Of a stretch of 64,000 nt of DNA, positions 1 to 64,000 are shown in pieces (the first letter of the stretch is position 1; every line of letters starts with the position of its first letter). The notes under the pieces were generated by a model, which was not told the origin of the DNA, made no database searches, and saw only the letters and a list, made by a program, of their open reading frames with translations. Origin of the DNA: Parasedimentitalea maritima (GTDB lineage Bacteria > Pseudomonadota > Alphaproteobacteria > Rhodobacterales > Rhodobacteraceae); the NCBI RefSeq assembly GCF_005771405.1, contig NZ_VAUA01000010.1:1-64000 (forward strand), in the 5' to 3' direction. Made by a program: the position numbers and the translations under genes.

Positions 1-37
1 CGATCTTCTCGCCAGGGCTCTTGGTTGTCTTTCTCAT
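1..37 (-). CDS. IS3-family transposase OrfA, N-terminal fragment
   Basis: Only the first twelve residues are visible (MRKTTKSPGEKI), preceded by GAGGAG at a good distance from the ATG. This start is, from memory, typical of the helix-turn-helix OrfA subunit of IS3-family transposases, which is normally followed by OrfB (DDE catalytic domain) through a programmed frameshift. The rest lies left of the window. The assignment rests on a very short match. Confidence 0.45.
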   Translation of the reverse strand, partial: MRKTTKSPGEKI

Positions 38-123
38 CTTCCACTCCTCAGTGGTGACGATGAGCCAGAAACACTCTCTTATCAAATTACCCTATTTGGA
101 CCCATAGGCGCTGACGTCAGACA
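1..123 (-). mobile_element. End of an IS3-like insertion sequence (truncated by window edge)
   Basis: Reading leftward, a well-formed ribosome site (GAGGAG) precedes an ATG at 37. The twelve codons before the window edge resemble the start of IS3-family OrfA proteins. The outer boundary is inferred near 123, where TGTCTGACGTCAG could be the terminal inverted repeat and where an unrelated reading frame (125-247) becomes open. The other end is outside the window, so neither the repeat pair nor the target duplication can be verified. Confidence 0.5.
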
Positions 124-124
124 G

Positions 125-247
125 TCCTCGATACACCGCGCCTCACCCGGTCCAGATCGCTGGAAAACACGCTCCAAGACCTTCACCGGCATTGCATTGG
201 CTATGGCCGATCAATGGGGCAGCTATGCAATGGAGAAAGCAGCATGA
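125..247 (+). pseudogene. C-terminal remnant of a gene apparently cut by the IS
   Basis: A reading frame without a plausible start is open from the inferred IS edge to a TGA at 245-247. It encodes about 40 residues ending in GSYAMEKAA. Its stop overlaps the ATG of the next gene as ATGA, the arrangement expected of translationally coupled genes in a real operon. I infer that it is the 3' end of a gene of the integrated element, disrupted by the IS. The product is not recognised. Confidence 0.4.
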
Positions 248-489
248 CAAACCAACCCGCCCAATTGATTGCGATCGATCCTGACGCCCTCAATGGCCTA
301 ATTGCCGAGGTCAAAGCGCTGCGCAATGAAGTGAGACAGGCACGGATCAAGCCGGCCAATAAATGGATCACAATTAAAGAGTATGCCGCAATCATTGGAA
401 AATCAGAAAGCACCGTGAACCGGCACATCGCTCTAGGTAAAGTCGTGACACACCCTGAAACGCGACTGGTTGCTAATCCAAACGCATAG
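244..489 (+). CDS. Small helix-turn-helix protein, excisionase-like
   Basis: The 81-residue product has a C-terminal helix-turn-helix of the excisionase/MerR type: WITIKEYAAIIGKSESTVNR followed by a short wing. A polar N-terminal half could be a coiled segment. The ATG at 244 is chosen because it overlaps the upstream stop as ATGA; a longer frame from 214 lacks support. The gene converges on the integrase and their 3' ends overlap by 17 bases. A recombination directionality factor is the natural guess given that neighbour, but a plain transcription regulator is equally possible. Confidence 0.55.
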   Translation: MTNQPAQLIAIDPDALNGLIAEVKALRNEVRQARIKPANKWITIKEYAAIIGKSESTVNRHIALGKVVTHPETRLVANPNA

Positions 490-1435
490 CCAGCGCCTCG
501 GCATCCTCGTTGTAGTACACTTGCAGCATCCGTAAATCGCTGTGGCCCACGGTTCGGGCCAAGGCCAGCACATCCAACTTCTGTGATAGCCGCGTAATCG
601 CCTCATGCCTGCTGTCGTGGAAGGTCAGCCCTACCACCCCAGCCCGATCGCGCTGCTTGCGAAACAGAACATCCAACTGCCGACTGCTTAGTCCAAATAC
701 TGGGTTCAATTGAGGCAGCACTTTCAACAACCGAACGGCCTCAGTTGACAGAGGCACGTCACGGGGCCGCCCGTTTTTGGTGTGCATCAACCGGGCAACG
801 CGGCGATCCAGGTCAACCCGATCCCATTCAAGCCCTGCTATCTCACCCGCGCGCATTGCCGTTTCAATCGCGAACAGGAAGGCATGGAACGCTCTTGCCG
901 TTAGTTTAGTCAGATCCTCACCCGCGCTATGACGCATCCGATCGATCTCATCCAAGCTTGGTCGCCGATCACGCGGTGGCGGCTTTGAGGGCCGCTTTAC
1001 ATCACTGATGGGGTTCTCAGAAATCATCCCCCATTCTTTGCGCGCCACGTTTAACACTGCGCTCATTAGCTGCATTTCTCTGATCACTGACGCTGGTGCG
1101 ACCTCGCCCATACGACGATCTCGCCAGCCTGCAAAATCGCGCGGGGCAAGATCACCAAGCTTTTTGTCGGCAATCTTATCACGCTGCAGCTTCTCAAGGC
1201 GCACCACCTCCCAACGGCCACCGCGTTTTTGCGGCGATCGCTCTCGGGCATATCGATCCATCAGCGCTCCAAAGGTCGAAACCGCCGCAATCTTATCGCC
1301 GTTCAAAAGCTCATATTCTGCGCGGGCTGCCCAATCCTTGGCTGCCTGCTTAGTCGGAAAGACTCGGGATTTGCGAACGCCTTGCCTTGCGATCTCGGCC
1401 CTGTATCCTGATTTTAGTTTTCTAATAGACGCCAT
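473..1435 (-). CDS. Tyrosine-type site-specific integrase
   Basis: A complete 320-residue tyrosine recombinase. A SAM-like N-terminal DNA-binding region is followed by a catalytic domain with all key residues visible: Arg195 (AMRAGEIAGLEW), Lys220, His273-x-x-Arg276 (TFHDSRHEA), His298 (TVGHSDLRM) and the nucleophile Tyr307 or Tyr308. The ATG at 1435 gives the usual MASIRKLKSGYR start; the longer frame to 1606 would run through the tRNA 3' end. It begins 142 bases beyond the 3' end of tRNA-Leu, the standard position for the integrase of an element inserted in a tRNA gene. Nothing in it looks inactivated. Confidence 0.9.
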   Translation of the reverse strand: MASIRKLKSGYRAEIARQGVRKSRVFPTKQAAKDWAARAEYELLNGDKIAAVSTFGALMDRYARERSPQKRGGRWEVVRLEKLQRDKIADKKLGDLAPRDFAGWRDRRMGEVAPASVIREMQLMSAVLNVARKEWGMISENPISDVKRPSKPPPRDRRPSLDEIDRMRHSAGEDLTKLTARAFHAFLFAIETAMRAGEIAGLEWDRVDLDRRVARLMHTKNGRPRDVPLSTEAVRLLKVLPQLNPVFGLSSRQLDVLFRKQRDRAGVVGLTFHDSRHEAITRLSQKLDVLALARTVGHSDLRMLQVYYNEDAEALAMRLD

Positions 1436-1576
1436 AATTACGCACCGTGCGGAAAATATGCGTAAACCATCGCGTAAAACTACGCTTATAGCCACCCATA
1501 GCTTGATGGCATTTCGCGTAAAACAGGCAAAACGCCCTGTTTTAACTGCATTTTCCAGTAATGTAAGGAAAGTAGT

Positions 1577-1605
1577 TGGTGCGGTCGAGAAGACTCGAAC
1601 TTCCA
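1577..1605 (-). other. Candidate attachment site (3' end of tRNA-Leu)
   Basis: The T-arm and acceptor 3' strand of tRNA-Leu lie immediately upstream of a tRNA-type integrase. For this class of elements the crossover site is usually a short stretch of the tRNA 3' end, duplicated at the far end of the element. No second copy is present between 1 and 1576, so the other end must be left of the window. The assignment comes from gene order only. Confidence 0.4.
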
Positions 1606-1663
1606 CGGGTGTTACCCCACAGCGACCTCAACGCTGCGCGTCTACCAATTCCGCCACGACCGC
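1577..1663 (-). tRNA. tRNA-Leu (anticodon GAG)
   Basis: Read leftward, the 87-base sequence folds as a class II tRNA. It has a seven-pair acceptor stem GCGGTCG/CGACCGC, a D-arm with GGTAGA, an anticodon stem CAGCG/CGCTG enclosing loop TTGAGGT (anticodon GAG), a long variable arm, a T-loop with TTCGAGT, and an encoded CCA. The long variable arm and GAG anticodon identify leucine. Its 3' end faces the integrase. Confidence 0.95.
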
Positions 1664-1820
1664 ACTGTCAGGCTTGGTAAGGCGGCGTATAGACGAGGTC
1701 TGCAACGAAGTGAAGTCGAAAGTTGCGTCCATTGGCAAATTGTTTTCCAACAGCGCATTCATTGAACTCAATTTTGCATACCCGCTCTCGAACTTAGGCC
1801 AGAACATTGAATTAAAACAC

Positions 1821-1850
1821 AAATCCAGACCAGGAAAGTGGTCTGGATTT
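1821..1850 (-). terminator. Terminator of the caspase-like gene
   Basis: A perfect 11-base-pair stem (AAATCCAGACC with GGTCTGGATTT) and an 8-base loop lie 31 bases beyond the stop of the leftward gene at 1881. On that strand the stem is followed by a T-rich tail (TTTGTGTTTTAATT). The gap from 1664 to 1820 holds nothing else that I can recognise apart from the upstream region of the tRNA. Confidence 0.7.
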
Positions 1851-1880
1851 GCAATTCATCGCCTTCTTACAAAAAGATCA

Positions 1881-3599
1881 TCAATTGCCAGATCCCTGTG
1901 CTGTGCGGGCCAGAAACAGATCACCGGACATCTGATCGTAGTAGGCTGGAAACTGGTCATGATTGACCTCAGACGCCAGAACCTGAACATCACGGCGAAC
2001 CTGCTTGGCCAACTGATGCAGCGTCATGCTTGGGTCCTGCAACCGAGGTAACAGCGCTCGTGTAAACACTGAGTTTGGATTGGCATCATTATCAGAAAGG
2101 CGATCAAGCGCGGTCTGCCCTGCCCCAGCGGAGTAAAGAATAAACGCTCCTTCGGGCGGATCCATCCGTACCAGCCCCCGACTTCCACCCACCGAACGTT
2201 TGCCATCGGATGGGAAGGGGTTATTGCGGCAAGCGTCAAGGATCATAACAGTGGTGCGTGCGCCTCTTTTTTGAAATGTCTCAAGAACGCGATCTGCTGC
2301 AATACTTTCCCCAGTCAGAAAGCTCTCATCTCCTAAATTGATCACCGGCACATCAGATGGCAGCAAAAAATTTCGCCCTTCGACTTCAACGCCGTGCCCC
2401 GCGAAATAAAACAGAACTTCGTCTCCGGGATCGATTTTATTGGCCATGGTGGACACCGCGCCATTTATGTCCCGACGACCGGCATCGTACAAAGTGCTCA
2501 CCTCAAAGCCTAGCCCAACCAATGTCTGGCTGATTGCCTGCGCGTCATTGCGAGCTTTTTGCAAAGCTGTAACATTATCATAGTTGTCTACACCGATGAC
2601 CAACGCCCACCGTTTATTCTGAGGCACAACAGCCGGCTGCGTTTGCTGCGGCGTGGCGGAGGCTGTTACGATCTCTCCGGAATTTGGCAATGCGGCAACA
2701 ACAGTTCCCAAAGGTGCCGCCTGTGTCTGCCCATTTTGGAAGACTTGACCTTGTGGAGCAGTCTGTCCCTGAGCCGCAAATTGTGCCTGTGGAACAAATT
2801 GACCTTGAGGTGACTGCTGCACCTGCGGTGCATATTGGCCTTGAGGTGCCGTGTATTGCCCCTGACCTGCATACTGCCCTTGAGGTGCGTATTGACCCTG
2901 AGGCGCTTGCTGACCCTGCGGTACGTATTGTCCTTGCGGGGTATATTGCCCTTGCGCGCCATAGGTCTGCACGTTTGTCTGGGCACCCGCGTTATAAGTC
3001 GGCTGCTGCCCCGACTGTCCATACTGCTGTGGAGCGCCATATATGTTTGGGTTTGGGTTGGTGTTCACCATCATCGTTTGAGGTTGATTAAACTGCTGCT
3101 GGTTTTGCATCGGCATATTTGGCTGTGGCACCATGCGTTCTGACAGATAAATCTTCAACAACCCTCGTGGTCCGTCTGGATGTGCCATCGCCTGCTGCGA
3201 GGCCAAATAGCCACTGGAAACCGCTCGCTTGTACGAACTGATCAAGAGCTCCTGCCCGTAAGGGCTAAGCTGGCCCGACACAGGGTATCCGAGATAAGCT
3301 TGATATTGAGAGACCGCCGTTTTGGTCTTGCGCCCAAGCTGACCGTCAACCGATCCCGCATCAAACCCAAAATAGTTGAGAGAGCTTTGAATCTCTTTCC
3401 CTTCCTGGGTGGAGGGTAACCTCGATCTCTGCGTTCCACCTCGTTGGCGACGCTTACCGCCATTGGAAAGCGCGCCGCCAATCAATCCACCAATAAGAGC
3501 CCCGGCGGCAAAATCACCGGCATCTGCTGATACCCGCTCTACGGGTGCTAATACCAAAGCACAGGAAAATATTGCTGTAGTTAGGAATTTAAGTTGCAT
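1881..3599 (-). CDS. Secreted caspase-like (peptidase C14) protein with peptidoglycan-binding domain and Gln-rich repeat
   Basis: 572 residues. In order: signal peptide (about 1-24, ending VSA), a glycine-zipper segment (about 28-45), a PG_binding_1 domain (about 62-123), a long Q/P/G/Y-rich linker with PQGQY-type repeats (about 210-290), and a caspase-fold domain from KRWALVIGVDNY (329) to near the end. The catalytic pair is visible: His402 in YFAGHG and Cys457 in LDACRNNP, so it should be an active cysteine peptidase of the prokaryotic caspase type with basic-residue specificity. The ATG at 3599 is chosen for the signal peptide and a GGAG site; the frame extends to 3683 without support. The single-gene unit has its own terminator. 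An envelope or periplasmic role is inferred from the signal and peptidoglycan-binding domain; the substrate is unknown. Confidence 0.85.
   Translation of the reverse strand: MQLKFLTTAIFSCALVLAPVERVSADAGDFAAGALIGGLIGGALSNGGKRRQRGGTQRSRLPSTQEGKEIQSSLNYFGFDAGSVDGQLGRKTKTAVSQYQAYLGYPVSGQLSPYGQELLISSYKRAVSSGYLASQQAMAHPDGPRGLLKIYLSERMVPQPNMPMQNQQQFNQPQTMMVNTNPNPNIYGAPQQYGQSGQQPTYNAGAQTNVQTYGAQGQYTPQGQYVPQGQQAPQGQYAPQGQYAGQGQYTAPQGQYAPQVQQSPQGQFVPQAQFAAQGQTAPQGQVFQNGQTQAAPLGTVVAALPNSGEIVTASATPQQTQPAVVPQNKRWALVIGVDNYDNVTALQKARNDAQAISQTLVGLGFEVSTLYDAGRRDINGAVSTMANKIDPGDEVLFYFAGHGVEVEGRNFLLPSDVPVINLGDESFLTGESIAADRVLETFQKRGARTTVMILDACRNNPFPSDGKRSVGGSRGLVRMDPPEGAFILYSAGAGQTALDRLSDNDANPNSVFTRALLPRLQDPSMTLHQLAKQVRRDVQVLASEVNHDQFPAYYDQMSGDLFLARTAQGSGN
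2742..2960 (-). repeat. Tandem PQGQY-type coding repeat
   Basis: Inside the caspase-like gene, units of about five codons reading roughly PQGQ(Y/Q)(A/V/T) are repeated a dozen or so times. The DNA repeats as well as the protein: on the plus strand, variants of TATTG(A/C)CCTTG(A/C)GG recur. Such an array is prone to length change by slippage, so linker length may vary between strains. It probably forms a flexible tether between the wall-binding and caspase domains. Confidence 0.75.
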
Positions 3600-3707
3600 T
3601 TCAATCTCCAAAATCACTCGCGAACCAACAACTGGCTTAACAATAACTGATAAACCCATCTTGAAAAGGCTGGAATTCACCACCCCAAAACACTTATGAA
3701 GGCGTAA

Positions 3708-4382
3708 ATGGCAATAATGAGATTAAATATGGTTGAATGGATCACCAGCGACGGGCTGACCGATTATGATGAAGCCGTAACCTTTATGGAAAATCGGGTC
3801 GCAGCCATTGCAGCTGGCAAGGCCGAAGAATGCATCTGGTTGGTCGAGCATCCAGCACTTTATACCGCCGGGACCTCTGCCAAGCGTGAGGACCTGACCG
3901 ACCCAGATCGGTTCCCTGTCTATGAGAGCAAACGCGGCGGCCAATATACCTATCACGGCCCGGGCCAACGAGTTGTCTATGTGATGCTGGATGTCGGCAA
4001 GCGTGGGCGGGACGTGCGTCGTTTCGTGCAACAGCTAGAACAGTGGGTGATCTTGACCTTGGAGCAGTTCAACATTACGGGGCACATCCGCGAAGGTCGC
4101 GTCGGCGTTTGGGTAGAGCGAGACGACAGACCGCTGACGGCCTTGGGGGCGAAAGCCGAGGACAAGATAGCAGCAATAGGAATCCGGCTACGAAAATGGA
4201 TCAGTTTTCACGGCATTTCGATCAATCTCGATCCTGATCTCAGCCACTTTGACGGCATTGTGCCCTGTGGCATCACTGAGCATGGGGTTACCAGCCTCGT
4301 TGATTTGGGCCTGCCCGTCAGTATGCCTGATGTTGATATCGCTCTGCATCATGGCTTTGGACAAGTTTTCGAGACGGACTGA
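3708..4382 (+). CDS. lipB: Octanoyl-[acyl carrier protein] transferase (lipoate biosynthesis)
   Basis: LipB moves octanoate from acyl carrier protein to lipoyl domains, the first step of endogenous lipoate synthesis in the cytoplasm; LipA then inserts sulfur. The 224-residue product carries the family signature [12 protein letters not shown] (76-87), the catalytic Lys153 in KIAAIG and the acyl-thioester Cys187 in [11 protein letters not shown]. The ATG at 3708 has AAGG five bases upstream; starts at 3717 or 3729 would also fit the family. It stands alone between divergent and convergent leftward genes. No lipA is present nearby. Confidence 0.95.
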
Positions 4383-4389
4383 GCCCTCC

Positions 4390-6102
4390 CTACCTGTCCG
4401 CCAATTCCTCTAACGCTGAGAATACCAATTCCGGGCGGGTGTATAACAACAACCCTCCGCCGCCATGGCACAGCCGGACCTGTACATTGCTTCGTCCTAT
4501 CATTGCTCGCTGCAGACGTTCAGTCGAAGTGACCTGATCGCCTTCACCATGCAGGTAGATTACCGGCGCCGTAGGGCCATCAATATGACGTCGCCAATCG
4601 TTAACAATCCAATGAAAGTCGGCCATTAGCCCCGTACACTGCTGCATCAAAGACATGTCATGACTGGACTGAAGAAGCGCCGTCATCGTTGGGCTTTCCA
4701 ACAGATCGTTTGCGTCGCCATCAATTCCAGGCTGCGATCGCGCAAGTGTCATTAGACCGTTCTGTCGAATGGACCGCGCCCAGTGCTTAACCACTAAGGG
4801 CATAATCTTAGGGCTATAGGTTGCAGTTAGCGCCATCATCCGCAGATGCCCCGTCAGGCTGGACAGCTCTCGCAGGTTCTGTGTTGGCCCCATACCTGAG
4901 ACAATTACAGCCCCGGCGACCCGGTCGCGCAGTCTTCGTGCTGCTATATGTGCAAATGAGGCGCCCCCTCTGTGCCCCAACAGAATTGGACGCTGCAGGT
5001 TTTCCTGTTCCAACAACCCTTCCAGCTGATCAATAAAGATGTCAAAACTGCGTTCTGGCGTTGGCGTCGGGCCGGAACACCCATAGCCACAGCGCAGCGG
5101 AGCATACACGCGAAACCCGCGTTTCCTGAACTGTGATTGCAGCCGCTGCACCCCAGAAATACCATCCAGTAGGCCGTGCAAAAAAATGACCGGTTGCCCG
5201 GTGTCCGCGCCTATTTTGTAAAACTGTAGCGGATGATTGCTCGAACGCACCAACCGTCCTTCTGGTGGTGGTTCGACACCGCTTGCAATGCGGTCATCCG
5301 TAGCAAGCTCGTCTATGAGAAAGCAAAACAAGCGGAGCATTTCAGCCAACCCCGGGGCGCCAGTTTTGGCGATGATCATTTGTAGCTGTGCTTCAAGGCC
5401 TACCAACCCACCATGGGTGGTCATGGCTAGATCCTCAAGGCTTTCTCCTTCGAAAATACTGCCTAACAGCTCCAGTTCTTGCAGATGCAGCCCAAACGTT
5501 GCCGCCAACATATCCCTGGCACGTTTCGTCCATTCAAAATCCAAGGCCTCTATCATCACACCAAAAGAGGCCTGTAGACCATATCCGCTGCTGACCGACC
5601 TGCACAGCAGCCTGCGAGCTCCATCAAGCCTTAGCAAAACCTCAGGGCCATTTCGGCTATGGGCAGGCAGTCCCAACTGTGACAATCGCCGTTTGACCCT
5701 GGCTTGACCGTTTAGGCTAAGATCCAGAGCTGTCAGCACATCGACATCATCCTTTTGCAGAAAAGCCCGTGCGACGCGACTGGCACGGGAAACTTTTCCA
5801 TCTACGTCCAATAGTATCCAAAAGTTATCGCCCCCTTCAAAAAATTGCGCTGGTTTTGGACGGCCGGATCTACTCCACTGTTGTTCCAATATCTCGACCG
5901 CACGGGCAAAATGCAACGCAAGGTCCAGATCTGCTCCTGGCTTTTGCAGCTGTGGGGGCTGAATAGTTTCAGCAGGTCTAGAAATTTCATTTTCTGTCGG
6001 CTTCAAAAAGAAATCGCACAGCTCAGATCGAATTACGGTTTCATATATAGCAGCAATAGTCTGATGCTGAGACAAGGCATGTACACGCTGTAACAATGTC
6101 AC
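4390..6102 (-). CDS. PAS-like and LuxR-type HTH regulator fused to a degenerate alpha/beta hydrolase
   Basis: 570 residues from a GTG at 6102 with AGGAG upstream. A PAS-like region (about 85-190, FWILLDVDGKVSRAS) precedes a LuxR-type helix-turn-helix (about 202-260, FGLHLQELELLGSIFEGESLE onward) and an alpha/beta-hydrolase fold (about 290-568, PVIFLHGLLDG). The nucleophile elbow reads LLGHRGGAS, so Arg378 stands where Ser is expected. The usual C-terminal GxGH is GGGGLLLY, so the catalytic His appears to be missing; the acid position Asp522 is kept. I infer a ligand-sensing rather than hydrolytic domain driving a transcription factor. The recognition helix region (EDLAMTTHGGLVGLEAQL) is also unusual. 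No target is evident. It ends 8 bases from lipB, convergent. Confidence 0.75.
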   Translation of the reverse strand: MTLLQRVHALSQHQTIAAIYETVIRSELCDFFLKPTENEISRPAETIQPPQLQKPGADLDLALHFARAVEILEQQWSRSGRPKPAQFFEGGDNFWILLDVDGKVSRASRVARAFLQKDDVDVLTALDLSLNGQARVKRRLSQLGLPAHSRNGPEVLLRLDGARRLLCRSVSSGYGLQASFGVMIEALDFEWTKRARDMLAATFGLHLQELELLGSIFEGESLEDLAMTTHGGLVGLEAQLQMIIAKTGAPGLAEMLRLFCFLIDELATDDRIASGVEPPPEGRLVRSSNHPLQFYKIGADTGQPVIFLHGLLDGISGVQRLQSQFRKRGFRVYAPLRCGYGCSGPTPTPERSFDIFIDQLEGLLEQENLQRPILLGHRGGASFAHIAARRLRDRVAGAVIVSGMGPTQNLRELSSLTGHLRMMALTATYSPKIMPLVVKHWARSIRQNGLMTLARSQPGIDGDANDLLESPTMTALLQSSHDMSLMQQCTGLMADFHWIVNDWRRHIDGPTAPVIYLHGEGDQVTSTERLQRAMIGRSNVQVRLCHGGGGLLLYTRPELVFSALEELADR

Positions 6103-6330
6103 ATCGCTCCTAAAAGAAGTCTTCGAATCAATTATTAACGAGCCTATACGGCAAGCCTGATAAGCAATATTTGATCACAAAAAGTTACCAGAACTATGTG
6201 AATAAATTATTTATCAGGGAATTGCATTATCGAATATCAACGCAACGTATAAATGTACGCAGCTGCGCCAGGATGCCTAATGCATTTCCGAGCAGCGGAA
6301 TTCAGATCAACGCCCATTGAGTAATGATTT

Positions 6331-6753
6331 TTACAACTTTAGCAGAGTGTTGCGAATTTTTTCCGCATTTTTCTGAATGACGTCTTGATCACCCATCTTT
6401 CCTGGCGCCCCAAGGCGATCACCTGCCTGCCGTGGGAGCAAATGGAAATGCAAATGGAAGACTTCCTGTCCACCAGCGGCTTCGTTGAATTGTTGCAACG
6501 TGATTCCGTCAGCGTCAAAACTCGACATTAGCGCACGGGACATTTTCTGAACGGTCTTCATTACCGCCGCTAGTTGGTCAGGTGTTGCATCAAGAACATT
6601 ACGGCAAGGTGTCTTGGGAATAACAAGAACATGTCCATCAGCACGCGGCATAATATCCATAAACACCAGCGTTTCACTGTCCTCATAGACCCGAGTAGCT
6701 GGAATTTCCCCACGTAGGATTTTGGCAAAAATGTTGTCCGTATCGTAGTTCAT
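6331..6753 (-). CDS. HIT-family nucleotide-binding hydrolase
   Basis: The 140-residue product is a standard histidine-triad protein: FAKILRGEIPA near the start, GHVLVIPK, and the triad H100-L-H102-F-H104 followed by LLPR. HIT proteins of this branch (HinT/YcgI-like) cleave nucleoside phosphoramidates or related AMP conjugates. The ATG at 6753 gives the family's usual MNYDTDNIF start. It is divergent from ctaD. The region 6103-6330 on its downstream side is AT-rich and holds nothing I can recognise. Confidence 0.9.
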   Translation of the reverse strand: MNYDTDNIFAKILRGEIPATRVYEDSETLVFMDIMPRADGHVLVIPKTPCRNVLDATPDQLAAVMKTVQKMSRALMSSFDADGITLQQFNEAAGGQEVFHLHFHLLPRQAGDRLGAPGKMGDQDVIQKNAEKIRNTLLKL

Positions 6754-6949
6754 GGTGCGTCCTTGCAAAATTGCGAGCTGAATTGCCCCTTTTAAGTTCC
6801 ACTTTCAGACCGTCAAGACCTGGACCTTTAGATGACCGCGCTGACGACAACCTGTTCGCAATACGTACCAATGCACTGAGAAAACTCCCATTCCTTAATT
6901 CCGGCCAGTCAATTTTCAACCAACACAGAGGGGGGCGCGTCAATTTATC

Positions 6950-6963
6950 TTGATCCAGATCAA
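6950..6963. promoter_or_regulatory. Perfect FNR/FnrL-type site upstream of ctaD
   Basis: TTGAT-CCAG-ATCAA is an exact match to the FNR/Anr consensus TTGAT-N4-ATCAA and a perfect inverted repeat. It lies 103 bases before the ctaD start in the 313-base gap between HIT and ctaD. In Rhodobacter, FnrL is known to influence aa3 oxidase expression when oxygen falls. The direction of regulation here cannot be read from the sequence because the transcription start is not known. Apart from this site and the ctaD ribosome site, the gap shows nothing else clear. Confidence 0.8.
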
Positions 6964-7066
6964 ACTCCGCCATTGAAGGCACAGCCTTGCCACTCTAAAA
7001 ACCCTATGAATCAAGGTGCCCGGAGTCCGCTCTCGGGGCCTTTCTATATATAACAGGAGGCACCAA

Positions 7067-8740
7067 ATGGCAGACGCAGCCATTCATGGTCACGATCACG
7101 TGGACGAGCGGAGCTTTTTTACCCGCTGGTTCATGAGTACGAACCATAAAGATATCGGCATTCTCTACCTGATCGTTTCGGCACTTGTCGGTCTGATCTC
7201 TGTCACGTTCACCGTTTACATGCGGCTAGAACTGATGGATCCGGGCGTTCAGTATATGTGTGCCGAAGGCGCACGGTTGTTTGCTGATGCTTCAGCGGAA
7301 TGTACCCCGAACGGCCACCTCTGGAACGTTCTGATCACGGCCCATGGCATCCTGATGATGTTCTTTGTGGTCATCCCAGCTCTGTTCGGTGGTTTCGGCA
7401 ACTACTTCATGCCGCTGCAGATTGGTGCGCCAGACATGGCCTTCCCGCGGATGAACAACCTGTCATTCTGGCTCTATGTTGCTGGTACCTCGCTGGCAGT
7501 TGCTTCGGTACTGTCGCCTGGTGGTAACGACCAGCTTGGTTCAGGTGTTGGCTGGGTTCTATACCCGCCACTGTCCGTAAACGAAGGTGGTCTTTCGATG
7601 GACCTGGCGATTTTCGCGGTTCACGTCTCGGGTGCCTCTTCGATCCTTGGTGCGATCAACATGATCACCACATTCCTGAACATGCGTGCCCCTGGCATGA
7701 CCCTGTTCAAGGTACCGCTGTTTTCGTGGTCGATCTTTGTCACCTCTTGGCTAATCCTATTGTCGCTGCCTGTTCTGGCCGGCGCCATCACCATGCTGTT
7801 GATGGACCGCAACTTTGGTTTCGCCTTCTTTGATGCTGCCGGTGGCGGTGATCCAATCCTGTATCAGCACATCCTTTGGTTCTTTGGACACCCCGAAGTT
7901 TACATCGTGATCCTGCCTGGCTTTGGTATCATCTCTCACGTGATTGCGACCTTTGCGCGCAAGCCAGTCTTTGGTTACCTGCCAATGGTTTGGGCGATCA
8001 TCGCAATTGGTGTTCTGGGCTTCGTCGTTTGGGCGCACCACATGTACACCGTTGGCATGTCGCTGAACCAACAGGCCTACTTCATGCTGGCCACGATGGT
8101 CATCGCGGTTCCAACCGGTGTTAAAGTGTTCTCTTGGATTGCCACCATGTGGGGCGGTTCCATCGAGTTCAAAGCCCCTATGATGTTTGCCTTTGGCTTC
8201 CTGTTCCTGTTCACCGTTGGTGGTGTAACCGGTGTGGTTCTGTCGCAGGCTGCCGTGGATCGCTTTTATCACGACACCTACTATGTTGTGGCACACTTCC
8301 ACTACGTGATGTCGCTGGGTGCGGTGTTCGCCATCTTTGCTGGTATCTACTATTACTTCGGCAAGATGACCGGCCGTCAGTACTCTGAGAAGCTTGCACA
8401 TGTGCACTTCTGGATGTTCTTTGTCGGTGCCAACGTGACCTTCTTCCCTCAGCATTTCCTGGGTCGTCAGGGCATGCCACGTCGTTACATCGACTATCCT
8501 GAGGCCTTTGCCTACTGGAACTATGTTTCGTCAATCGGCGCATTCATCTCGTTTGCTTCCTTCCTGCTGTTCTTTGGTATCGTGATCTACGCTATGATGC
8601 GTGGCGCACGTATCACCCAGAACAACTACTGGAACGAATACGCTGACACGCTGGAGTGGACCCTGCCGTCACCTCCACCAGAGCACACCTTCGAAATCCT
8701 GCCAAAGCAGGAAGACTGGGACAAAAGCCACTCCCACTAA
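7067..8740 (+). CDS. ctaD: Cytochrome c oxidase subunit I, aa3 type
   Basis: Subunit I holds haem a and the haem a3-CuB centre where oxygen is reduced, in the inner membrane. The 557-residue, roughly twelve-helix product shows the hallmarks: [15 protein letters not shown] (haem ligand), [10 protein letters not shown] (CuB histidine and cross-linked tyrosine), WAHHMY and [17 protein letters not shown] 7067 has a strong AGGAGG 6 bases upstream; the frame extends upstream to 7016 without support. It is transcribed alone between an FNR-type site and a strong terminator, while the other subunit and assembly genes are near 58-62 kb. Confidence 0.97.
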
Positions 8741-8757
8741 GGACTGGCAATGTTAGA

Positions 8758-8792
8758 AAAGGCCCCGAAGCAGATTGCTTTGGGGCCTTTTT
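8758..8792 (+). terminator. Rho-independent terminator of ctaD
   Basis: A GC-rich stem (GGCCCCGAAG at 8761-8770 with CTTTGGGGCC ending at 8787) with a short loop is followed by five T. It begins about 20 bases after the ctaD stop. It separates ctaD from the DUF2244 gene. Confidence 0.9.
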
Positions 8793-8890
8793 CATTTTCG
8801 CAGTATCCTTGCCTTCTCACTCGCTGATCAAGTGGCAAAACAAACCAGCGCATTCTGCATAGGCTGGGTTGGCTGCCGATATGGTGTATA

Positions 8891-8907
8891 AAAAGCACTC
8901 CCACTAA
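8891..8907 (+). repeat. Short near-copy of the ctaD 3' end
   Basis: AAAAGCACTCCCACTAA here repeats the last bases of ctaD (AAAAGCCACTCCCACTAA, 8723-8740) with one base missing. The two copies lie about 170 bases apart on either side of the ctaD terminator. A small local duplication at the end of ctaD is the simplest explanation. Confidence 0.5.
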
Positions 8908-8921
8908 TGGTGTGGCGCTTT

Positions 8922-9479
8922 ATGATGAATGAAAACGCCGCAACACAGATTGATCTCTCAATGCCATACACCTGGATCACTCCTGCCACCGACGACGACG
9001 GTGAACTACACCTTTGGCCTCATCAGTCCCTCCCTGTTACGGGCTATGTAAATATTCTGGCCATGGCGGCCGTTCTGATCTGCGTTCCTCTGCTGCCAGT
9101 ACTAGGCAGTGTCATCTTGTGGGGGGTGTTGCCGTTCCTGCTGGCCGCCTTGTTTGGACTAAAATGGGCGCTAGACCACAACCGACGCGACCAGCAGATA
9201 CTGGAGATCCTGACCTTGGATTCCGAAACCGCGCGCCTGATACGCAATTCTCCGCGCCAAGAGGAACAGTCTTGGAACTGCAATCGATACTGGACTTCAG
9301 TCCGGTTACATAAAGAAGGCGGCCCTGTACCCAATTATGTCACCCTGCGCGGCAACGGTCGTGAAGTCGAAATTGGTGCCTTTTTGTCTGAGAACGAGCG
9401 CAAGTCACTCTACCAAGAACTAGCGACATCTTTGCCAGCCCATGGCCCCCCGCCAGCAACCCCGTCAAATGAACTTTGA
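8922..9479 (+). CDS. DUF2244 family membrane protein
   Basis: About 185 residues with two adjacent hydrophobic segments near residues 40-80 and a soluble C-terminal part. The pattern LHLWPHQSLP ... ILWGVLPFLLAALFGLKWAL ... GGPVPNYVTLRGNGREVEIGAFLSE fits DUF2244 proteins, which often sit next to oxidase genes in Rhodobacterales. The function is unknown. Starts at 8907, 8922, 8925 and 8961 (MPYTW, nearest to homologues as I remember them) are all possible, and none has a clear ribosome site. The region 9480-9660 after it shows no further gene. Confidence 0.75.
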   Translation: MMNENAATQIDLSMPYTWITPATDDDGELHLWPHQSLPVTGYVNILAMAAVLICVPLLPVLGSVILWGVLPFLLAALFGLKWALDHNRRDQQILEILTLDSETARLIRNSPRQEEQSWNCNRYWTSVRLHKEGGPVPNYVTLRGNGREVEIGAFLSENERKSLYQELATSLPAHGPPPATPSNEL

Positions 9480-9660
9480 CATGAAGAACAACTTGGACTA
9501 CCCAAACCCTATGCAAATGCTGACCAACCACCTTCTAAACAGCTATTATCCGCCCTTCACATAACGGCGGTCCCTTCATCTATCTCATGTTCAACCGCCG
9601 CGTACCGGCGGGCAGAACACACACTCTTGGCTTGGTATCGCGGCCCACTGGAGCGAACCA

Positions 9661-10416
9661 ATGCCCCCTGTCTCACATATCAATACCATAGGCCTGTTTG
9701 GCTTTGGTCAGTTTGGCCGCCTGATCGCCAAGCATTTGTCCCCGCATTTTCAAATGACGGTGCATGACCCTTATGCCATAGTATCAGAGACAAAGGCATA
9801 TCACTTTGACACGGCAGCCCAGACAGCAAATTGCGACTTGGTGATCCTTGCTGTTCCGGTCAGCAACATAGCCAGTACCTGCCAGTCTATTCGTAGCCAC
9901 TTGAAACCCGGCTGTATCGTGATGGATGTTGGCTCTGTCAAAATGACAACTGCAAAGGCGATGCAAGACCACTTGCCAGCCGATGTCGACCTGATTGGAA
10001 CCCACCCTCTGTTTGGTCCACAAAGCGCAACTGGATCTCTGTCCGGGCGCAAAATCGCCCTCTGCAATATCCGTGGTCAGGCAGATCGTCCTGTAAGTGT
10101 CTTCTTGCGGCGAGTTCTGCATCTACAGGTCTATAGCCTGAGCCCAGAAGACCACGACCGTGAGGCTGCAGTCACTCAGGGTTTGACCCACCTGATCGCC
10201 AAGGTGTTGACCCAGATGGGTCCCTTACCCACCAGGATGACAACGGTTAGTTTTGATCTATTGCTTCAGGCAACGGCAATGGTGCGTCATGATCCACCCA
10301 ATGTGTTTTCCGCAATTGAAGAAGAAAACCCATTTGCGGCAGACGTGCGAAACGAATTCCTTGCCCTTGTAGCAGACCTGGGTGCCAATCTTAGGGTTAC
10401 ATCGCCTGAGCAATGA
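9661..10416 (+). CDS. Prephenate/arogenate dehydrogenase-like protein
   Basis: The 251-residue product has an N-terminal Rossmann fold (TIGLFGFGQFGRLIAKHL), DLVILAVPVSNI, DVGSVKMTTAKAM and the substrate-site motif GTHPLFGPQSA, all typical of the TyrA family that makes tyrosine precursors with NAD(P). It is shorter than most TyrA proteins (about 280-300 residues) because the helical C-terminal part is reduced. It stands alone, not in an aromatic operon, so it may be a second, specialised member. GGAGCG precedes the ATG. Confidence 0.75.
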   Translation: MPPVSHINTIGLFGFGQFGRLIAKHLSPHFQMTVHDPYAIVSETKAYHFDTAAQTANCDLVILAVPVSNIASTCQSIRSHLKPGCIVMDVGSVKMTTAKAMQDHLPADVDLIGTHPLFGPQSATGSLSGRKIALCNIRGQADRPVSVFLRRVLHLQVYSLSPEDHDREAAVTQGLTHLIAKVLTQMGPLPTRMTTVSFDLLLQATAMVRHDPPNVFSAIEEENPFAADVRNEFLALVADLGANLRVTSPEQ

Positions 10417-10435
10417 GGTTCTCAACGCACAGAAA

Positions 10436-10458
10436 AGGCGGCCTCAATTGGGCCGCCT
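10436..10458 (+). terminator. Hairpin after the tyrA-like gene
   Basis: AGGCGGCC and GGCCGCCT form a perfect 8-base-pair stem around a 7-base loop, 20 bases after the stop at 10416. It is preceded by AAAA, so it may also end leftward transcription of yqeY, whose stop is at 10512. The T tail on the plus strand is weak. Confidence 0.6.
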
Positions 10459-10511
10459 AATTCAGCACATCACATGCATTATTCTTTTAGAGCTCACTCA
10501 AAAGGGAGATT

Positions 10512-10985
10512 TCAGCAGTCTCCACCCGAACAGAGCTGATCCTTGACCAATGGGCCAACTTTACCAAAGTCCATTTGGCCAGTGTATTTTGCCTTCAGTG
10601 CTCCCATCACTTTACCCATGTCGCGAATCGAATTGGCACCTGTTTGGGTAACGGCCGCTCGAACCGCTTCAACCACTTCACTGTCTGCCAACTGTTTGGG
10701 CAAAAATTCTTCAATAATGGCAATTTCTTCAAGCTCTCGCTCAGCCAGATCCAACCGCCCACCTTCTTCGTAGGCGCGGGCGCTTTCATTGCGCTGCTTC
10801 GTCATTTTGCTAAGAATCGCCAATACATCGTCATCTGCAACGACAATCTCTTCACCGTCGCCGCGGGCTGCGATTTCCTTGTCCTTGATCGCAGCATTGA
10901 TCAGACGCAAAGTGGCCAAGCGACTGGCGGCCCGATCTTTCATCGCCTGTTTCAGGGCCGTGTTGACCCGTGTGCGCATATCCAT
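10512..10985 (-). CDS. GatB/YqeY domain protein
   Basis: The 157-residue product matches the YqeY family: MRTRVNTALKQAMKDR, TLRLINAAIKDKEIAAR, ILSKMTKQRNESARAYEEGGR, IIEEFLPKQL, DMGKVMGALKAKYTGQMDFGKVG. The fold is shared with the tRNA-binding tail of GatB amidotransferase; a role in tRNA-dependent amidation is suspected but not shown. It is divergent from carA with a 183-base shared upstream region, an arrangement common in Rhodobacterales. The start is ATG 10985 or the ATG two codons later. Confidence 0.9.
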   Translation of the reverse strand: MDMRTRVNTALKQAMKDRAASRLATLRLINAAIKDKEIAARGDGEEIVVADDDVLAILSKMTKQRNESARAYEEGGRLDLAERELEEIAIIEEFLPKQLADSEVVEAVRAAVTQTGANSIRDMGKVMGALKAKYTGQMDFGKVGPLVKDQLCSGGDC

Positions 10986-11168
10986 TTTACTTCCATCCCC
11001 ATGGCATTGGAAATCACAGCCTTACCCAATGAACTGTCGCTAGACAAGACCGCACAGTCCAGCCTGGCGTGATAGGGCGTTCCGCATTGGCAATAATTGG
11101 CCGGGCTTGACCCGCTCTCGCCCTCCCCTTAAGTACCCTTGAATTTATCCCACATGGAGACTCGCGCA

Positions 11169-12338
11169 ATGGCCGATACTGCCCCGTCCAAGCCCACCGC
11201 ATGCCTGGCAATGGCTGATGGTACCGTGTTTTACGGCGTTGGCTTTGGTGCCACCGGACAAACCGTAGCCGAGCTCTGCTTCAACACCGCGATGACTGGG
11301 TATCAGGAAATCATGACTGACCCTTCTTATGCGGGCCAGATCGTGACCTTCACCTTCCCGCATATCGGCAACACCGGTGTTACCCCCGAAGATGATGAAA
11401 CGGCTAACCCGGTGGCTGCGGGCATGGTGGTCAAATGGGATCCCACTCTTGCCAGCAACTGGCGCAGCACAGAAGAGCTGAAAAGCTGGCTGACCCGCAC
11501 CGGCCGCATCGCCATTGGTGGTATCGACACCCGTCGCCTGACGCGTGTCATTCGCCAGCAAGGTGCCCCACATGTCGCTATGGCCCATGATCCCGATGGC
11601 AATTTCGACGTCGATGCACTGGTGGCCGCCGCCCGTGCCTGGTCTGGTCTGGAAGGGATGGATTTGGCCAAAGAGGTCACCTGTGCGCAAAGCTACCGCT
11701 GGGATGAAATGCGGTGGGCCTGGCCTGATGGTTACCCGCGCCAAGAAGCCCCCAAGCACAAAGTTGTCGCCATCGACTATGGTGCCAAACGCAACATCCT
11801 GCGCTGCCTCGCGTCTGCGGGCTGTGATGTCACCGTGTTGCCCGCCACAGCCACCGCCGAAGAGGTTTTGGCCCACAACCCGGATGGGGTTTTTCTTTCC
11901 AATGGTCCCGGCGACCCGGCAGCGACTGGCGAATATGCCGTGCCGATGATAAAAACCATTCTGGACACCACTGACTTACCGGTCTTTGGTATCTGCCTCG
12001 GTCACCAGATGCTGGCGCTAGCGCTGGGTGCTAAAACCATTAAGATGAACCACGGCCACCATGGTGCCAACCACCCCGTCAAAGAGCTGGAGACGGGCAA
12101 GGTTGAGATCACATCAATGAACCACGGCTTTGCTGTCGATGCACAGTCCCTGCCAGAAGGTGTGACGCAGACCCATGTGTCGCTGTTCGACGGATCCAAC
12201 TGCGGAATCCGCTTGTCCGGCCGCCCTGTTTTCTCGGTTCAGCAGCACCCCGAAGCCAGCCCTGGCCCACAAGACAGCTTTTACCTGTTTGAGCGTTTTG
12301 CCGAAGCTATGGAAGCCCGCAAAACAGTCGACGCGTAA
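11169..12338 (+). CDS. carA: Carbamoyl phosphate synthase small (glutaminase) subunit
   Basis: CarA releases ammonia from glutamine and channels it to CarB for carbamoyl phosphate, the precursor of pyrimidines and arginine. The 389-residue product has the CarA N-terminal domain (FYGVGFGATGQTVAELCFNTAMTGYQEI) and a class I amidotransferase domain with Cys276 (GICLGHQ), His360 and Glu362 (QQHPEASPGP). ATG 11169 is chosen from the usual MADTAPSKPTACLAMADG start with GGAG upstream. carB is not adjacent: a glycosyltransferase follows. Confidence 0.96.
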   Translation: MADTAPSKPTACLAMADGTVFYGVGFGATGQTVAELCFNTAMTGYQEIMTDPSYAGQIVTFTFPHIGNTGVTPEDDETANPVAAGMVVKWDPTLASNWRSTEELKSWLTRTGRIAIGGIDTRRLTRVIRQQGAPHVAMAHDPDGNFDVDALVAAARAWSGLEGMDLAKEVTCAQSYRWDEMRWAWPDGYPRQEAPKHKVVAIDYGAKRNILRCLASAGCDVTVLPATATAEEVLAHNPDGVFLSNGPGDPAATGEYAVPMIKTILDTTDLPVFGICLGHQMLALALGAKTIKMNHGHHGANHPVKELETGKVEITSMNHGFAVDAQSLPEGVTQTHVSLFDGSNCGIRLSGRPVFSVQQHPEASPGPQDSFYLFERFAEAMEARKTVDA

Positions 12339-12418
12339 GCCTAGAGTAAAACCCAGCCGCCAAGTCATTTGGTTAATGGGCTGTTAACCACCGTTCGCCA
12401 CGCTGCCCTATGGGCTAA

Positions 12419-14338
12419 ATGGCAAACGGTGGGGATATGCAGGATCGTTCGGCAGGGATTCTTCATCATCGCCCTAAGCGACAAACTCCCTATCCACGCT
12501 TACCGCTTGGCCGCCACCTTCTAGACATTCAAGCGATCCAAGACACTGACTTGTTGCGGGCACTGGTTCTACAACGACACCAGAAAGCCCCGCTAGGCCA
12601 TATTCTGATCAGTCAGGGCTGGGCCAACAAGGATCAGGTTTTGCATGCCCTGTCCCGTCAACACGGAATCCAACAAGTAGACCTGTCCAAACACACACCA
12701 GATCCCCGACTGCTGGGCCGCAAACCAGCGCAATTCTGGATCGGGCACAACGCCCTGCCCTGGCTGCAACTTGGGCCAGTTACCGTGATCGCCGTCGCCC
12801 ACCCCGAACACTTCCACGCGTTGAAACAGTCGTTGAAAGGCAGTTTTGACCAGATCCGGCCGGTTTTGGCTGCTGAGGATCAGATTACAGCCCTGCTTAC
12901 CGCATATTTCCGCGAGGAGTTGGCTCTGGCTGCCAACACCCGCGTGCCCCTGCACAACAGCATCCGCCATTGGCAAACCTCAAACCAACATCACCTGCCG
13001 CTGATCATGATTACAATTCTTACTGGGCTGATGTGGTTCGCTCCAGTTCTGATATTCACCCTTTTCTGCGCTCTTTCAGTCCTCCTTCTCGGCCTGTTCG
13101 TCGGGTTGAAGATGTGTGGGTTCATCACCCACCTAACCCACGAAGGACAGGTAGCAACCACGCCGCTGTCACATGAGCTTCCCCATGCACCACAACGACT
13201 GCCCCGGATCTCAATGTTGGTCCCCTTATTTCACGAACCAGAAATCAGTCGAAAATTGGTCCATCGCCTCCAAAAGCTGACCTACCCCCGTTCGTTAATC
13301 GAGGTGGTTTTGGTGCTTGAAGAGCATGACACGGTGACCCGCACCGCGCTGAAGGCTGCGTCCCTGCCGCGTTGGATGCATATCATCGAGGTCCCGCATT
13401 TAGGAACGCTTACAACAAAACCCCGGGCTATGAACTACGCACTCAACTTCTGCCAGGGCGACATCATTGGGGTTTGGGATGCCGAAGACGCCCCAGTGCC
13501 CGATCAGCTGGAAAGGGTCGCGCGCAGTTTTGAACAAACAGCTGACAATGTGGCCTGCCTGCAAGGCGTATTAGACTATTACAACCCCCGCACAAACTGG
13601 CTGTCACGGTGTTTTACTCTGGAGTATGCCAGCTGGTTCCGCGTTGTTTTACCCGGTTTGGCCCGACTGGGGATGGTCCTGCCGCTTGGTGGCACCACCT
13701 TATTTGTGAAGCGCGCTGCATTAGAAAGTCTGGGCGGCTGGGATGCTCATAATGTCACCGAAGATGCGGATCTGGGTGTGCGTCTGGCCCGGGCAGGCTA
13801 TCTGACCGAAATGATAGACACAGCAACGTTTGAAGAGGCCAATTGCCACCTCTGGTCATGGATCCGGCAGCGTTCACGCTGGCTCAAAGGCTTCATGGTG
13901 ACGTATCTCGTGCACATGCGGCGACCACGCTTATTGCTAGCCGAGCTGGGCTGGAAACGGTTCCTAGGGTTTCAGGCATTCTTTCTTGGCACAGTTGGTC
14001 AATTCCTGCTGGCGCCATTTCTATGGTCATTCTGGCTGATGCTACTGGGGGTACCGCACCCCAGTGCAAGCATACTGCCAATGAACGTCCTTTATGGCAC
14101 CGCGGCATCGCTGATGCTCTTCGAGTTGCTAGGGATCAGCATTGCCATCACGGCGTCTTTTGCTTCAAACCGGCGCAGCTTGGCCTTCTGGGCACCAAGC
14201 ATGATCTTATACTTCCCACTTGGCTGTATTGCCGCATTCAAGGCCCTGTATGAACTGGTTTGGCGTCCCTATTACTGGGATAAAACGAGCCATGGTCACA
14301 GCAATGCAGAAACGCAGACGACAAACCTGCAACATTAA
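12419..14338 (+). CDS. GspE N-terminal-like domain fused to a family 2 membrane glycosyltransferase
   Basis: 639 residues. Residues about 30-165 resemble the N-terminal domain of GspE/MshE secretion ATPases (LGHILISQGWANKDQVLHALSRQHG). Two membrane helices (about 192-235) follow, then a processive-type GT2 domain (about 262-500) with DAED (354-357), TED (447-449) and QRSRW (484-488), and three or four C-terminal helices. These motifs are those of cellulose-synthase-like enzymes that polymerise and export sugars. The GspE-like part is known to bind cyclic di-GMP in MshE, so second-messenger control is an inference. It starts at ATG 12419 or 12437 and stands alone, overlapping the convergent GntR gene by four bases. 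Confidence 0.8.
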   Translation: MANGGDMQDRSAGILHHRPKRQTPYPRLPLGRHLLDIQAIQDTDLLRALVLQRHQKAPLGHILISQGWANKDQVLHALSRQHGIQQVDLSKHTPDPRLLGRKPAQFWIGHNALPWLQLGPVTVIAVAHPEHFHALKQSLKGSFDQIRPVLAAEDQITALLTAYFREELALAANTRVPLHNSIRHWQTSNQHHLPLIMITILTGLMWFAPVLIFTLFCALSVLLLGLFVGLKMCGFITHLTHEGQVATTPLSHELPHAPQRLPRISMLVPLFHEPEISRKLVHRLQKLTYPRSLIEVVLVLEEHDTVTRTALKAASLPRWMHIIEVPHLGTLTTKPRAMNYALNFCQGDIIGVWDAEDAPVPDQLERVARSFEQTADNVACLQGVLDYYNPRTNWLSRCFTLEYASWFRVVLPGLARLGMVLPLGGTTLFVKRAALESLGGWDAHNVTEDADLGVRLARAGYLTEMIDTATFEEANCHLWSWIRQRSRWLKGFMVTYLVHMRRPRLLLAELGWKRFLGFQAFFLGTVGQFLLAPFLWSFWLMLLGVPHPSASILPMNVLYGTAASLMLFELLGISIAITASFASNRRSLAFWAPSMILYFPLGCIAAFKALYELVWRPYYWDKTSHGHSNAETQTTNLQH

Positions 14339-14985
14339 TTGTTGCTGCGCTTTCCAGCATCCTGTTTTAGCCGTGTCATGAAGGCGACTGAAATGTGATC
14401 GTTCAGGGCTTGCCCAGCGGCCTCTTCATCACGTTTCTCGATGGCACTGACGATTTTCTTATGTTCACTTTGTGCAATCTCTCCTCGACCGTGAGCTGCA
14501 AGTGAGGTTGTCGCCATAAGAGCCATCGTCCGGTGCACAAGGTTCAATTGCTGAACAAGATACCGGTTGTGGGACGCAAGGTGGATTTGCTCATGGAACC
14601 GGCGGTTGGCTTTGGCCAGCGCCACCGGGTCGTCAACCAGCGCATCATCGGCTGCCACCATATCGCGCAAAACTTGGATCTCTTCTTCAGTCGCATGACG
14701 CGCTGCCAACTTCGCCGCCAGCCCCTCCAACTCACGACGGACCACGTACAGCTCTGCCATTTGGTTGTGGTCTAGCGAGGCAACAATGAGTGAACGGCCG
14801 TCGCGTTCCAGCAGGGATTGGGTCTCAAGGCGCTGAAGCGCTTCGCGGATTGGGGTGCGTGAGACGCCAAACCGTTCTGCCAGGTCACTTTCAACGAGGC
14901 GGTCACCGGGTTTATAAACACCGACATCGATCGCTTCGAGGATCAGGCTATAGGCATCTTTCTGATTGTGTCGGCTCTGGCTCAT
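14335..14985 (-). CDS. GntR-family transcription regulator (FadR/FCD type)
   Basis: The 216-residue product begins with a GntR winged helix (YSLILEAIDVGVYKPGDRLVESDLAERFGVSRTPIREALQRLE) followed by a helical FCD effector domain with the metal-ligand pattern RRFHEQIHLASHN and a later His in SEHKKIVSAI. FCD regulators sense small organic acids. The ATG at 14985 has GAGAG upstream; a GTG two codons earlier is possible. It is divergent from the HAD phosphatase gene, but no clear operator is visible and the target is unknown. Confidence 0.88.
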   Translation of the reverse strand: MSQSRHNQKDAYSLILEAIDVGVYKPGDRLVESDLAERFGVSRTPIREALQRLETQSLLERDGRSLIVASLDHNQMAELYVVRRELEGLAAKLAARHATEEEIQVLRDMVAADDALVDDPVALAKANRRFHEQIHLASHNRYLVQQLNLVHRTMALMATTSLAAHGRGEIAQSEHKKIVSAIEKRDEEAAGQALNDHISVAFMTRLKQDAGKRSNN

Positions 14986-15125
14986 GATCACTCTCGATTT
15001 GGGTTATGCCTGTTTACATGGCCCGTTGCCTTTCAATCAAGCCCACGGCGAACTTGCGGGGCAAATCGACACAGCAGCCCACGCTTTTGTTTGCAAATCA
15101 ATCACGTGCTGCCTAAGCCTGCGGT

Positions 15126-15770
15126 ATGGTCAAAGATAACTTCTCACACGTCACTCATTGGGTATTCGATCTCGACAATACCCTATATCCGCCATCCGAC
15201 CGTCTGTTCGATCAGATCGAGGTCAAAATGACGCGTTATGTGATGGACGCGCTGAAGGTTGATCAAGCTGAAGCCAATCGCCTACGCAGCCTGTACTGGC
15301 GCGAACACGGAACAACCTTGGCGGGGTTGATGCGTGAACATGATCTGGACCCAGTGCCCTATATGATCGAAGTGCATGACATTTCGATGGACCATATGAA
15401 GAAAGACCCCGCTCTTGCGTCCAGAATCAGCCACCTACCAGGACAAAAGATCGTCTATACCAATGGCAGTGCCCCCTATGCGGAACGTGTACTGGCGGCG
15501 CGTGGACTGAACGGATTGTTTGACGGGATCTATGGTGTTGAACATGCCGGGTATCTGCCAAAACCAGAGCGCAGCGCGTTTGATCGCGTGTTCTCCCAGG
15601 CGGGTGTTGTCCCTGAAAAGGCGGCAATGTTCGAAGATGATCCGCGTAATCTGGCAGCACCACACCAGATGGGTATGCGCACCATACATGTCGCACCGGA
15701 TCCGCTTGATGCGGGTCACATTCAGTATCACACCGACGATCTGACAGAGTTCCTGCGGCATTTCGACTAA
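15126..15770 (+). CDS. HAD-family pyrimidine 5'-nucleotidase-like phosphatase
   Basis: The 214-residue product has HAD motif I as FDLDNTLYPP, motif II in IVYTNGS, a lysine in LPKPERSAF and motif III in MFEDDPRNLAAPH. This spacing and the DLDNTLY start are typical of the SDT1/pyrimidine 5'-nucleotidase branch, which dephosphorylates nucleotides or damaged analogues. Substrate identity is not readable from sequence. The ribosome site is weak. Confidence 0.85.
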   Translation: MVKDNFSHVTHWVFDLDNTLYPPSDRLFDQIEVKMTRYVMDALKVDQAEANRLRSLYWREHGTTLAGLMREHDLDPVPYMIEVHDISMDHMKKDPALASRISHLPGQKIVYTNGSAPYAERVLAARGLNGLFDGIYGVEHAGYLPKPERSAFDRVFSQAGVVPEKAAMFEDDPRNLAAPHQMGMRTIHVAPDPLDAGHIQYHTDDLTEFLRHFD

Positions 15771-15857
15771 CATCAATGCTTTGAGGTAAGCGTCACTTTT
15801 CCTCGTCATAAAAATACATATATCACAGTCATCTTTCATCCATTTCAAGACTGCACG

Positions 15858-16064
15858 ATGACCGACACTACCGTTGCCAAACCTCTTTTGCCAACCGCTA
15901 AGAGATCACTATCTCCTGACGCCAAGATGTTTCTGGCCATCGCAGTTTTTTTGCTTCTTTGGGCGCTGTCTGTCGTCACTTGGGGTATTCCCGGCCTATA
16001 CATGCCTGCAGTTGCCATGGTCCCGGTGATTTTTGCCATTCTCATGCTGATCACACGCGGTTGA
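15858..16064 (+). CDS. Small two-helix membrane protein
   Basis: The 68-residue product has a basic N-terminal part and two hydrophobic stretches (about 24-43 and 47-65) separated by a short WGIPGLYMP turn. No family was recognised. Support comes from the clean membrane pattern and the lack of any competing gene. The ribosome site is not obvious. It lies between the HAD gene and the hydroxylase gene on the same strand. Confidence 0.5.
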   Translation: MTDTTVAKPLLPTAKRSLSPDAKMFLAIAVFLLLWALSVVTWGIPGLYMPAVAMVPVIFAILMLITRG

Positions 16065-16144
16065 TCACAATCCCTGCGACCGCTTGGCGCTTGCCATTTC
16101 CCTGTTCTCAGGCCTAGATCAACCCATAAACAGAGGGCTGAAAA

Positions 16145-17341
16145 ATGGCTGACACCTGCGACATCCTGATTTCCGGCGGCGGCATTGCGGGTCTCACCGC
16201 AGCTGCTGCTTTTGGCTCGGCTGGTTTTGACGTGATCTGCGTTGATCCTACTGCACCTGTGACAGAACGTGACGCCGAAGGGTCAGATCTGCGCACAACC
16301 GCTTTTTTACAGCCAGCACAAGAGTTATTGCAGCGCTGTGGATTGTGGGACCGGCTGGCGGATCACGCTGCTGCCCTGCAAATCATGCGCATTGTTGATG
16401 CCGGTGGTGAAGTACCCGAACCTCGTGTGATCAAGGATTTCAACGCCGCAGACCTGTCGGACAAACCCTTTGGCTGGAACCTGCCCAACTGGCTGCTGCG
16501 TCGCGAGATATTGGCACGCCTGGACGAGCTGTCCAATGTCGATTTCCGCCCAGGTGTTGCCACCACCAGCCTGTTCACCCGCACTGCCGAAGCCCGTGTT
16601 GGCCTCAGCGATGGCAGCAGGGTCACAACAAAATTGGTCATAGCCTGTGACGGCCGCAGCTCTCCCATGCGCGAAGCTGCGGGAATTGCGGTAAACACCA
16701 CCCGTTACGGCCAAAAAGCGCTGGCTTTTGCGGTCACTCACCCAAAGCCGCACGACAATGTGTCGACAGAAGTGCATCGCTCCGGTGGGCCATTCACAAT
16801 GGTCCCCCTGCCCGACCATAACGGACAACCAAGTTCGGCAATTGTCTGGATGGAACGCGGCCCAAAGGCACAAGAACTGCAAGCCTTGCCAACCGAAGAA
16901 TTCGAGGTCGCGATGACACGGCGTTCCTGTGGCCAGTTGGGTGATCTGAAACTGGCTTCACGTCGCACCATATGGCCGATCATCAGCCAAGCCGCCGAAC
17001 GGCTGAATGGCGAGCGGCTGGCTCTGATGGCCGAAGCCGCCCATGTGGTGCCGCCCATTGGTGCGCAGGGGCTGAACATGTCGTTGGGCGATCTCGCCAG
17101 CCTGCTGGAGCTTGCCGAAGCCCGCCGTGACGGTCTGGGGGATACTCAGATGCTAGAGGCCTATCACAAGGCGCGCCACAGTGAGATCAAGTTACGGGTC
17201 AAGGGCATCGATATGCTGAACCGGGCCTCGATGTTGGAAGCCCGGCCCTTGCGGGATATGCGGGCGGCCGCACTGAACGCCTTTTACTCCATCGCACCAG
17301 TTCGCAAGACGCTCATGCGTACCGGTCTGGGCACGAAGTGA
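16145..17341 (+). CDS. UbiH/UbiF/UbiL-family FAD-dependent monooxygenase
   Basis: The 398-residue flavoprotein hydroxylase has an N-terminal FAD motif (DILISGGGIAGLTAAAAFGSAGF), ACDGRSSPMREAAGI, and the C-terminal FAD segment LALMAEAAHVVPPIGAQGLNMSLGD. The last usually reads GDAAH in UbiH and UbiF; AEAAH is what I associate with the alphaproteobacterial branch that includes UbiL. A ring-hydroxylation step in ubiquinone synthesis is the likely role. Its stop overlaps the next gene's GTG start, so the two are coupled. Confidence 0.85.
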   Translation: MADTCDILISGGGIAGLTAAAAFGSAGFDVICVDPTAPVTERDAEGSDLRTTAFLQPAQELLQRCGLWDRLADHAAALQIMRIVDAGGEVPEPRVIKDFNAADLSDKPFGWNLPNWLLRREILARLDELSNVDFRPGVATTSLFTRTAEARVGLSDGSRVTTKLVIACDGRSSPMREAAGIAVNTTRYGQKALAFAVTHPKPHDNVSTEVHRSGGPFTMVPLPDHNGQPSSAIVWMERGPKAQELQALPTEEFEVAMTRRSCGQLGDLKLASRRTIWPIISQAAERLNGERLALMAEAAHVVPPIGAQGLNMSLGDLASLLELAEARRDGLGDTQMLEAYHKARHSEIKLRVKGIDMLNRASMLEARPLRDMRAAALNAFYSIAPVRKTLMRTGLGTK

Positions 17342-18057
17342 GCCTGCGCCGGGTCAAACGGTTTTGCACCGGGCACTGGCAGTTGATGCTGCTGACTGCG
17401 CTAATCTTTGCGCTGTGGTCCACGCCAATTGTTGTGCCCCTCAAGATCCTGATCGTGTTGCTGCATGAACTCTCCCACGCGCTGATGACACTTCTCACCG
17501 GCGGGTCTGTCGAAAGCCTGACAATCGACCCACAACAAGGCGGAATGGTCATATCTCGCGGAGGTAGCCGCTTCCTGACGCTGAGCGCAGGCTACTGCGG
17601 CTCACTGCTGATTGGAGTGACACTGTTCCTGATTGCGGTGCGTACAAATTGGGACCGTTTTGTCATGGGGTTGCTTGCGGCAGTGATCCTTGCCGCTGCT
17701 GCCCTATACGTGCGCGACCTATTTGCCTTGGCATTCTGCATCGCCGCCGGCCTGCTGATGCTGGGCAGTTCCAAATATCTGTCGCATGGTTTCAACGATC
17801 TGGTGCTGCGGGTGATCGGGCTTAGCAGCATGATCTTTGTGCCCTACGACATTTTTAGCGACACAATTGCCCGATCTTACCTGCGCTCTGACGCCCGGAT
17901 GTTGGCCGAGGAATTCGGCGGCCCCACCCTGTTCTGGGGTGGAGCCTGGTTGATTATCTCGGGTCTGATCATCATGCGCTGTTTGCGCCGTGGTCTTGGC
18001 GCAAACAGCAACATGTCATTGCGTCAGCTCAAACGCACTCGACGTCAGAGAACCTGA
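17338..18057 (+). CDS. M50B-like membrane metalloprotease
   Basis: The 239-residue polytopic protein has HELSH (zinc-binding HExxH) in its second hydrophobic segment, then GGSVESLTIDPQQGGMVISRGG and an NPxG-like region lacking a clear Asp. This is the pattern of M50B-like putative membrane peptidases. Translation starts at GTG 17338, overlapping the stop of the hydroxylase gene as GTGA, which implies co-translation. Its 3' end overlaps the convergent aminotransferase by 13 bases. The substrate is unknown; the coupling to a quinone-type hydroxylase is intriguing but may be incidental. Confidence 0.75.
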   Translation: MSLRRVKRFCTGHWQLMLLTALIFALWSTPIVVPLKILIVLLHELSHALMTLLTGGSVESLTIDPQQGGMVISRGGSRFLTLSAGYCGSLLIGVTLFLIAVRTNWDRFVMGLLAAVILAAAALYVRDLFALAFCIAAGLLMLGSSKYLSHGFNDLVLRVIGLSSMIFVPYDIFSDTIARSYLRSDARMLAEEFGGPTLFWGGAWLIISGLIIMRCLRRGLGANSNMSLRQLKRTRRQRT

Positions 18058-19169
18058 TCCAGCGCCGTCTTGAGACGAGCCATAGTGGCATCCACATCAT
18101 AGAGCTTATCCAGACCAAACAGGCCCAGTCGGAAAGTCTGGAAATCCCCGGGCTCGTCACATTGCAGCGGCACCCCGGCGGCGATCTGCATCCCTAAAGC
18201 GGCGAACTTCTTGCCGGTGCTGATGTCCGGATCACTGGTATAGCTAACCACCACCCCCGGTGCGCCAACCCCATCAGCAGCAACCGAGGTCACGCCGTTT
18301 TCCTTAAGCATGGCACGCACACCATCGCCCAGCTCCCATTGCGCCTCTCGCAGCTTGTCGAACCCGTATTCCTTGGTTTCGGCCATGGTATCGCGGAAAT
18401 CCTTGAGCGCGTCGGTCGGCATAGTAGCGTGGTAGGCATGGCCGCCATTTTCATAGGCCTGCATGATGGTGCACCACTGTTTCAGGTTGATGGCAAAACT
18501 GTCAGACTGTGTCTCGGCCATCCGGGCCTCTGCCCGTTCGGACAACATCACCAGACCAGCACAGGGTGATGCCGACCAGCCCTTTTGAGGGGCGGAGATC
18601 AACACATCGACGCCAGTGCCTTTCATATCGATCCAGGCACAGCCCGAAGCGATGCAATCCAGAACCATCAATGCTCCAACTTCATGCGCAGCCTTGGCCA
18701 TGGCTTTGACATAGGTATCCGTCAGGATGACCCCAGCCGCCGTTTCCACATGCGGTGCGAAGACAATGCTCGGTTTCTTTTCCTTAATGGCCGCAATGAC
18801 CTCGCCGATGGGGGCAGGAGCAAAAGGCGACGGGCTAGTATTGCCGGTTTGGCGCGCCTTCATCACGGTAGTCGAGGATGTTAGGCCACCTGTTTCGAAG
18901 ATCTGGCTCCAGCGATAGGAAAACCAACCATTGCGCACTACCAGCACGTCTTCGCCACGTGCAAATTGACGGGCAACGGCCTCCATCGCATATGTGCCAC
19001 CCCCTGGGATCACAGCCACGGCCTCGGCCTTGTAGACCTCTTTGAGCATGGAATTGATATCCAGCATCACCTGCTGAAAGGTTTTAGACATGTGATTGAG
19101 CGAACGGTCTGTGAAGACCACCGAAAATTCATCCATCCCATCCGGGTCGACAGTTTGCAAAAGTGCCAT
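18045..19169 (-). CDS. Class V PLP-dependent aminotransferase
   Basis: 374 residues with the fold and motifs of the alanine-glyoxylate/serine-pyruvate aminotransferase group: VIPGGGTYAMEAVARQF near the N-terminus, VLDCIASGCAWIDMKGTGVDVLISAPQKGWSASPCAG with the Schiff-base lysine in APQKGW, and a C-terminal FRLGLFG. The ATG at 19169 has GAGGA upstream. Two Lrp-type regulator genes lie immediately upstream on the same strand, so amino-acid-responsive control is plausible. The exact substrate cannot be assigned. Confidence 0.85.
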   Translation of the reverse strand: MALLQTVDPDGMDEFSVVFTDRSLNHMSKTFQQVMLDINSMLKEVYKAEAVAVIPGGGTYAMEAVARQFARGEDVLVVRNGWFSYRWSQIFETGGLTSSTTVMKARQTGNTSPSPFAPAPIGEVIAAIKEKKPSIVFAPHVETAAGVILTDTYVKAMAKAAHEVGALMVLDCIASGCAWIDMKGTGVDVLISAPQKGWSASPCAGLVMLSERAEARMAETQSDSFAINLKQWCTIMQAYENGGHAYHATMPTDALKDFRDTMAETKEYGFDKLREAQWELGDGVRAMLKENGVTSVAADGVGAPGVVVSYTSDPDISTGKKFAALGMQIAAGVPLQCDEPGDFQTFRLGLFGLDKLYDVDATMARLKTALDQVL

Positions 19170-19274
19170 TTCTGATCCTCCAAATAGCGTTGCACAATGG
19201 CTATCCTTCTGGGGGCAACTTAGCAAAGCCTTCTTTGGTCGGTGCTGTTTGAAAGTGTATTTGCGAACAGCGGA

Positions 19275-19733
19275 TTACCCCAAAGGTCCCGGCCGCCTTT
19301 CTTCACTTAGCAGCACATTGGCCTCGACATCCCCCACCCCCGGCAAAGTCATCACCCGGCGGCGCAGCACTCGCTCAAAGTCAGCAATGTCACGGGCAGT
19401 GACCCGCAGACGGTAATCATACATACCCAATACGTGCTCTACCGTTTGCACTTCGGGAATTGCGCTGACCGCGCGTTCAAAGTCATCCAGACTGACCCGC
19501 CCCCTGGTGGCCAGTTTGATACCCAGAAACACAGTGACACCAAACCCCAGCTTTTCACGATCCAGATCCAGACGACGCCCGGCGATCACACCGCTGTCTT
19601 GCAACCGCTTTATTCGTCGCCATGTAGCGGGTTGGCTGAGCCCCAGTTGGCGCCCCAATGCCCCAGCCGACAAGTTAGCGTCCTGCGTCAATGCCAGCAG
19701 CAGTTTTTGATCGAACTCGTCGAGGTCGTTCAT
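19275..19733 (-). CDS. Lrp/AsnC-family regulator (second of a tandem pair)
   Basis: The 152-residue product has an N-terminal winged helix (DEFDQKLLLALTQDANLSAGALGRQLGLSQPATWRRIKRLQ) and a C-terminal RAM ligand-binding domain (VEHVLGMYDYRLRVTARD). Its ATG overlaps the stop of the upstream Lrp gene by four bases, indicating coupled translation and possible hetero-oligomers. It lies between the aminotransferase gene and the second Lrp gene. Confidence 0.9.
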   Translation of the reverse strand: MNDLDEFDQKLLLALTQDANLSAGALGRQLGLSQPATWRRIKRLQDSGVIAGRRLDLDREKLGFGVTVFLGIKLATRGRVSLDDFERAVSAIPEVQTVEHVLGMYDYRLRVTARDIADFERVLRRRVMTLPGVGDVEANVLLSEERRPGPLG

Positions 19734-20185
19734 AGCGGCAGCCCTTCATCACTCTTGATCCGAGCCACATGCATCAGTGCCTCAATGTCAGCGATATGCG
19801 GTAGGGTCAGGATGCCCGCACGATAGATCTGCTGATAATGGGCCATATCCCGCGCGATCACGGACAGGCGCACATCCACCCGGCCCAGAAAGGTTTGGAT
19901 CTCGATCACTTCGGGAATGCCGCGTGCTGCCTCGATAAAATCATCAAAAGCGCGGGTCTGGGTCTTGTCCAGTGTCACCCGCAGACTGACCTCAACCGCA
20001 TAGCCAAGCGCCCGCCAGTTGATCACCGCCTGTTGGCCGCGCAGCACACCTGTTTCACGCAGCTTGTCCAACCGGCGGGTCAGGCGCGAGTTTGAGACAC
20101 CCAAACGGTCCCCAAGATCAGGAATCGACTGGGCGGGATCACTTTGCAGGTTGCGTAGAATTCGTCGATCAAGGTTATCAAGCAT
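19730..20185 (-). CDS. Lrp/AsnC-family regulator (first of a tandem pair)
   Basis: The 151-residue product is a diverged paralogue of the adjacent gene: helix-turn-helix at about 3-45 (LDRRILRNLQSDPAQSIPDLGDRLGVSNSRLTRRLDKL) and a RAM domain with EIQTFLGRVDVRLSVIARD. It is divergent from ilvC with 131 bases between the starts, so autoregulation and control of ilvC are both possible. No convincing Lrp operator was picked out. Confidence 0.9.
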   Translation of the reverse strand: MLDNLDRRILRNLQSDPAQSIPDLGDRLGVSNSRLTRRLDKLRETGVLRGQQAVINWRALGYAVEVSLRVTLDKTQTRAFDDFIEAARGIPEVIEIQTFLGRVDVRLSVIARDMAHYQQIYRAGILTLPHIADIEALMHVARIKSDEGLPL

Positions 20186-20283
20186 GATTCAGTCGATATA
20201 CTGCCAATCGACGAATGGATAGTGCGAAAATCGCCTGAAATACCTCAAAAACGCTCTCGAACCCTGTGTGCATATCACTATGA

Positions 20284-21339
<1,056 letters not shown>

Positions 21340-21377
21340 GGATTGCGGGTCTAGGCCCGCTTTCAACCTGAATACCC

Positions 21378-21406
21378 AGGGCGTCCCCGACCGGGGCGCC
21401 CTTTTT
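21378..21406 (+). terminator. Rho-independent terminator of ilvC
   Basis: AGGGCG-T-CCCC pairs with GGGGCGCCCT around a short loop (one bulged T) and is followed by TTTTT. It lies about 40 bases after the ilvC stop and just before the ribosome site of the next gene. Confidence 0.88.
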
Positions 21407-21422
21407 CTCTGGAGAACCAAAC

Positions 21423-22337
21423 ATGACTGCGCCTGTTGGAATGATGAACTGGGTCAAGCTATTGAGCCTTGGCCTGATTTGGGGCGCGTCTTTCATGTTT
21501 ATTTCGGTGGCTCTGCGCGACTTGGGACCTCTCACCATCGTAGCCGGACGTGTTGGGCTGGGTGCAATAGTCCTGCTGGTCATCGTTCAACTAAAGGGCA
21601 TTGGCCTGCCTGACTGGCGCAGCAACACAGGACAGCGTGTTTGGGCTGCAGCTCTTGCCATGGGTTTTTTCTCCAGCGCCATGCCGTTTGCCTTGCTAAG
21701 TTGGGGGCAAAAATACGTAGCCAGCGGGTTCGCGGGCGTTTGTATGGCTGTGGTGCCTTTATTTGTCCTGCCATTGGCGCATTTTTTGGTGCCAGGTGAG
21801 CGGCTGACCTTACAACGCGGCATCAGCTTCCTGGTTGGCTTTGCCGGAGTTGTTGTGCTGATTGGGCTGGATGCTTTTAAGCTGATTGGCAGCGATTTTG
21901 AGGCCCTGGCTAGAGTTGCCTGCCTTGGTGCAGCTCTTTGTTATGCCTTCGGGGCCATCATAACCCGGTTGTGCCCCAAAACAGATATGCTCTCCCTTTC
22001 TGCCGCTGCTCTGCTTTCGGCAACAGTTATGATCCTGCCTTTTGCACTGATCCTCGAAGGTGTCCCACAAATGCCATCTGCCTTGTCTTTGGCGGCTATT
22101 TTGTATTTGGGGCTGCTCCCAACTGCCTTGGCACAGGTTTTGCTGGTACAGGTCATTCGAGACGCAGGCCCGAGTTTTATGTCCTTGGTGAACTATCAGT
22201 TGCCCGTTTGGTCGGTGCTGTTTGGTGTTGTGCTGTTGAATGAAATCCTGCCACCACAGCTCTATGTGTCACTCGCACTGATCTTAGGTGGGTTGCTCCT
22301 CAGCAAGAAACGCCGCAGAGCCATCGTCGCCACCTAA
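21423..22337 (+). CDS. EamA/DMT-superfamily transporter (first of two)
   Basis: The 304-residue integral membrane protein has about ten helices in two EamA repeats; typical motifs are LGLIWGASFMFISVAL, MPFALLSWGQKYVASGFAGV and YQLPVWSVLFGVVLLNE. Members export metabolites such as amino acids. The ATG follows TGGAG. The next gene is a clear paralogue in the same order and orientation, with 92 bases between them. Confidence 0.9.
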   Translation: MTAPVGMMNWVKLLSLGLIWGASFMFISVALRDLGPLTIVAGRVGLGAIVLLVIVQLKGIGLPDWRSNTGQRVWAAALAMGFFSSAMPFALLSWGQKYVASGFAGVCMAVVPLFVLPLAHFLVPGERLTLQRGISFLVGFAGVVVLIGLDAFKLIGSDFEALARVACLGAALCYAFGAIITRLCPKTDMLSLSAAALLSATVMILPFALILEGVPQMPSALSLAAILYLGLLPTALAQVLLVQVIRDAGPSFMSLVNYQLPVWSVLFGVVLLNEILPPQLYVSLALILGGLLLSKKRRRAIVAT

Positions 22338-22429
22338 AAGAACCAACACTTCGACCCAGAACGAAGGGATGGCAATTGACCCTGCCCACACTTTGACCTC
22401 ATGTACCTGCACACCCGCGAGGAGCACAC

Positions 22430-23386
22430 ATGACCGAAATCACTGGGCGACATTGGCTAATGGTCGCGATTCTGGGGCTGACCTGGGGTGGGACATTTCT
22501 GGTGATTGAGATCGCGCTGCGCGGCATCACACCATTTTGGCTGGCCGCGGCCCGGATTACCCTTGGTGCGCTCTTTACCACTGCCATTTGGCAGTTTCGC
22601 GGTGGCAAGCTGTTTTCTGCGCCCCCTGCCCCGTCCAACAAAATCGCCATATGCGCCCTTGGACTTCTCAGTTCAGCACTTCCGTTCATCCTGCTGAACT
22701 GGGGGCAGCAATATGTCACCTCTGGTTTCGCCGGGGTGTCGATGGCCTCGGTAGCCTTGATCGTGCTTCCATTGGCGCATTTCTTTGTTCCAGGTGAACG
22801 GCTGACATGGCGCCGGGCCCTGGGGTTTATCATCGGCTTTGTCGGGGTTGGCATACTGATCGGGGGTCAGGCCTTTAGCTCGAATGGAGCTGAGCTAGAG
22901 CTGTTCGGACGCATTGCCTGCATGAGTGCAGCCTGTTGCTACGCCTTCAGCTCAATTTTGATACGGCGGATGCCCAAAATCGATCCTATTGGAATGACAG
23001 CCGTTCTTTTGATCATTGGCGCCATGGTGGTCATCCCTTTGGCGCTGCTCGTCGAAGGCTTGCCACCGATTGTGGATAGGCAGACGTTGATTGCTACGGC
23101 CTTTCTCGGCCTGGTTCCGACCGCAGCGGCCAGTATTTTGCGGGTTTCGGTCGTGCGCAGCGCAGGACCGGTGTTCATGTCCTTAGTAAGCTATCAGGTG
23201 CCGGTTTGGTCGGTGCTGTTGGGCACCCTATTCCTCGCAGAACCGTTGCCCAGTGCAATGGTTTGGGCGCTGACGCTAATCCTGTGTGGAATGGGGCTCA
23301 GCCAATACGGTGCACTGATGCGACTGTTTGGACGCACACAACCAACCGCCAGCGTTACCCAACATATTAAGCGGAAAAGCCTCTAG
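22430..23386 (+). CDS. EamA/DMT-superfamily transporter (second of two)
   Basis: The 318-residue ten-helix transporter shares long stretches with the preceding gene ([38 protein letters not shown]), so the pair arose by tandem duplication and has since diverged. The substrate is unknown. CGAGGAG precedes the ATG. Its 3' end overlaps glmM by four bases, convergent. Confidence 0.9.
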
Positions 23387-24729
23387 ATAGTCACTGCAGT
23401 GCTGACTGCATCGACAACTGAATCCACAGTTTTGTTCAGCAAAGCTTCATCCTCGCATTCGGCCATCACCCGGATCAGCGGCTCGGTGCCCGATTTTCGG
23501 ATCAGCAAACGCCCCTGCCCGTTCAACGCCTGTTCGGCGCCTTGGATCGCGTCTTGAACTTGCTCGACTTCAAGCGGGGTTTGCCCTGCTTTGAAACGGA
23601 CGTTCTTCAACAGTTGCGGCACTGGCTGGAACTGTTCTGCCAACAGCGAGGCCTTCTGCTCAGAGCGCACCATCTCAGCCAGGAAATGCAGCCCAGCCAT
23701 CAACCCATCCCCGGTGGTCGCATAATCGGACATCACAATATGGCCGGATTGCTCGCCACCCAGATTAAAGCCGCCGCTGCGCATCCGCTCGACCACATAG
23801 CGGTCGCCTACAGCTGAACGTTCCAACCCAATTCCCCGTTCATTCAGGAAACGCTCAAGGCCAAGGTTGGACATCACGGTGGAGACCAGTGCACCGCCCG
23901 TCAACAAGCCCTGTTCGGCCCAACGCGAAGCCAAAAGCCCCATCAGCTGATCACCGTCCGCTACTTTCCCGTTTTCGTCGATCAGAATGACCCGATCGGC
24001 ATCCCCATCAAGACAGATCCCGACATGGGCACCATGGGCAACCACGGCCTCTGCAGCGGCCTGCGGATGGGTGGACCCGCACCCATCATTGATGTTCACA
24101 CCATCCGGCGAAACTCCGATTGGCACCACCTCGGCGCCCAGCTCCCACAAAATTTCTGGCGCCGCACGATAGGCTGCACCATTGGCACAATCGATCACCA
24201 CCTTCAGCCCATCAAAGCGGATATCCTTGGGCAATGAGCTTTTAACCCGTTCGCCATAGCGAAAGCGCGCATCATCAATCCGCTTGGCCCGGCCAATATT
24301 AGCGGTTTGAGCGGGTTCAACTCCGTTTTCAATCAGCGCCTCCAGCTCAAGTTCAGCACTGTCCGACAATTTGAACCCATCTGGGCCGAAAAATTTGATG
24401 CCGTTGTCCTCAGCCGGGTTGTGACTGGCTGAAATCATCACCCCAAGATCGGCCCGCATGGACCGCGTCATCAAACCTACAGCCGGGGTTGGTACCGGCC
24501 CCATCAACAGCACATTCATGCCTGTTGATGTCAGCCCTGCGGTCAGTGCACTTTCGAACATATAGCCAGACAACCGAGTATCTTTGCCGATCATCACTCG
24601 GTGCACACCCGAGGCATCTCTGCGGAAATAGCGCCCAACCGCTGCACCGATGCGCAGCGCCATTTCAGCGGTCATGGGGTGAATATTGGCGGTGCCACGC
24701 ACGCCGTCAGTACCGAATAGTTTACGCAT
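23383..24729 (-). CDS. glmM: Phosphoglucosamine mutase
   Basis: GlmM interconverts glucosamine-6- and glucosamine-1-phosphate for UDP-N-acetylglucosamine, needed for peptidoglycan and lipopolysaccharide. The 448-residue product begins [12 protein letters not shown], carries the phosphoserine loop [13 protein letters not shown] (Ser102), the metal loop CLDGDADRV, the sugar-binding GEQSGH and a C-terminal phosphate loop [12 protein letters not shown]. It follows folP and folB on the same strand with 21 bases to folP, giving a folB-folP-glmM operon. Confidence 0.97.
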
Positions 24730-24750
24730 TTTGGTCTTTCTTTTCAGGTC

Positions 24751-25746
24751 TTAACGAACAGCTTGCCAAAGGCGAATGGCCTGCGCTGTTGCGGCGACAT
24801 CATGCACCCGTAGGAATTGCACGCCTTGGGCCAGTGCTGCAAGCCCCACTGCAATTGACCCCGGCGCCCGCGCGGTCGCCTGCGGTTCTTTGCCGATTGT
24901 ACCGATAAATCCCTTACGCGACACACCCAACAGAATGGGGCAACCCAGCCCATGAAACAAAGCAATGCCCTGCAGCAAAGCCAGATTATGCTCAAGTGTT
25001 TTGCCAAACCCGATACCCGGATCAATAACAATCTGATCACGCAAGACGCCAATGGCTTCCAACCGCTCTACCTGGGCAGCCAAAAAATCATAAACGTCGA
25101 GCAGAACATTTTCATAACTGGGGTCCTGCTGCATCGTCGCCGGATCACCCTGCGCATGCATCACACAGACGGGCACCCCTGCTGCAGCCGCGAGCGGTCC
25201 TAACTCCGGATCAAATGTGAACCCAGAGACGTCATTCACAAGACTAGCGCCTGCCTCCAACGTTGCAGCTGCAACGCCAGACTTTCGCGTATCGATCGAG
25301 ATTGGTACGTCGCTGACCTCACGCAGAGCTCGGATCACGGGTGCGGTACGAGTGATCTCTTCACTGTCGGGAACAAGAACTGCCCCAGGACGTGTAGATT
25401 CACCGCCAATATCTATTAGGTCAGCACCTTGCTCAACCATTTGCAGCGCGGCCCGAACAGCTACATTTGGATCATCATGATCACCACCATCAGAGAAACT
25501 GTCGGGCGTCACGTTGAGAATTCCCACAACTTGTGGCTGGCTCAGGTCCAGACCAGCAAAGGTAGGGCGATGGCCAGACAGGCGGCGCAGCACAACGTCA
25601 GGCACCAATCCAGCTGGAATGATATGAGATGGCGTGTCGCGGGTAAGTACTTCAGCATGACTGAACCACAGTGTTCCCCCAGCCAGCTCAACCGCGCCTT
25701 CTGGACGGGCCTCGCCATGTTGAACAAGGGGACGGTAATAGGTCAT
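24751..25746 (-). CDS. folP: Dihydropteroate synthase
   Basis: FolP condenses p-aminobenzoate with dihydropterin pyrophosphate in folate synthesis and is the sulfonamide target. The 331-residue product has the TIM-barrel signatures VGILNVTPDSFSDGG, DLIDIGGESTRPGA, VNDVSGF, DPGIGFGKTLEHNL and GVSRKGFIG. It is longer than the usual 270-280 residues because of an N-terminal extension of about 60 residues (HGEARPEGAVELAGGTLWFS), which I do not recognise. Its ATG overlaps the folB stop by four bases. Confidence 0.95.
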   Translation of the reverse strand: MTYYRPLVQHGEARPEGAVELAGGTLWFSHAEVLTRDTPSHIIPAGLVPDVVLRRLSGHRPTFAGLDLSQPQVVGILNVTPDSFSDGGDHDDPNVAVRAALQMVEQGADLIDIGGESTRPGAVLVPDSEEITRTAPVIRALREVSDVPISIDTRKSGVAAATLEAGASLVNDVSGFTFDPELGPLAAAAGVPVCVMHAQGDPATMQQDPSYENVLLDVYDFLAAQVERLEAIGVLRDQIVIDPGIGFGKTLEHNLALLQGIALFHGLGCPILLGVSRKGFIGTIGKEPQATARAPGSIAVGLAALAQGVQFLRVHDVAATAQAIRLWQAVR

Positions 25747-26663
25747 AGCTCGACCTGTGTCTCAGCAATCGCGCGCACTGGTACGCCCGAGGTTCCGGGC
25801 AATTCTGCACCAATCACCATCATTTCTCCGGCCTCTAGCAGGGTGGCGAACCACGCCGCGAGCTCTACTGGCTCAGAGGGCGGCACTGACGGGCCATCCA
25901 CCGCATCAAGAACAATTTTGGACGGTGCCCAGACACTGATCTGGCCATTCTTCATTGCCCAGTCCAGCTCGGTACGGGTCGCCACAACGACACAGCGGTC
26001 ATCGCGCGCGGCCAATCGCCAGGCATTTTGTTCTATGGCCAACAAATCAATCCGCCGTTCCGTCATCCCGTGCCCGGTGCGTGGCACCGCGAGTTCATGC
26101 GCACCAACACAAAGGATCAGTGGTCGCTCGCGCGATTGCATCTGGTCGATCCAACCACGCAGATTGCCGCTATCCACCGCAGCATTCCCTAGGTACATCA
26201 ACCTCGGGTGTGGGCGCTCTTCAACTTCGGTGCTGTGCAGCAGTTGATGCCGTGCGCGGACAATCTCAACGCCCAACGCACCCGAGCCGCGATCCAGCTT
26301 CTCAATCCGAACAAAAACCCGCACGGCTTGAGGTTCCAGCAAAATGCGGTCGGCGATCCGTTCAGCCAGTGTTTCCAGAAGGTTCAACCGTTCTTCTGAC
26401 AGTTCGTGAGCGATAGCCTCGGTTACTTTGTCGTAGGATAGAATACGATCAACGTCATCATCGACGTCATCCGGCAAAGGTTCAACTTCGACCACGACAT
26501 TAAAGCTGATACGCTGCGTATTCCCGCGCTCCGCTTGAAAGGCACCAATTTCGACTTCAACGATGTGATCGCGCAGGGAAATTCGGTCTAACACCTGATC
26601 AATTGCCGTTGCAGCAGCCCTCTCGGACGGATGTGCAAAAGCAAGGGGGATTTCTGAATTCAT
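25743..26663 (-). CDS. folB: Dihydroneopterin aldolase with a C-terminal kinase-like extension
   Basis: 306 residues. The N-terminal part (about 15-140) is FolB: DRISLRDHIVEVEIGAFQAERG, SYDKVTEAIAHELSEERLNLLETLAERIADRIL, and VRIEKLDRGSGALGVEIVR. FolB cleaves dihydroneopterin in folate synthesis. The remaining 160 residues (LILCVGAHELAVPRTGHGMTERRIDLLAIEQNAWRLAARDD onward) look like the end of an amino-acid-kinase fold, with WAPSKIVLDAV and ELAAWFATLLEAGEMMVIGAE. FolB alone is normally about 120 residues. The start at 26663 gives MNSEIPLAFAHPSE. It heads the folB-folP-glmM operon. Confidence 0.85.
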   Translation of the reverse strand: MNSEIPLAFAHPSERAAATAIDQVLDRISLRDHIVEVEIGAFQAERGNTQRISFNVVVEVEPLPDDVDDDVDRILSYDKVTEAIAHELSEERLNLLETLAERIADRILLEPQAVRVFVRIEKLDRGSGALGVEIVRARHQLLHSTEVEERPHPRLMYLGNAAVDSGNLRGWIDQMQSRERPLILCVGAHELAVPRTGHGMTERRIDLLAIEQNAWRLAARDDRCVVVATRTELDWAMKNGQISVWAPSKIVLDAVDGPSVPPSEPVELAAWFATLLEAGEMMVIGAELPGTSGVPVRAIAETQVEL

Positions 26664-26780
26664 AGAGTCGCGCCTTTGGCTGGCAGTGGTAGAGCTAGGT
26701 CTCACAGTCTAGAACATACGCCCACTGATAACAGCCCGACATACGCCACACCAGTGTCCAAAAACGGCGATGGAAAAAGG

Positions 26781-27422
26781 TTAGTCGCTAGACGCGGTAC
26801 GATAACGCTCATCACGATAGAACAGATGCACCCCAATTTGCGCCGTATTCGTAAACGTACGGCTCCAACGTGGCCGAACTGCTGTGGTGTGATAATAGGT
26901 GGCGCCTTCTGTCAGCTCTTGCGAGGTTCCGTCCAATACGGCTCTGGCAACCTTGGCAACCCGTTCGTAGGATTGGCGCTCTCCAATCGCCTCTGAGCGA
27001 CCGTCGCATGTGTAGCTGAATTGGCACTGATGACGTCGGCCAGTTCCTTGCTTGATAACACCGCAAACACTATTGGGAAACTGCGCACTCGCGACCCTGT
27101 TCATGACCACTTCGGCAACCGCAAATTGCCCTTTTACGGTTTCTCCGCGTGCCTCAAAATACAGGGTTTGCGCAAGACACTCAAAATTGGCATCACCACT
27201 GGCTGCAGGCTGGGAATCCAGCCAAGCAGTTGTGTAGGTTATGGGTTCAACCTTGGCAGGCTTTCTGCCAAAAAATAGAAATCCACGCTGACGCCGTTTA
27301 GGCGCAGCAGTCGACCCCGACTGATCCCTCTGGAACAGGCGGGCAAACCCCGTTTCTGCGGGGGTAACGTTAGGCAATGCCAAAGAGGCCACTAGAAAAG
27401 CGGCAAAAGCAAAAGTTCTCAT
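26781..27422 (-). CDS. SleB/CwlJ-type cell wall hydrolase (Hydrolase_2 family)
   Basis: 213 residues. A signal peptide (about 1-22) is followed by a basic low-complexity stretch and a Hydrolase_2 domain from about 80: CLAQTLYFEARGETVKGQFAVAEVVMNRV, FPNSVCGVIKQG, CQFSYTCDG, GATYYHTTAVRPRW. The glutamate in YFEARGE is the presumed catalytic acid of a lytic transglycosylase-like activity on peptidoglycan in the periplasm. The ATG at 27422 fits the signal peptide. The 155 bases between it and the next gene contain the inverted repeat at 27538. Confidence 0.85.
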   Translation of the reverse strand: MRTFAFAAFLVASLALPNVTPAETGFARLFQRDQSGSTAAPKRRQRGFLFFGRKPAKVEPITYTTAWLDSQPAASGDANFECLAQTLYFEARGETVKGQFAVAEVVMNRVASAQFPNSVCGVIKQGTGRRHQCQFSYTCDGRSEAIGERQSYERVAKVARAVLDGTSQELTEGATYYHTTAVRPRWSRTFTNTAQIGVHLFYRDERYRTASSD

Positions 27423-27537
27423 GTCAGATACCCCAGGTACCAAATGGTCGCGCCAACCAGCTAATTTCTGCGCGCCGATGGTCTACCCCAGAACGGGGCA
27501 AAGGTCCAGTTTTAGCAAATTTTGCAACTTTAATCTG

Positions 27538-27580
27538 AAGGTTAAGGGGCAGTTTATCACCAAAACCACCCTTTAACCTT
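27538..27580. terminator. Inverted repeat after the dikinase gene
   Basis: AAGGTTAAGGGG and CCCTTTAACCTT form a 12-base-pair stem with one G-T wobble around a 19-base loop, 18 bases beyond the leftward gene's stop at 27598. The tail on that strand is not T-rich, so it could be a weak terminator or a regulator site for the cell wall hydrolase. Confidence 0.45.
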
Positions 27581-27597
27581 TAACGCTACCGCTAAAT

Positions 27598-30168
27598 CTA
27601 GGTGACTTCAGCAGCGGCTTGCCCAATGTGATGTGCAATCGCCAATTGAGCAGCAGCCAGCCGCGCAACGGGTACCCGAAACGGTGAACACGACACATAA
27701 TCAAACCCTGCATCCCGGCAAAAGGCGATTGATTCGGGATTGCCACCGTGTTCCCCACAAATGGACAGGGTCACACCTGGGTTGGTCTTTCGGCCCCGTT
27801 GCACCCCAAGTTTCAACAATTCACCGACGCCTTCGATATCCAGCACATGAAAGGGATCCTCCGGAAACACCCCTTGGCGCACATAGTCGGACATGAACCG
27901 CCCCGCATCATCGCGTGAAAGACCATAGGTCATTTGAGTGAGATCATTGGTCCCAAAACTTAGAAATGCTGTGTGCGGCGCAATATCATCCGCGCGCAAC
28001 GCGGCGCGCGGTGTCTCGACCATGACCCCCAGGCGATACTCAAATTCAATACCACGTTCGGATTTCACTGCTGCTGCTACCGCGTCAATGCGGGCCTTCA
28101 CCAGCTCGACTTCTCGTTTTGCCGAAACCAGGGGGATCATGATTTCAGGCACCACTGGTGTCCCGTCCTCTGAAACATCCAATGCCGCTTCAAAAATGGC
28201 ACGCGCCTGCATGTCATAGATTTCAGGCACCGTTACACCCAACCGAACACCACGGAGTCCCAACATCGGGTTATACTCGCCCATCTCCTCGACACGGCGG
28301 GTTACATCGCGAACAGGAATTCCCAGTGCCTCGGACAGCTCCCGCTGACCGACCTTGGTGGCAGGCAGGAACTCGTGCAGAGGCGGATCAAACAGGCGGA
28401 TGCAAACCGGCATCCCTGCCATGATGCGGAACAGCTCGCAGAAATCGCCACGTTGCATCGGCAGCAGCCGCGCCAGCACCGCAGCACGTCCTGACGACGT
28501 TTCCGCAAAGATCATCTCACGCATTACGATGAGGCGACTGGGATCAAAAAACATATGTTCGGTGCGGCAAAGCCCAATACCCTGAGCATCAAAATTTCGC
28601 GCAACCTGCGCATCAGCCGGCGTATCCGCATTGGCGCGGATACCGATGTCACGCTCAGCATCAGCCCAGCCCATCAATGTCCGAAAGGCATCATCCAACG
28701 CCGCTTCCAGCATTGCGGGCTGCCCGGCCAGAACCTGCCCCGAGCTGCCGTCGATGGTGACAATCTCACCAGCTTTGAAGACACGGCCTTCTGCCGTAAC
28801 CAGTTGTTTTTCCTTGCTCAGGAATTTCAACGTCGAGGCGCCGACGATGCACGGCAACCCTAAACCACGGCCAATCACAGCCGCATGGCTGGTCATACCG
28901 CCTTTTTCAGTCAGAACCGCAACTGCGGCATGCATGCCACGAATATCTTCGGGGGAGGTTTCGCGGCGCACCAAAATACAAGGCTCGCGCCGTGCCGCGC
29001 TGGCCTGTGCCTCTGCGGCTGTAAACACCAACCGTCCGGTCGCAGCACCAGGACTGGCAGCAATACCCGTGCCGATCACTTCCCGGTCCGCTTCTGGGTC
29101 AACTTGACGGTGCAGCAGCTCATTCAAGGCATGTGGATTGATCCGCATCACCGCTTCCTGCGGAGATATAATGTTGTCCTCGGCAAGCGCCACTGCAATG
29201 CGAACCGCAGCTCGTGCAGAGCGTGCCACCCGCACCCCATCCAAAATATGAACGCGGCCGTTCTCGATGACAAATTCAACCTGCATCGCTTCACGCAAAC
29301 GCTGGCGCATCAGGGCGGCATGGGCCTTTAGCTCGGCAAAAGCCTCAGGTGCGACATCAGCCAGCGCTGTCCCACGCGGGTCCTGCTCCAGATACAAAGC
29401 CGCCGCTCCGGCTCCCAGTGCATCGCGCCCCTGCGACTGGCTTAGATACCGTCCGGTAATCTGCGGTTGCCCGGTTTGCGAGTTGATCAGTTGCAAAACA
29501 CCAGAGCCACATTCGCCCTGCCCCAGCCCGGGTATCATTTCCTGTACCACCAGCCCAAGCCCGGCATCGACCGGTGCACCTTTGGCCTGGCGCAACAGAC
29601 GTGCCGTAGTGCCATCCCAGGCCCGCGCCATTGATCTCAGCACAGCGGCCAGTTGCTCGCCACGATCCTGCGGGAACACCTCATCCGTTTCAGCTTCATA
29701 GGCCTGCAGAATACCACTCAAAGCTTCGGGGCCGTCGTCGCCTGTCTCATCAAAGACATCCGGGTCCAACCGCGCAACATGCACCGCATAAGACTGAACA
29801 AAGCGCAAATAGAGCGCTGCAGCCGCCGGAGCACCCAGGCTGTCGCACAGGTCAACATAACGGGCATCGTTCATGCCCACATTCAGCACCGCACCGGGGC
29901 CACCCCAATCGGGGTCTTCCGAAGATGGGCGCACACAGAGCAGCGCATCTTCTGGGAACTCCCCCAGAACAGCCGCCAAATCAGGCATCTGACCTTCGGC
30001 AATGGCCTGCACCGCATCAAATGATAGTGCAACCGTGCGCGGTACCGGCAAATCGAGCCGTACCAGCCGCTGCAGGCATTTTGCACGCCCGCCATGGCTT
30101 TGCGCTGCAATTGGAGCGTTTGGCGTGATCAGTGCGGCAAACGGGGTCTCTGATGGTTGTTTCTGCAC
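27598..30168 (-). CDS. Pyruvate phosphate dikinase-like PEP-utilising enzyme
   Basis: 856 residues, slightly shorter than the usual 880. A reduced ATP-grasp part (about 20-340) is followed by the swivelling phosphohistidine domain with GGMTSHAAVIGRGLGLPCIVGA (catalytic His) and the PEP-binding barrel with GLCRTEHMFF, LRGVRLG, FGTNDLTQ and the catalytic Cys in CGEHGG. These identify PpdK (pyruvate to PEP, gluconeogenesis). The N-terminus differs from canonical PPDK: the GGKGANLAEM-type loop reads HGGRAKCLQRL, and VRSGA reads VRPSSEDPDWGGPG. A second PPDK type with altered nucleotide site is possible. The start is GTG 30168 with AAAGGAAAGG upstream. Confidence 0.82.
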   Translation of the reverse strand: MQKQPSETPFAALITPNAPIAAQSHGGRAKCLQRLVRLDLPVPRTVALSFDAVQAIAEGQMPDLAAVLGEFPEDALLCVRPSSEDPDWGGPGAVLNVGMNDARYVDLCDSLGAPAAAALYLRFVQSYAVHVARLDPDVFDETGDDGPEALSGILQAYEAETDEVFPQDRGEQLAAVLRSMARAWDGTTARLLRQAKGAPVDAGLGLVVQEMIPGLGQGECGSGVLQLINSQTGQPQITGRYLSQSQGRDALGAGAAALYLEQDPRGTALADVAPEAFAELKAHAALMRQRLREAMQVEFVIENGRVHILDGVRVARSARAAVRIAVALAEDNIISPQEAVMRINPHALNELLHRQVDPEADREVIGTGIAASPGAATGRLVFTAAEAQASAARREPCILVRRETSPEDIRGMHAAVAVLTEKGGMTSHAAVIGRGLGLPCIVGASTLKFLSKEKQLVTAEGRVFKAGEIVTIDGSSGQVLAGQPAMLEAALDDAFRTLMGWADAERDIGIRANADTPADAQVARNFDAQGIGLCRTEHMFFDPSRLIVMREMIFAETSSGRAAVLARLLPMQRGDFCELFRIMAGMPVCIRLFDPPLHEFLPATKVGQRELSEALGIPVRDVTRRVEEMGEYNPMLGLRGVRLGVTVPEIYDMQARAIFEAALDVSEDGTPVVPEIMIPLVSAKREVELVKARIDAVAAAVKSERGIEFEYRLGVMVETPRAALRADDIAPHTAFLSFGTNDLTQMTYGLSRDDAGRFMSDYVRQGVFPEDPFHVLDIEGVGELLKLGVQRGRKTNPGVTLSICGEHGGNPESIAFCRDAGFDYVSCSPFRVPVARLAAAQLAIAHHIGQAAAEVT

Positions 30169-30261
30169 TGCAGCACCTTTCCTTTGCCCTGCAGCATAAG
30201 GCCAAGCCGCTATGGCGCAAGCATCTTGTCGCTACCGACAAGAATCACCTTGCAATATTCA

Positions 30262-30291
30262 ACAAAAAAGAGGCTTTCCAATAGGAAAGCC
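30262..30291 (-). terminator. Rho-independent terminator of the glyS operon
   Basis: GGCTTTCC and GGAAAGCC form a perfect 8-base-pair stem with loop AATA; on the minus strand a run of six T follows. It lies about 40 bases beyond the glyS stop and before the dikinase start. Confidence 0.85.
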
Positions 30292-30332
30292 CCTGCCTTT
30301 GGCGGGAGTATTTTAGCAAAAGAAGCGGTTTG

Positions 30333-32432
30333 TCAGCCTTCCACTTTGGTAAGATCCGCAACTTGCCCACATATCTGGCGAATTTGATGCAGCAGGTTCA
30401 ACCGGTTGCGGCGGACCACGTCATTGTCAGAATTCACCTGCACCGCTTCAAAGAACGCATCAATCGGCGCCCGCAGCGCTGCCATGCTGCCCATGGCAGC
30501 CGCGAAATCTTCGGCCTCGATGGCCGACGAGATCGCCCCCTCGGAGGCTGCAAGCGCCTCGAACAAAGCAATCTCTGAGGGTTCCTCGGCAAATTTCACA
30601 TCACCGCCATAGGAATATTCCACCCCATCCTTGGCCTCGGCTTGGGTCAGGATATTGTTGGCGCGCTTATAGCCCTGCAACAGGTTGGTGCCGTCTTCGG
30701 ATTTCATGAAGTCCTCAAGTGCGCGGGCGCGTTTGACCAGCAGGGTCAGATCGTCGTTGCCGTCCATAGCGATGCAGGCGTCGATGACATCGTGGCGAAT
30801 GCCCTGCTCGCGCAGGAAGACCTTGAGGCGGTCATGGAAGAAGGAGAGTAAGTCTGTAATTTTGTCATCGAACCCCTTCATATGAAGTTGCGTTGCATAC
30901 ATGGTAAAGGGAACCGCAAAAATTCCAGCGCGCCCAGCCAAATTGGCCTGAACATCATTCTCCAAAACCAACCGAATAACCCCTAGCGCAGCGCGGCGCA
31001 GCGCAAATGGGTCCTTCGACCCGGTGGGTTTCTCATCAATCGCCCAGAACCCGGTCAAAGTGTCCAGCTTATCCGCCAGCGCCACCGCAACGGAAACGGC
31101 CTCACTCGGCACATCATCCGATGGGCCCAGCGGCGAGTAGTGGTTCTCGCAGGCATTGGCCACCTCTTGCGGCAGGCCTGCGGCCTCGGCGTAATACCGG
31201 CCCATCAATCCCTGCAGCTCGGGGAATTCATAGACCATTTCGGATGACAGATCGGCTTTGGCCACCTTGGCGGCCTGCTCGGTCAGATCGGCATCGGCAC
31301 CTACAACGGGGGCAATTTCACGTGCCAGCACAGCGATACGGTTGATACGGTCCGCCTGCGTGCCCAGCTTGTTGTGGAAGGTGACGTTTGACAGCGCCTC
31401 TGTCCAGACCTCCATGCCTTCTTTGGCAGTGCGTAGGTCGTTCTCCCAGAAGAACTTGGCATCTGCCAGACGGGCGCTCAGCACCTTTTGGTTACCGGCC
31501 AGTATGGTTGCACCATTGTCGGCAGTGTCGCGGTTAGCGACGGTGACGAACTTTTCAATGCGATTTGTCTTGGGGTTGCGAACCGAGAAGAACTTCTGGT
31601 GCTCTTTCATCGAAGTTTGCAACACCTCAGGTGGCAGGCTCAGGAATTCGTCGTCGATGGATCCCAATAGCACAACTGGCCATTCGACCAGCCCGGCAAC
31701 CTCACCCAGCAGGCCCTTGTCTTCGACCACTTCCAGCCCAGTGGCAAAGGCCTGATTGGTGGCGTCCTGCCAAATCGCATCAGCGCGCTCCGCCGGGTCC
31801 AACACCACATTGGCGCGTTTCAGCTTGGCAGAGTAGTCGTCAAAGCCACTCACTGTAATCTCATCCGGTGCCATGAAACGGTGTCCATGGGTGGTGTTAC
31901 CCGACTTGATACCGTCGATGTCCAATGGGACGACTTCTGACCCGGCCTCGTCCGACAGCAGGCACAGAATCGAATGCAGCGGGCGCACCCACTTCAGGCT
32001 GCCCGATCCCCAACGCATGGATTTTGGCCACGGGAAGTTGCGGATTGTTGCTTCCAGAACTTCGGCGATGATGTCCGCCGCCGGGCGACCCGGCTTTTCG
32101 ATCGAGGCAAAATAGACCGCGCCTTTTGGGGTATCGCGCTCTTCCAACTGATCCCGGGTCAGACCTGCACCGCGCAGGAAGCCTTCGATAGCTTTATCAG
32201 GTGCGCCGACCTTTGGGCCTTTGCGCTCTTCGTGCACGGTGGGCGACGCCGCCAACAAGCCGTCGATGACCAGCGTCAGGCGACGTGGTGTGGTCAGGGC
32301 ATGGGCGCCAGCATAAGTCAGACCTGCTTCGACCAAGCCATCGGTCATCCGCTTTTTCAGATCCTCACCCGCGCGGCGCTGCATACGGGCGGGGATTTCT
32401 TCGGAAAACAGTTCAATCAGCAGGTCGGGCAT
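30333..32432 (-). CDS. glyS: Glycine-tRNA ligase beta subunit
   Basis: GlyS is the large subunit of the bacterial alpha2beta2 glycyl-tRNA synthetase and carries the tRNA-binding and HD-like domains. The 699-residue product starts MPDLLIELFSEEIPARMQRRA and shows LTTPRRLTLVIDGL, GPKVGAPDKAIEGFLR, FPKSMRWG-like WPKSMRWGSGSLKWVRPLHSI, MKEHQKFF and the C-terminal VMVNSDDE-like QVNSDNDVVRRNRLNLLHQI. Its partner glyQ lies 2.5 kb upstream on the same strand, separated by gltS, a DUF6446-like gene and an oppositely oriented marC. Confidence 0.96.
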   Translation of the reverse strand: MPDLLIELFSEEIPARMQRRAGEDLKKRMTDGLVEAGLTYAGAHALTTPRRLTLVIDGLLAASPTVHEERKGPKVGAPDKAIEGFLRGAGLTRDQLEERDTPKGAVYFASIEKPGRPAADIIAEVLEATIRNFPWPKSMRWGSGSLKWVRPLHSILCLLSDEAGSEVVPLDIDGIKSGNTTHGHRFMAPDEITVSGFDDYSAKLKRANVVLDPAERADAIWQDATNQAFATGLEVVEDKGLLGEVAGLVEWPVVLLGSIDDEFLSLPPEVLQTSMKEHQKFFSVRNPKTNRIEKFVTVANRDTADNGATILAGNQKVLSARLADAKFFWENDLRTAKEGMEVWTEALSNVTFHNKLGTQADRINRIAVLAREIAPVVGADADLTEQAAKVAKADLSSEMVYEFPELQGLMGRYYAEAAGLPQEVANACENHYSPLGPSDDVPSEAVSVAVALADKLDTLTGFWAIDEKPTGSKDPFALRRAALGVIRLVLENDVQANLAGRAGIFAVPFTMYATQLHMKGFDDKITDLLSFFHDRLKVFLREQGIRHDVIDACIAMDGNDDLTLLVKRARALEDFMKSEDGTNLLQGYKRANNILTQAEAKDGVEYSYGGDVKFAEEPSEIALFEALAASEGAISSAIEAEDFAAAMGSMAALRAPIDAFFEAVQVNSDNDVVRRNRLNLLHQIRQICGQVADLTKVEG

Positions 32433-32442
32433 CTGGGGGTCC

Positions 32443-33654
32443 TCAGAAATTCACTATCATCTGGATGACGATGGCGTTGGCGATGTCTACAAAGAAGGCG
32501 GATACAAGGGGCAGCACAACAAAGGCAATAGGCGATGGGCCATAGCGTTTGGTGACGGCGGTCATATTGGCGATGGCGGTGGGGGTCGCGCCCAGCGCAA
32601 ACCCACCAAATCCAGCCGCCAGAACAGCACCGCGATAGCCACTGCCCAGCAGTGGAAACAGAACATAAAGAACAAAGGCGACGGCAAAGGCGGTTTGAGC
32701 AGTCATGATCACAGCGATGGCCAAGCCAAGTTCCGCAATGGTCCATAGTTGCAGCGCCATCAGCGACATAGCCAGAAAGGCCCCTAACGAGAACTCCGAC
32801 ACCAATGCCAAGGCAGGTGTGCGTGATACCGCGGGCGCATTGGGGCGCAACCAGGCGCGCAGATTGGCAATCAAGATGCCCGCGATCAGACAGGGGACAA
32901 ACAGCGGCAGTTTCAGCCCGGCGGCCTCAATCAACTGTGACCCAATGTAGCCCAAAATGATGGCAAAGTTCAGAAACAACATCACCCGCATCAGGCTCAG
33001 GTGATCGATTTGCGCAGCGGGGGCAACGTCCGCATCCGGCAATCCAATGGTGGCCCCTTCGCCCGGGCGCGCAGGGGCCAGATTGTTGCGCGTGATCAAA
33101 ATGCGCGCCACGGGGCCACCAACCAGCGCCGCCAAAACCAAGCCCAGCGTCGCAACCGCAACACCCAGTTCGGTTGCACCACTCAGACCCGTTGCCTCGG
33201 CAACATCGGGGGCCCAGGCAATCGCTGTGCCATGTCCGCCGATCAGTGAAGCTGAGCCAAACAACACCCCGGCCTGTGCCGGATACCCAAACAGCACGGC
33301 ACCAGCGGCACCGATTATGTTTTGCGCGACAATAGTCATCAGGGTCAGCACCAGCAGGATCGCCAATGGCTTCCCCCCAGCAATCAGGTCACTGAGGCGC
33401 GCGTTGAGGCCAATCCCGGCGAAAAACAACACCAGAAAGAAATCGCGACTGGCCATTTCGAACTCAACAGCACGACCGGAAAACAGATAGACCGCCAACA
33501 CCACCAGTGCTGCCAGCAAACCACCCGTCACCGGTTCAGGGATATTAAAACGGCGCAGCACCTCGACACGGGCATTCAACCGCGCGCCCATCAAAAACAC
33601 CGCAAACCCAAGGGTCACGGTTATAAACTCCGGGATGACGATTGCCGCACTCAT
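32443..33654 (-). CDS. gltS: Sodium/glutamate symporter (ESS family)
   Basis: The 403-residue polytopic protein matches GltS in both halves: FITVTLGFAVFLMGARLN, IPEPVTGGLLAAL, RDFFLVLFFAGIGLNARLSDLIAGGK, and the re-entrant loop SASLIGGHGTAIAW. In the second half, AGFGGFALGATPTAIANM is the matching inverted loop. It takes up glutamate with sodium. It sits 10 bases upstream of glyS, so the two are co-transcribed. Start codon ATG 33654. Confidence 0.93.
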   Translation of the reverse strand: MSAAIVIPEFITVTLGFAVFLMGARLNARVEVLRRFNIPEPVTGGLLAALVVLAVYLFSGRAVEFEMASRDFFLVLFFAGIGLNARLSDLIAGGKPLAILLVLTLMTIVAQNIIGAAGAVLFGYPAQAGVLFGSASLIGGHGTAIAWAPDVAEATGLSGATELGVAVATLGLVLAALVGGPVARILITRNNLAPARPGEGATIGLPDADVAPAAQIDHLSLMRVMLFLNFAIILGYIGSQLIEAAGLKLPLFVPCLIAGILIANLRAWLRPNAPAVSRTPALALVSEFSLGAFLAMSLMALQLWTIAELGLAIAVIMTAQTAFAVAFVLYVLFPLLGSGYRGAVLAAGFGGFALGATPTAIANMTAVTKRYGPSPIAFVVLPLVSAFFVDIANAIVIQMIVNF

Positions 33655-33684
33655 ATCACTCTCCGTCGCACTAAAGGGTCAAGT

Positions 33685-34212
33685 TTACTGGTTTGCTCCT
33701 GGCAATTCAGGGCAGCTTTCGCCGACCACAGTACCGTCATAGGCTTTTTTGCCGCAATTGTTCAGCTCATGCCAGACATAGCCTTGGCCCTGATCCGTCA
33801 CCGCTACAACCCGATCGACGCCGTACTCGATGTTTTTTACCGATAGAAATGCCGTGGCAGTGCCTGCTTCCAGTGCCGCACCAATCGCTTCGGCGTCGAA
33901 ACACTCAAACCAACCTGGGGCGATGCGAGGCTGATAATGCTGTGATACAGTGTAAGTCTGGGCCAGCTCCTGACGGGAAAGCGGGCTGGAAAAACAGGCG
34001 CGATAGCGGATTGGCGAACTGCTGGCATCAATGGCCTGAAAATCGGCATAGTCAATTGCCACGCCCTTGTCGCCGTCCTGCGGCACCAACACCACGTCCT
34101 GGCCGGGCTTCAGCTCGACCTCTTCGTAATAGCCGTAAACCTGAAGATAATACATTCCAGCCCCCGCGCCCACTGCGCAAACGAGGATTAGCATGGCAAG
34201 AAACTTACCCAT
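33685..34212 (-). CDS. Membrane-anchored protein, DUF6446-like
   Basis: 175 residues. One N-terminal helix (about 3-22, FLAMLILVCAVGAGAGMYYL) precedes a soluble domain with YYEEVELKPGQDVVL, IDASSSPIRYRACFSS, PGWFECFDAEAIGAAL and VWHELNNCGKKAYDG. It resembles a Rhodobacterales-restricted family usually found between glyQ and glyS. It probably faces the periplasm as an anchored protein; function unknown. ATG 34212 is chosen to put the helix at the N-terminus. Confidence 0.75.
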   Translation of the reverse strand: MGKFLAMLILVCAVGAGAGMYYLQVYGYYEEVELKPGQDVVLVPQDGDKGVAIDYADFQAIDASSSPIRYRACFSSPLSRQELAQTYTVSQHYQPRIAPGWFECFDAEAIGAALEAGTATAFLSVKNIEYGVDRVVAVTDQGQGYVWHELNNCGKKAYDGTVVGESCPELPGANQ

Positions 34213-34310
34213 TTTGATCTTGGTCCTTTTGGCCGGTCCTGAGGCGCATCGCCCCTTTAGTTTCAAACGTCACTGGGGCAATGTCCTGCCATTGAATAGG
34301 GGAATTTCAA

Positions 34311-34943
34311 ATGGACAGCAGTTTTGCCATCACTTTTTTCGGCGCCTTGTTTGCAATCATGAACCCGGTGACCAATTTGCCGATCTTTCTGAGCGTAACC
34401 GAACAAGCCCCTCTTGAGGTTCAGCGCAAGATTGCGGTGAAAATCGCGATATACAGCCTTATTCTTGGTGGCAGCTTTGCAGTGGTCGGAACCCAGGTTC
34501 TTAACTTGTTTGGCATCAGTGTTGATGACTTCCGCTTGGCAGGCGGACTTGTGTTGTTGTTGATCGCGCTCAACATGCTGAATGGCGAGCAAAGCAGTTC
34601 GCACCACGGCACCACGGGCGAGCAAAACGCGTTTCCCTCGGCAGAGAGTGTGGCGTTTTATCCGCTGACATTTCCGATCATTGTGGGACCCGGCACCATC
34701 ACTACGCTGATCATATTCAGCCACAAGGCTCAGACCGCCACACAAATGATTGCCTTTGCTGGTGTCTTTGCCGGGCTGGTCGCCTTGCTGGGGCTGGTGT
34801 TTTACAACGCTCCAACCTTTGCCAAGCACCTGTCGGGCACCGCACGGGTGATCATGAGTCGCCTGATGGGGATGATTCTGGCCGCTATTGCGGTTGGCAT
34901 GTTGACCGATGGGTTGAAGGCGCTGTTGCCAGGGCTGGCGTAA
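34311..34943 (+). CDS. MarC-family integral membrane protein
   Basis: The 210-residue six-helix protein has the MarC signatures FFGALFAIMNPVTNLPIFLSVT, AGGLVLLLIALNMLNG, FYPLTFPIIVGPGTI and RLMGMILAAIAVGMLTDGLK. The family was once linked to multiple antibiotic resistance, but its transport role is unproven. A His-rich/Ser-rich loop (SSSHHGTTG) lies mid-protein. It is the only rightward gene between glyQ and glyS. Confidence 0.9.
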   Translation: MDSSFAITFFGALFAIMNPVTNLPIFLSVTEQAPLEVQRKIAVKIAIYSLILGGSFAVVGTQVLNLFGISVDDFRLAGGLVLLLIALNMLNGEQSSSHHGTTGEQNAFPSAESVAFYPLTFPIIVGPGTITTLIIFSHKAQTATQMIAFAGVFAGLVALLGLVFYNAPTFAKHLSGTARVIMSRLMGMILAAIAVGMLTDGLKALLPGLA

Positions 34944-34996
34944 CAGAAAACAGCGCCCTTTCCCGGGCAACGCACTGACAAGTACGGCAGGAGGCA

Positions 34997-35926
34997 TCAG
35001 GCCGCCCAGCCGCCCGCCTCAGTCTGTACAAAGGCATCAGCACATTGCTTGGCCAGTGCCCGCACCCGCCCGATATAGGCCTGTCGTTCGGTCACAGAAA
35101 TCACGCCGCGCGCATCCAGCAGGTTGAACAGATGGCTGGCCTTGATGCACTGATCATAAGCCGGGTGCGCCATGACGATGCGCTTACCAGTCTTGGGATC
35201 TTCAGCGGGTTGCGACAGAATCGCGGCGCATTCCACTTCGGCTTCTTCGAACTGTCGCAGCAACACTTCCGTATTGGCGGTGTCAAAGTTCCAGCGGGCA
35301 TATTCTTCTTCGGTTTGTTTGAAGATATCGCCGTAGGTCATCGGAATTGGCGCGTCCGGGTCGTTGAATGGCATATCCATCACGTGGTCGACGCCCAGAA
35401 TATACATCGCCAACCGCTCCAGACCATAGGTCAACTCGCCCGAAACCGGGGCACAGTCGTAGCCACCAACCTGCTGGAAATAGGTGAACTGGCTGACTTC
35501 CATCCCGTCACACCAGACTTCCCAACCTAGCCCCCAGGCACCCAGTGTCGGGCTTTCCCAGTCATCTTCGACAAACCGGATATCATGCAGCTCCATGTCC
35601 ACACCAATTGCAGCAAGCGAGCCAAGATACAGTTCTTGCAGGTTGGGCGGGCTGGGTTTGATCAACACCTGATACTGATAATAGTGCTGCAACCGGTTGG
35701 GGTTCTCACCATAGCGACCATCTGTCGGGCGGCGCGAAGGCTGAACATAGGCCGCTGCCCAGGGGTTCGATCCCAGTGAACGCAGCGTGGTTGCCGGGTG
35801 AAACGTCCCAGCGCCAACTTCCATGTCATAGGGTTGCAGCATCGCGCAGCCCTTGCTGGCCCAGTAGCTCTGGAGCCGCAGGATGATCTCTTGGAACGAG
35901 CGCGGGGCGCCATTGGTCTGGGTCAT
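34997..35926 (-). CDS. glyQ: Glycine-tRNA ligase alpha subunit
   Basis: GlyQ is the catalytic class II subunit that activates glycine. The 309-residue product has [74 protein letters not shown] and [18 protein letters not shown], the core catalytic motifs. It is upstream of glyS on the same strand but not contiguous with it. The region 35927-36170 carries only the promoter area of the next, divergent gene; no RNA or repeat was recognised. Confidence 0.96.
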
Positions 35927-36170
35927 GTCTTTTTCCCTGTTGGGGCTGCAAATGCGGGTCTTTCCTATGCAAGCCCCCGGTCAGGGTCAACGACCCATAT
36001 GATCTCAAGCCGGGTTGGGGCACAAAAACGCCAGAATGGAGGGGAATTGGACAAAACAACCCATATTGCAACGTCAAGGTACGAATTCCCCCCCTCAATA
36101 GGCATTCCCTTTGAGGCGCTAAAATGCTTAATTGCCAAAAATTTGACTCCTCAGGGATAAAGGATCTGCA

Positions 36171-37946
36171 ATGAAGACTTTCTTTGCTTCGATGGCGCTG
36201 ACGCTGATGGCATTGGCCGCAACTTTGCCGAAAGCGGCAACAGCACAGCAGGTCTCCCCAGACTCGGTCTGGATCCAGATTGCAGCACATGCTTCGCTGA
36301 CCGAAGCCCAGGGACGTGCTTCAAGTCTGGCAGCACAATTGCCGGATGTCAGTGGCTATGCCCTGGGTGGCGGTTGGTATGGCGTAGTACTGGGACCTTA
36401 CAGCCGCGCCGATGCAGAACGCGCGCTGCAGGTTTATCGCCGCGAGGGAAACATCCCGCGTGACAGCTTCATTGCCTTTGGCCGCAACCTTGGCCAACAA
36501 TTCTGGCCACAAGGGGCGACTTCAGCCAACGTTGGCGGAACAACACTGCCTGCAACAATTACCACTGAAACCGCACAGGTAGACACATCAACAGCCCAGC
36601 CCGTACCAACACCACAGGTTCCTGACGAAACAGCCGCACAGGCACGACGCAGCGAACGCGCCTTGACAGCGGACGAACGCAAAGCGCTTCAGATTGCTCT
36701 CAAAGCCGCCGGGTTTTACAACTCCGCTATCGATGGCTCATTTGGTCGAGGCACCCGTGCATCCATGAACGACTGGCAGGCAGCCAATGGCTATGAGCTG
36801 ACAGGCATTCTGACTACGCGTCAGCGCCAGGCTCTGCTCGATGAATATAACGCACCGCTGATTTCGGTTGGAATGGCTGAAATGACCAACGCAAGCGCCG
36901 GTATTTCTATGCAGATCCCAGCACGCGAAGTGGGCTTTTCCCGTTACGAGCCGCCGTTTGCCCATTTTGATGCCAAGGGCGACGTTGGCGCACGCGTCCT
37001 GCTGATCTCGCAACCTGGCGACCAACGCACTCTGTTTGGTCTTTATGACATTCTGCAAACGCTTGAGATCGTGCCACTGGTTGGCCCGCGTGAACGCGGC
37101 AATGACAGCTTCACCATCGAAGGTCGCGGCAATGGCATCGTTTCGTTCACTCAGGCCAGCCTGAAGAATGGTGAGATCAAAGGCTTCACTCTGATCTGGC
37201 CTGCAGGAGATGAAAACCGCCGGTCCCGCGTGCTCACTGAAATGCAATCCAGCTTTGCCCGCCTTGAAGGGGTTCTCGATCCTGCCGCCGGTGGCGATGC
37301 TCAGCAGAGCATCGATCTTTTGGCTGGCCTGCAGATCCGCCAACCCCGCATTTCTCGTTCAGGGTTCTACGTCGACGCTCAAGGCACAGTGTTGACCACT
37401 TCGGATGTGGTGGCCAATTGCACGCGCCTGACCCTTGACCACGACTACCCTGCTGAGCTGCAGCACAATGATGCCGCCAATGGTCTGGCTGTGTTGCGTC
37501 CAACTACACCACTGGCACCGATGGCTTTGGCTGAGTTCAGCGCCTCCACACCACGCCTGCAATCCGAAGTAGCTGTCTCTGGGTTCTCCTATGAGGGCCT
37601 ACTTGGCGCTCCCAGCCTGACTTGGGGAACGCTTGCAGACATCAAAAGCCTGGACGGGAATTCTGGCGTCGCGCGTTTGGAACTGCCAGCACAGCCCGGC
37701 GATGTCGGGGGACCTGTCCTAGATGGGACTGGCGCGGTTCTGGGCATGTTGTTACCGCAAAAAATTGGCGCACAGCAATTGCCACAAGGTGTTAGCTTTG
37801 CCGCAAATGCCGAGGCCATCCGTCTGACGTTGAGCGAAGCGGGCGTAACCGCCAGCGATCGCAGCGCAGATGCCACCACGCTGTCAAATGCCGCAATGAA
37901 CCGCAGGGTCAACGGCATGACGGTACTGGTCAGCTGCTGGAACTGA
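36171..37946 (+). CDS. Secreted SPOR / peptidoglycan-binding protein with a degenerate trypsin-like domain
   Basis: 591 residues: signal peptide (about 1-25), SPOR-like domain (about 30-105, WIQIAAHASLTEAQGRA), Thr/Pro-rich linker, PG_binding_1 domain (about 165-225, GFYNSAIDGSFGRGTRASM), then a trypsin-like chymotrypsin fold (about 385-560). The protease triad looks lost. TTSDVVANC has Asp412 where TTxHVV is expected, DAANGLAVL has Gly for the usual Asp, and PGDVGGPVLD has Val512 in place of the GDSGG serine. A wall-associated scaffold or binding role is inferred. AAGGA precedes the ATG; a strong terminator follows. Confidence 0.8.
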   Translation: MKTFFASMALTLMALAATLPKAATAQQVSPDSVWIQIAAHASLTEAQGRASSLAAQLPDVSGYALGGGWYGVVLGPYSRADAERALQVYRREGNIPRDSFIAFGRNLGQQFWPQGATSANVGGTTLPATITTETAQVDTSTAQPVPTPQVPDETAAQARRSERALTADERKALQIALKAAGFYNSAIDGSFGRGTRASMNDWQAANGYELTGILTTRQRQALLDEYNAPLISVGMAEMTNASAGISMQIPAREVGFSRYEPPFAHFDAKGDVGARVLLISQPGDQRTLFGLYDILQTLEIVPLVGPRERGNDSFTIEGRGNGIVSFTQASLKNGEIKGFTLIWPAGDENRRSRVLTEMQSSFARLEGVLDPAAGGDAQQSIDLLAGLQIRQPRISRSGFYVDAQGTVLTTSDVVANCTRLTLDHDYPAELQHNDAANGLAVLRPTTPLAPMALAEFSASTPRLQSEVAVSGFSYEGLLGAPSLTWGTLADIKSLDGNSGVARLELPAQPGDVGGPVLDGTGAVLGMLLPQKIGAQQLPQGVSFAANAEAIRLTLSEAGVTASDRSADATTLSNAAMNRRVNGMTVLVSCWN

Positions 37947-37970
37947 GCGCCGAGAACATTAAAACACTTG

Positions 37971-38001
37971 AACCACCGGTGTCAGCGCACCGGTGGTTTT
38001 T
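37971..38001 (+). terminator. Rho-independent terminator
   Basis: AACCACCGGTG and CACCGGTGGTT form a perfect 11-base-pair stem with loop TCAGCG, followed by T-rich sequence. It lies 25 bases after the stop at 37946. Confidence 0.9.
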
Positions 38002-38064
38002 CACTTTCAACGCCCTTATTGCCTGATGCTTTGAATGGCACCACCAACACCTTGAGGCTAGGAC

Positions 38065-38445
38065 ATGATCTTCAATTGGTTTCGCCGCCTCACTGCAACG
38101 TCAAAACCTACAACTAGGTTGGAGGAAAACAGGGTTGTTCTGAATGCCATCCAAGAGAAAACCGGTACAATTCACGGCCCCAAAGAAATCGAATTTTTCT
38201 GCCGATTACTATCGCGAGAAACAGCGCTACATGTGCGAAAAATTCTCTTCGAAGTTTTGCCCCCGAACCAAGGAAAACACGTTTTTGTTCAATCTGCAGG
38301 TGGGGCCACAGATATTTGCGTGACACTTCTATTGCCTGTTTGCGCAGAACAAATCACCGTCTTTGAGGCACTAATTGACGAGACCTGTCGCGAGTTCGGC
38401 GGAGAGAACGTTTCTTGGGGGGTTGTAGGCAATCAACTTCATTAA
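38065..38445 (+). CDS. Hypothetical cytosolic protein, 126 residues
   Basis: No membrane segment or signal peptide. The N-terminus is basic (FNWFRRLTATSKP), followed by a mixed alpha/beta body ending VFEALIDETCREFGGENVSWGVVGNQLH. The last part faintly recalls RraB-type RNase E inhibitors (a GG-x-x-x-W ending), but the match is too weak to name. The DNA is visibly more AT-rich than its neighbours. GAGG lies upstream of the ATG. It is convergent with the SDR gene, with a palindromic repeat between them. Confidence 0.6.
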   Translation: MIFNWFRRLTATSKPTTRLEENRVVLNAIQEKTGTIHGPKEIEFFCRLLSRETALHVRKILFEVLPPNQGKHVFVQSAGGATDICVTLLLPVCAEQITVFEALIDETCREFGGENVSWGVVGNQLH

Positions 38446-38472
38446 TAATGGCATTGGACAATCTCTAAAAAC

Positions 38473-38496
38473 GTAGTGTGTGTGCTTGCACGCACC
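38473..38496 (+). repeat. GTAGGGTGCG-type palindromic repeat, copy 1
   Basis: GTAG-(T)GTGTGTGC-TT-GCACGCACC is an imperfect copy of a palindrome also found at 52891 and 61012. The consensus is GTAGGGTGCGTGC-NN-GCACGCACC; two bases differ here. It lies 7 bases downstream of the stop of the leftward SDR gene. Confidence 0.6.
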
Positions 38497-38503
38497 ATTC
38501 CCG

Positions 38504-39145
38504 TCAAAACGCGTGCACACGTCCATCCCAGGTGTGAAAACAACCCGTGGTCGCGACATTCAAAACGTCGAACTCATTCAACAGCCCTTCGGCCGAATCC
38601 TGCACTGAGATATCCCCCTGATCACCGCCCATATCCGTGCGCACCCAACCCGGATGGTAAATCCCTACGGCGATGCCTTCAGGCTTTAAGTCCGTCGCCA
38701 GATTGCGCCCGATGTTCAGCGCTGCGGCTTTTGACGCGCGATAGGCATAGCTGCCCCCCGGCGCCAGCGCATGGCTGGCCATCTGTGACGAGATGATTGC
38801 AATTTTAGGCTCAGTTGCAAGCCGCAGGTTGGGCAGCAGGGCCTGCACTGTCAAAAAGACACCGGTAACATTGGTGGCCAGCGATGTGGCCCAGACTTCT
38901 GCGGTGTACTCTTCCACCGCCATGCCCTTATCGAGATAAACCCCAGCATTGCAGACCAACAAATCCACCGGTTTATCTTTCATCTGTGCAGCAAGTCGCG
39001 CCTGTTGACCCGGATCAGAAACGTTCAGCCGAGTGTCGGTGGAGTGATCCCGCGCTGTGCCAGTGACCTCATGCCCGGCAGCCCGAAGCCGTGCTACCAT
39101 TTCGCGGCCAATGCCGCGGCTGGACCCTGTCACTACAACATGCAT
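38504..39145 (-). CDS. Short-chain dehydrogenase/reductase
   Basis: The 213-residue classical SDR has a cofactor motif TGSSRGIG (6-13), CNAG (65-68), catalytic Ser119 or Ser120 and Tyr135-x-x-x-Lys139 (YRASK), and a PGWVRTDMGG loop. Short of a C-terminal lid, it resembles the csgA/sniffer-type SDR group. The substrate is unknown. The arginine-containing GSSRGIG suggests NADP(H) preference (inference). It lies 29 bases downstream of the DUF1178 gene on the same strand. Confidence 0.88.
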   Translation of the reverse strand: MHVVVTGSSRGIGREMVARLRAAGHEVTGTARDHSTDTRLNVSDPGQQARLAAQMKDKPVDLLVCNAGVYLDKGMAVEEYTAEVWATSLATNVTGVFLTVQALLPNLRLATEPKIAIISSQMASHALAPGGSYAYRASKAAALNIGRNLATDLKPEGIAVGIYHPGWVRTDMGGDQGDISVQDSAEGLLNEFDVLNVATTGCFHTWDGRVHAF

Positions 39146-39174
39146 TTGCCATCTACTCCTAAATATTCTGGTCG

Positions 39175-39711
39175 TCAGTTTGTTTTGCGGTTGGGCATGA
39201 ACGGCAGCGGCACAACGGGTATGCCCTCTTCGATCAAGGCCTTTGCCTCATCCAGTTTGGCCTCACCGTGAATTGCTCTCCCGGGGGCGTCACCCTCGTG
39301 CATCGCCCGCGCTTGCGACACAAAATCCTTACCCACATAGTCCGAATTATCTTCAACTTTACGCCGCAGGTCTGCCATGGCCTGCTCCTGCGCATTGGCT
39401 GGAGTGCTGAGAGCCCCTGCCCCTGGCTCTTGTGGTGGAGCCGCTTGCGATGATGGCGCTGCTTCTGCAGCCTGCGCCATGTCAGCACTGGCTGCCTTTT
39501 CCAATGCCGGAACTTCAGGTTCGCCACGTCCAGACACAGCTTTTCGTCCGGGCCGGACCCGAGGCGTCATGATCGCCTTTTCAACCGATCCATGTCCACA
39601 AACGGCACAAGACACCATCCCCGCCCCCGCCAGCTTGTCAAAAGCTGAGGCGGACTGAAACCAACTGTCGAAGGTATGGCCGTCGGCACATTTCAGGGCG
39701 TATTGTATCAT
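39175..39711 (-). CDS. DUF1178 family protein
   Basis: The 178-residue product has the family's zinc-ribbon-like start MIQYALKCADGHTFDSWFQSASAFDKL followed by CAVCGHGSVEKAIMTPRV, then an Ala/Pro/Gln-rich linker and a conserved C-terminal part (LRRKVEDNSDYVGKDFVSQARAMHEGD, AIHGEAKLDEAKALIEEGIPVVPLPF). The two Cys pairs suggest metal binding. The function is unknown; the family is typical of proteobacteria. It is followed by the SDR gene. Confidence 0.88.
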   Translation of the reverse strand: MIQYALKCADGHTFDSWFQSASAFDKLAGAGMVSCAVCGHGSVEKAIMTPRVRPGRKAVSGRGEPEVPALEKAASADMAQAAEAAPSSQAAPPQEPGAGALSTPANAQEQAMADLRRKVEDNSDYVGKDFVSQARAMHEGDAPGRAIHGEAKLDEAKALIEEGIPVVPLPFMPNRKTN

Positions 39712-39761
39712 GAATTATTCTCACGTTGCGCAGCCTGATTAAAGCTCAGACTTAGGCAAGA

Positions 39762-40244
39762 TCAAGGGCAATGCGTCGATCCGCGCAAGACATCAGGATG
39801 AAACCCCGACAAAATACGCGCCAGCTCCGGTTCCTGCACCTTTCCGGCGGCGCGAACGGGTGAAAACCACTTCCGTACTCTCTGGCCCTGTTCTGGGAAT
39901 TCTACGGCCAATTCGGTGACTTTCATCGGATAGACCGCAACCATGATGGGTTGCGATACACGGCGGCTGCGCCATTTCTGATAGGAATACAGCCCTAGGC
40001 ATTCATTTGCTGCAGTGCCACGCACACCGGCTTCCTCCCAGGCTTCCTGCGCCGCTGATCCGGCAGGCGTACAGCCATTGATAGGCCACCCTTTTGGAAG
40101 AACCCAGCGCCCAGTGCCGCGCGAGGTCACCAACAGGATTTTTGGATTCCCCTTTTTGCTGATCCGGTAGCACAGGGCGGCAAACTGACTGAGCACCGCA
40201 CCTTCATTTGGCAACTTGGCGGCAATCGGCATTTGAGTGATCAT
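39762..40244 (-). CDS. NUDIX hydrolase, KGW type
   Basis: The 160-residue product has WVLPKGWPINGCTPAGSAAQEAWEEAGVRG as its Nudix box. The EAWEEAG half is intact, but Cys replaces the first Glu and Gln the Arg of the canonical GX5EX7REUXEEXGU. The KGWP entry is typical of the diphosphoinositol-polyphosphate-hydrolase-like branch, where these positions vary. It hydrolyses an unknown nucleoside diphosphate-type substrate. ATG 40244 (MITQMPIAAK) is preferred over the longer frame to 40298. Confidence 0.85.
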   Translation of the reverse strand: MITQMPIAAKLPNEGAVLSQFAALCYRISKKGNPKILLVTSRGTGRWVLPKGWPINGCTPAGSAAQEAWEEAGVRGTAANECLGLYSYQKWRSRRVSQPIMVAVYPMKVTELAVEFPEQGQRVRKWFSPVRAAGKVQEPELARILSGFHPDVLRGSTHCP

Positions 40245-40370
40245 TGGCTCAATCCTCAGAATTCCCAACAGGCTACACCGACACGACAGCCAACTCACGT
40301 AAATTATTTATGACAATCAGCGCAGTAACAAACCAACACAGGATAGCTTCATCCGCCAAAGGTAACGGCT

Positions 40371-41147
40371 TCACCCCTTGGAGACTGCAGGCTGCAATCG
40401 CAGCTGTAGCTGATGAACCATATCCTCATGGGGAACATCCGCATCAATCGCCAGACGACGCAGCCCAAAATGCACCTGAGCCATCTGCTGGTAATATCCG
40501 GAAAACACATAGTTGGTGGTCGCCCCAGCAACCGCCCCTAAAACAGGAACAGCCTGTGCTGCCAGCTTTTGCCCCATGACCACACCCAGCTTGGGTGCAA
40601 CCTGAGCAATCAGTTTTTGCAGCGCTCCGCCTGACAGACTTAGGCGCAGCGAGAGAAACCCCAGATCTGCCCCATCATCATGGGCCAATGGGCCTGCTGC
40701 GGCAAACACCCGAATACAGTCGAAAGTGACACTTTCGGCCTCGGGATCAAACCCATGTTCGGCGGCGACACCTTGAATAGTGCGCAACAGGAACGCCGTC
40801 GTGGCGGGAAGTTCGACCAGCGCCCCCGGTAATCCACCAACACCTCCGGCTGCGCCCATGGCTGCGCTCATCATCCGGTTGGCCTTTGGGCTTTGATCCG
40901 GCACGGCACGGCGCGAGCGGGTGGCCGCGCCCATAGCCAGTCGCAAGGCCTGTTCAGTTGCACTTCCAAGACCTGAGCGAACAGAGTCGGGCAATCGGTC
41001 CAGCAGGTTTTCTGCCTTACCACCAACCATGTTCAACAATTGCAGCCCAGTTCCAGCCGCATTGCGGTACCGCTCGGCTAAGGCATCCAGCTCAGCTTCG
41101 GTCTGCTGTGGGCTCAATCTCTGCACCGGGGATAAAATCTCTGTCAA
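40371..41147 (-). CDS. EcsC-family protein
   Basis: The 258-residue product has the EcsC features: an amphipathic N-terminal helix region, then GGLPGALVELPATTAFLLRTIQGVAAEHGFDPE, CIRVFAAAGPL and KLAAQAVPVLGAVAGATTNYVFSGYYQQMAQVHFGLRRL. EcsC proteins are found beside ABC transporters in Bacillus, but most have no known role. The start is TTG 41147 with GGAGG six bases upstream. Monocistronic or linked to the GNAT gene upstream (46 bases). Confidence 0.85.
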   Translation of the reverse strand: MTEILSPVQRLSPQQTEAELDALAERYRNAAGTGLQLLNMVGGKAENLLDRLPDSVRSGLGSATEQALRLAMGAATRSRRAVPDQSPKANRMMSAAMGAAGGVGGLPGALVELPATTAFLLRTIQGVAAEHGFDPEAESVTFDCIRVFAAAGPLAHDDGADLGFLSLRLSLSGGALQKLIAQVAPKLGVVMGQKLAAQAVPVLGAVAGATTNYVFSGYYQQMAQVHFGLRRLAIDADVPHEDMVHQLQLRLQPAVSKG

Positions 41148-41193
41148 AACCGCCTCCTCTATCCCATAGACATTGGTCAGCGTGTTCCGGTTT

Positions 41194-41682
41194 TCAACCC
41201 TTCCAGCGGCTCACCTCACCCTGAACCCCATCCCAGGCACCGTCCTGTAGCGCAAAGCCCAGCACCCGGTCCGGGTTGGTGGGGGGGGGCATTTCTACCC
41301 CGCTCAGGCGTTCAAAACCAAATCGCCGGTAATAAGGCGCATCGCCTACAAGCAGCACGCGTGCCCAGCCGCTGCTCTCTGCTTTAGCCAGAGAATCGCG
41401 GATCAACGAGCCGCCCAGCCCCTCGCCCTGATGGGTCGGGTGAACGGCAACAGGGCCCAGCAACAGGGTATCCGCAGATCCGATGTGCACCGGCCAAAAT
41501 CGAATTGCACCCGCCAGAATGCCCAGTTCATCACGTGCAACCTGACTTAACCCCAGCACCGGGGGAATATCATCGCGCAACCGGTAAGACGACAGCGCCT
41601 CACGTCCGGGCGCAAAGCACAGGTCATACAGCGCCTCGACCTCCCAACGGTCCTGCGGCTGTTCCGCTATCAGCTCGATCAC
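41194..41682 (-). CDS. GNAT-family N-acetyltransferase
   Basis: The 162-residue product has an acetyl-CoA loop LGPVAVHPTHQGEGLGGSLIRDSL and the C-terminal VLLVGDAPYYRRFGFERL, the pattern of YhbS-like GNAT enzymes. The acceptor is unknown. It is divergent from the flavin reductase gene. A run of nine G at 41281-41289 lies within its C-terminal coding part and could slip during replication. Confidence 0.85.
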   Translation of the reverse strand: MIELIAEQPQDRWEVEALYDLCFAPGREALSSYRLRDDIPPVLGLSQVARDELGILAGAIRFWPVHIGSADTLLLGPVAVHPTHQGEGLGGSLIRDSLAKAESSGWARVLLVGDAPYYRRFGFERLSGVEMPPPTNPDRVLGFALQDGAWDGVQGEVSRWKG

Positions 41683-41760
41683 GGCGCATGGCCTCCCAAA
41701 CTCAGACTGGCAATCGCCCTAGCACGGGTCTAAGCCTTGGGCAAACATTTGGAGACACGC

Positions 41761-42369
41761 ATGTTCTATCGCCCCGAGGATGGCCACGGCCTGCCACACA
41801 ACCCATTCAACGCCATCGTCACCCCACGCCCCATTGGCTGGATCTCTACCCGGTCGGCCGAGGGCGTGAATAACCTCGCCCCCTATTCCTTTTTCAACGC
41901 GGTCGCCTATGAACCGCCACAGGTGATGTTTGCCTCAACCGGGTCCAAGCCGGACCAGAATGGAACCAAGGACAGTGTGGCCAATATCATCGAGACCGGC
42001 GTGTTCTGCGTGAATATCGTGGAATATGCGATGCGCGATGCGATGAACGCCTCCTCGGCCGCCCTGCCCCGGGAAGCGGATGAATTCACCCATGCAGATT
42101 TGGCAATGCAAGACTGCAACACCATTCCCTGCGCCCGCGTCGCCGCTGCCCCGGCCGCGCTGGAATGCAAACTGACCAACGTTGTCACCCTGCCCGGCGA
42201 AGCCAACCGCGTTGTCTTTGGCGAGGTCCTCGGCATTCATATGCGCGATGACTGCCTGGTGGACGGCACCTTTGACGTCACCCGTTTTGTTCCATTGGCG
42301 CGTATGGGCTACCGTGACTACTCAGCCGTCCGCGAGGTGTTCAGCCTGACCCGCCCCGATGACACCTAA
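41761..42369 (+). CDS. Flavin reductase-like FMN-binding protein
   Basis: The 202-residue product has the split-barrel flavin reductase core: NPFNAIVTPRPIGWISTRSAEGVNNLAPYSFFNAVAYEPPQVMFAS, then FCVNIVEYAMRDAMNASSAALPR. The family binds FMN and supplies reduced flavin or acts as a reductase of unknown substrate. ATG 41761 has GGAG six bases upstream; an earlier TTG at 41737 is less likely. Confidence 0.88.
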   Translation: MFYRPEDGHGLPHNPFNAIVTPRPIGWISTRSAEGVNNLAPYSFFNAVAYEPPQVMFASTGSKPDQNGTKDSVANIIETGVFCVNIVEYAMRDAMNASSAALPREADEFTHADLAMQDCNTIPCARVAAAPAALECKLTNVVTLPGEANRVVFGEVLGIHMRDDCLVDGTFDVTRFVPLARMGYRDYSAVREVFSLTRPDDT

Positions 42370-42378
42370 GGGTGAAAC

Positions 42379-42771
42379 CTATTCCCCACGGATCACGATA
42401 TTCGGCTCGTCCAGGCAGAACCCCAGAACAACTGTCAGCGATGTGGGAAATGCCGGGCCGTCAAACACAACCTGAGCCCGCCCCCACTGGCTGCTTGCGG
42501 GTGTGTTGCCGTGTGACATGAACGCGGTGCACGCGCCCGCGCCTTGACCGATCCAATATGCATCGTGGCTGCTGCGATTAGAGTAGTTCCCTGCCAGGCC
42601 CGGAATGATCAGTTTGGCAGGGTAGGCATCCACATTGGTAAAGGAAAAAATGGCTGCACCGCCCTCCTCTGCCTCATAGACGATTTGCCCCATGTCACTG
42701 TCCCAGACTTCATCAGCCAACACCGGCGCAGACAAAAGGGCGAAGATAGCGGCGAAACGTAATGCATTCAT
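42379..42771 (-). CDS. Small secreted protein of unknown function
   Basis: 130 residues with a signal peptide (about 1-19, MNALRFAAIFALLSAPVLA) and a beta-rich mature domain: EVWDSDMGQIVYEAEEGGAAIFSFTNV, two cysteines (GACTAFM and GFCLDEPN) that could form a disulfide, and a C-terminal VIRGE. ATG 42771 has CAGGAG upstream. I do not recognise the family. It is probably periplasmic. Confidence 0.7.
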   Translation of the reverse strand: MNALRFAAIFALLSAPVLADEVWDSDMGQIVYEAEEGGAAIFSFTNVDAYPAKLIIPGLAGNYSNRSSHDAYWIGQGAGACTAFMSHGNTPASSQWGRAQVVFDGPAFPTSLTVVLGFCLDEPNIVIRGE

Positions 42772-42984
42772 GGGAAACTCCTGATCAGACCAATGCGGAA
42801 AGGGTGTCACAATTTTGGCATTGAGGATAGTTGCCAAATTGGATTGGTCCGGCGGCAAATCAACGACGGAAACTGAAAATACAGCTTTGGGAACAAAACT
42901 GCCATAGAAGAGTTTGATCAGTTTCTTCGAACTGCCGTGTGGAAGTGTATCATAACTAGACCCAGTTTGAAGGATCATGGGCCA

Positions 42985-43296
42985 ATGAAGGCAAGATTTG
43001 AAATTTCGAGAACGGTCAAGCCAATCGGCTCAGAAGAACTCAAATTTTTACCTACTGGGAGCCTCCTAACGCGGCTTAACCAATTGAGAAGTTTGCAGGA
43101 AAGTTTTGAAGTAAGTGACTGGTTGCCTGATGAACGTGATGCAGTGGAAGCAACCGGCTTAATCGCATTCAAGAATTCAGAACAATGGAAAATTGCATTT
43201 TCTGACGTGAAGCGAGTGCTTTCCGAAAGAGAACACATACCCAGAGGCAGTAAAGATAAACGAAGAAAGGCTGCACACCAAAAGAAAAATGGATAG
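42985..43296 (+). CDS. Hypothetical protein, 103 residues, AT-rich gene
   Basis: A soluble, charged protein with a very basic C-terminus (RGSKDKRRKAAHQKKNG) and no recognised domain. AAGGA lies 11 bases before the ATG, rather far. Base composition is clearly lower in GC than in flanking genes, and codon use is unlike the rest (AAA, TTT, TTA codons). Together with the next gene it forms an orphan pair that may have been acquired by transfer. Confidence 0.5.
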   Translation: MKARFEISRTVKPIGSEELKFLPTGSLLTRLNQLRSLQESFEVSDWLPDERDAVEATGLIAFKNSEQWKIAFSDVKRVLSEREHIPRGSKDKRRKAAHQKKNG

Positions 43297-43370
43297 ACTA
43301 GCTAGGCTCTAACCGGGCGTTGCTCGGTCGCGGCAGTTGAGTAAGATGCGTCCACTAAAGGAGTGTACCA

Positions 43371-43859
43371 ATGCACCGCATATGGGTAGCAGCACTTATC
43401 ACAATAAGCTCTATGGTGAGTTCGGTCGTGGCCAGCTCCAATCAGCCCCCACTCCGGTACGGTTACTGGAACGTACCTACCGAATTGATAGATCACCTTC
43501 AGGCAACGGTAAGCCACGAACGGTTGGATCATGAATGTAAAGCAGAGAAATTCTCTGAACTCGACACCTTTATTTCATTTGTACCACACTGGGAAATCGC
43601 ATCCGAGGTCCCTTTTTTACCGGAGATAGGTCTCGATCCAAAGGAGTTTTCTGAAGCCGAGGATAATGAACTCGTTCTAGTTCAGAGTGTTATATTCGAT
43701 GAGAATGAAAGTTATACTTTCTTTGTATTTGTAAATTGGGAACTGTTCGGAGAGCGAAGCGACAGATGCCGTAAGACGCTTTTTATTGAACTTATTGAGA
43801 AACAAGATTGGGATGCTAACATAGCTGCGCCGCTCAAGTCCGTGAATTGTGCCGACTGA
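43371..43859 (+). CDS. Secreted hypothetical protein, AT-rich gene
   Basis: 162 residues with a signal peptide (about 1-21, ending VVA), then an acidic domain: YGYWNVPTELIDHLQ, HECKAEKFSELDTFISFVPHW, VIFDENESYTFFVFVNWELFG, with four cysteines in total. AGGAG stands eight bases before the ATG. No family was recognised. Like its upstream neighbour it is AT-rich compared with the surroundings, which suggests a different origin. Confidence 0.65.
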   Translation: MHRIWVAALITISSMVSSVVASSNQPPLRYGYWNVPTELIDHLQATVSHERLDHECKAEKFSELDTFISFVPHWEIASEVPFLPEIGLDPKEFSEAEDNELVLVQSVIFDENESYTFFVFVNWELFGERSDRCRKTLFIELIEKQDWDANIAAPLKSVNCAD

Positions 43860-43992
43860 TGACATTTAATCCATACCGGGTAACAACTTGATCGGCCTTG
43901 ATCCAAGAGTGAAAGTCCAAACAATGGAGGGCATGATGGACCAGCACCTGTAACACACGAAAATCCCCACATTTTCCAGTACAGGAGGCTTC

Positions 43993-44631
43993 ATGCCTTA
44001 CGCCCTGCCCGATGCCAACAGCGTCCATCCCATCACCCTGCCCGATGGCCAACCCCACCTTGGCACCGTTTTTCTGCGCAATGTCGTGGATCACCCAAAG
44101 TTCAAGGTCGGCGATTACACCTATGCCTCGGACTTTGATCCGCCATCACCGGATGGCTGGGCCAGCCATCTGGCCCCCTATCTGTTCCCGATGTCGCAAG
44201 AAACACTGAAGATCGGGCGGTACTGTCAGATCGCCCATGGGGTCCGCTTCATCACCTCCAGTGCCAACCACGCCATGAAGGGGCTGACCTGCTATCCCTT
44301 CCCGGTGTTCGATCCCGAACAGATGATCGGTTTTCAACCTGACACCCGCGATACGGTGATCGGCCACGATGTCTGGATCGGCTACGGCGCCATGATCCTG
44401 CCCGGCACCCATATTGGCAATGGCGCCATTGTCGGTGCCGGCGCAGTGGTCCGTGGCACCATCCCGCCCTACGCGGTGGTCACTGGCAATCCCGGCACTG
44501 TGATCAAATACCGCTTCGACCAGAATAAAATCAATCAACTGCAGGAGCAAGAGTGGTGGGACTGGCCAGCTGAGCGCGTCGCCGCGGCCCATAATGCCCT
44601 CCAGACCGGAGACCTGAAAGCCCTGAGGTAA
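43993..44631 (+). CDS. CatB/Vat-like O-acetyltransferase (hexapeptide repeat)
   Basis: The 212-residue left-handed beta-helix acyltransferase shows the FKVGDYTYASDFD start, RYCQIAHGVRFITSSANHAMKG (presumed catalytic His), and hexapeptide repeats VIGHDVWIGYGAMILPGTHIGNGAIVGAGAVVRGTIPPYAVVTGNPG. This is the xenobiotic/streptogramin acetyltransferase type that modifies antibiotics or sugars with acetyl-CoA. CAGGAGG precedes the ATG. Resistance activity cannot be assumed; many chromosomal members have unknown acceptors. Confidence 0.88.
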   Translation: MPYALPDANSVHPITLPDGQPHLGTVFLRNVVDHPKFKVGDYTYASDFDPPSPDGWASHLAPYLFPMSQETLKIGRYCQIAHGVRFITSSANHAMKGLTCYPFPVFDPEQMIGFQPDTRDTVIGHDVWIGYGAMILPGTHIGNGAIVGAGAVVRGTIPPYAVVTGNPGTVIKYRFDQNKINQLQEQEWWDWPAERVAAAHNALQTGDLKALR

Positions 44632-44690
44632 GATCGCTGTTTCGGAGCCGCCTTCGCCTGAAACCGCTGCGCCAGCTCAGCTGCGCCGGG

Positions 44691-44745
44691 CCAAGTGAAA
44701 TCCCCGAGGGGCCCCGCCTTGCAGGGAGACGGTTATTTCACTTGG
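44691..44745. repeat. Long-loop inverted repeat
   Basis: CCAAGTGAAAT (44691-44701) and ATTTCACTTGG (44735-44745) are perfect inverted repeats separated by 33 bases that include a second small hairpin (CCCCGAGGGG). It lies in the 306-base non-coding stretch between the acetyltransferase and the SulP gene. No coding sequence was found in this stretch; a short rightward frame at 44742-44966 is not gene-like. Confidence 0.5.
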
Positions 44746-44848
44746 TGCGGGGGGGCAGAGCTGGCAGCCAGGGCTCAGGTGATGGTGGGTCTGATACAGC
44801 ATTTCGCTGTTTTGGTGGGACCCAAGCCCCTCCTCTTACAAACAAAAA

Positions 44849-44873
44849 GGTCGGCCTGAAAAACAGGCCGACC
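44849..44873 (-). terminator. Rho-independent terminator of the SulP gene
   Basis: GGTCGGCCTG and CAGGCCGACC form a perfect 10-base-pair stem with a 5-base loop; on the minus strand TTTTTG follows. It stands 65 bases beyond the leftward SulP stop. Confidence 0.88.
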
Positions 44874-44937
44874 TCTCCACATATTCCAATCAAACAAACC
44901 AGTGTGCGCCAGATGGCGCACTCCGTTTTGCTAGGGC

Positions 44938-46581
44938 TTAGTGCCCACCCAGGATTCCGGTTTTGACCGAGTAGTCCACCGCAACCGCATAGTCCGGATC
45001 GTCATCACTATCGATCATCAGGTGCCCGGCTTTGGTCAGCAACTGGTGACAATCCCGGCTCAGATGGCGCAGGGACAAGGACTTGCCGGCGTCTTCATAC
45101 TTGCCAGCCAGCGCCTCGATTGCCTGCAATGCTGATTGATCGACAACCCGGCTACGGGCAAAGTCGACAATCACACGGTCAGCATCGTTTTCAACGTCAA
45201 ACAGCTCGATAAAGCCATCGGTCGAGCCAAAGAACAGCGGTCCTTCGATCTCATAGACCCGCGCGCCTTTGTCACTTTCAGAATCCCGGACATTGGCGTG
45301 AATACGCCGCGCGTTGTTCCAGGCATAGGCCAGCGCCGATACAATCACCCCAACAACAACCGCAATTGCCAAGTCGGTCATCACGGTCACAACGGTCACC
45401 AGAACAATCACAAAGGCATCCATCGGCGGCACCTTTCGCATGATCTTCAACGAGTTCCAGGCAAAGGTGCCGATCACCACCATGAACATCACACCCACCA
45501 GTGCGGCGAGCGGTATTTGCTCGATCAAGCTCGAGGCCCAGACGATAAACAACAGCAAGAACAACGCAGCAGCAAGGCCAGCAATTCGGGTCCGGCCACC
45601 TGATTTCACGTTGATCATCGACTGACCAATCATCGCACAACCGCCCATGCCGCCAAAGAAACCAGTGACAACGTTTGAGGCGCCCTGGGCCATACATTCC
45701 TGGCTTGTTCCGCCACGTTTGCCGATGATCTCACCCACCAGGTTCAGCGTCAGAAGACTTTCGATCAGCCCAATTGCTGCCAAGATCAGCGCATAGGGCA
45801 GGATGATCTGCAGCGTCTCAAAATTAAACGGAGCCAGCGCCGTACCATACAACCCAACACCTTCACCAAAGGGATTGTGGAACATCGGGAAGCCACCCTG
45901 GATCGACGCCATGTCCCCCACACGCGGCACATCAAGACCAAAGAGGATCACCACAGCAGCGACAATGCCAATACCCGCCAAAGGCGCCGGGATCACTGAG
46001 GTAATTTTGGGAGTACCCCAAATGATCAACATGGTCAGACCCACCAGCCCCAGCATCAGGAACAGCGACATCCCTGACAGCCATTCTTCGCCACCACTGC
46101 CCGGCACTTTGAACTGGGTCATCTGGGCCAGAAAAATCACAATGGCCAGACCATTTACAAAGCCCAGCATCACCGGATGAGGAACCAGTCGAATGAATTT
46201 ACCCCAGTGCATCACGCCAGCAAAAATTTGCAAGATCCCCATCAACACCACCGTTGCAAACAGATATTCCACACCGTGGTCAGCAACCAGTGCAACCATC
46301 ACAACAGCCAGCGCCCCCGTAGCACCGGAAATCATACCCGGACGCCCACCAAACAGCGCAGTGATCAACCCCACCATAAAGGCCGCATATAGCCCCACTA
46401 GTGGGTTCAATCCTGCGACAAAGGCAAAGGCAACCGCTTCGGGTACCAAGGCCAGGGCCACTGTCAAACCAGACAGGATCTCGGTGCGGACCCGGGCCAC
46501 TGACCAGCCCTCATCCTGCATAATGCTAAGGTTGGGCGGGGAAATGTGATTGGCCAGAAGGGCCATGGCGGCGCGTCTCAT
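44938..46581 (-). CDS. SulP-family anion transporter with STAS domain
   Basis: 547 residues: about twelve membrane segments (about 30-420) with SGLTVALALVPEAVAFAFVAGLNPLVGLYAAF, GGRPGMISGATGAL, GFFGGMGGCAMIGQSMINVKSGGRTRIAG, then a cytoplasmic STAS domain (about 435-530, FFGSTDGFIELFD, VDQSALQAIEAL). SulP proteins carry sulfate or bicarbonate with proton or sodium; this sequence type is closer to putative sulfate/bicarbonate carriers than to CysZ. Monocistronic with its own terminator. Start ATG 46581, or 46566. Confidence 0.9.
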   Translation of the reverse strand: MRRAAMALLANHISPPNLSIMQDEGWSVARVRTEILSGLTVALALVPEAVAFAFVAGLNPLVGLYAAFMVGLITALFGGRPGMISGATGALAVVMVALVADHGVEYLFATVVLMGILQIFAGVMHWGKFIRLVPHPVMLGFVNGLAIVIFLAQMTQFKVPGSGGEEWLSGMSLFLMLGLVGLTMLIIWGTPKITSVIPAPLAGIGIVAAVVILFGLDVPRVGDMASIQGGFPMFHNPFGEGVGLYGTALAPFNFETLQIILPYALILAAIGLIESLLTLNLVGEIIGKRGGTSQECMAQGASNVVTGFFGGMGGCAMIGQSMINVKSGGRTRIAGLAAALFLLLFIVWASSLIEQIPLAALVGVMFMVVIGTFAWNSLKIMRKVPPMDAFVIVLVTVVTVMTDLAIAVVVGVIVSALAYAWNNARRIHANVRDSESDKGARVYEIEGPLFFGSTDGFIELFDVENDADRVIVDFARSRVVDQSALQAIEALAGKYEDAGKSLSLRHLSRDCHQLLTKAGHLMIDSDDDPDYAVAVDYSVKTGILGGH

Positions 46582-46672
46582 GTAAAATACCTGTCATCGG
46601 GGATTGGTGTTCGCTGCCTGCCCGTTAGCGGAAAATCGCCCATCACACAAGGCTTTCACACCGCCGCTGGTT

Positions 46673-47179
46673 TTAGTTGCCCAAAAGCACACCCCCAAAA
46701 AGCAGAGCACTCAAGTAAAGGCCAACCCCAAATACAAAGTGGGTCAACAAACTGCCCCTGCGCGCTTTCCAAGGGTTCGGTGCCAATCGCGCGGCAACAC
46801 CAAGGCCAAGACCGGGTTGCAGGGTCAGCATCGGCAAGACCACAGAGACGGCACCAAAACCGACCACCAACACAGCAGGCGGCTGTCGCAGCCAATCCGG
46901 CCCAAGGAGCAGTGTCAGCCCGCCAGCCAAGCCGACACCAACGCCATAATGCAGCATCCACCCCAGAACCTTTTCAGCAGGTACAGGCGCCGCCGAAGCT
47001 GGATTGGCTAACACAGTTCGTCCGCCGACCAAGTGCCCCAACCAACGCCCAACCATGGCCCAGTTCATTCCCCGCTGTCCGGTAAACCTCGCCCTGATCA
47101 CCCCAAACACATCCATAAAGACCGTCGCCCCAGTTCCCACCAGAACAACCACCGTCACAACCTCGATATTCCAACTCAT
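46673..47179 (-). CDS. DUF2938 integral membrane protein
   Basis: The 168-residue protein has four hydrophobic segments and matches DUF2938: VVVLVGTGATVFMDVFGVIRARF, WLGHLVGGR, EKVLGWMLHYGVGVGLAGGLTLLLG, and SLLTHFVFGVGLYLSALL. Function unknown. ATG 47179 has AGGG upstream. It is divergent from a MerR regulator gene with a MerR-type operator between, so it is the likely target of that regulator. Confidence 0.85.
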   Translation of the reverse strand: MSWNIEVVTVVVLVGTGATVFMDVFGVIRARFTGQRGMNWAMVGRWLGHLVGGRTVLANPASAAPVPAEKVLGWMLHYGVGVGLAGGLTLLLGPDWLRQPPAVLVVGFGAVSVVLPMLTLQPGLGLGVAARLAPNPWKARRGSLLTHFVFGVGLYLSALLFGGVLLGN

Positions 47180-47226
47180 TGCAGCACCCTTCATTGACCT
47201 GAGTTTCAAACAGGGGCATGTCTGCA

Positions 47227-47246
47227 ACTTGAAGTTAGCTTGAGGT
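47227..47246. promoter_or_regulatory. Candidate MerR-family operator and leftward promoter
   Basis: ACTTGAAGTTAGCTTGAGGT is a nearly symmetric 20-base dyad closely resembling SoxR/MerR-type operators (ACCTCAAGTTAACTTGAGG class). Read leftward it is preceded by TTGACC, which fits a -35 element; the matching -10 at the typical 19-base spacing is poor. The dyad also covers the ribosome site of the MerR gene (start 47251), so binding could repress the regulator while activating the DUF2938 gene. Confidence 0.6.
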
Positions 47247-47250
47247 CAAC

Positions 47251-47670
47251 ATGAAATCGATCGACATCTCAGAAGTTGCCAAACTGTCCGGCTTCAAAGC
47301 GTCGGCTCTGCGCTATTACGAAACTCTGGGCCTGATCCAATCAGACAGCCGCAAGGGGCTGCGACGCCAGTATGACGATACGGTTCTGGACCGACTGGCC
47401 CTCATTTCGATGGGCCAGTCAGCAGGGTTTTCCCTTGAAGAGATCGGGGAAGTTTTTCAGAAAGATGAACATTTCGAGATTGATCGACAGCGCCTGCACA
47501 CAAAGGCGGATGAAGTGGAACAGCACATCCGCCAGCTCAGAATACTGGCCCGTGCCTTGCGCCACGTGGCAGATTGTACGGCCCAAAGCCACTCCGAATG
47601 TCCAACGTTCCGCAAAATGATGGCCGAGGCTCCAAAACTGGCAACGCGCCAGAAACAAAGCGAACACTAG
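47251..47670 (+). CDS. MerR-family transcription regulator
   Basis: 139 residues: N-terminal winged helix (ISEVAKLSGFKASALRYYETLGLI), second wing RRQYDDTVLDRLALISMGQSAGFSLEEI, a long dimerisation helix, and a C-terminal tail with DCTAQSHSECPTF, whose two cysteines could bind metal or respond to redox. GAGGT lies just before the ATG inside the operator dyad. It is divergent from DUF2938, the presumed target. Confidence 0.9.
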   Translation: MKSIDISEVAKLSGFKASALRYYETLGLIQSDSRKGLRRQYDDTVLDRLALISMGQSAGFSLEEIGEVFQKDEHFEIDRQRLHTKADEVEQHIRQLRILARALRHVADCTAQSHSECPTFRKMMAEAPKLATRQKQSEH

Positions 47671-47808
47671 CGCTTTCGTTCGTCGCAACGGATACCGTCA
47701 TCGGACAGAACTGCAAGCAAATCAGGGCTGTCCGGCTTGAATTTCCCAGCTTGCCTTCCCTTCCCCACAACTAACGATAGAGTGAGCCACAGCTAAAGGG
47801 GCAGTGCT

Positions 47809-49215
47809 ATGATCAAAACTTGGCAAGACATCGAAGACCGTGGCGGTCAGGCTTGGCTCACACCCGCAGAGATCTTGTTGATCGAGGCCAGCAAGTCCGG
47901 CGACCCCTGTGTCCTTGGCGATGGGCTTTGCCCCGAAGAAGGCAATGTTCAGGGCTCACTGACGGTCCGCGCCGAGGTCCTGCGGTATTTGGTTCTGGGC
48001 GGCTGCAACGTCGTTCAGATTCAGGATCTTGGTGTGCATTTATGGGGGGCCTGCATCACCGGCGAGCTCGACCTCAGCTTCGCCAAGGCAAAGGGGGCAC
48101 TGGGCCTGCTGAATTGTCGAATTGATCAGGGGATACAGGCCCTTCAAACCCGGTTCGAAATGCTGAATTTGAGCGGAAGTTCAATTTCCCTGCTCAATGC
48201 ACAAAGCGCCTCTTTCCATGGTGACGTGTTTCTGCGTGACACAAGAACCAACGGACCCGTCAGATTGAACGGGGCGACAATCGGTGGCCAGTTGGACTTA
48301 ACCGGAGCCCATATTCATGCGCCAAACCGAAATGCGCTAAACGGCCAGCGACTTCGGGTCGAACGTGGTTTCTTTTGGCGCAATGTCACCGTCAGTGCAG
48401 GCGCAGTCGACCTGAACTCAGCCCATGTCGGGGATCTGGTTGATGATGTAACAGGCTGGCCCCCAAAAGGGCGCCTGATCCTTGATGGCTTTACCTATGA
48501 ACGGATTTCAGGTTCTTCCACCCGCGCCAGCAAACGTATTGCCTGGTTGGAACAGGGCAGTGAATGGAACGGCTATTTCCATCCGCAACCCTTTACCCAT
48601 CTGGCACAGGTGTTCCGCGATCTTGGTCACGATACTGATGCCCGTCGCGTCTTGGCCCGCCGTGAACAACTGGCACGCAGATATGAACGCCATCATATGC
48701 GCGTAGTCCCCGATGGCAGCCTCGGGCTGGGTTTCAAAAGTATCTGGCGCGATCTCAAACGCGGGGCTCTTTTTGCCGCCGATCAGCTATTGCGGCTGAC
48801 CGTTGGCTATGGACACCACCCCTTTCGCAGTCTCTGGCTGCTGGTAGCTCTAGTTTGTGCCGCCATGGTCCCCGCGCAAAAAGCCTGGGAGGAAGGCAGC
48901 ATGGCTCCAAACGCTGCGCCGGTGCTGGTGTCGCAGGACTGGAGACAACTGGCTGGCACATCGGAAAACCCGGCGCGCGACTGGTCCGCTGTCATCCCCG
49001 GCAAAGACTGGGAAACCTTTTATGCCCCTGCCTATGCCAGTGACCTGGTCATCCCACTCGTCGATCTGGGCCAGACCGACGCCTGGGCCCCCTCCACCGA
49101 ACGCGGACCCTGGGGCTGGCACCTGTGGTGGCTCAGATGGCTGTTCACCACAGCCGGCTGGATTGTCACCGCACTAGGTGCAGCTGCCATCACCGGCATC
49201 ATCCGCCGCGACTAA
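47809..49215 (+). CDS. Beta-helix-like protein with C-terminal membrane segments
   Basis: 468 residues. A short N-terminal module (LTPAEILLIEASKSGDP) leads to a region (about 50-230) of degenerate 20-odd-residue repeats, each with L-x-G-x-x-I/L-x-G-x-L-D/N-L (GACITGELDLSF, LNGATIGGQLDLTGA, GAVDLNSAHVGDL), consistent with a right-handed beta-helix or pentapeptide-like solenoid. Next come LDGFTYERISGSSTRASKRIAWL, a helical part (HLAQVFRDLGHDTDARRVLARREQ) and two or three membrane helices (about 343-360 and 440-465). I have seen this architecture as an uncharacterised family in actinobacteria and roseobacters but know no function. Confidence 0.75.
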   Translation: MIKTWQDIEDRGGQAWLTPAEILLIEASKSGDPCVLGDGLCPEEGNVQGSLTVRAEVLRYLVLGGCNVVQIQDLGVHLWGACITGELDLSFAKAKGALGLLNCRIDQGIQALQTRFEMLNLSGSSISLLNAQSASFHGDVFLRDTRTNGPVRLNGATIGGQLDLTGAHIHAPNRNALNGQRLRVERGFFWRNVTVSAGAVDLNSAHVGDLVDDVTGWPPKGRLILDGFTYERISGSSTRASKRIAWLEQGSEWNGYFHPQPFTHLAQVFRDLGHDTDARRVLARREQLARRYERHHMRVVPDGSLGLGFKSIWRDLKRGALFAADQLLRLTVGYGHHPFRSLWLLVALVCAAMVPAQKAWEEGSMAPNAAPVLVSQDWRQLAGTSENPARDWSAVIPGKDWETFYAPAYASDLVIPLVDLGQTDAWAPSTERGPWGWHLWWLRWLFTTAGWIVTALGAAAITGIIRRD

Positions 49216-49279
49216 CACTTGCAAGTCCGGACCCCGCCGGCATTATCTGACCAAACATTATTGAACTGGGAGCAGGACT

Positions 49280-50155
49280 TTGACGGACACAATGATCGGT
49301 GTGATCGGCGGCTCGGGCCTTTACGAAATTGACGGATTGCAGGCTGCCGAATGGGTCACCGTCAAAACGCCATGGGGAGATGCTTCTGACCAGATCCTGA
49401 CCGGCACTTTGGACGGTGTAAAAATGGCCTTTCTGCCCCGACACGGGCGTGGTCATGTGCATTCCCCAACCAAGGTTCCCTATCGCGCCAACATCGATGC
49501 CCTGAAACGTTTGGGCGTAACTGATGTGATTTCAATCTCCGCCTGCGGTTCGTTTCGCGAAGAAATGGCCCCCGGTGATTTTGTCATCGTCGACCAGTTC
49601 ATCGACCGCACCTTTGCCCGCGAGAAGAGCTTCTTTGGGACGGGTTGTGTGGCCCATGTCAGTGCGGCCCACCCGACATGCGAACGTCTGGGGGACGCCT
49701 GCCAAACTGCAGCCAAGGACGCCGGGATCAATGTTCATCGGGGCGGCACCTATTTGGCAATGGAGGGGCCTCAGTTCTCAACAGTTGCCGAATCGAAAAT
49801 GTACCGAGAATCATGGGGCGCAGATGTTATCGGCATGACCAATATGCCCGAAGCCAAACTCGCCCGCGAAGCCGAGCTTTGTTACGCCTCTGTTGCGATG
49901 GTTACCGATTATGACAGCTGGCATCCGGATCATGGTGACGTCGATATCAGTGCCATTTTGGCCACCTTGCAGGGAAATTCCAACAATGGAGCTGAGCTGA
50001 TACGCCGTTTGCCGAAACTACTTGGCGATCAGCGCGCGCCCTGCCCGCACGGTTGTGACCGCGCATTGGAATATGCGATCATGACCGCGCCAAAAAAGCG
50101 CGACCCAAAGCTCCTGGCAAAGCTAGACGCAGTGGCCGGGCGGGTTCTCGGCTGA
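49280..50155 (+). CDS. mtnP: S-methyl-5'-thioadenosine phosphorylase
   Basis: MtnP splits methylthioadenosine from polyamine and homoserine lactone synthesis into adenine and methylthioribose phosphate. The 291-residue product has IGVIGGSGLYEIDGL, FLPRHGRGHVHSPTKVPYRANI, SACGSFREEMAPGDFVIVDQFIDRT, and the base-site MEGPQFSTVAESKMYR ... IGMTNMPEAKLAREAELCYAS. The TTG at 49280 has GGGAG at good spacing; ATG 49292 is the alternative. Adenine phosphoribosyltransferase, the next step, lies 0.9 kb downstream. Confidence 0.93.
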   Translation: MTDTMIGVIGGSGLYEIDGLQAAEWVTVKTPWGDASDQILTGTLDGVKMAFLPRHGRGHVHSPTKVPYRANIDALKRLGVTDVISISACGSFREEMAPGDFVIVDQFIDRTFAREKSFFGTGCVAHVSAAHPTCERLGDACQTAAKDAGINVHRGGTYLAMEGPQFSTVAESKMYRESWGADVIGMTNMPEAKLAREAELCYASVAMVTDYDSWHPDHGDVDISAILATLQGNSNNGAELIRRLPKLLGDQRAPCPHGCDRALEYAIMTAPKKRDPKLLAKLDAVAGRVLG

Positions 50156-50279
50156 CTTCGGTTTAGGACCCAGCATCACTAAAACCGGCAAAGCGAAGGT
50201 AAATCAAAATTGATCATTGACGCTTTGCCAAAGCGATGTCTTTGCTGCCTCTGATACAAATTGATCAGGGTGAATTGCT

Positions 50280-50915
50280 ATGGATATGAACATATGGTTG
50301 GCGTTTGTCGCGGCTTCAGTGGCGCTGCTGATGATCCCTGGTCCAACTGTGCTGCTCGTTCTCAGCTATGCCCTGTCCAAGGGCCGACAAGTGGCCGTAG
50401 CTGCAGCCTTGGGCGTGGCCGTTGGGGACTTTATTGCCATGACCGCATCTCTGGTAGGTCTTGGCGCGCTGGTGATGGCCTCCGCCACCCTGTTCACAGT
50501 TCTGAAATGGGCCGGAGCCGTCTATCTGGTCTGGTTGGGGATCAAACTGTGGCGCAGCGCCTCGGGTGAACCTGACGCTGAGGTTGAGCTGGCCGCCACC
50601 CGCGACGTGCAGGCCCGTGGCATTTTTGGCCACACGGCTATGGTCACCGCGCTGAACCCCAAATCCATCGGCTTCTTCATCGCCTTTGTACCGCAGTTCA
50701 TCCACCCCGAAGGCAGTCTGGCCCCACAGTTTGCCATTCTGATTGCCACATTTGTGATCCTGGCCGGGCTGAATGCTCTGGCCTTTGCAGTGCTGGCCGA
50801 TCGCATGCGTGGCTGGATCGCAAAACCTGCTGTGGTGGCCAACCTAACCCGCGGCGGCGGGCTTGCTCTGATCGGCATGGGCCTGACCACCGCATTTCTG
50901 CGCCGCCCAGTCTAA
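50280..50915 (+). CDS. LysE-family amino acid/homoserine exporter
   Basis: The 211-residue protein has six hydrophobic segments and the RhtB/LysE pattern: AFVAASVALLMIPGPTVLLVLSYALSKGRQVAVAAALGVAVGD, AGAVYLVWLGIKLWRS, and TALNPKSIGFFIAFVPQFI. It exports amino acids or derivatives. It lies between mtnP and apt on the same strand, 124 bases after mtnP. Confidence 0.9.
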   Translation: MDMNIWLAFVAASVALLMIPGPTVLLVLSYALSKGRQVAVAAALGVAVGDFIAMTASLVGLGALVMASATLFTVLKWAGAVYLVWLGIKLWRSASGEPDAEVELAATRDVQARGIFGHTAMVTALNPKSIGFFIAFVPQFIHPEGSLAPQFAILIATFVILAGLNALAFAVLADRMRGWIAKPAVVANLTRGGGLALIGMGLTTAFLRRPV

Positions 50916-51060
50916 ATCCTACGCCTGCACATATGCGGCAATTGCTGCGGACCCGCGGTTGTCACTTGCAACAAGCACCCGCATCAGCCAAACCGCTTAA
51001 GGTCTGACCAAACTAGTCAGGCCTGATCCAATTCGAGCCGACCACCAAAGAGGCCCCGCC

Positions 51061-51600
51061 ATGTCGAAGCGTCCCGATGTCAAAGATTACATCCGCACCA
51101 TCCCTGACTTCCCACATGAGGGGATCATGTTTCGCGATGTTACCACCCTGTTTGCCGATCCGCGCGGCTTTCGCATGGCCATTGACCAAATGTTGCATCC
51201 CTATGCTGGTATGCAGATCGACAAGGTGCTCGGACTAGAGGCCCGCGGCTTTATCCTCGGCGGCGCGATTGCACACCAGCTGGGGACCGGATTTGTGCCA
51301 ATTCGTAAGGCGGGCAAGCTGCCCGGTGCGACACTCAGCCAGGATTACAAACTGGAATACGGCGAAGCGACTGTCGAAATCCATGAAGATGCAATCCAGC
51401 CCGGTGAAAAGATCCTGGTAGTCGATGACCTGCTGGCCACAGGCGGCACCGCTGCGGCGGGCATCAAACTGATTGAAAGATTGGGCGGTGAGATCCTGTC
51501 CTGCTCGTTCATCATCGACTTGCCGGAATTGGGCGGCGGCAAAGTATTGGAAGACATGGGCATGGACGTGCATGTCCTGTGTGAATTCGAAGGCGAATAA
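51061..51600 (+). CDS. apt: Adenine phosphoribosyltransferase
   Basis: Apt converts adenine and PRPP to AMP. The 179-residue product has [56 protein letters not shown] and the PRPP loop [17 protein letters not shown]. With MtnP upstream, adenine released from methylthioadenosine can be returned to the nucleotide pool. GAGG precedes the ATG. Confidence 0.96.
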
Positions 51601-51661
51601 CGTCACGACGCTGACGCGAAAAGGCTTGCGCGCCGTTTCGTGTCTGACCTAGCTTGCGCAC

Positions 51662-52885
51662 ATGACCGCGCCCCAAATCCACGACAGTCGATATTCCTGG
51701 CTCCGCCTGCTTGTGACCCTGGCAATTGCCACCGTTGCCAATGTCGGCATGTGGGCGGTCATCGTCATTTTGCCTGCCGTTGAAGTGGAGTTTGGTGCGG
51801 GCCGGGCTGAGGCCTCTATGCCTTATACCCTGACCATGGTCGGGTTTGCCCTGGGCAACCTGATCATTGGACGGCTGGTAGACCGGGTCGGCGTTACATT
51901 GGCCTTGAACGGGGCGGCCCTGGTGATTGCCGCGGGCTATGCCCTGTCTGTTCTGGCTCCTTCGATCACGGTCTTATCTCTGACCCACCTATTGTTGGGA
52001 CTTGGAACAGCTGTTGGATTTGGCCCCCTGATCGCCGATATCTCGCACTGGTTTATCAAACGACGCGGCATTGCAGTGGCGCTGGTCGCCAGTGGCAATT
52101 ACCTCTCTGGCGCGATCTGGCCCACCGCGCTTTCCGGAATTCTGGCCGAGAGCGGCTGGCGCAGCGTCTACCTGACACTGGCACTGGTCACCTTGGTTGT
52201 TCTTATGCCACTTTCCCTACTGCTGCGCAGGCGCCTTCCAGCAACGGCGCATGAAACCTCGGCCGCAGCCTCCGCTCTGAATGCCCGGTCCTCTGGTCTG
52301 ACACCGCGACAATTGCAATGGCTACTGGGGCTGGCCGGCATTGGTTGCTGTGTCGCCATGGCGATGCCTCAGGTCCATATTGTCGCTTATTGTGTTGGTC
52401 TGGGCTATGGCCCTGCCGTGGGTGCCGAGATGCTGTCCCTCATGCTGCTGGGCGGCGTCGCCAGCCGGATCATCTCCGGCCTACTCGCCGACCGGCTGGG
52501 TGGGGTAGTGATCTTGCTGGCTGGATCAGTCCTGCAATGTATCGCGCTGTTTCTGTATCTGCCCTATGACGGCATGATCTCGCTTTATATGGTCAGTCTG
52601 GTGTTTGGCCTGGCGCAGGGCGGTATCGTGCCCAGCTATGCACTGGTGGTGCGCGAATACATGCCCCCGCGTGAAGCTGGAGCGCGGGTTGGCTTTGTCA
52701 TGATGATGACCATCCTTGGCATGGCATTGGGTGGTTGGATGTCCGGCTGGATCTATGATGTCACCGGCAGCTACCAACTGGCCTTTATCAACGGCATCCT
52801 GTGGAACGGCTTAAACATCGCGATCCTGCTGCTGTTGCTGCTGCGCAGCCGTTCGGCACAAAACGCAACCACTGCCCTGTCTTAA
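51662..52885 (+). CDS. Major facilitator superfamily transporter
   Basis: The 407-residue, twelve-helix MFS protein has GFALGNLIIGRLVDRVG (loop 2-3), LLLGLGTAVGFGPLIADISHWFIKRRGIAVALVASGNYLSGAIWP, and RIISGLLADRLGG in the second half. These motifs recall the oxalate/formate or monocarboxylate exchanger-like branch, but the substrate cannot be assigned. It is convergent with the FAD oxidase gene, with a palindromic repeat between. Confidence 0.88.
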   Translation: MTAPQIHDSRYSWLRLLVTLAIATVANVGMWAVIVILPAVEVEFGAGRAEASMPYTLTMVGFALGNLIIGRLVDRVGVTLALNGAALVIAAGYALSVLAPSITVLSLTHLLLGLGTAVGFGPLIADISHWFIKRRGIAVALVASGNYLSGAIWPTALSGILAESGWRSVYLTLALVTLVVLMPLSLLLRRRLPATAHETSAAASALNARSSGLTPRQLQWLLGLAGIGCCVAMAMPQVHIVAYCVGLGYGPAVGAEMLSLMLLGGVASRIISGLLADRLGGVVILLAGSVLQCIALFLYLPYDGMISLYMVSLVFGLAQGGIVPSYALVVREYMPPREAGARVGFVMMMTILGMALGGWMSGWIYDVTGSYQLAFINGILWNGLNIAILLLLLLRSRSAQNATTALS

Positions 52886-52890
52886 ATCTT

Positions 52891-52914
52891 GGTGCGTGCC
52901 AGCACGCACCCTAC
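52891..52914 (-). repeat. GTAGGGTGCG-type palindromic repeat, copy 2
   Basis: GGTGCGTGC-CA-GCACGCACC followed by CTAC is a perfect 9-base-pair palindrome with a 2-base centre; read leftward it begins GTAGGGTGCG. The CTA within its end is the stop codon (TAG) of the FAD oxidase gene. It sits between two convergent genes and may act as a bidirectional terminator. Confidence 0.7.
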
Positions 52915-54326
52915 ACATTCAGCACAGCGCCAGGGTTCATGATACCGTTGGGATCCAGCGCGAGTTTGATTGCCCGCATTGCAGCCAGCCGAACCGGATC
53001 ACCATAGCGTTCGACATCCGCGACTTTCAGCCGCCCGACGCCATGTTCGGCACTGACAGAGCCATCCATGTCATGGACAAGATCGTGCACCACGCGTTTC
53101 ACCGCGCCGCGCTGCGCTTCATAAGCCTCACGGGTTTGCCCCTGCGCCGGGAACACATTGTAGTGCAGGTTGCCGTCGCCAAGATGGCCAAAGCAATTGA
53201 TCCGAAACGCCCCAAGTGCCGCAATGGCTTCACCGCCGCGCGCAATGAACTCGGGGATCGCGGACAGCGGAATAGAAATATCATGGCTGGAGACCGATCC
53301 GATCAACCGGTTTGCTTCGGGGATTTGCTCACGCACAGTCCAGAGCTCGTTGCGCTGGGTCTCGGACTGGGCAATCACCCCGTCCAATGCGCAGCCATCC
53401 TCAACCGCTGCCTCAAACAGGTCTGCCAGAGCCTGTTCGGGGTCTTGTCCACGAGACAACCCAAGTTCGATCAATACGCACCACTCAGGGGCGCGCTCAA
53501 AAGGCTGACGCAGCTGTGGCAATGTCTCAGCCAAAAACTCAAGCCCTTGCCGGTGGATCAGCTCAAAAGCACTGACCGCCTCGCCCAACTGGTCACGCGC
53601 TAAAGAGAGCAAATCCAACGCAGCCTGCGCAGAAGGCACAACAAACATCGCGGTGCCGCGCACCGCCGGAACCGGGGAAAGTTTCAGTGCGGCTGCGGTA
53701 ATCACCCCCAATGTACCTTCTGCACCGATCAACAGCCCACGCAGATCGTAACCAGTGTTGTCCTTACGCAACCGGCTCAACCCATGCCAAATCTCGCCAT
53801 TGGGCAACACTGCCTCCAATCCGAGACAGAGCTCGCGGGTATTGCCATAGCGCAGGACGTTTACGCCCCCTGCATTGGTGGACAGATTACCACCAATTTG
53901 CGCCGAACCTTCCGAGGCCAGTGAGAGTGGGAACAACCGGTTTGCCCCCTGCGCCGCGATCTGCACATCCGCAAGAATTGCCCCGGCTTCGGCGACCAGA
54001 ACATTTTCCTGCGGGTAAACACCTCGAATGGCCGTCATTCGTTCCAAAGAAATCAATAGGGGCGCGGGGCCATCTGGCATCACTTGCCCACAAACCAAGC
54101 CTGTACCGCCGCCGTAAGGCACAACGGGCACCCTTGCTGCGTTGGCAGACCGCACCAATGTGGAGACCTCATCAACAGTTTGAGGCAGAGCAAGTACGCC
54201 AGCCTGGCCACTAAACCGCCCACGTGGCTCTTCCAGGTATCGCGGTTCAATATCGCGCAGCACCCCATCTGGTAGAATTGCGCTCAATTGATTTGCGAAG
54301 TCGGGGGTGGCGGGATTCAATGTCAT
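52911..54326 (-). CDS. FAD-linked oxidase (D-lactate/glycolate/2-hydroxyglutarate dehydrogenase type)
   Basis: 471 residues: an FAD_binding_4 domain (PVVPYGGGTGLVCGQ, IGGNLSTNAGGVNVLRYGNTRELCLGLEAVLPNG, TGYDLRGLLIGAEGTLGVITAAALKL) and an FAD-oxidase_C domain (NCFGHLGDGNLHYNVF, VSAEHGVGRLK). The enzyme oxidises a D-2-hydroxyacid and passes electrons to a carrier; the precise acid is not readable. ATG 54326 starts MTLNPATPDF; earlier in-frame starts extend to 54374. It ends the leftward 53-62 kb block. Confidence 0.85.
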   Translation of the reverse strand: MTLNPATPDFANQLSAILPDGVLRDIEPRYLEEPRGRFSGQAGVLALPQTVDEVSTLVRSANAARVPVVPYGGGTGLVCGQVMPDGPAPLLISLERMTAIRGVYPQENVLVAEAGAILADVQIAAQGANRLFPLSLASEGSAQIGGNLSTNAGGVNVLRYGNTRELCLGLEAVLPNGEIWHGLSRLRKDNTGYDLRGLLIGAEGTLGVITAAALKLSPVPAVRGTAMFVVPSAQAALDLLSLARDQLGEAVSAFELIHRQGLEFLAETLPQLRQPFERAPEWCVLIELGLSRGQDPEQALADLFEAAVEDGCALDGVIAQSETQRNELWTVREQIPEANRLIGSVSSHDISIPLSAIPEFIARGGEAIAALGAFRINCFGHLGDGNLHYNVFPAQGQTREAYEAQRGAVKRVVHDLVHDMDGSVSAEHGVGRLKVADVERYGDPVRLAAMRAIKLALDPNGIMNPGAVLNV

Positions 54327-54401
54327 GCTCAATCCATGTCCAATTGACATCCGGTGCGCAAGCCCCGTTTGCAACAGCCCCTCAAAAGCATAAGCCGCAG
54401 A

Positions 54402-54986
54402 CTACCCCGCTTCGGTGCGTCCCCGGCGGTCACTGCGCAAAGAGGCATACAGGACATGGGTCCGCCAGCGCCCGTTGATCTGCAAATAGGACTGCGCCAC
54501 GCCCTCATATTTGAAACTGGTGCTTTCCAGCAAACCGCGTGAGGCGGTATTCTCTGGCAGGCAGGCGGCTTCAATGCGGCTCAGATCCAACTGGGTAAAG
54601 GCATAATGCACCACTGCGCCAATGGCCTCGCGCATGTATCCCTGACGGGCAAACGGCATGCCGGTCCAATACCCAAGGGTTCCAGCCTGTGCTGGACCAC
54701 GGCGAATATTATCCAGCGTAATGGCCCCAACCAGTACCTGATCTTCACGCCTACATAAGAACAGCGGTAATGCAGTGCCGCCATTGACCGAACGCTGCGC
54801 CCAGTAGACCCGGTTGGAAAAAGATTTCCGGCTTAGGTGTTCAGGGGCCCAGCTGGGCTCCCAGGGTGTCAGATACCCCTGACTGTCCTGCCGTAATCTG
54901 GCCCAAGCGCGAAAGTCGGAATGCACCGGCGGCCGAAGTGTCAGCCGCTCGGTTTCAATTCGGACTTTACGCTTGGACAGTAGCAT
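54402..54986 (-). CDS. RimJ/RimL-type GNAT acetyltransferase
   Basis: The 194-residue product begins RIETERLTLRPPVHSDFRAWARLRQDSQGYL and has the acetyl-CoA region GYWTGMPFARQGYMREAIGAVVHYAFTQLDLSRIEAACLPENTASRGLLE, typical of enzymes that acetylate protein N-termini or amino compounds. Its ATG overlaps the M16 peptidase stop as ATGA, so translation is coupled. The substrate is unknown. Confidence 0.88.
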   Translation of the reverse strand: MLLSKRKVRIETERLTLRPPVHSDFRAWARLRQDSQGYLTPWEPSWAPEHLSRKSFSNRVYWAQRSVNGGTALPLFLCRREDQVLVGAITLDNIRRGPAQAGTLGYWTGMPFARQGYMREAIGAVVHYAFTQLDLSRIEAACLPENTASRGLLESTSFKYEGVAQSYLQINGRWRTHVLYASLRSDRRGRTEAG

Positions 54987-56248
54987 CAGGCAGCACGCCT
55001 CTCCTGCAGTTTTGCAAGACTGGGAGCTTGTGAAACAGGACCATAAAGCGCCAGGGCCGCTGGTGCCTTGATCGCCATCGTCTCTGCAAATTCGCGAACA
55101 TCCCCGGTGGTCACTGCATCAATGCGTGCGATGGTGTCTTCCAGTGGCGGCACCTTATCCCAGATCTGCACCAACCGTGCCAACCGTTCAGCCCGCGTTG
55201 ACGGGCTTTCAAGCCCCATCAACATACCAGCCTTCATCTGCGCCCGCGCGCGGGCCACTTCTTCAGGGGCCATATCTTCGGCTGCGCGCTTCATCTCATC
55301 GATAGTGATCTCAGCCAACTCGCCCAGTTGACTGGCCGACGTGCCGGCATAGATGGTGGTCGAACCGGTATCCGCATAGGCGCCCGTCTGAGCAAAGATC
55401 GAATAGCACAGCCCGCGTTTCTCGCGCACTTCCTGAAACAGGCGACTGGACATACCGCCACCTAATGCGCTCGAGTAGATCTGAGCGGTGTAAATCGCAT
55501 CATCACGGTAGCCGGGGCTTTCCAGAGCCAGAGCAAAATGGGCTTGCTCCAGTGTTTTTTCATGCCGCGCCTCACCACCGGTAAAGCGCGCAGGCTCTAC
55601 CAACTTGCTGGCACGGGGCTGCATATGCCCGAACAGTTTCTCAGCCGTTTTGACCAACAGATCATGATCCACAGCCCCCGCAGCAGACAGGATCATCTGG
55701 CCAGGGCCATAATGTTCGCCAACAAACCCAGCCAGATCTTCGCGGGTAAAGGCGCTGACCCGCTCGGTCGGACCTAGAATAGTCCGGCCCAATGGCTGGT
55801 TGTGATAGCTTTCTTCCTGCAACCAATCAAAAATTACATCATCTGGTGTATCCAGAGACTGCCCGATTTCCTGCAGGATCACGCCACGCTCGATCTCGAT
55901 TTCAGCCGCGTCGAACACCGGGTTCAGCACGATATCACTGATCACATCCAACGCCAGTGGGACGTCATCTTTCAGGACACGAGCGTAATAGGCTGTCACT
56001 TCTCGACTGGTATAGGCGTTGATGTAGCCCCCAACATCCTCGATCGACTCGGCGATTTGCAAGGCCGACCGCGTGGTTGTTCCTTTGAACGCCATATGCT
56101 CCAGGAAATGGGCAATACCATTTTGCTCAAGCCGCTCATGACGACCGCCTGCCGTTACCCAGATGCCTATGGACGCAGATTGCAGCCCCGGCATATTTTC
56201 AGAAACGATACGAAAGCCGTTAGCCAGCTGGTCTTGTTGAACAGTCAA
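54986..56248 (-). CDS. M16-family zinc peptidase (processing peptidase-like)
   Basis: The 420-residue product has the inverted zinc motif HFLEH (47-51, H-x-x-E-H) and the distal Glu region EIEIERGVILQEIGQ, then the second M16 half with GGGMSSRLFQEVREKRGLCYSI. It resembles alphaproteobacterial relatives of the mitochondrial processing peptidase beta subunit. The start is TTG 56248, overlapping the thrC stop as TTGA; no other in-frame start fits. Operon: SURF1-thrC-M16-GNAT. Confidence 0.92.
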   Translation of the reverse strand: MTVQQDQLANGFRIVSENMPGLQSASIGIWVTAGGRHERLEQNGIAHFLEHMAFKGTTTRSALQIAESIEDVGGYINAYTSREVTAYYARVLKDDVPLALDVISDIVLNPVFDAAEIEIERGVILQEIGQSLDTPDDVIFDWLQEESYHNQPLGRTILGPTERVSAFTREDLAGFVGEHYGPGQMILSAAGAVDHDLLVKTAEKLFGHMQPRASKLVEPARFTGGEARHEKTLEQAHFALALESPGYRDDAIYTAQIYSSALGGGMSSRLFQEVREKRGLCYSIFAQTGAYADTGSTTIYAGTSASQLGELAEITIDEMKRAAEDMAPEEVARARAQMKAGMLMGLESPSTRAERLARLVQIWDKVPPLEDTIARIDAVTTGDVREFAETMAIKAPAALALYGPVSQAPSLAKLQERRAA

Positions 56249-57633
56249 TTCGGTATGTTCTTTCTGATGTGCTCTTCGAGAGTCGTTAGGTCGTTGGCGA
56301 TCCGGGTCACCCGTTCTGATCTGTCATACAGATCCGCCATGTGTGTGGGAAGAGGTGGATGTATACCACAGGCATCTTTCACCGCAGCCGGGAACTTGGC
56401 CGGGTGCGCTGTCGCCAGAGTAATCATAGGAACCTCTGAAACGCGATGTTCTTCGGCCACCTTGACCCCAACAGCACCATGCGGACACAGCAGATCGCCA
56501 CTGGCCGACAACTGGCTCTTGATAGTGGCCAGAGTTTCATCTTCGGAACACCGGCCTGACTTGTAAGTATCGGCCAGTGCCTGCATCGCGCCCTGCGACA
56601 CGTCAAAACCACCGGTCTTCAGCTCGTCCATCAACTGCGACACAGCCCCGGCATCGCGCCCATAGGCAAAATACAGCGCGCGCTCAAAGTTGGACGAGAC
56701 CTGAATATCCATAGAAGGAGAAATCGACGGGATGGTTTCGCCTTTGTAGTAGCCCTTCCCGTCCAGACAGCGGTGCAGAATGTCGTTCTGGTTTGTCGCC
56801 ACAACAAGGTCCTCGATCGGCAGACCCATCTGCTGGGCGATGTAGCCTGCAAAGATGTCCCCAAAGTTGCCGGTTGGCACGGTAAAGCTCACTTTGCGGT
56901 GCGGCGCGCCCAGCGACACAGCGGACGAGAAGTAATAGACCACCTGCGCCAACACACGTGCGATATTGATCGAGTTGACCCCGGCCAGCTTTACGCCATC
57001 ACGGAACTCAAAGTCGTTGAACATGTCTTTGACACGAGCCTGACAGTCGTCAAAATCCCCGTCCAGCGCCAGCGCATGCACATTGGCATCCTGCGGGGTG
57101 CTCATCTGGCGACGCTGCACTTCGGACACCCGGCCATGTGGATACAGGATGAACACATCCACATTGCTCAGACCCTTGAAAGCTTCGATCGCGGCGGATC
57201 CGGTATCGCCGGACGTGGCACCAACAATCGTTACCCGTTCATCCCGCTTGGCCAGCGCTGCCTGGAACAGTTGACCGATCAGCTGCATGGCAAAGTCTTT
57301 GAACGCCAGTGTGGGGCCGTGGAACAGCTCCAGCAGGAAATGGTTCGGTGCCAGTTGTTTCAGTGGAGCCTGCGCAGCGTGGTCGAAATTGGCATAAGCC
57401 TTGGCGATGATGTCGCGAAATTCCTCGTCGGTGAAGCTGTCACCCAAGAACGGCCGCATCACCCGAAACGTGGTTTCTTCATAGCTCAGGCCAGACAGCG
57501 CCGCGATGTCGTCCTGGCTCATCTGCGGGATCTCAGCCGGGACATACAGCCCGCCATCGCGTGCCAGGCCGCTTAGCATGGCGTCTTCAAAACTCAGCTC
57601 AGGCGCTTGGCCACGGGTAGAGATGTATTTCAT
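56245..57633 (-). CDS. thrC: Threonine synthase
   Basis: ThrC makes threonine from O-phosphohomoserine with PLP. The 462-residue product starts MKYISTRGQAPELSFEDAMLSGLARDGGLYVP, with the PLP lysine Lys112 in GPTLAFKDFAMQL, and shows GATSGDTGSAAIEAFKG and VPTGNFGDIFAGYIA, typical of the long (class I) type. The ATG at 57633 overlaps the SURF1 stop; a start further upstream at 57666 is less consistent with that overlap. It lies between a respiratory assembly gene and a peptidase, not with other threonine genes. Confidence 0.96.
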   Translation of the reverse strand: MKYISTRGQAPELSFEDAMLSGLARDGGLYVPAEIPQMSQDDIAALSGLSYEETTFRVMRPFLGDSFTDEEFRDIIAKAYANFDHAAQAPLKQLAPNHFLLELFHGPTLAFKDFAMQLIGQLFQAALAKRDERVTIVGATSGDTGSAAIEAFKGLSNVDVFILYPHGRVSEVQRRQMSTPQDANVHALALDGDFDDCQARVKDMFNDFEFRDGVKLAGVNSINIARVLAQVVYYFSSAVSLGAPHRKVSFTVPTGNFGDIFAGYIAQQMGLPIEDLVVATNQNDILHRCLDGKGYYKGETIPSISPSMDIQVSSNFERALYFAYGRDAGAVSQLMDELKTGGFDVSQGAMQALADTYKSGRCSEDETLATIKSQLSASGDLLCPHGAVGVKVAEEHRVSEVPMITLATAHPAKFPAAVKDACGIHPPLPTHMADLYDRSERVTRIANDLTTLEEHIRKNIPN

Positions 57634-58313
57634 CACGTTAGCTCTCGGTTTTGGCGCGAACGCCACAGGAAGTAAGCAGTCATCGCAGCCCAGAGGAAGG
57701 CCAGCGAAAACCAGGTGATCGCATATTGCAAGTGGTTGTTGGGAATTGATGCGGTGTCGATCGGCATCGGTATGACGGAGCTCCCATTGATCGGGTGGTC
57801 ACTCAGCACCACCATGATCGGCAAGGTTTTCAGAGCTGCGGCCATGGCTTCCACATCGCGGGCATACCAGATGTTTTTGACGGTATCAGCAGGGGGCGTG
57901 TAACCGTCGGTTTCATCCGGCCAATGCAAATTCCCCAGAAACTCAACCTGGCCAGCGTAGCGTGCAGATTCTTTATCAACGGTTCGGATAAAGCCCCGGT
58001 CCACCAGAATCCGACGACCATCGTCAGTCACAAATGGGACAATCATCCTGTAGCCAGGCCCCAGCATGGGCATTGAAACCAGCACGTGTAACTCGCCACT
58101 CGCCATTTCGCCGATCAAACGAACCGGCCTGTATTTATCGGCGACAGGATCAGGATGAATGGGCAAGGCCACCGGTTCGGCTGCGACACGCGATTCAATG
58201 GTATCCAAAATATTCTGTTTCCAAGCCATCCGTTGCATCTGCCACGCGCCAAGGCTCAGCAGAACTGCCAACCCAGCAACGCCAACGATCAGAACGAATA
58301 TCAGACGCCGCAT
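57633..58313 (-). CDS. SURF1-family cytochrome oxidase assembly protein
   Basis: The 226-residue product has two terminal membrane helices (about 3-22 and 197-217) and the SURF1 signatures LGAWQMQRMAWKQNIL, YRPVRLIGEM, ILVDRGFI, and NNHLQYAITWFSLA. SURF1 helps insert haem a into subunit I. It follows ctaE with 97 bases between and overlaps thrC. Confidence 0.92.
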   Translation of the reverse strand: MRRLIFVLIVGVAGLAVLLSLGAWQMQRMAWKQNILDTIESRVAAEPVALPIHPDPVADKYRPVRLIGEMASGELHVLVSMPMLGPGYRMIVPFVTDDGRRILVDRGFIRTVDKESARYAGQVEFLGNLHWPDETDGYTPPADTVKNIWYARDVEAMAAALKTLPIMVVLSDHPINGSSVIPMPIDTASIPNNHLQYAITWFSLAFLWAAMTAYFLWRSRQNRELT

Positions 58314-58410
58314 AACAGCCCCTCACCAACAGAAAAGCGCGCGGAGCATCCCCCGCGCGCTGTGCTTGATACGCTGTGCTCGCAGTTTTTCAACTGCAAA
58401 CATGTATCCC

Positions 58411-59223
58411 TTACATTCCGGCGGTACCCCAGAGGTACACTGCGAAGAACAGGAACAGCCACACTACATCAACAAAGTGCCAGTACCATGCTGCTGTTTC
58501 AAACCCAACGTGCTGTTCCGGAGTGAAGGCCCCCTTCATCGCACGGATCAAACAAACGATCAGGAAGATGGTCCCCAACAGCACGTGGAAACCGTGAAAG
58601 CCAGTGGCCATGAAGAAGTTGGAGTAGAAGATATCGCCACCGAATTCCCAGCCTTCATGGGCCAGAACTTCATAGTATTCAAACGCTTGCAGGCCGGTAA
58701 AGGCAACACCGAAGGCGATACCGATGGCCAAACCCTGCACCAGTGCTTTGCGGTCATTGCTGTGCACCAGCGCGTGGTGCGCCCAGGTCACGGCACAGCC
58801 GGACAGCAGCAGAATCAAGGTGTTGATCAGCGGCAGATGGAACGGATCCACGATATGGATCGCAGGCTGCACATACTCGGTGCCGATATAGTCCTGCATC
58901 GGGTAGATCGCATGTTTGAAGAACGACCAGAACCAGGCAAAGAAGAACATGACTTCGGACATCACAAACAGGATAAACCCGTAGCGCAGACCGATCCGTA
59001 CCACGTTGGTGTGATCGCCTGTGTTGCCTTCGTGGGCGACTTCGGACCACCAGGCAAAGCTGGTGTATAGAACAGCCAGCAAGCCGCCCCAGAACAGCCA
59101 AGCCGTGATACCGTGCATCCACAGCACAGCGCCAAACAGCATGGCAAAGCCACCCAACGCGCCCAGCAGCGGCCAGATCGATGGTGGTAGAATATGATAG
59201 TCGTGATTTTTAGCGTGCGCCAT
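58411..59223 (-). CDS. ctaE: Cytochrome c oxidase subunit III
   Basis: The 270-residue, seven-helix subunit III has the conserved [62 protein letters not shown] and [14 protein letters not shown] motifs. It stabilises the proton-pumping core in the inner membrane. It is 24 bases downstream of ctaG in the ctaC-ctaB-small protein-ctaG-ctaE order. Confidence 0.97.
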
Positions 59224-59246
59224 TTAAGTGTCCCTCACCTGCCGGC

Positions 59247-59834
59247 CTAGTTCATATTTGATACTGCCCCGGTGTTTTCACCGGTTTCAAGGGTGGCATA
59301 ACCCTCGGGCAGATCGATTTCGTAAAAAGTGTACGACAGCGTGATCGTATGTACGTACTTGCCGTCCCGGTCATCAACGATTTCCGGATCGACAAAGAAG
59401 GTTACGGGCATCTGAACCCGCTCCCCTGGTTGCAAAACTTGCTCCTCAAAGCAGAAACAAGCGATTTTCTCAAAGAAAGCGCCCGCAGCATAAGGTGTCA
59501 CGTTATAGGACGCCTGCCCTGCGATCGGCCTGTCTGTTGGATTATAGGCTTCATAGAACGCAAGACCGGTCTCGCCAATCCTGATTTCCATCTCACGAAC
59601 CATGGGCTTGAACTCCCACGGCATCCCCCGGTCCTTAGAGCCATCAAAGCGCACTTTGATCGTCTTCTCCAGGATTTCGTCCGAGCCCGCTGTAGCGACC
59701 CCTGTGGTGCCGCCAAACCCGGTGACACGACAGAACCAATCGTAGAAAGGAACTGAAGCCCAGGCGAGAGCGCCCATGACAACGACAACCCCAACCAGTT
59801 GGGCCGCAGTTTTCTGTGGAGCATTCAGCGCCAT
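59247..59834 (-). CDS. ctaG: Cytochrome oxidase copper chaperone CtaG/Cox11
   Basis: The 195-residue product has one N-terminal membrane helix (about 10-30) and a periplasmic domain with VPFYDWFCRVTGFGGTT and the copper-binding CxC in FEKIACFCFEEQVLQPGE. It delivers copper to CuB of subunit I. Its ATG overlaps the small protein's stop by one base (TGATG). Confidence 0.96.
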   Translation of the reverse strand: MALNAPQKTAAQLVGVVVVMGALAWASVPFYDWFCRVTGFGGTTGVATAGSDEILEKTIKVRFDGSKDRGMPWEFKPMVREMEIRIGETGLAFYEAYNPTDRPIAGQASYNVTPYAAGAFFEKIACFCFEEQVLQPGERVQMPVTFFVDPEIVDDRDGKYVHTITLSYTFYEIDLPEGYATLETGENTGAVSNMN

Positions 59835-60001
59835 CAGTTTTGGTCTGCCGCTTGGTTTTGTGGGAACTTAAAGTCAGTAGATGTGACTTTGACCAAGGTC
59901 AGGGCCAGCACCAGAACCACAAAAGCTCCCAGTGAAAGGCCCACGCCCAGATTGCGACCAAAGCGGCGCTGGTGAATTTCGTGCTGCGGTTTGAAGCTCA
60001 T
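59834..60001 (-). CDS. Small single-helix membrane protein of the cta operon
   Basis: 54 residues from ATG 60001. A basic N-terminus (MSFKPQHEIHQRRFGRN) is followed by one membrane helix (about 20-42). It occupies the place of CoxF-like small proteins seen between ctaB and ctaG in Rhodobacterales. It lies one base after ctaB and overlaps ctaG. Exact role unknown. Confidence 0.75.
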   Translation of the reverse strand: MSFKPQHEIHQRRFGRNLGVGLSLGAFVVLVLALTLVKVTSTDFKFPQNQAADQN

Positions 60002-60002
60002 C

Positions 60003-60944
60003 TTACCAGCCTCCCAATCCAAATGGTTTCAGCATGGCTTCGACCAGGATCGCGCCAAAATGCAGGAACAGATACAACAGAGACAGCTTGAAGAAGCTGC
60101 GCTCGGCTTTGAAGTTATCTTTTTCGGAGTCGTCCTCATCACGGCGCCAGATTTTCCAGGCCCCATGCAGGAACAGCGCGTTCAACACCAACGACACCGC
60201 TAGATAGACTGGCCCACCGACACCCGAAAACGCGGTTCCAACTGCCAGTACCGCCAACAGGATAGTATAGACCAGAATATGTACACGTGTTGCGCGACGA
60301 CCATGGGTCACGGTCAGCATCGGTACGCCTGCATCGTCGTAATCTGAGCGCATAAATAGGGCCAGGGCCCAGAAATGCGGTGGCGTCCACATGAACGTCA
60401 GGGCGAACATCAACCAGGGCTCAACAGACATCGAGCCGGTGGCAGCAATCCAGCCGATCACCGGCGGAAAGGCTCCAGCGGCACCGCCGATGACGATGTT
60501 CTGCGGCGTCGCCCGCTTCAGCCACATGGTGTAGACGACAACATAAAAGAAGATGGTGAACGCCAAGAACGCACCGGCCAGCAGATTGGTTGCCAAGGCC
60601 AGCATGATCACCGACATACCTGACAACGCCAAGCCCAGGCTCAGCGCTTCGCCTTCCTCAACTTTACCAGCAGGGATGGGGCGGCCCTTGGTCCGCTTCA
60701 TCACCTTATCAATATCTGCATCCCACCACATATTCAGCGCGCCAGAAGCACCGCCACCGATGGCAATAAACAGAATGGCACAAAAGCCTATGACCGGATG
60801 CACCGACACCGGCGCAGCAAGCAGGCCAACAAAAGCGGTGAAAACCACTAGTGACATCACCCGTGGCTTTAGCAGGGCAAAATAATCGCCAAAGCTTGCC
60901 TCATCCTCGCGGAGTATGCTTGCGTTGATGCTTGCGTCGCTCAT
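60003..60944 (-). CDS. ctaB: Protohaem IX farnesyltransferase (haem O synthase)
   Basis: CtaB (CyoE) farnesylates haem b to haem O, the precursor of haem a. The 313-residue, nine-helix UbiA-type prenyltransferase has LKPRVMSLVVFTAFVGLLAAP, NMWWDADIDKVMKRTKGRPIPAG (first Asp-rich motif) and TFMWTPPHFWALALFMRSDYDDAGVPML. ATG 60944 (MSDASINASILRED) is preferred over an upstream frame to 60977. It is the second gene of the ctaC operon. Confidence 0.96.
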   Translation of the reverse strand: MSDASINASILREDEASFGDYFALLKPRVMSLVVFTAFVGLLAAPVSVHPVIGFCAILFIAIGGGASGALNMWWDADIDKVMKRTKGRPIPAGKVEEGEALSLGLALSGMSVIMLALATNLLAGAFLAFTIFFYVVVYTMWLKRATPQNIVIGGAAGAFPPVIGWIAATGSMSVEPWLMFALTFMWTPPHFWALALFMRSDYDDAGVPMLTVTHGRRATRVHILVYTILLAVLAVGTAFSGVGGPVYLAVSLVLNALFLHGAWKIWRRDEDDSEKDNFKAERSFFKLSLLYLFLHFGAILVEAMLKPFGLGGW

Positions 60945-61011
60945 CTTTGGTCCATTGGTTTTCTGGCTGCGTATCATACACGTAGCGTAGGGCAGTTTAG
61001 AAATCAGGCAA

Positions 61012-61035
61012 GGTGCGTATTACTGCGCACCCTGC
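61012..61035 (-). repeat. GTAGGGTGCG-type palindromic repeat, copy 3
   Basis: GGTGCG-TATTACTG-CGCACC followed by CTGCC; read leftward, GCAGGGTGCG opens the copy. The stem is six base pairs with an eight-base centre. It lies between the ctaC stop (61076) and the ctaB start (60944) and may partly end or slow transcription between the two genes. Confidence 0.5.
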
Positions 61036-61075
61036 CGTGACTAAGGAGTGTGGGCAAAGTGCCCTTCAGATCAGA

Positions 61076-61915
61076 TCAGTTTGAAGCAACCTGAAAATTC
61101 TGGGGCAGACCGGCGTATTCCTCGATCGCGCCTTTCAGCCATGCATCATAGACCTCTTGGCTGACCACTTTGACGGTGATCGGCATATAGGTATGGTCCT
61201 TACCGCAGAGCTCGGAACACTGACCAAAGTAAACGCCTTCTTTGTCGGCTTTGAACCACAGTTCCGCCAGACGACCCGGTACGCCATCCTGCTTAACAGC
61301 AAAGGCAGGCATCGCCCAGGAGTGGATCACGTCAGCCGCAGTCACCTGCATCACAACGGTTTTGCCAACGGGCACCACAACTGCAGTGTCAGTGGCCAGC
61401 AGGTACTCGTCTTCAGCATAGCCATTTTCAGCCAGCTCATCTTTGGCCAGCATGAAGCTTTCAAAGCCGAATTCGTGATCGACATACTCATAACCCCAGT
61501 ACCACTGGTAGCCTGTAACCTTAATGGTAAGGTCAGCTTCCGGAATTTCCTGCTGATTAAACAGAGCTGGTAACGAGAATGAGCCGATGAACACCAGGAT
61601 CACAATCGGGATCAGCGTCCAGGCAATTTCAATTGGTGTGTGGTGGGTAAAGCTTGACGGATTCGGGTTCGCCTTACGGTTAAAACGCAGGATTGCGTAC
61701 AGCAACAAGCCAGCAACAAACAAACTAACAGCAGTAATGATCACTAGGATCATAAAGTCCAGATCTTGCGTTTGTTGGGCCAGCTCGCTTGCTGCGGGCT
61801 GGAAATTAAGTCCACCTGGAATAGGCTTACCAATGGACTCAAGTCCATCCTGAGCCATGGCAGGCAGGCTCGACAGGCCCGCAAAAAGGCCCGAAAGCTT
61901 CAAAGCATTCTTCAT
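61076..61915 (-). CDS. ctaC: Cytochrome c oxidase subunit II
   Basis: 279 residues: signal peptide (about 1-21), two membrane helices (about 53-75 and 95-120), and a periplasmic CuA domain. The CuA ligands are visible: His198 (VIHSW), Cys233, Glu235, Cys237, His241 and Met244 ([13 protein letters not shown]). It receives electrons from cytochrome c. The aromatic strip YQWYWGYEY lies at about 136-144. It heads the ctaCB-small protein-ctaGE leftward operon. Confidence 0.97.
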
Positions 61916-62077
61916 TTTATATCCTGATCGTTTGATCGCGTTGTTCCTCGCGTCGCTGTATCCTGCGGGGAATCACTGATTCCACAAAACACATCGACCC
62001 CGTTGTCTTTGCTGACGGTAGAAATCATATTCCAAGGATCAGATAAAGAGCTATGCTTGCGTCAAATGGGCGCTTTC

Positions 62078-62091
62078 TTGATTTAGATCAA
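62078..62091. promoter_or_regulatory. Perfect FNR/FnrL-type site between ctaC and tldD
   Basis: TTGAT-TTAG-ATCAA is another exact match to the FNR consensus. It lies 163 bases before ctaC and only 20 bases before the tldD start, in the 195-base divergent region. Acting on the ctaC operon is attractive because ctaD has the same site. For tldD it is so close to the start that it could only repress. The rest of the region shows no further element I can name. Confidence 0.75.
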
Positions 62092-62110
62092 AAAAAATGA
62101 GGTCCACACG

Positions 62111-63532
62111 ATGGAAGACGCAGCCTTTCGCCCCTTTGAAACCAACCTGCCCGCGGATGATGCGTTGCAGGTCCTGAAATCGGCTCTCTCAGGAGCCGAC
62201 GATGGCGAGATATTTGCCGAACGCCGAAAATCCGAGTCACTGGTTTTTGATGACGGCCGATTGCGCAGTGCCAGTTACGATGCCTCCGAAGGCTTCGGAT
62301 TGCGCGCCGTCAACGGTGAGGTGGCCGGATATGCCCACTCGACCGACGTTTCGATGGCTGCGCTCAATCGCGCATCTGAAACCGCGCGGCTGGCAGTTGG
62401 CGATGGTGGCGGCACTCTGGCGGATGCCCCATCCGCGACGAATCGCAAACTGTACACAGACGCCGACCCAATTGGCGCCATGCCGTTTGCGGTGAAAATA
62501 GAAACACTGCGCGAGATTGATGCCTTTGCGCGTGATCTGGATCAACGTGTGGTGCAGGTTTCGGCAGTTCTGGCCGCATCTTTGCAAGAAGTCGAAATTC
62601 TGCGCGCTGACGGTGTTCTGGTGCGCGATGTGCGCCCTATGACACGCCTGAATGTATCGGTAATTGTCGAAAAGGATGGCCGCCGTGAAAGTGGGTCTGC
62701 AGGTGGCGGAGGTCGCATCGGTCTGGACGGGCTTGTTGATCCCCGTGACTGGCAGGCCAAAGCCCGCGAAGCCCTGCGTATTGCAGTGGTCAATCTTGAC
62801 GCCGTCCCTGCCCCCGCAGGTGTGATGGAGGTGGCATTGGGGCCAGGCTGGCCCGGGATTTTACTGCATGAAGCCATCGGCCACGGGTTAGAGGGCGACT
62901 TTAATCGCAAAGGCAGCTCAGCCTTTGCAGGGCTGATGGGCCAACGTGTTGCTGCCAAAGGTGTGACGGTACTGGATGATGGCACTTTGCCAGACCGCCG
63001 AGGCTCAATCACGATTGACGACGAAGGCACCCCTTCGCAGGCGACGACCCTGATCGAAGACGGAATTCTGGTTGGCTATATGCAAGACCGGCAAAACGCC
63101 CGCCTGATGGGGGTCACCCCCACAGGTAACGGTCGCCGACAAAGCTATGCCCACGCACCGATGCCACGCATGACTAATACTTATATGCTGGGCGGAGAGG
63201 CCAACCCGTCGGATCTGATCGCCGATATCAAAGATGGCATTTGGGCGGTTGGGTTTGGTGGCGGTCAAGTCGACATTACCAATGGCAAGTTTGTGTTCTC
63301 CTGTACCGAGGCCTACCGGGTCATCAATGGCAAGGTTGGGGCTCCAGTTAAAGGCGCCACTCTGATTGGCGACGGCGCCACTGCGCTGCACCGTATTCGC
63401 GCCCTGGGAAATGACATGGCACTGGACCCAGGTATGGGGAACTGCGGCAAAGCCGGACAGTGGGTACCAGTGGGCGTTGGCCAGCCAACTGTCCTGATGG
63501 ATGGGCTGACAGTGGGCGGCGCCGCGGCCTAG
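62111..63532 (+). CDS. tldD: TldD metalloprotease subunit
   Basis: TldD works with TldE/PmbA as a zinc protease that trims unfolded or modified peptides. The 473-residue product has HEAIGH (253-258, HExxxH) in LLHEAIGHGLEGDFNRKGSS, the N-terminal VNGEVAGYAHSTDV, and the C-terminal EAYRVINGKVGAPVKGATLIGDG. No tldE is present in the window. The rightward gene is divergent from ctaC. Confidence 0.93.
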   Translation: MEDAAFRPFETNLPADDALQVLKSALSGADDGEIFAERRKSESLVFDDGRLRSASYDASEGFGLRAVNGEVAGYAHSTDVSMAALNRASETARLAVGDGGGTLADAPSATNRKLYTDADPIGAMPFAVKIETLREIDAFARDLDQRVVQVSAVLAASLQEVEILRADGVLVRDVRPMTRLNVSVIVEKDGRRESGSAGGGGRIGLDGLVDPRDWQAKAREALRIAVVNLDAVPAPAGVMEVALGPGWPGILLHEAIGHGLEGDFNRKGSSAFAGLMGQRVAAKGVTVLDDGTLPDRRGSITIDDEGTPSQATTLIEDGILVGYMQDRQNARLMGVTPTGNGRRQSYAHAPMPRMTNTYMLGGEANPSDLIADIKDGIWAVGFGGGQVDITNGKFVFSCTEAYRVINGKVGAPVKGATLIGDGATALHRIRALGNDMALDPGMGNCGKAGQWVPVGVGQPTVLMDGLTVGGAAA

Positions 63533-63569
63533 TTACCAGTGTTAACTTAAAACCAGAAAACCCGCGTAA

Positions 63570-63607
63570 AAACCGCATTGCGACGCCGATCTTTCGCAAT
63601 GCGGTTT
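63570..63607 (+). terminator. Strong hairpin after tldD
   Basis: A perfect 14-base-pair stem (AAACCGCATTGCGA with TCGCAATGCGGTTT) with a 10-base loop, 37 bases after the tldD stop. The T-run on the plus strand is short, but the stem is long enough for termination. On the minus strand TTTTT follows. Confidence 0.7.
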
Positions 63608-63733
63608 CAAAATTTCCCTTACGTCACCTGCATTTGGTAAGTTTTCGGAAAATCTTCTGAAAATCCTTACTTGTTCACTCCCTGTTAACCGTCTTAGCGT
63701 TAAACCTGTACATGCAAACAGGCGGAGCAACGG

Positions 63734-64000
63734 ATGACCGAAGAATTCACTTCTTCCACTCACCCCCCACTCCCACCCACCACGGAAGATATTCGTTATT
63801 CCTGGCTCCGTCTGTTGCGTTCTCGCAGGGTTGGTCCGGTGACATTTCACCGCCTGATCGCCGAGTATAATTCAGCGCAGAACGCGCTGGATGCGTTGCC
63901 CGAAGTGGCGCGCGAAGCAGGCGTAAAGGGGTATAAAATATGCCCTTCACCTGTGATTGACGCCGAAATCAAGGCCGCAAAAGCCGCCAAAGCGCGGCTT
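63734..64000 (+). CDS. dprA: DNA processing protein DprA, N-terminal part (runs off the window)
   Basis: The frame is open for 89 codons to the window end. It begins MTEEFTSSTH and contains SWLRLLRSRRVGPVTFHRLIAEYNSAQNALDALPEVAREAGVKGYKI, the helix-hairpin-helix-like N-terminal region of DprA. DprA loads RecA on incoming single-stranded DNA during transformation or gene transfer agent uptake. GGAG lies eight bases before the ATG. The Rossmann core is outside the window, so the identification rests on this N-terminal pattern. Confidence 0.8.
   Translation, partial: MTEEFTSSTHPPLPPTTEDIRYSWLRLLRSRRVGPVTFHRLIAEYNSAQNALDALPEVAREAGVKGYKICPSPVIDAEIKAAKAAKARL

Follow-up and report, generated by a model that had tools for sequence, protein, structure and literature searches.

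The window (the whole stretch of DNA analysed, 64,000 nucleotides) carries on its minus strand a gene for a 570-residue protein, lying between a lipB-like and a HIT-like gene. The ORF listing gives this frame exactly the limits that the earlier note had assigned to it. The features of the locus are as follows.

4390..6102, minus strand: whole gene, 570 aa, GTG start (ORF list, Pfam, alignment of relatives)
6107..6111, minus strand: likely ribosome-binding site AGGAG, read from the sequence ahead of the GTG start
5863..6072, minus strand: N-terminal part, residues 11-80, with the family motif around IYET (alignments)
5533..5850, minus strand: region of PAS-like character, roughly residues 85-190 (PAS models match relatives and do not match the window copy)
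5311..5505, minus strand: residues 200-264, once a LuxR HTH, now without the recognition helix and with the last helix retained
4393..5235, minus strand: alpha/beta-hydrolase domain, residues 290-570 (Pfam and profile alignments to solved structures)
4963..4977, minus strand: nucleophile elbow GHRGG, residues 376-380; the Arg378 codon is 4969-4971
4537..4539, minus strand: Asp522, the retained acid (family alignment)
4453..4455, minus strand: Gly550, at the position of the catalytic His (family alignment)
3708..4382, plus strand: neighbour presumed from its sequence to be lipB-like, tail to tail with the gene (regions L069-L085)
6331..6768, minus strand: neighbour that we take to be HIT-like (regions L069-L085)

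Comparison of 17 regions (L069-L085) showed that lipB adjoins the gene in all of them, in HTH-bearing and HTH-less copies alike and also beside a broken remnant in genome G005, and that the HIT-like gene is present in 16. These 17 were drawn from 19 regions, the two omitted being a paralogue locus (L086) and a locus at a contig end that has HIT and ctaD without lipB (L087). The copy of Zongyanglinia huanghaiensis CY05 is 93% identical to the window protein. On the other side of lipB lies an ORF with a glutamine-rich repeated stretch (1881-3683, minus strand), presumably caspase-like, and the window begins with an ORF that we take to be integrase-like (473-1606, minus strand). A by-eye alignment of the upstream DNA of seven genus members gave nothing convincing as a shared operator.

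The window protein matched the Pfam families Hydrolase_4 (4.4e-11) and Abhydrolase_1 (5.3e-11), and Pfam hydrolase matches extend to 12/12 members of the clade described below. In the family alignment the triad positions of the window copy are occupied by Arg378, Asp522 and Gly550, and when profiles were aligned to solved hydrolases, Arg378 coincided with a Ser in 9wlv and with an Asp in 5bov. The window protein thus lacks the residues of an active serine hydrolase. The earlier note had described a domain that keeps the fold motifs and the acid and has lost the catalytic Ser and His, and both parts of that description agree with the profile matches and the alignment. We know of no precedent for Arg in a nucleophile elbow. 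AlphaFold models, made for the window protein, L044 and L045, were too low in confidence for use (pLDDT 35.2 for the whole protein and 39.6 for the hydrolase part). At E<=1, Pfam reported hydrolase families only, and the autoinducer-binding domain of LuxR-type AHL receptors was absent.

A family profile was built from 44 relatives. Of 394 sampled genomes in the bacterial family of the window, 99 had a match (E<=1e-40), as had 27 of 249 genomes in a phylum-wide draw (E<=1e-30), 16 of these 27 belonging to one family of another class; paralogue counts from the 394-genome sample are lower bounds. These matches rule out that the protein occurs only in this genus. Among the matches listed, family members in plasmid records are labelled as enzyme or regulator. 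After removal of duplicates, 129 distinct full-length members were aligned. Eleven frames were omitted as covering <75% of the model or being <380 aa long, namely contig-end or short frames (L087, the second frame of L036, L101, L103), the three pieces of L067 and the plain hydrolases L027-L030; twelve matched places also lie outside the alignment (G621:C260, G762, G001:C1, G647, G475, G764, G634, G592, G552, G618:C5, G046 and G728:C99).

The states at the nucleophile, acid and His positions of the 129 members were Gly-Asp-Gln in 40, Met-Asp-Gln in 15, Leu-Asp-Gln in 10, Ser-Asp-His in 9, Asp-Asp-His in 2, and various others in the rest. Because Ser-Asp-His is found in only 9/129 members, while the His position is Gln in 74 (His in 18) and the acid is Asp in 113, the family looks like one of hydrolase-derived sensors, and in most of the members examined the domain looks like a non-catalytic ligand-binding module. 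Each clade has fixed replacements of its own, which would suggest that the pocket took on another function and did not merely drift. Several intact Ser-Asp-His triads occur in relatives outside the class, in family f182 (L095-L107 and others; 16 genomes). Seven members (L014, L039, L041, L068, L038, L145 and L149) have an Asp elbow and retain the His, as in dehalogenase or epoxide-hydrolase types; their acid position is Ser in 4/7 and Asn in 1/7. A relative in the same genome as the window protein (L031/L086, G000:C22:132336-133961) keeps Ser-Asp-His intact, has a weak GerE match (E 0.0019) and is divergent from a small LuxR-like ORF; it offers a natural enzyme control for the window protein. 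The family offers three kinds of protein, with an intact Ser-Asp-His, without the triad but with an HTH, and without either, as material for following step by step how an enzyme may become a receptor and a regulator may give up DNA. The family, in which most of the 129 aligned members have no triad, is a candidate bacterial reservoir of hydrolase-derived receptors.

Arg occupies the nucleophile position in 13/129 members, and 12 of these, including the window copy, form one clade, with a support of 100 in a quick tree of all 129 members and of 100/100 in a careful tree of 33, from which the HTH and triad columns were excluded. Its presence in 12/12 clade members is more than chance would give. 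The thirteenth, L024, falls outside the clade, has Arg-Asn-Gln and carries an HTH. The clade lies inside a group common to one chromosomal spot, which comprises both HTH-bearing and HTH-less members; in the sister group of the clade, 10 of the 11 members have lipB at the locus, and L053 has none there. On the 33-member tree, the gain of Arg, the change of the His position from Gln to a small residue and the loss of the HTH each need a single change, and all three fall on the stem of the clade; since they share that one branch, their coupling is unreplicated. In the same tree Ser at the nucleophile and His at the His position were each found in 0/33, which rules out a recent loss of the triad. 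The earlier note had proposed an alignment of homologues as a check on this point, and the 129-member alignment and the 33-member tree make the loss an old one, not recent to the window copy. Judged from these sequences, the loss of enzyme chemistry in the family is old.

An enzyme with unusual chemistry, in which Arg378, Asp522 and other pocket residues would act instead of Ser and His, is very improbable in our view. The alignment does show H309, H377, R378 and S480 in 12/12 clade members and D522 in 11/12, and a classification paper notes that some lyases with the alpha/beta-hydrolase fold can work without the serine (PMC11878206). The conserved H309, H377 and S480 may also supply a Ser/His pair elsewhere in the pocket, which the earlier note had named as a refutation of its reading. 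Against such an enzyme, the domain is fused to sensor and regulator parts, and most of the family is also without Ser and His and has other residues there.

A region ahead of the hydrolase domain was called PAS-like in the earlier note, and the matches support this, weakly, for the relatives and not for the window copy itself. PAS_4 matched 8/34 family N-termini, none of them from the Arg clade, with a best E of 5.4e-6, a weak signal; other PAS models matched fewer, and the solved-structure matches of the relatives' N-terminus were led by PAS proteins (best E 3.4e-5). In the window copy Pfam found no PAS at E<=1. The N-terminal part had a mean identity of 0.28 in the clade vs 0.39 in the sister group; these and the following region identities are mean pairwise values over 8 diverged clade members (near copies omitted from the 12) and 11 sisters.

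The same note took the next region for a LuxR HTH and the protein for a LuxR-type regulator, and here the results went the other way. Pfam found no GerE in the window protein at E<=1, and at E<=0.1 GerE was recognised in 0/12 Arg-clade members vs 11/11 members of the sister group, where at least L008 matches below Pfam's own cut-off. The stretch is nonetheless homologous to the LuxR HTH of the sisters. A T[VIL][KR] motif was found in 0/12 clade members, in 11/11 sisters and in 109/117 non-clade members, the remaining 8 of which read [ST][AG]R there instead; outside the Arg clade the HTH looks normal. Mean identity of the recognition helix was 0.17 in the clade vs 0.78 in the sisters, and that of the last HTH helix 0.54 vs 0.81. 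The recognition helix is deleted in L047, L048 and L051 and replaced in others of the clade, with part of it retained in L046. Net charge over residues 200-264 was -7 in the window protein, -7 to +3 in the clade (mean -1.5; L005 has +3) and 0 to +5 in the sisters (mean +3.1). Because GerE is missing from all 12 members and the recognition helix is lost, the name "LuxR regulator" is probably wrong for the window copy.

A protein that still binds DNA as a LuxR-type regulator with a hydrolase-derived sensor, its HTH having diverged past profile recognition, seems unlikely when set against the absence of GerE and of the motif, the helix deletions and the charge of the window copy. The homology of the stretch, the well kept last helix, the partial helix in L046 and the positive charge of some members all speak for it, as does selection. 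HTH residues 195-262 are under purifying selection, with Nei-Gojobori dN/dS of 0.086-0.184 in four genus pairs (0.184, 0.134, 0.086 and 0.103; a fifth pair was not computable); for the recognition-helix stretch alone the values were 0.246, 0.289, 0.185 and 0.426, the fifth again not computable. The hydrolase domain gave 0.04-0.23 over five pairs (0.042, 0.225, 0.091, 0.094 and 0.114), values that are rough because in the last three pairs dS approaches or exceeds 1. Since the former HTH stretch is about as constrained within the genus as the hydrolase, it still does something. The dN/dS values therefore indicate that the gene is maintained; they count against plain decay and leave room for altered DNA binding.

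In the hydrolase domain, constraint has gone up in the core of the Arg clade and down in its lid. Mean identity from beta3 to the elbow was 0.58 in the clade vs 0.44 in the sisters, that of the C-terminal part 0.46 vs 0.42, and that of the lid 0.32 vs 0.53. The lid accords with a decaying gene, one that lost its HTH and catalytic site by drift and retained no specific function, and so does the fast evolution of the gene, which is 58-66% identical across five genus members beside well conserved neighbours (mostly 70-95%). The gene can also be lost: in genus member G005 (L075) only fragments remain between the same HIT-like and lipB neighbours. These are two matching stretches of 54 and 83 aa, with an unrelated reading frame between them that we presume to be possibly transposase-like. 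A second broken family member, L067 (G589), lies in three open pieces. Decay is made quite improbable by the long open frames of the 12 clade members, the low dN/dS of the hydrolase, a core better conserved than in the sisters and Arg378 in 12/12. In this branch of marine bacterial proteins, the loss of the recognisable DNA-gripping helix, with the enzyme-like part under selection, suggests that the protein binds a signal and has ceased to work by gripping DNA.

We consider that there is about an even chance that the window protein is a receptor that neither catalyses nor binds DNA any longer and works by way of partner proteins. The family would be a one-component sensor of the order PAS, LuxR HTH and alpha/beta-hydrolase, whose hydrolase domain may bind a ligand without cutting it. 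The branch of the window would then have given up LuxR-type DNA contact and become a soluble receptor that alters a partner protein. Because LuxR-type DNA output is probably gone, output is probably by partner contact, and pairing would most simply involve the kept last HTH helix or the N-terminal/PAS part. The space vacated by the His could let Arg378 pair with Asp522; alternatively, Arg378 could hold an anionic ligand, e.g. a carboxylate. The sequence evidence for the receptor is the old triad loss, the clade-fixed Arg378, a small residue where the His would stand, the kept acid, the single HTH loss and the constrained core. What counts against it is the less conserved lid of the clade, L024 with both Arg and HTH, the constraint on the HTH stretch within the genus, the positive charge of some clade members and the fragments in G005. 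No HTH-bearing partner gene common to the Arg-clade genomes stands out, a weak result since three candidates were scored per genome. The genome has one autoinducer-synthase match (L168, G000:C1:539683-540114; PF00765, E 2.1e-23), and nothing ties it to the window gene. More tentatively, and with the balance tilted against it, a single branch may have switched a regulator to a stand-alone receptor, fixing an Arg that pairs with the old acid or with an anionic ligand, making room with a small residue in the His slot and discarding the DNA-reading helix, so that only partner contact was left. If true, the protein would be a bacterial counterpart in logic of GID1, the plant gibberellin receptor, and the HTH-bearing orthologues at the same spot would record an intermediate stage.

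Among known systems, the family profile has its best match to a solved structure in 9wlv, which spans the hydrolase domain (E 5e-35) and which its depositors label "pimeloyl-ACP methyl ester carboxylesterase". In this 290-residue chain the elbow is still GWSGG and the corresponding position still carries a His, whereas the window protein has GHRGG and Gly550. As to LuxR/FixJ (GerE) regulators, the sister group carries the GerE HTH at the same locus, whereas none is recognisable in the clade of the window. No title on a LuxR-hydrolase fusion of this kind was found in the open-licence literature, and in the available portions of PMC7159879, PMC13136126 and PMC2447327 the co-mentions are references or concern other systems. 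In Bacillus, RsbQ and RsbP pair an alpha/beta hydrolase with a PAS domain as a sensing module that requires the triad, according to the part of PMC3183031 available, and give a precedent for PAS plus hydrolase acting as one unit. They are two adjacent genes, whereas the window protein is one chain and does not have the intact Ser-Asp-His of the RsbQ type. GID1 is a hydrolase-fold protein that has lost the catalytic His and serves as a non-catalytic receptor, as described in PMC3531792. Its Ser is retained and touches the hormone, whereas the window protein has Arg there. To our knowledge, GID1 has neither a PAS domain nor a former HTH. As an analogy, the likeness to hydrolase-derived hormone receptors drawn in the earlier note appears reasonable.
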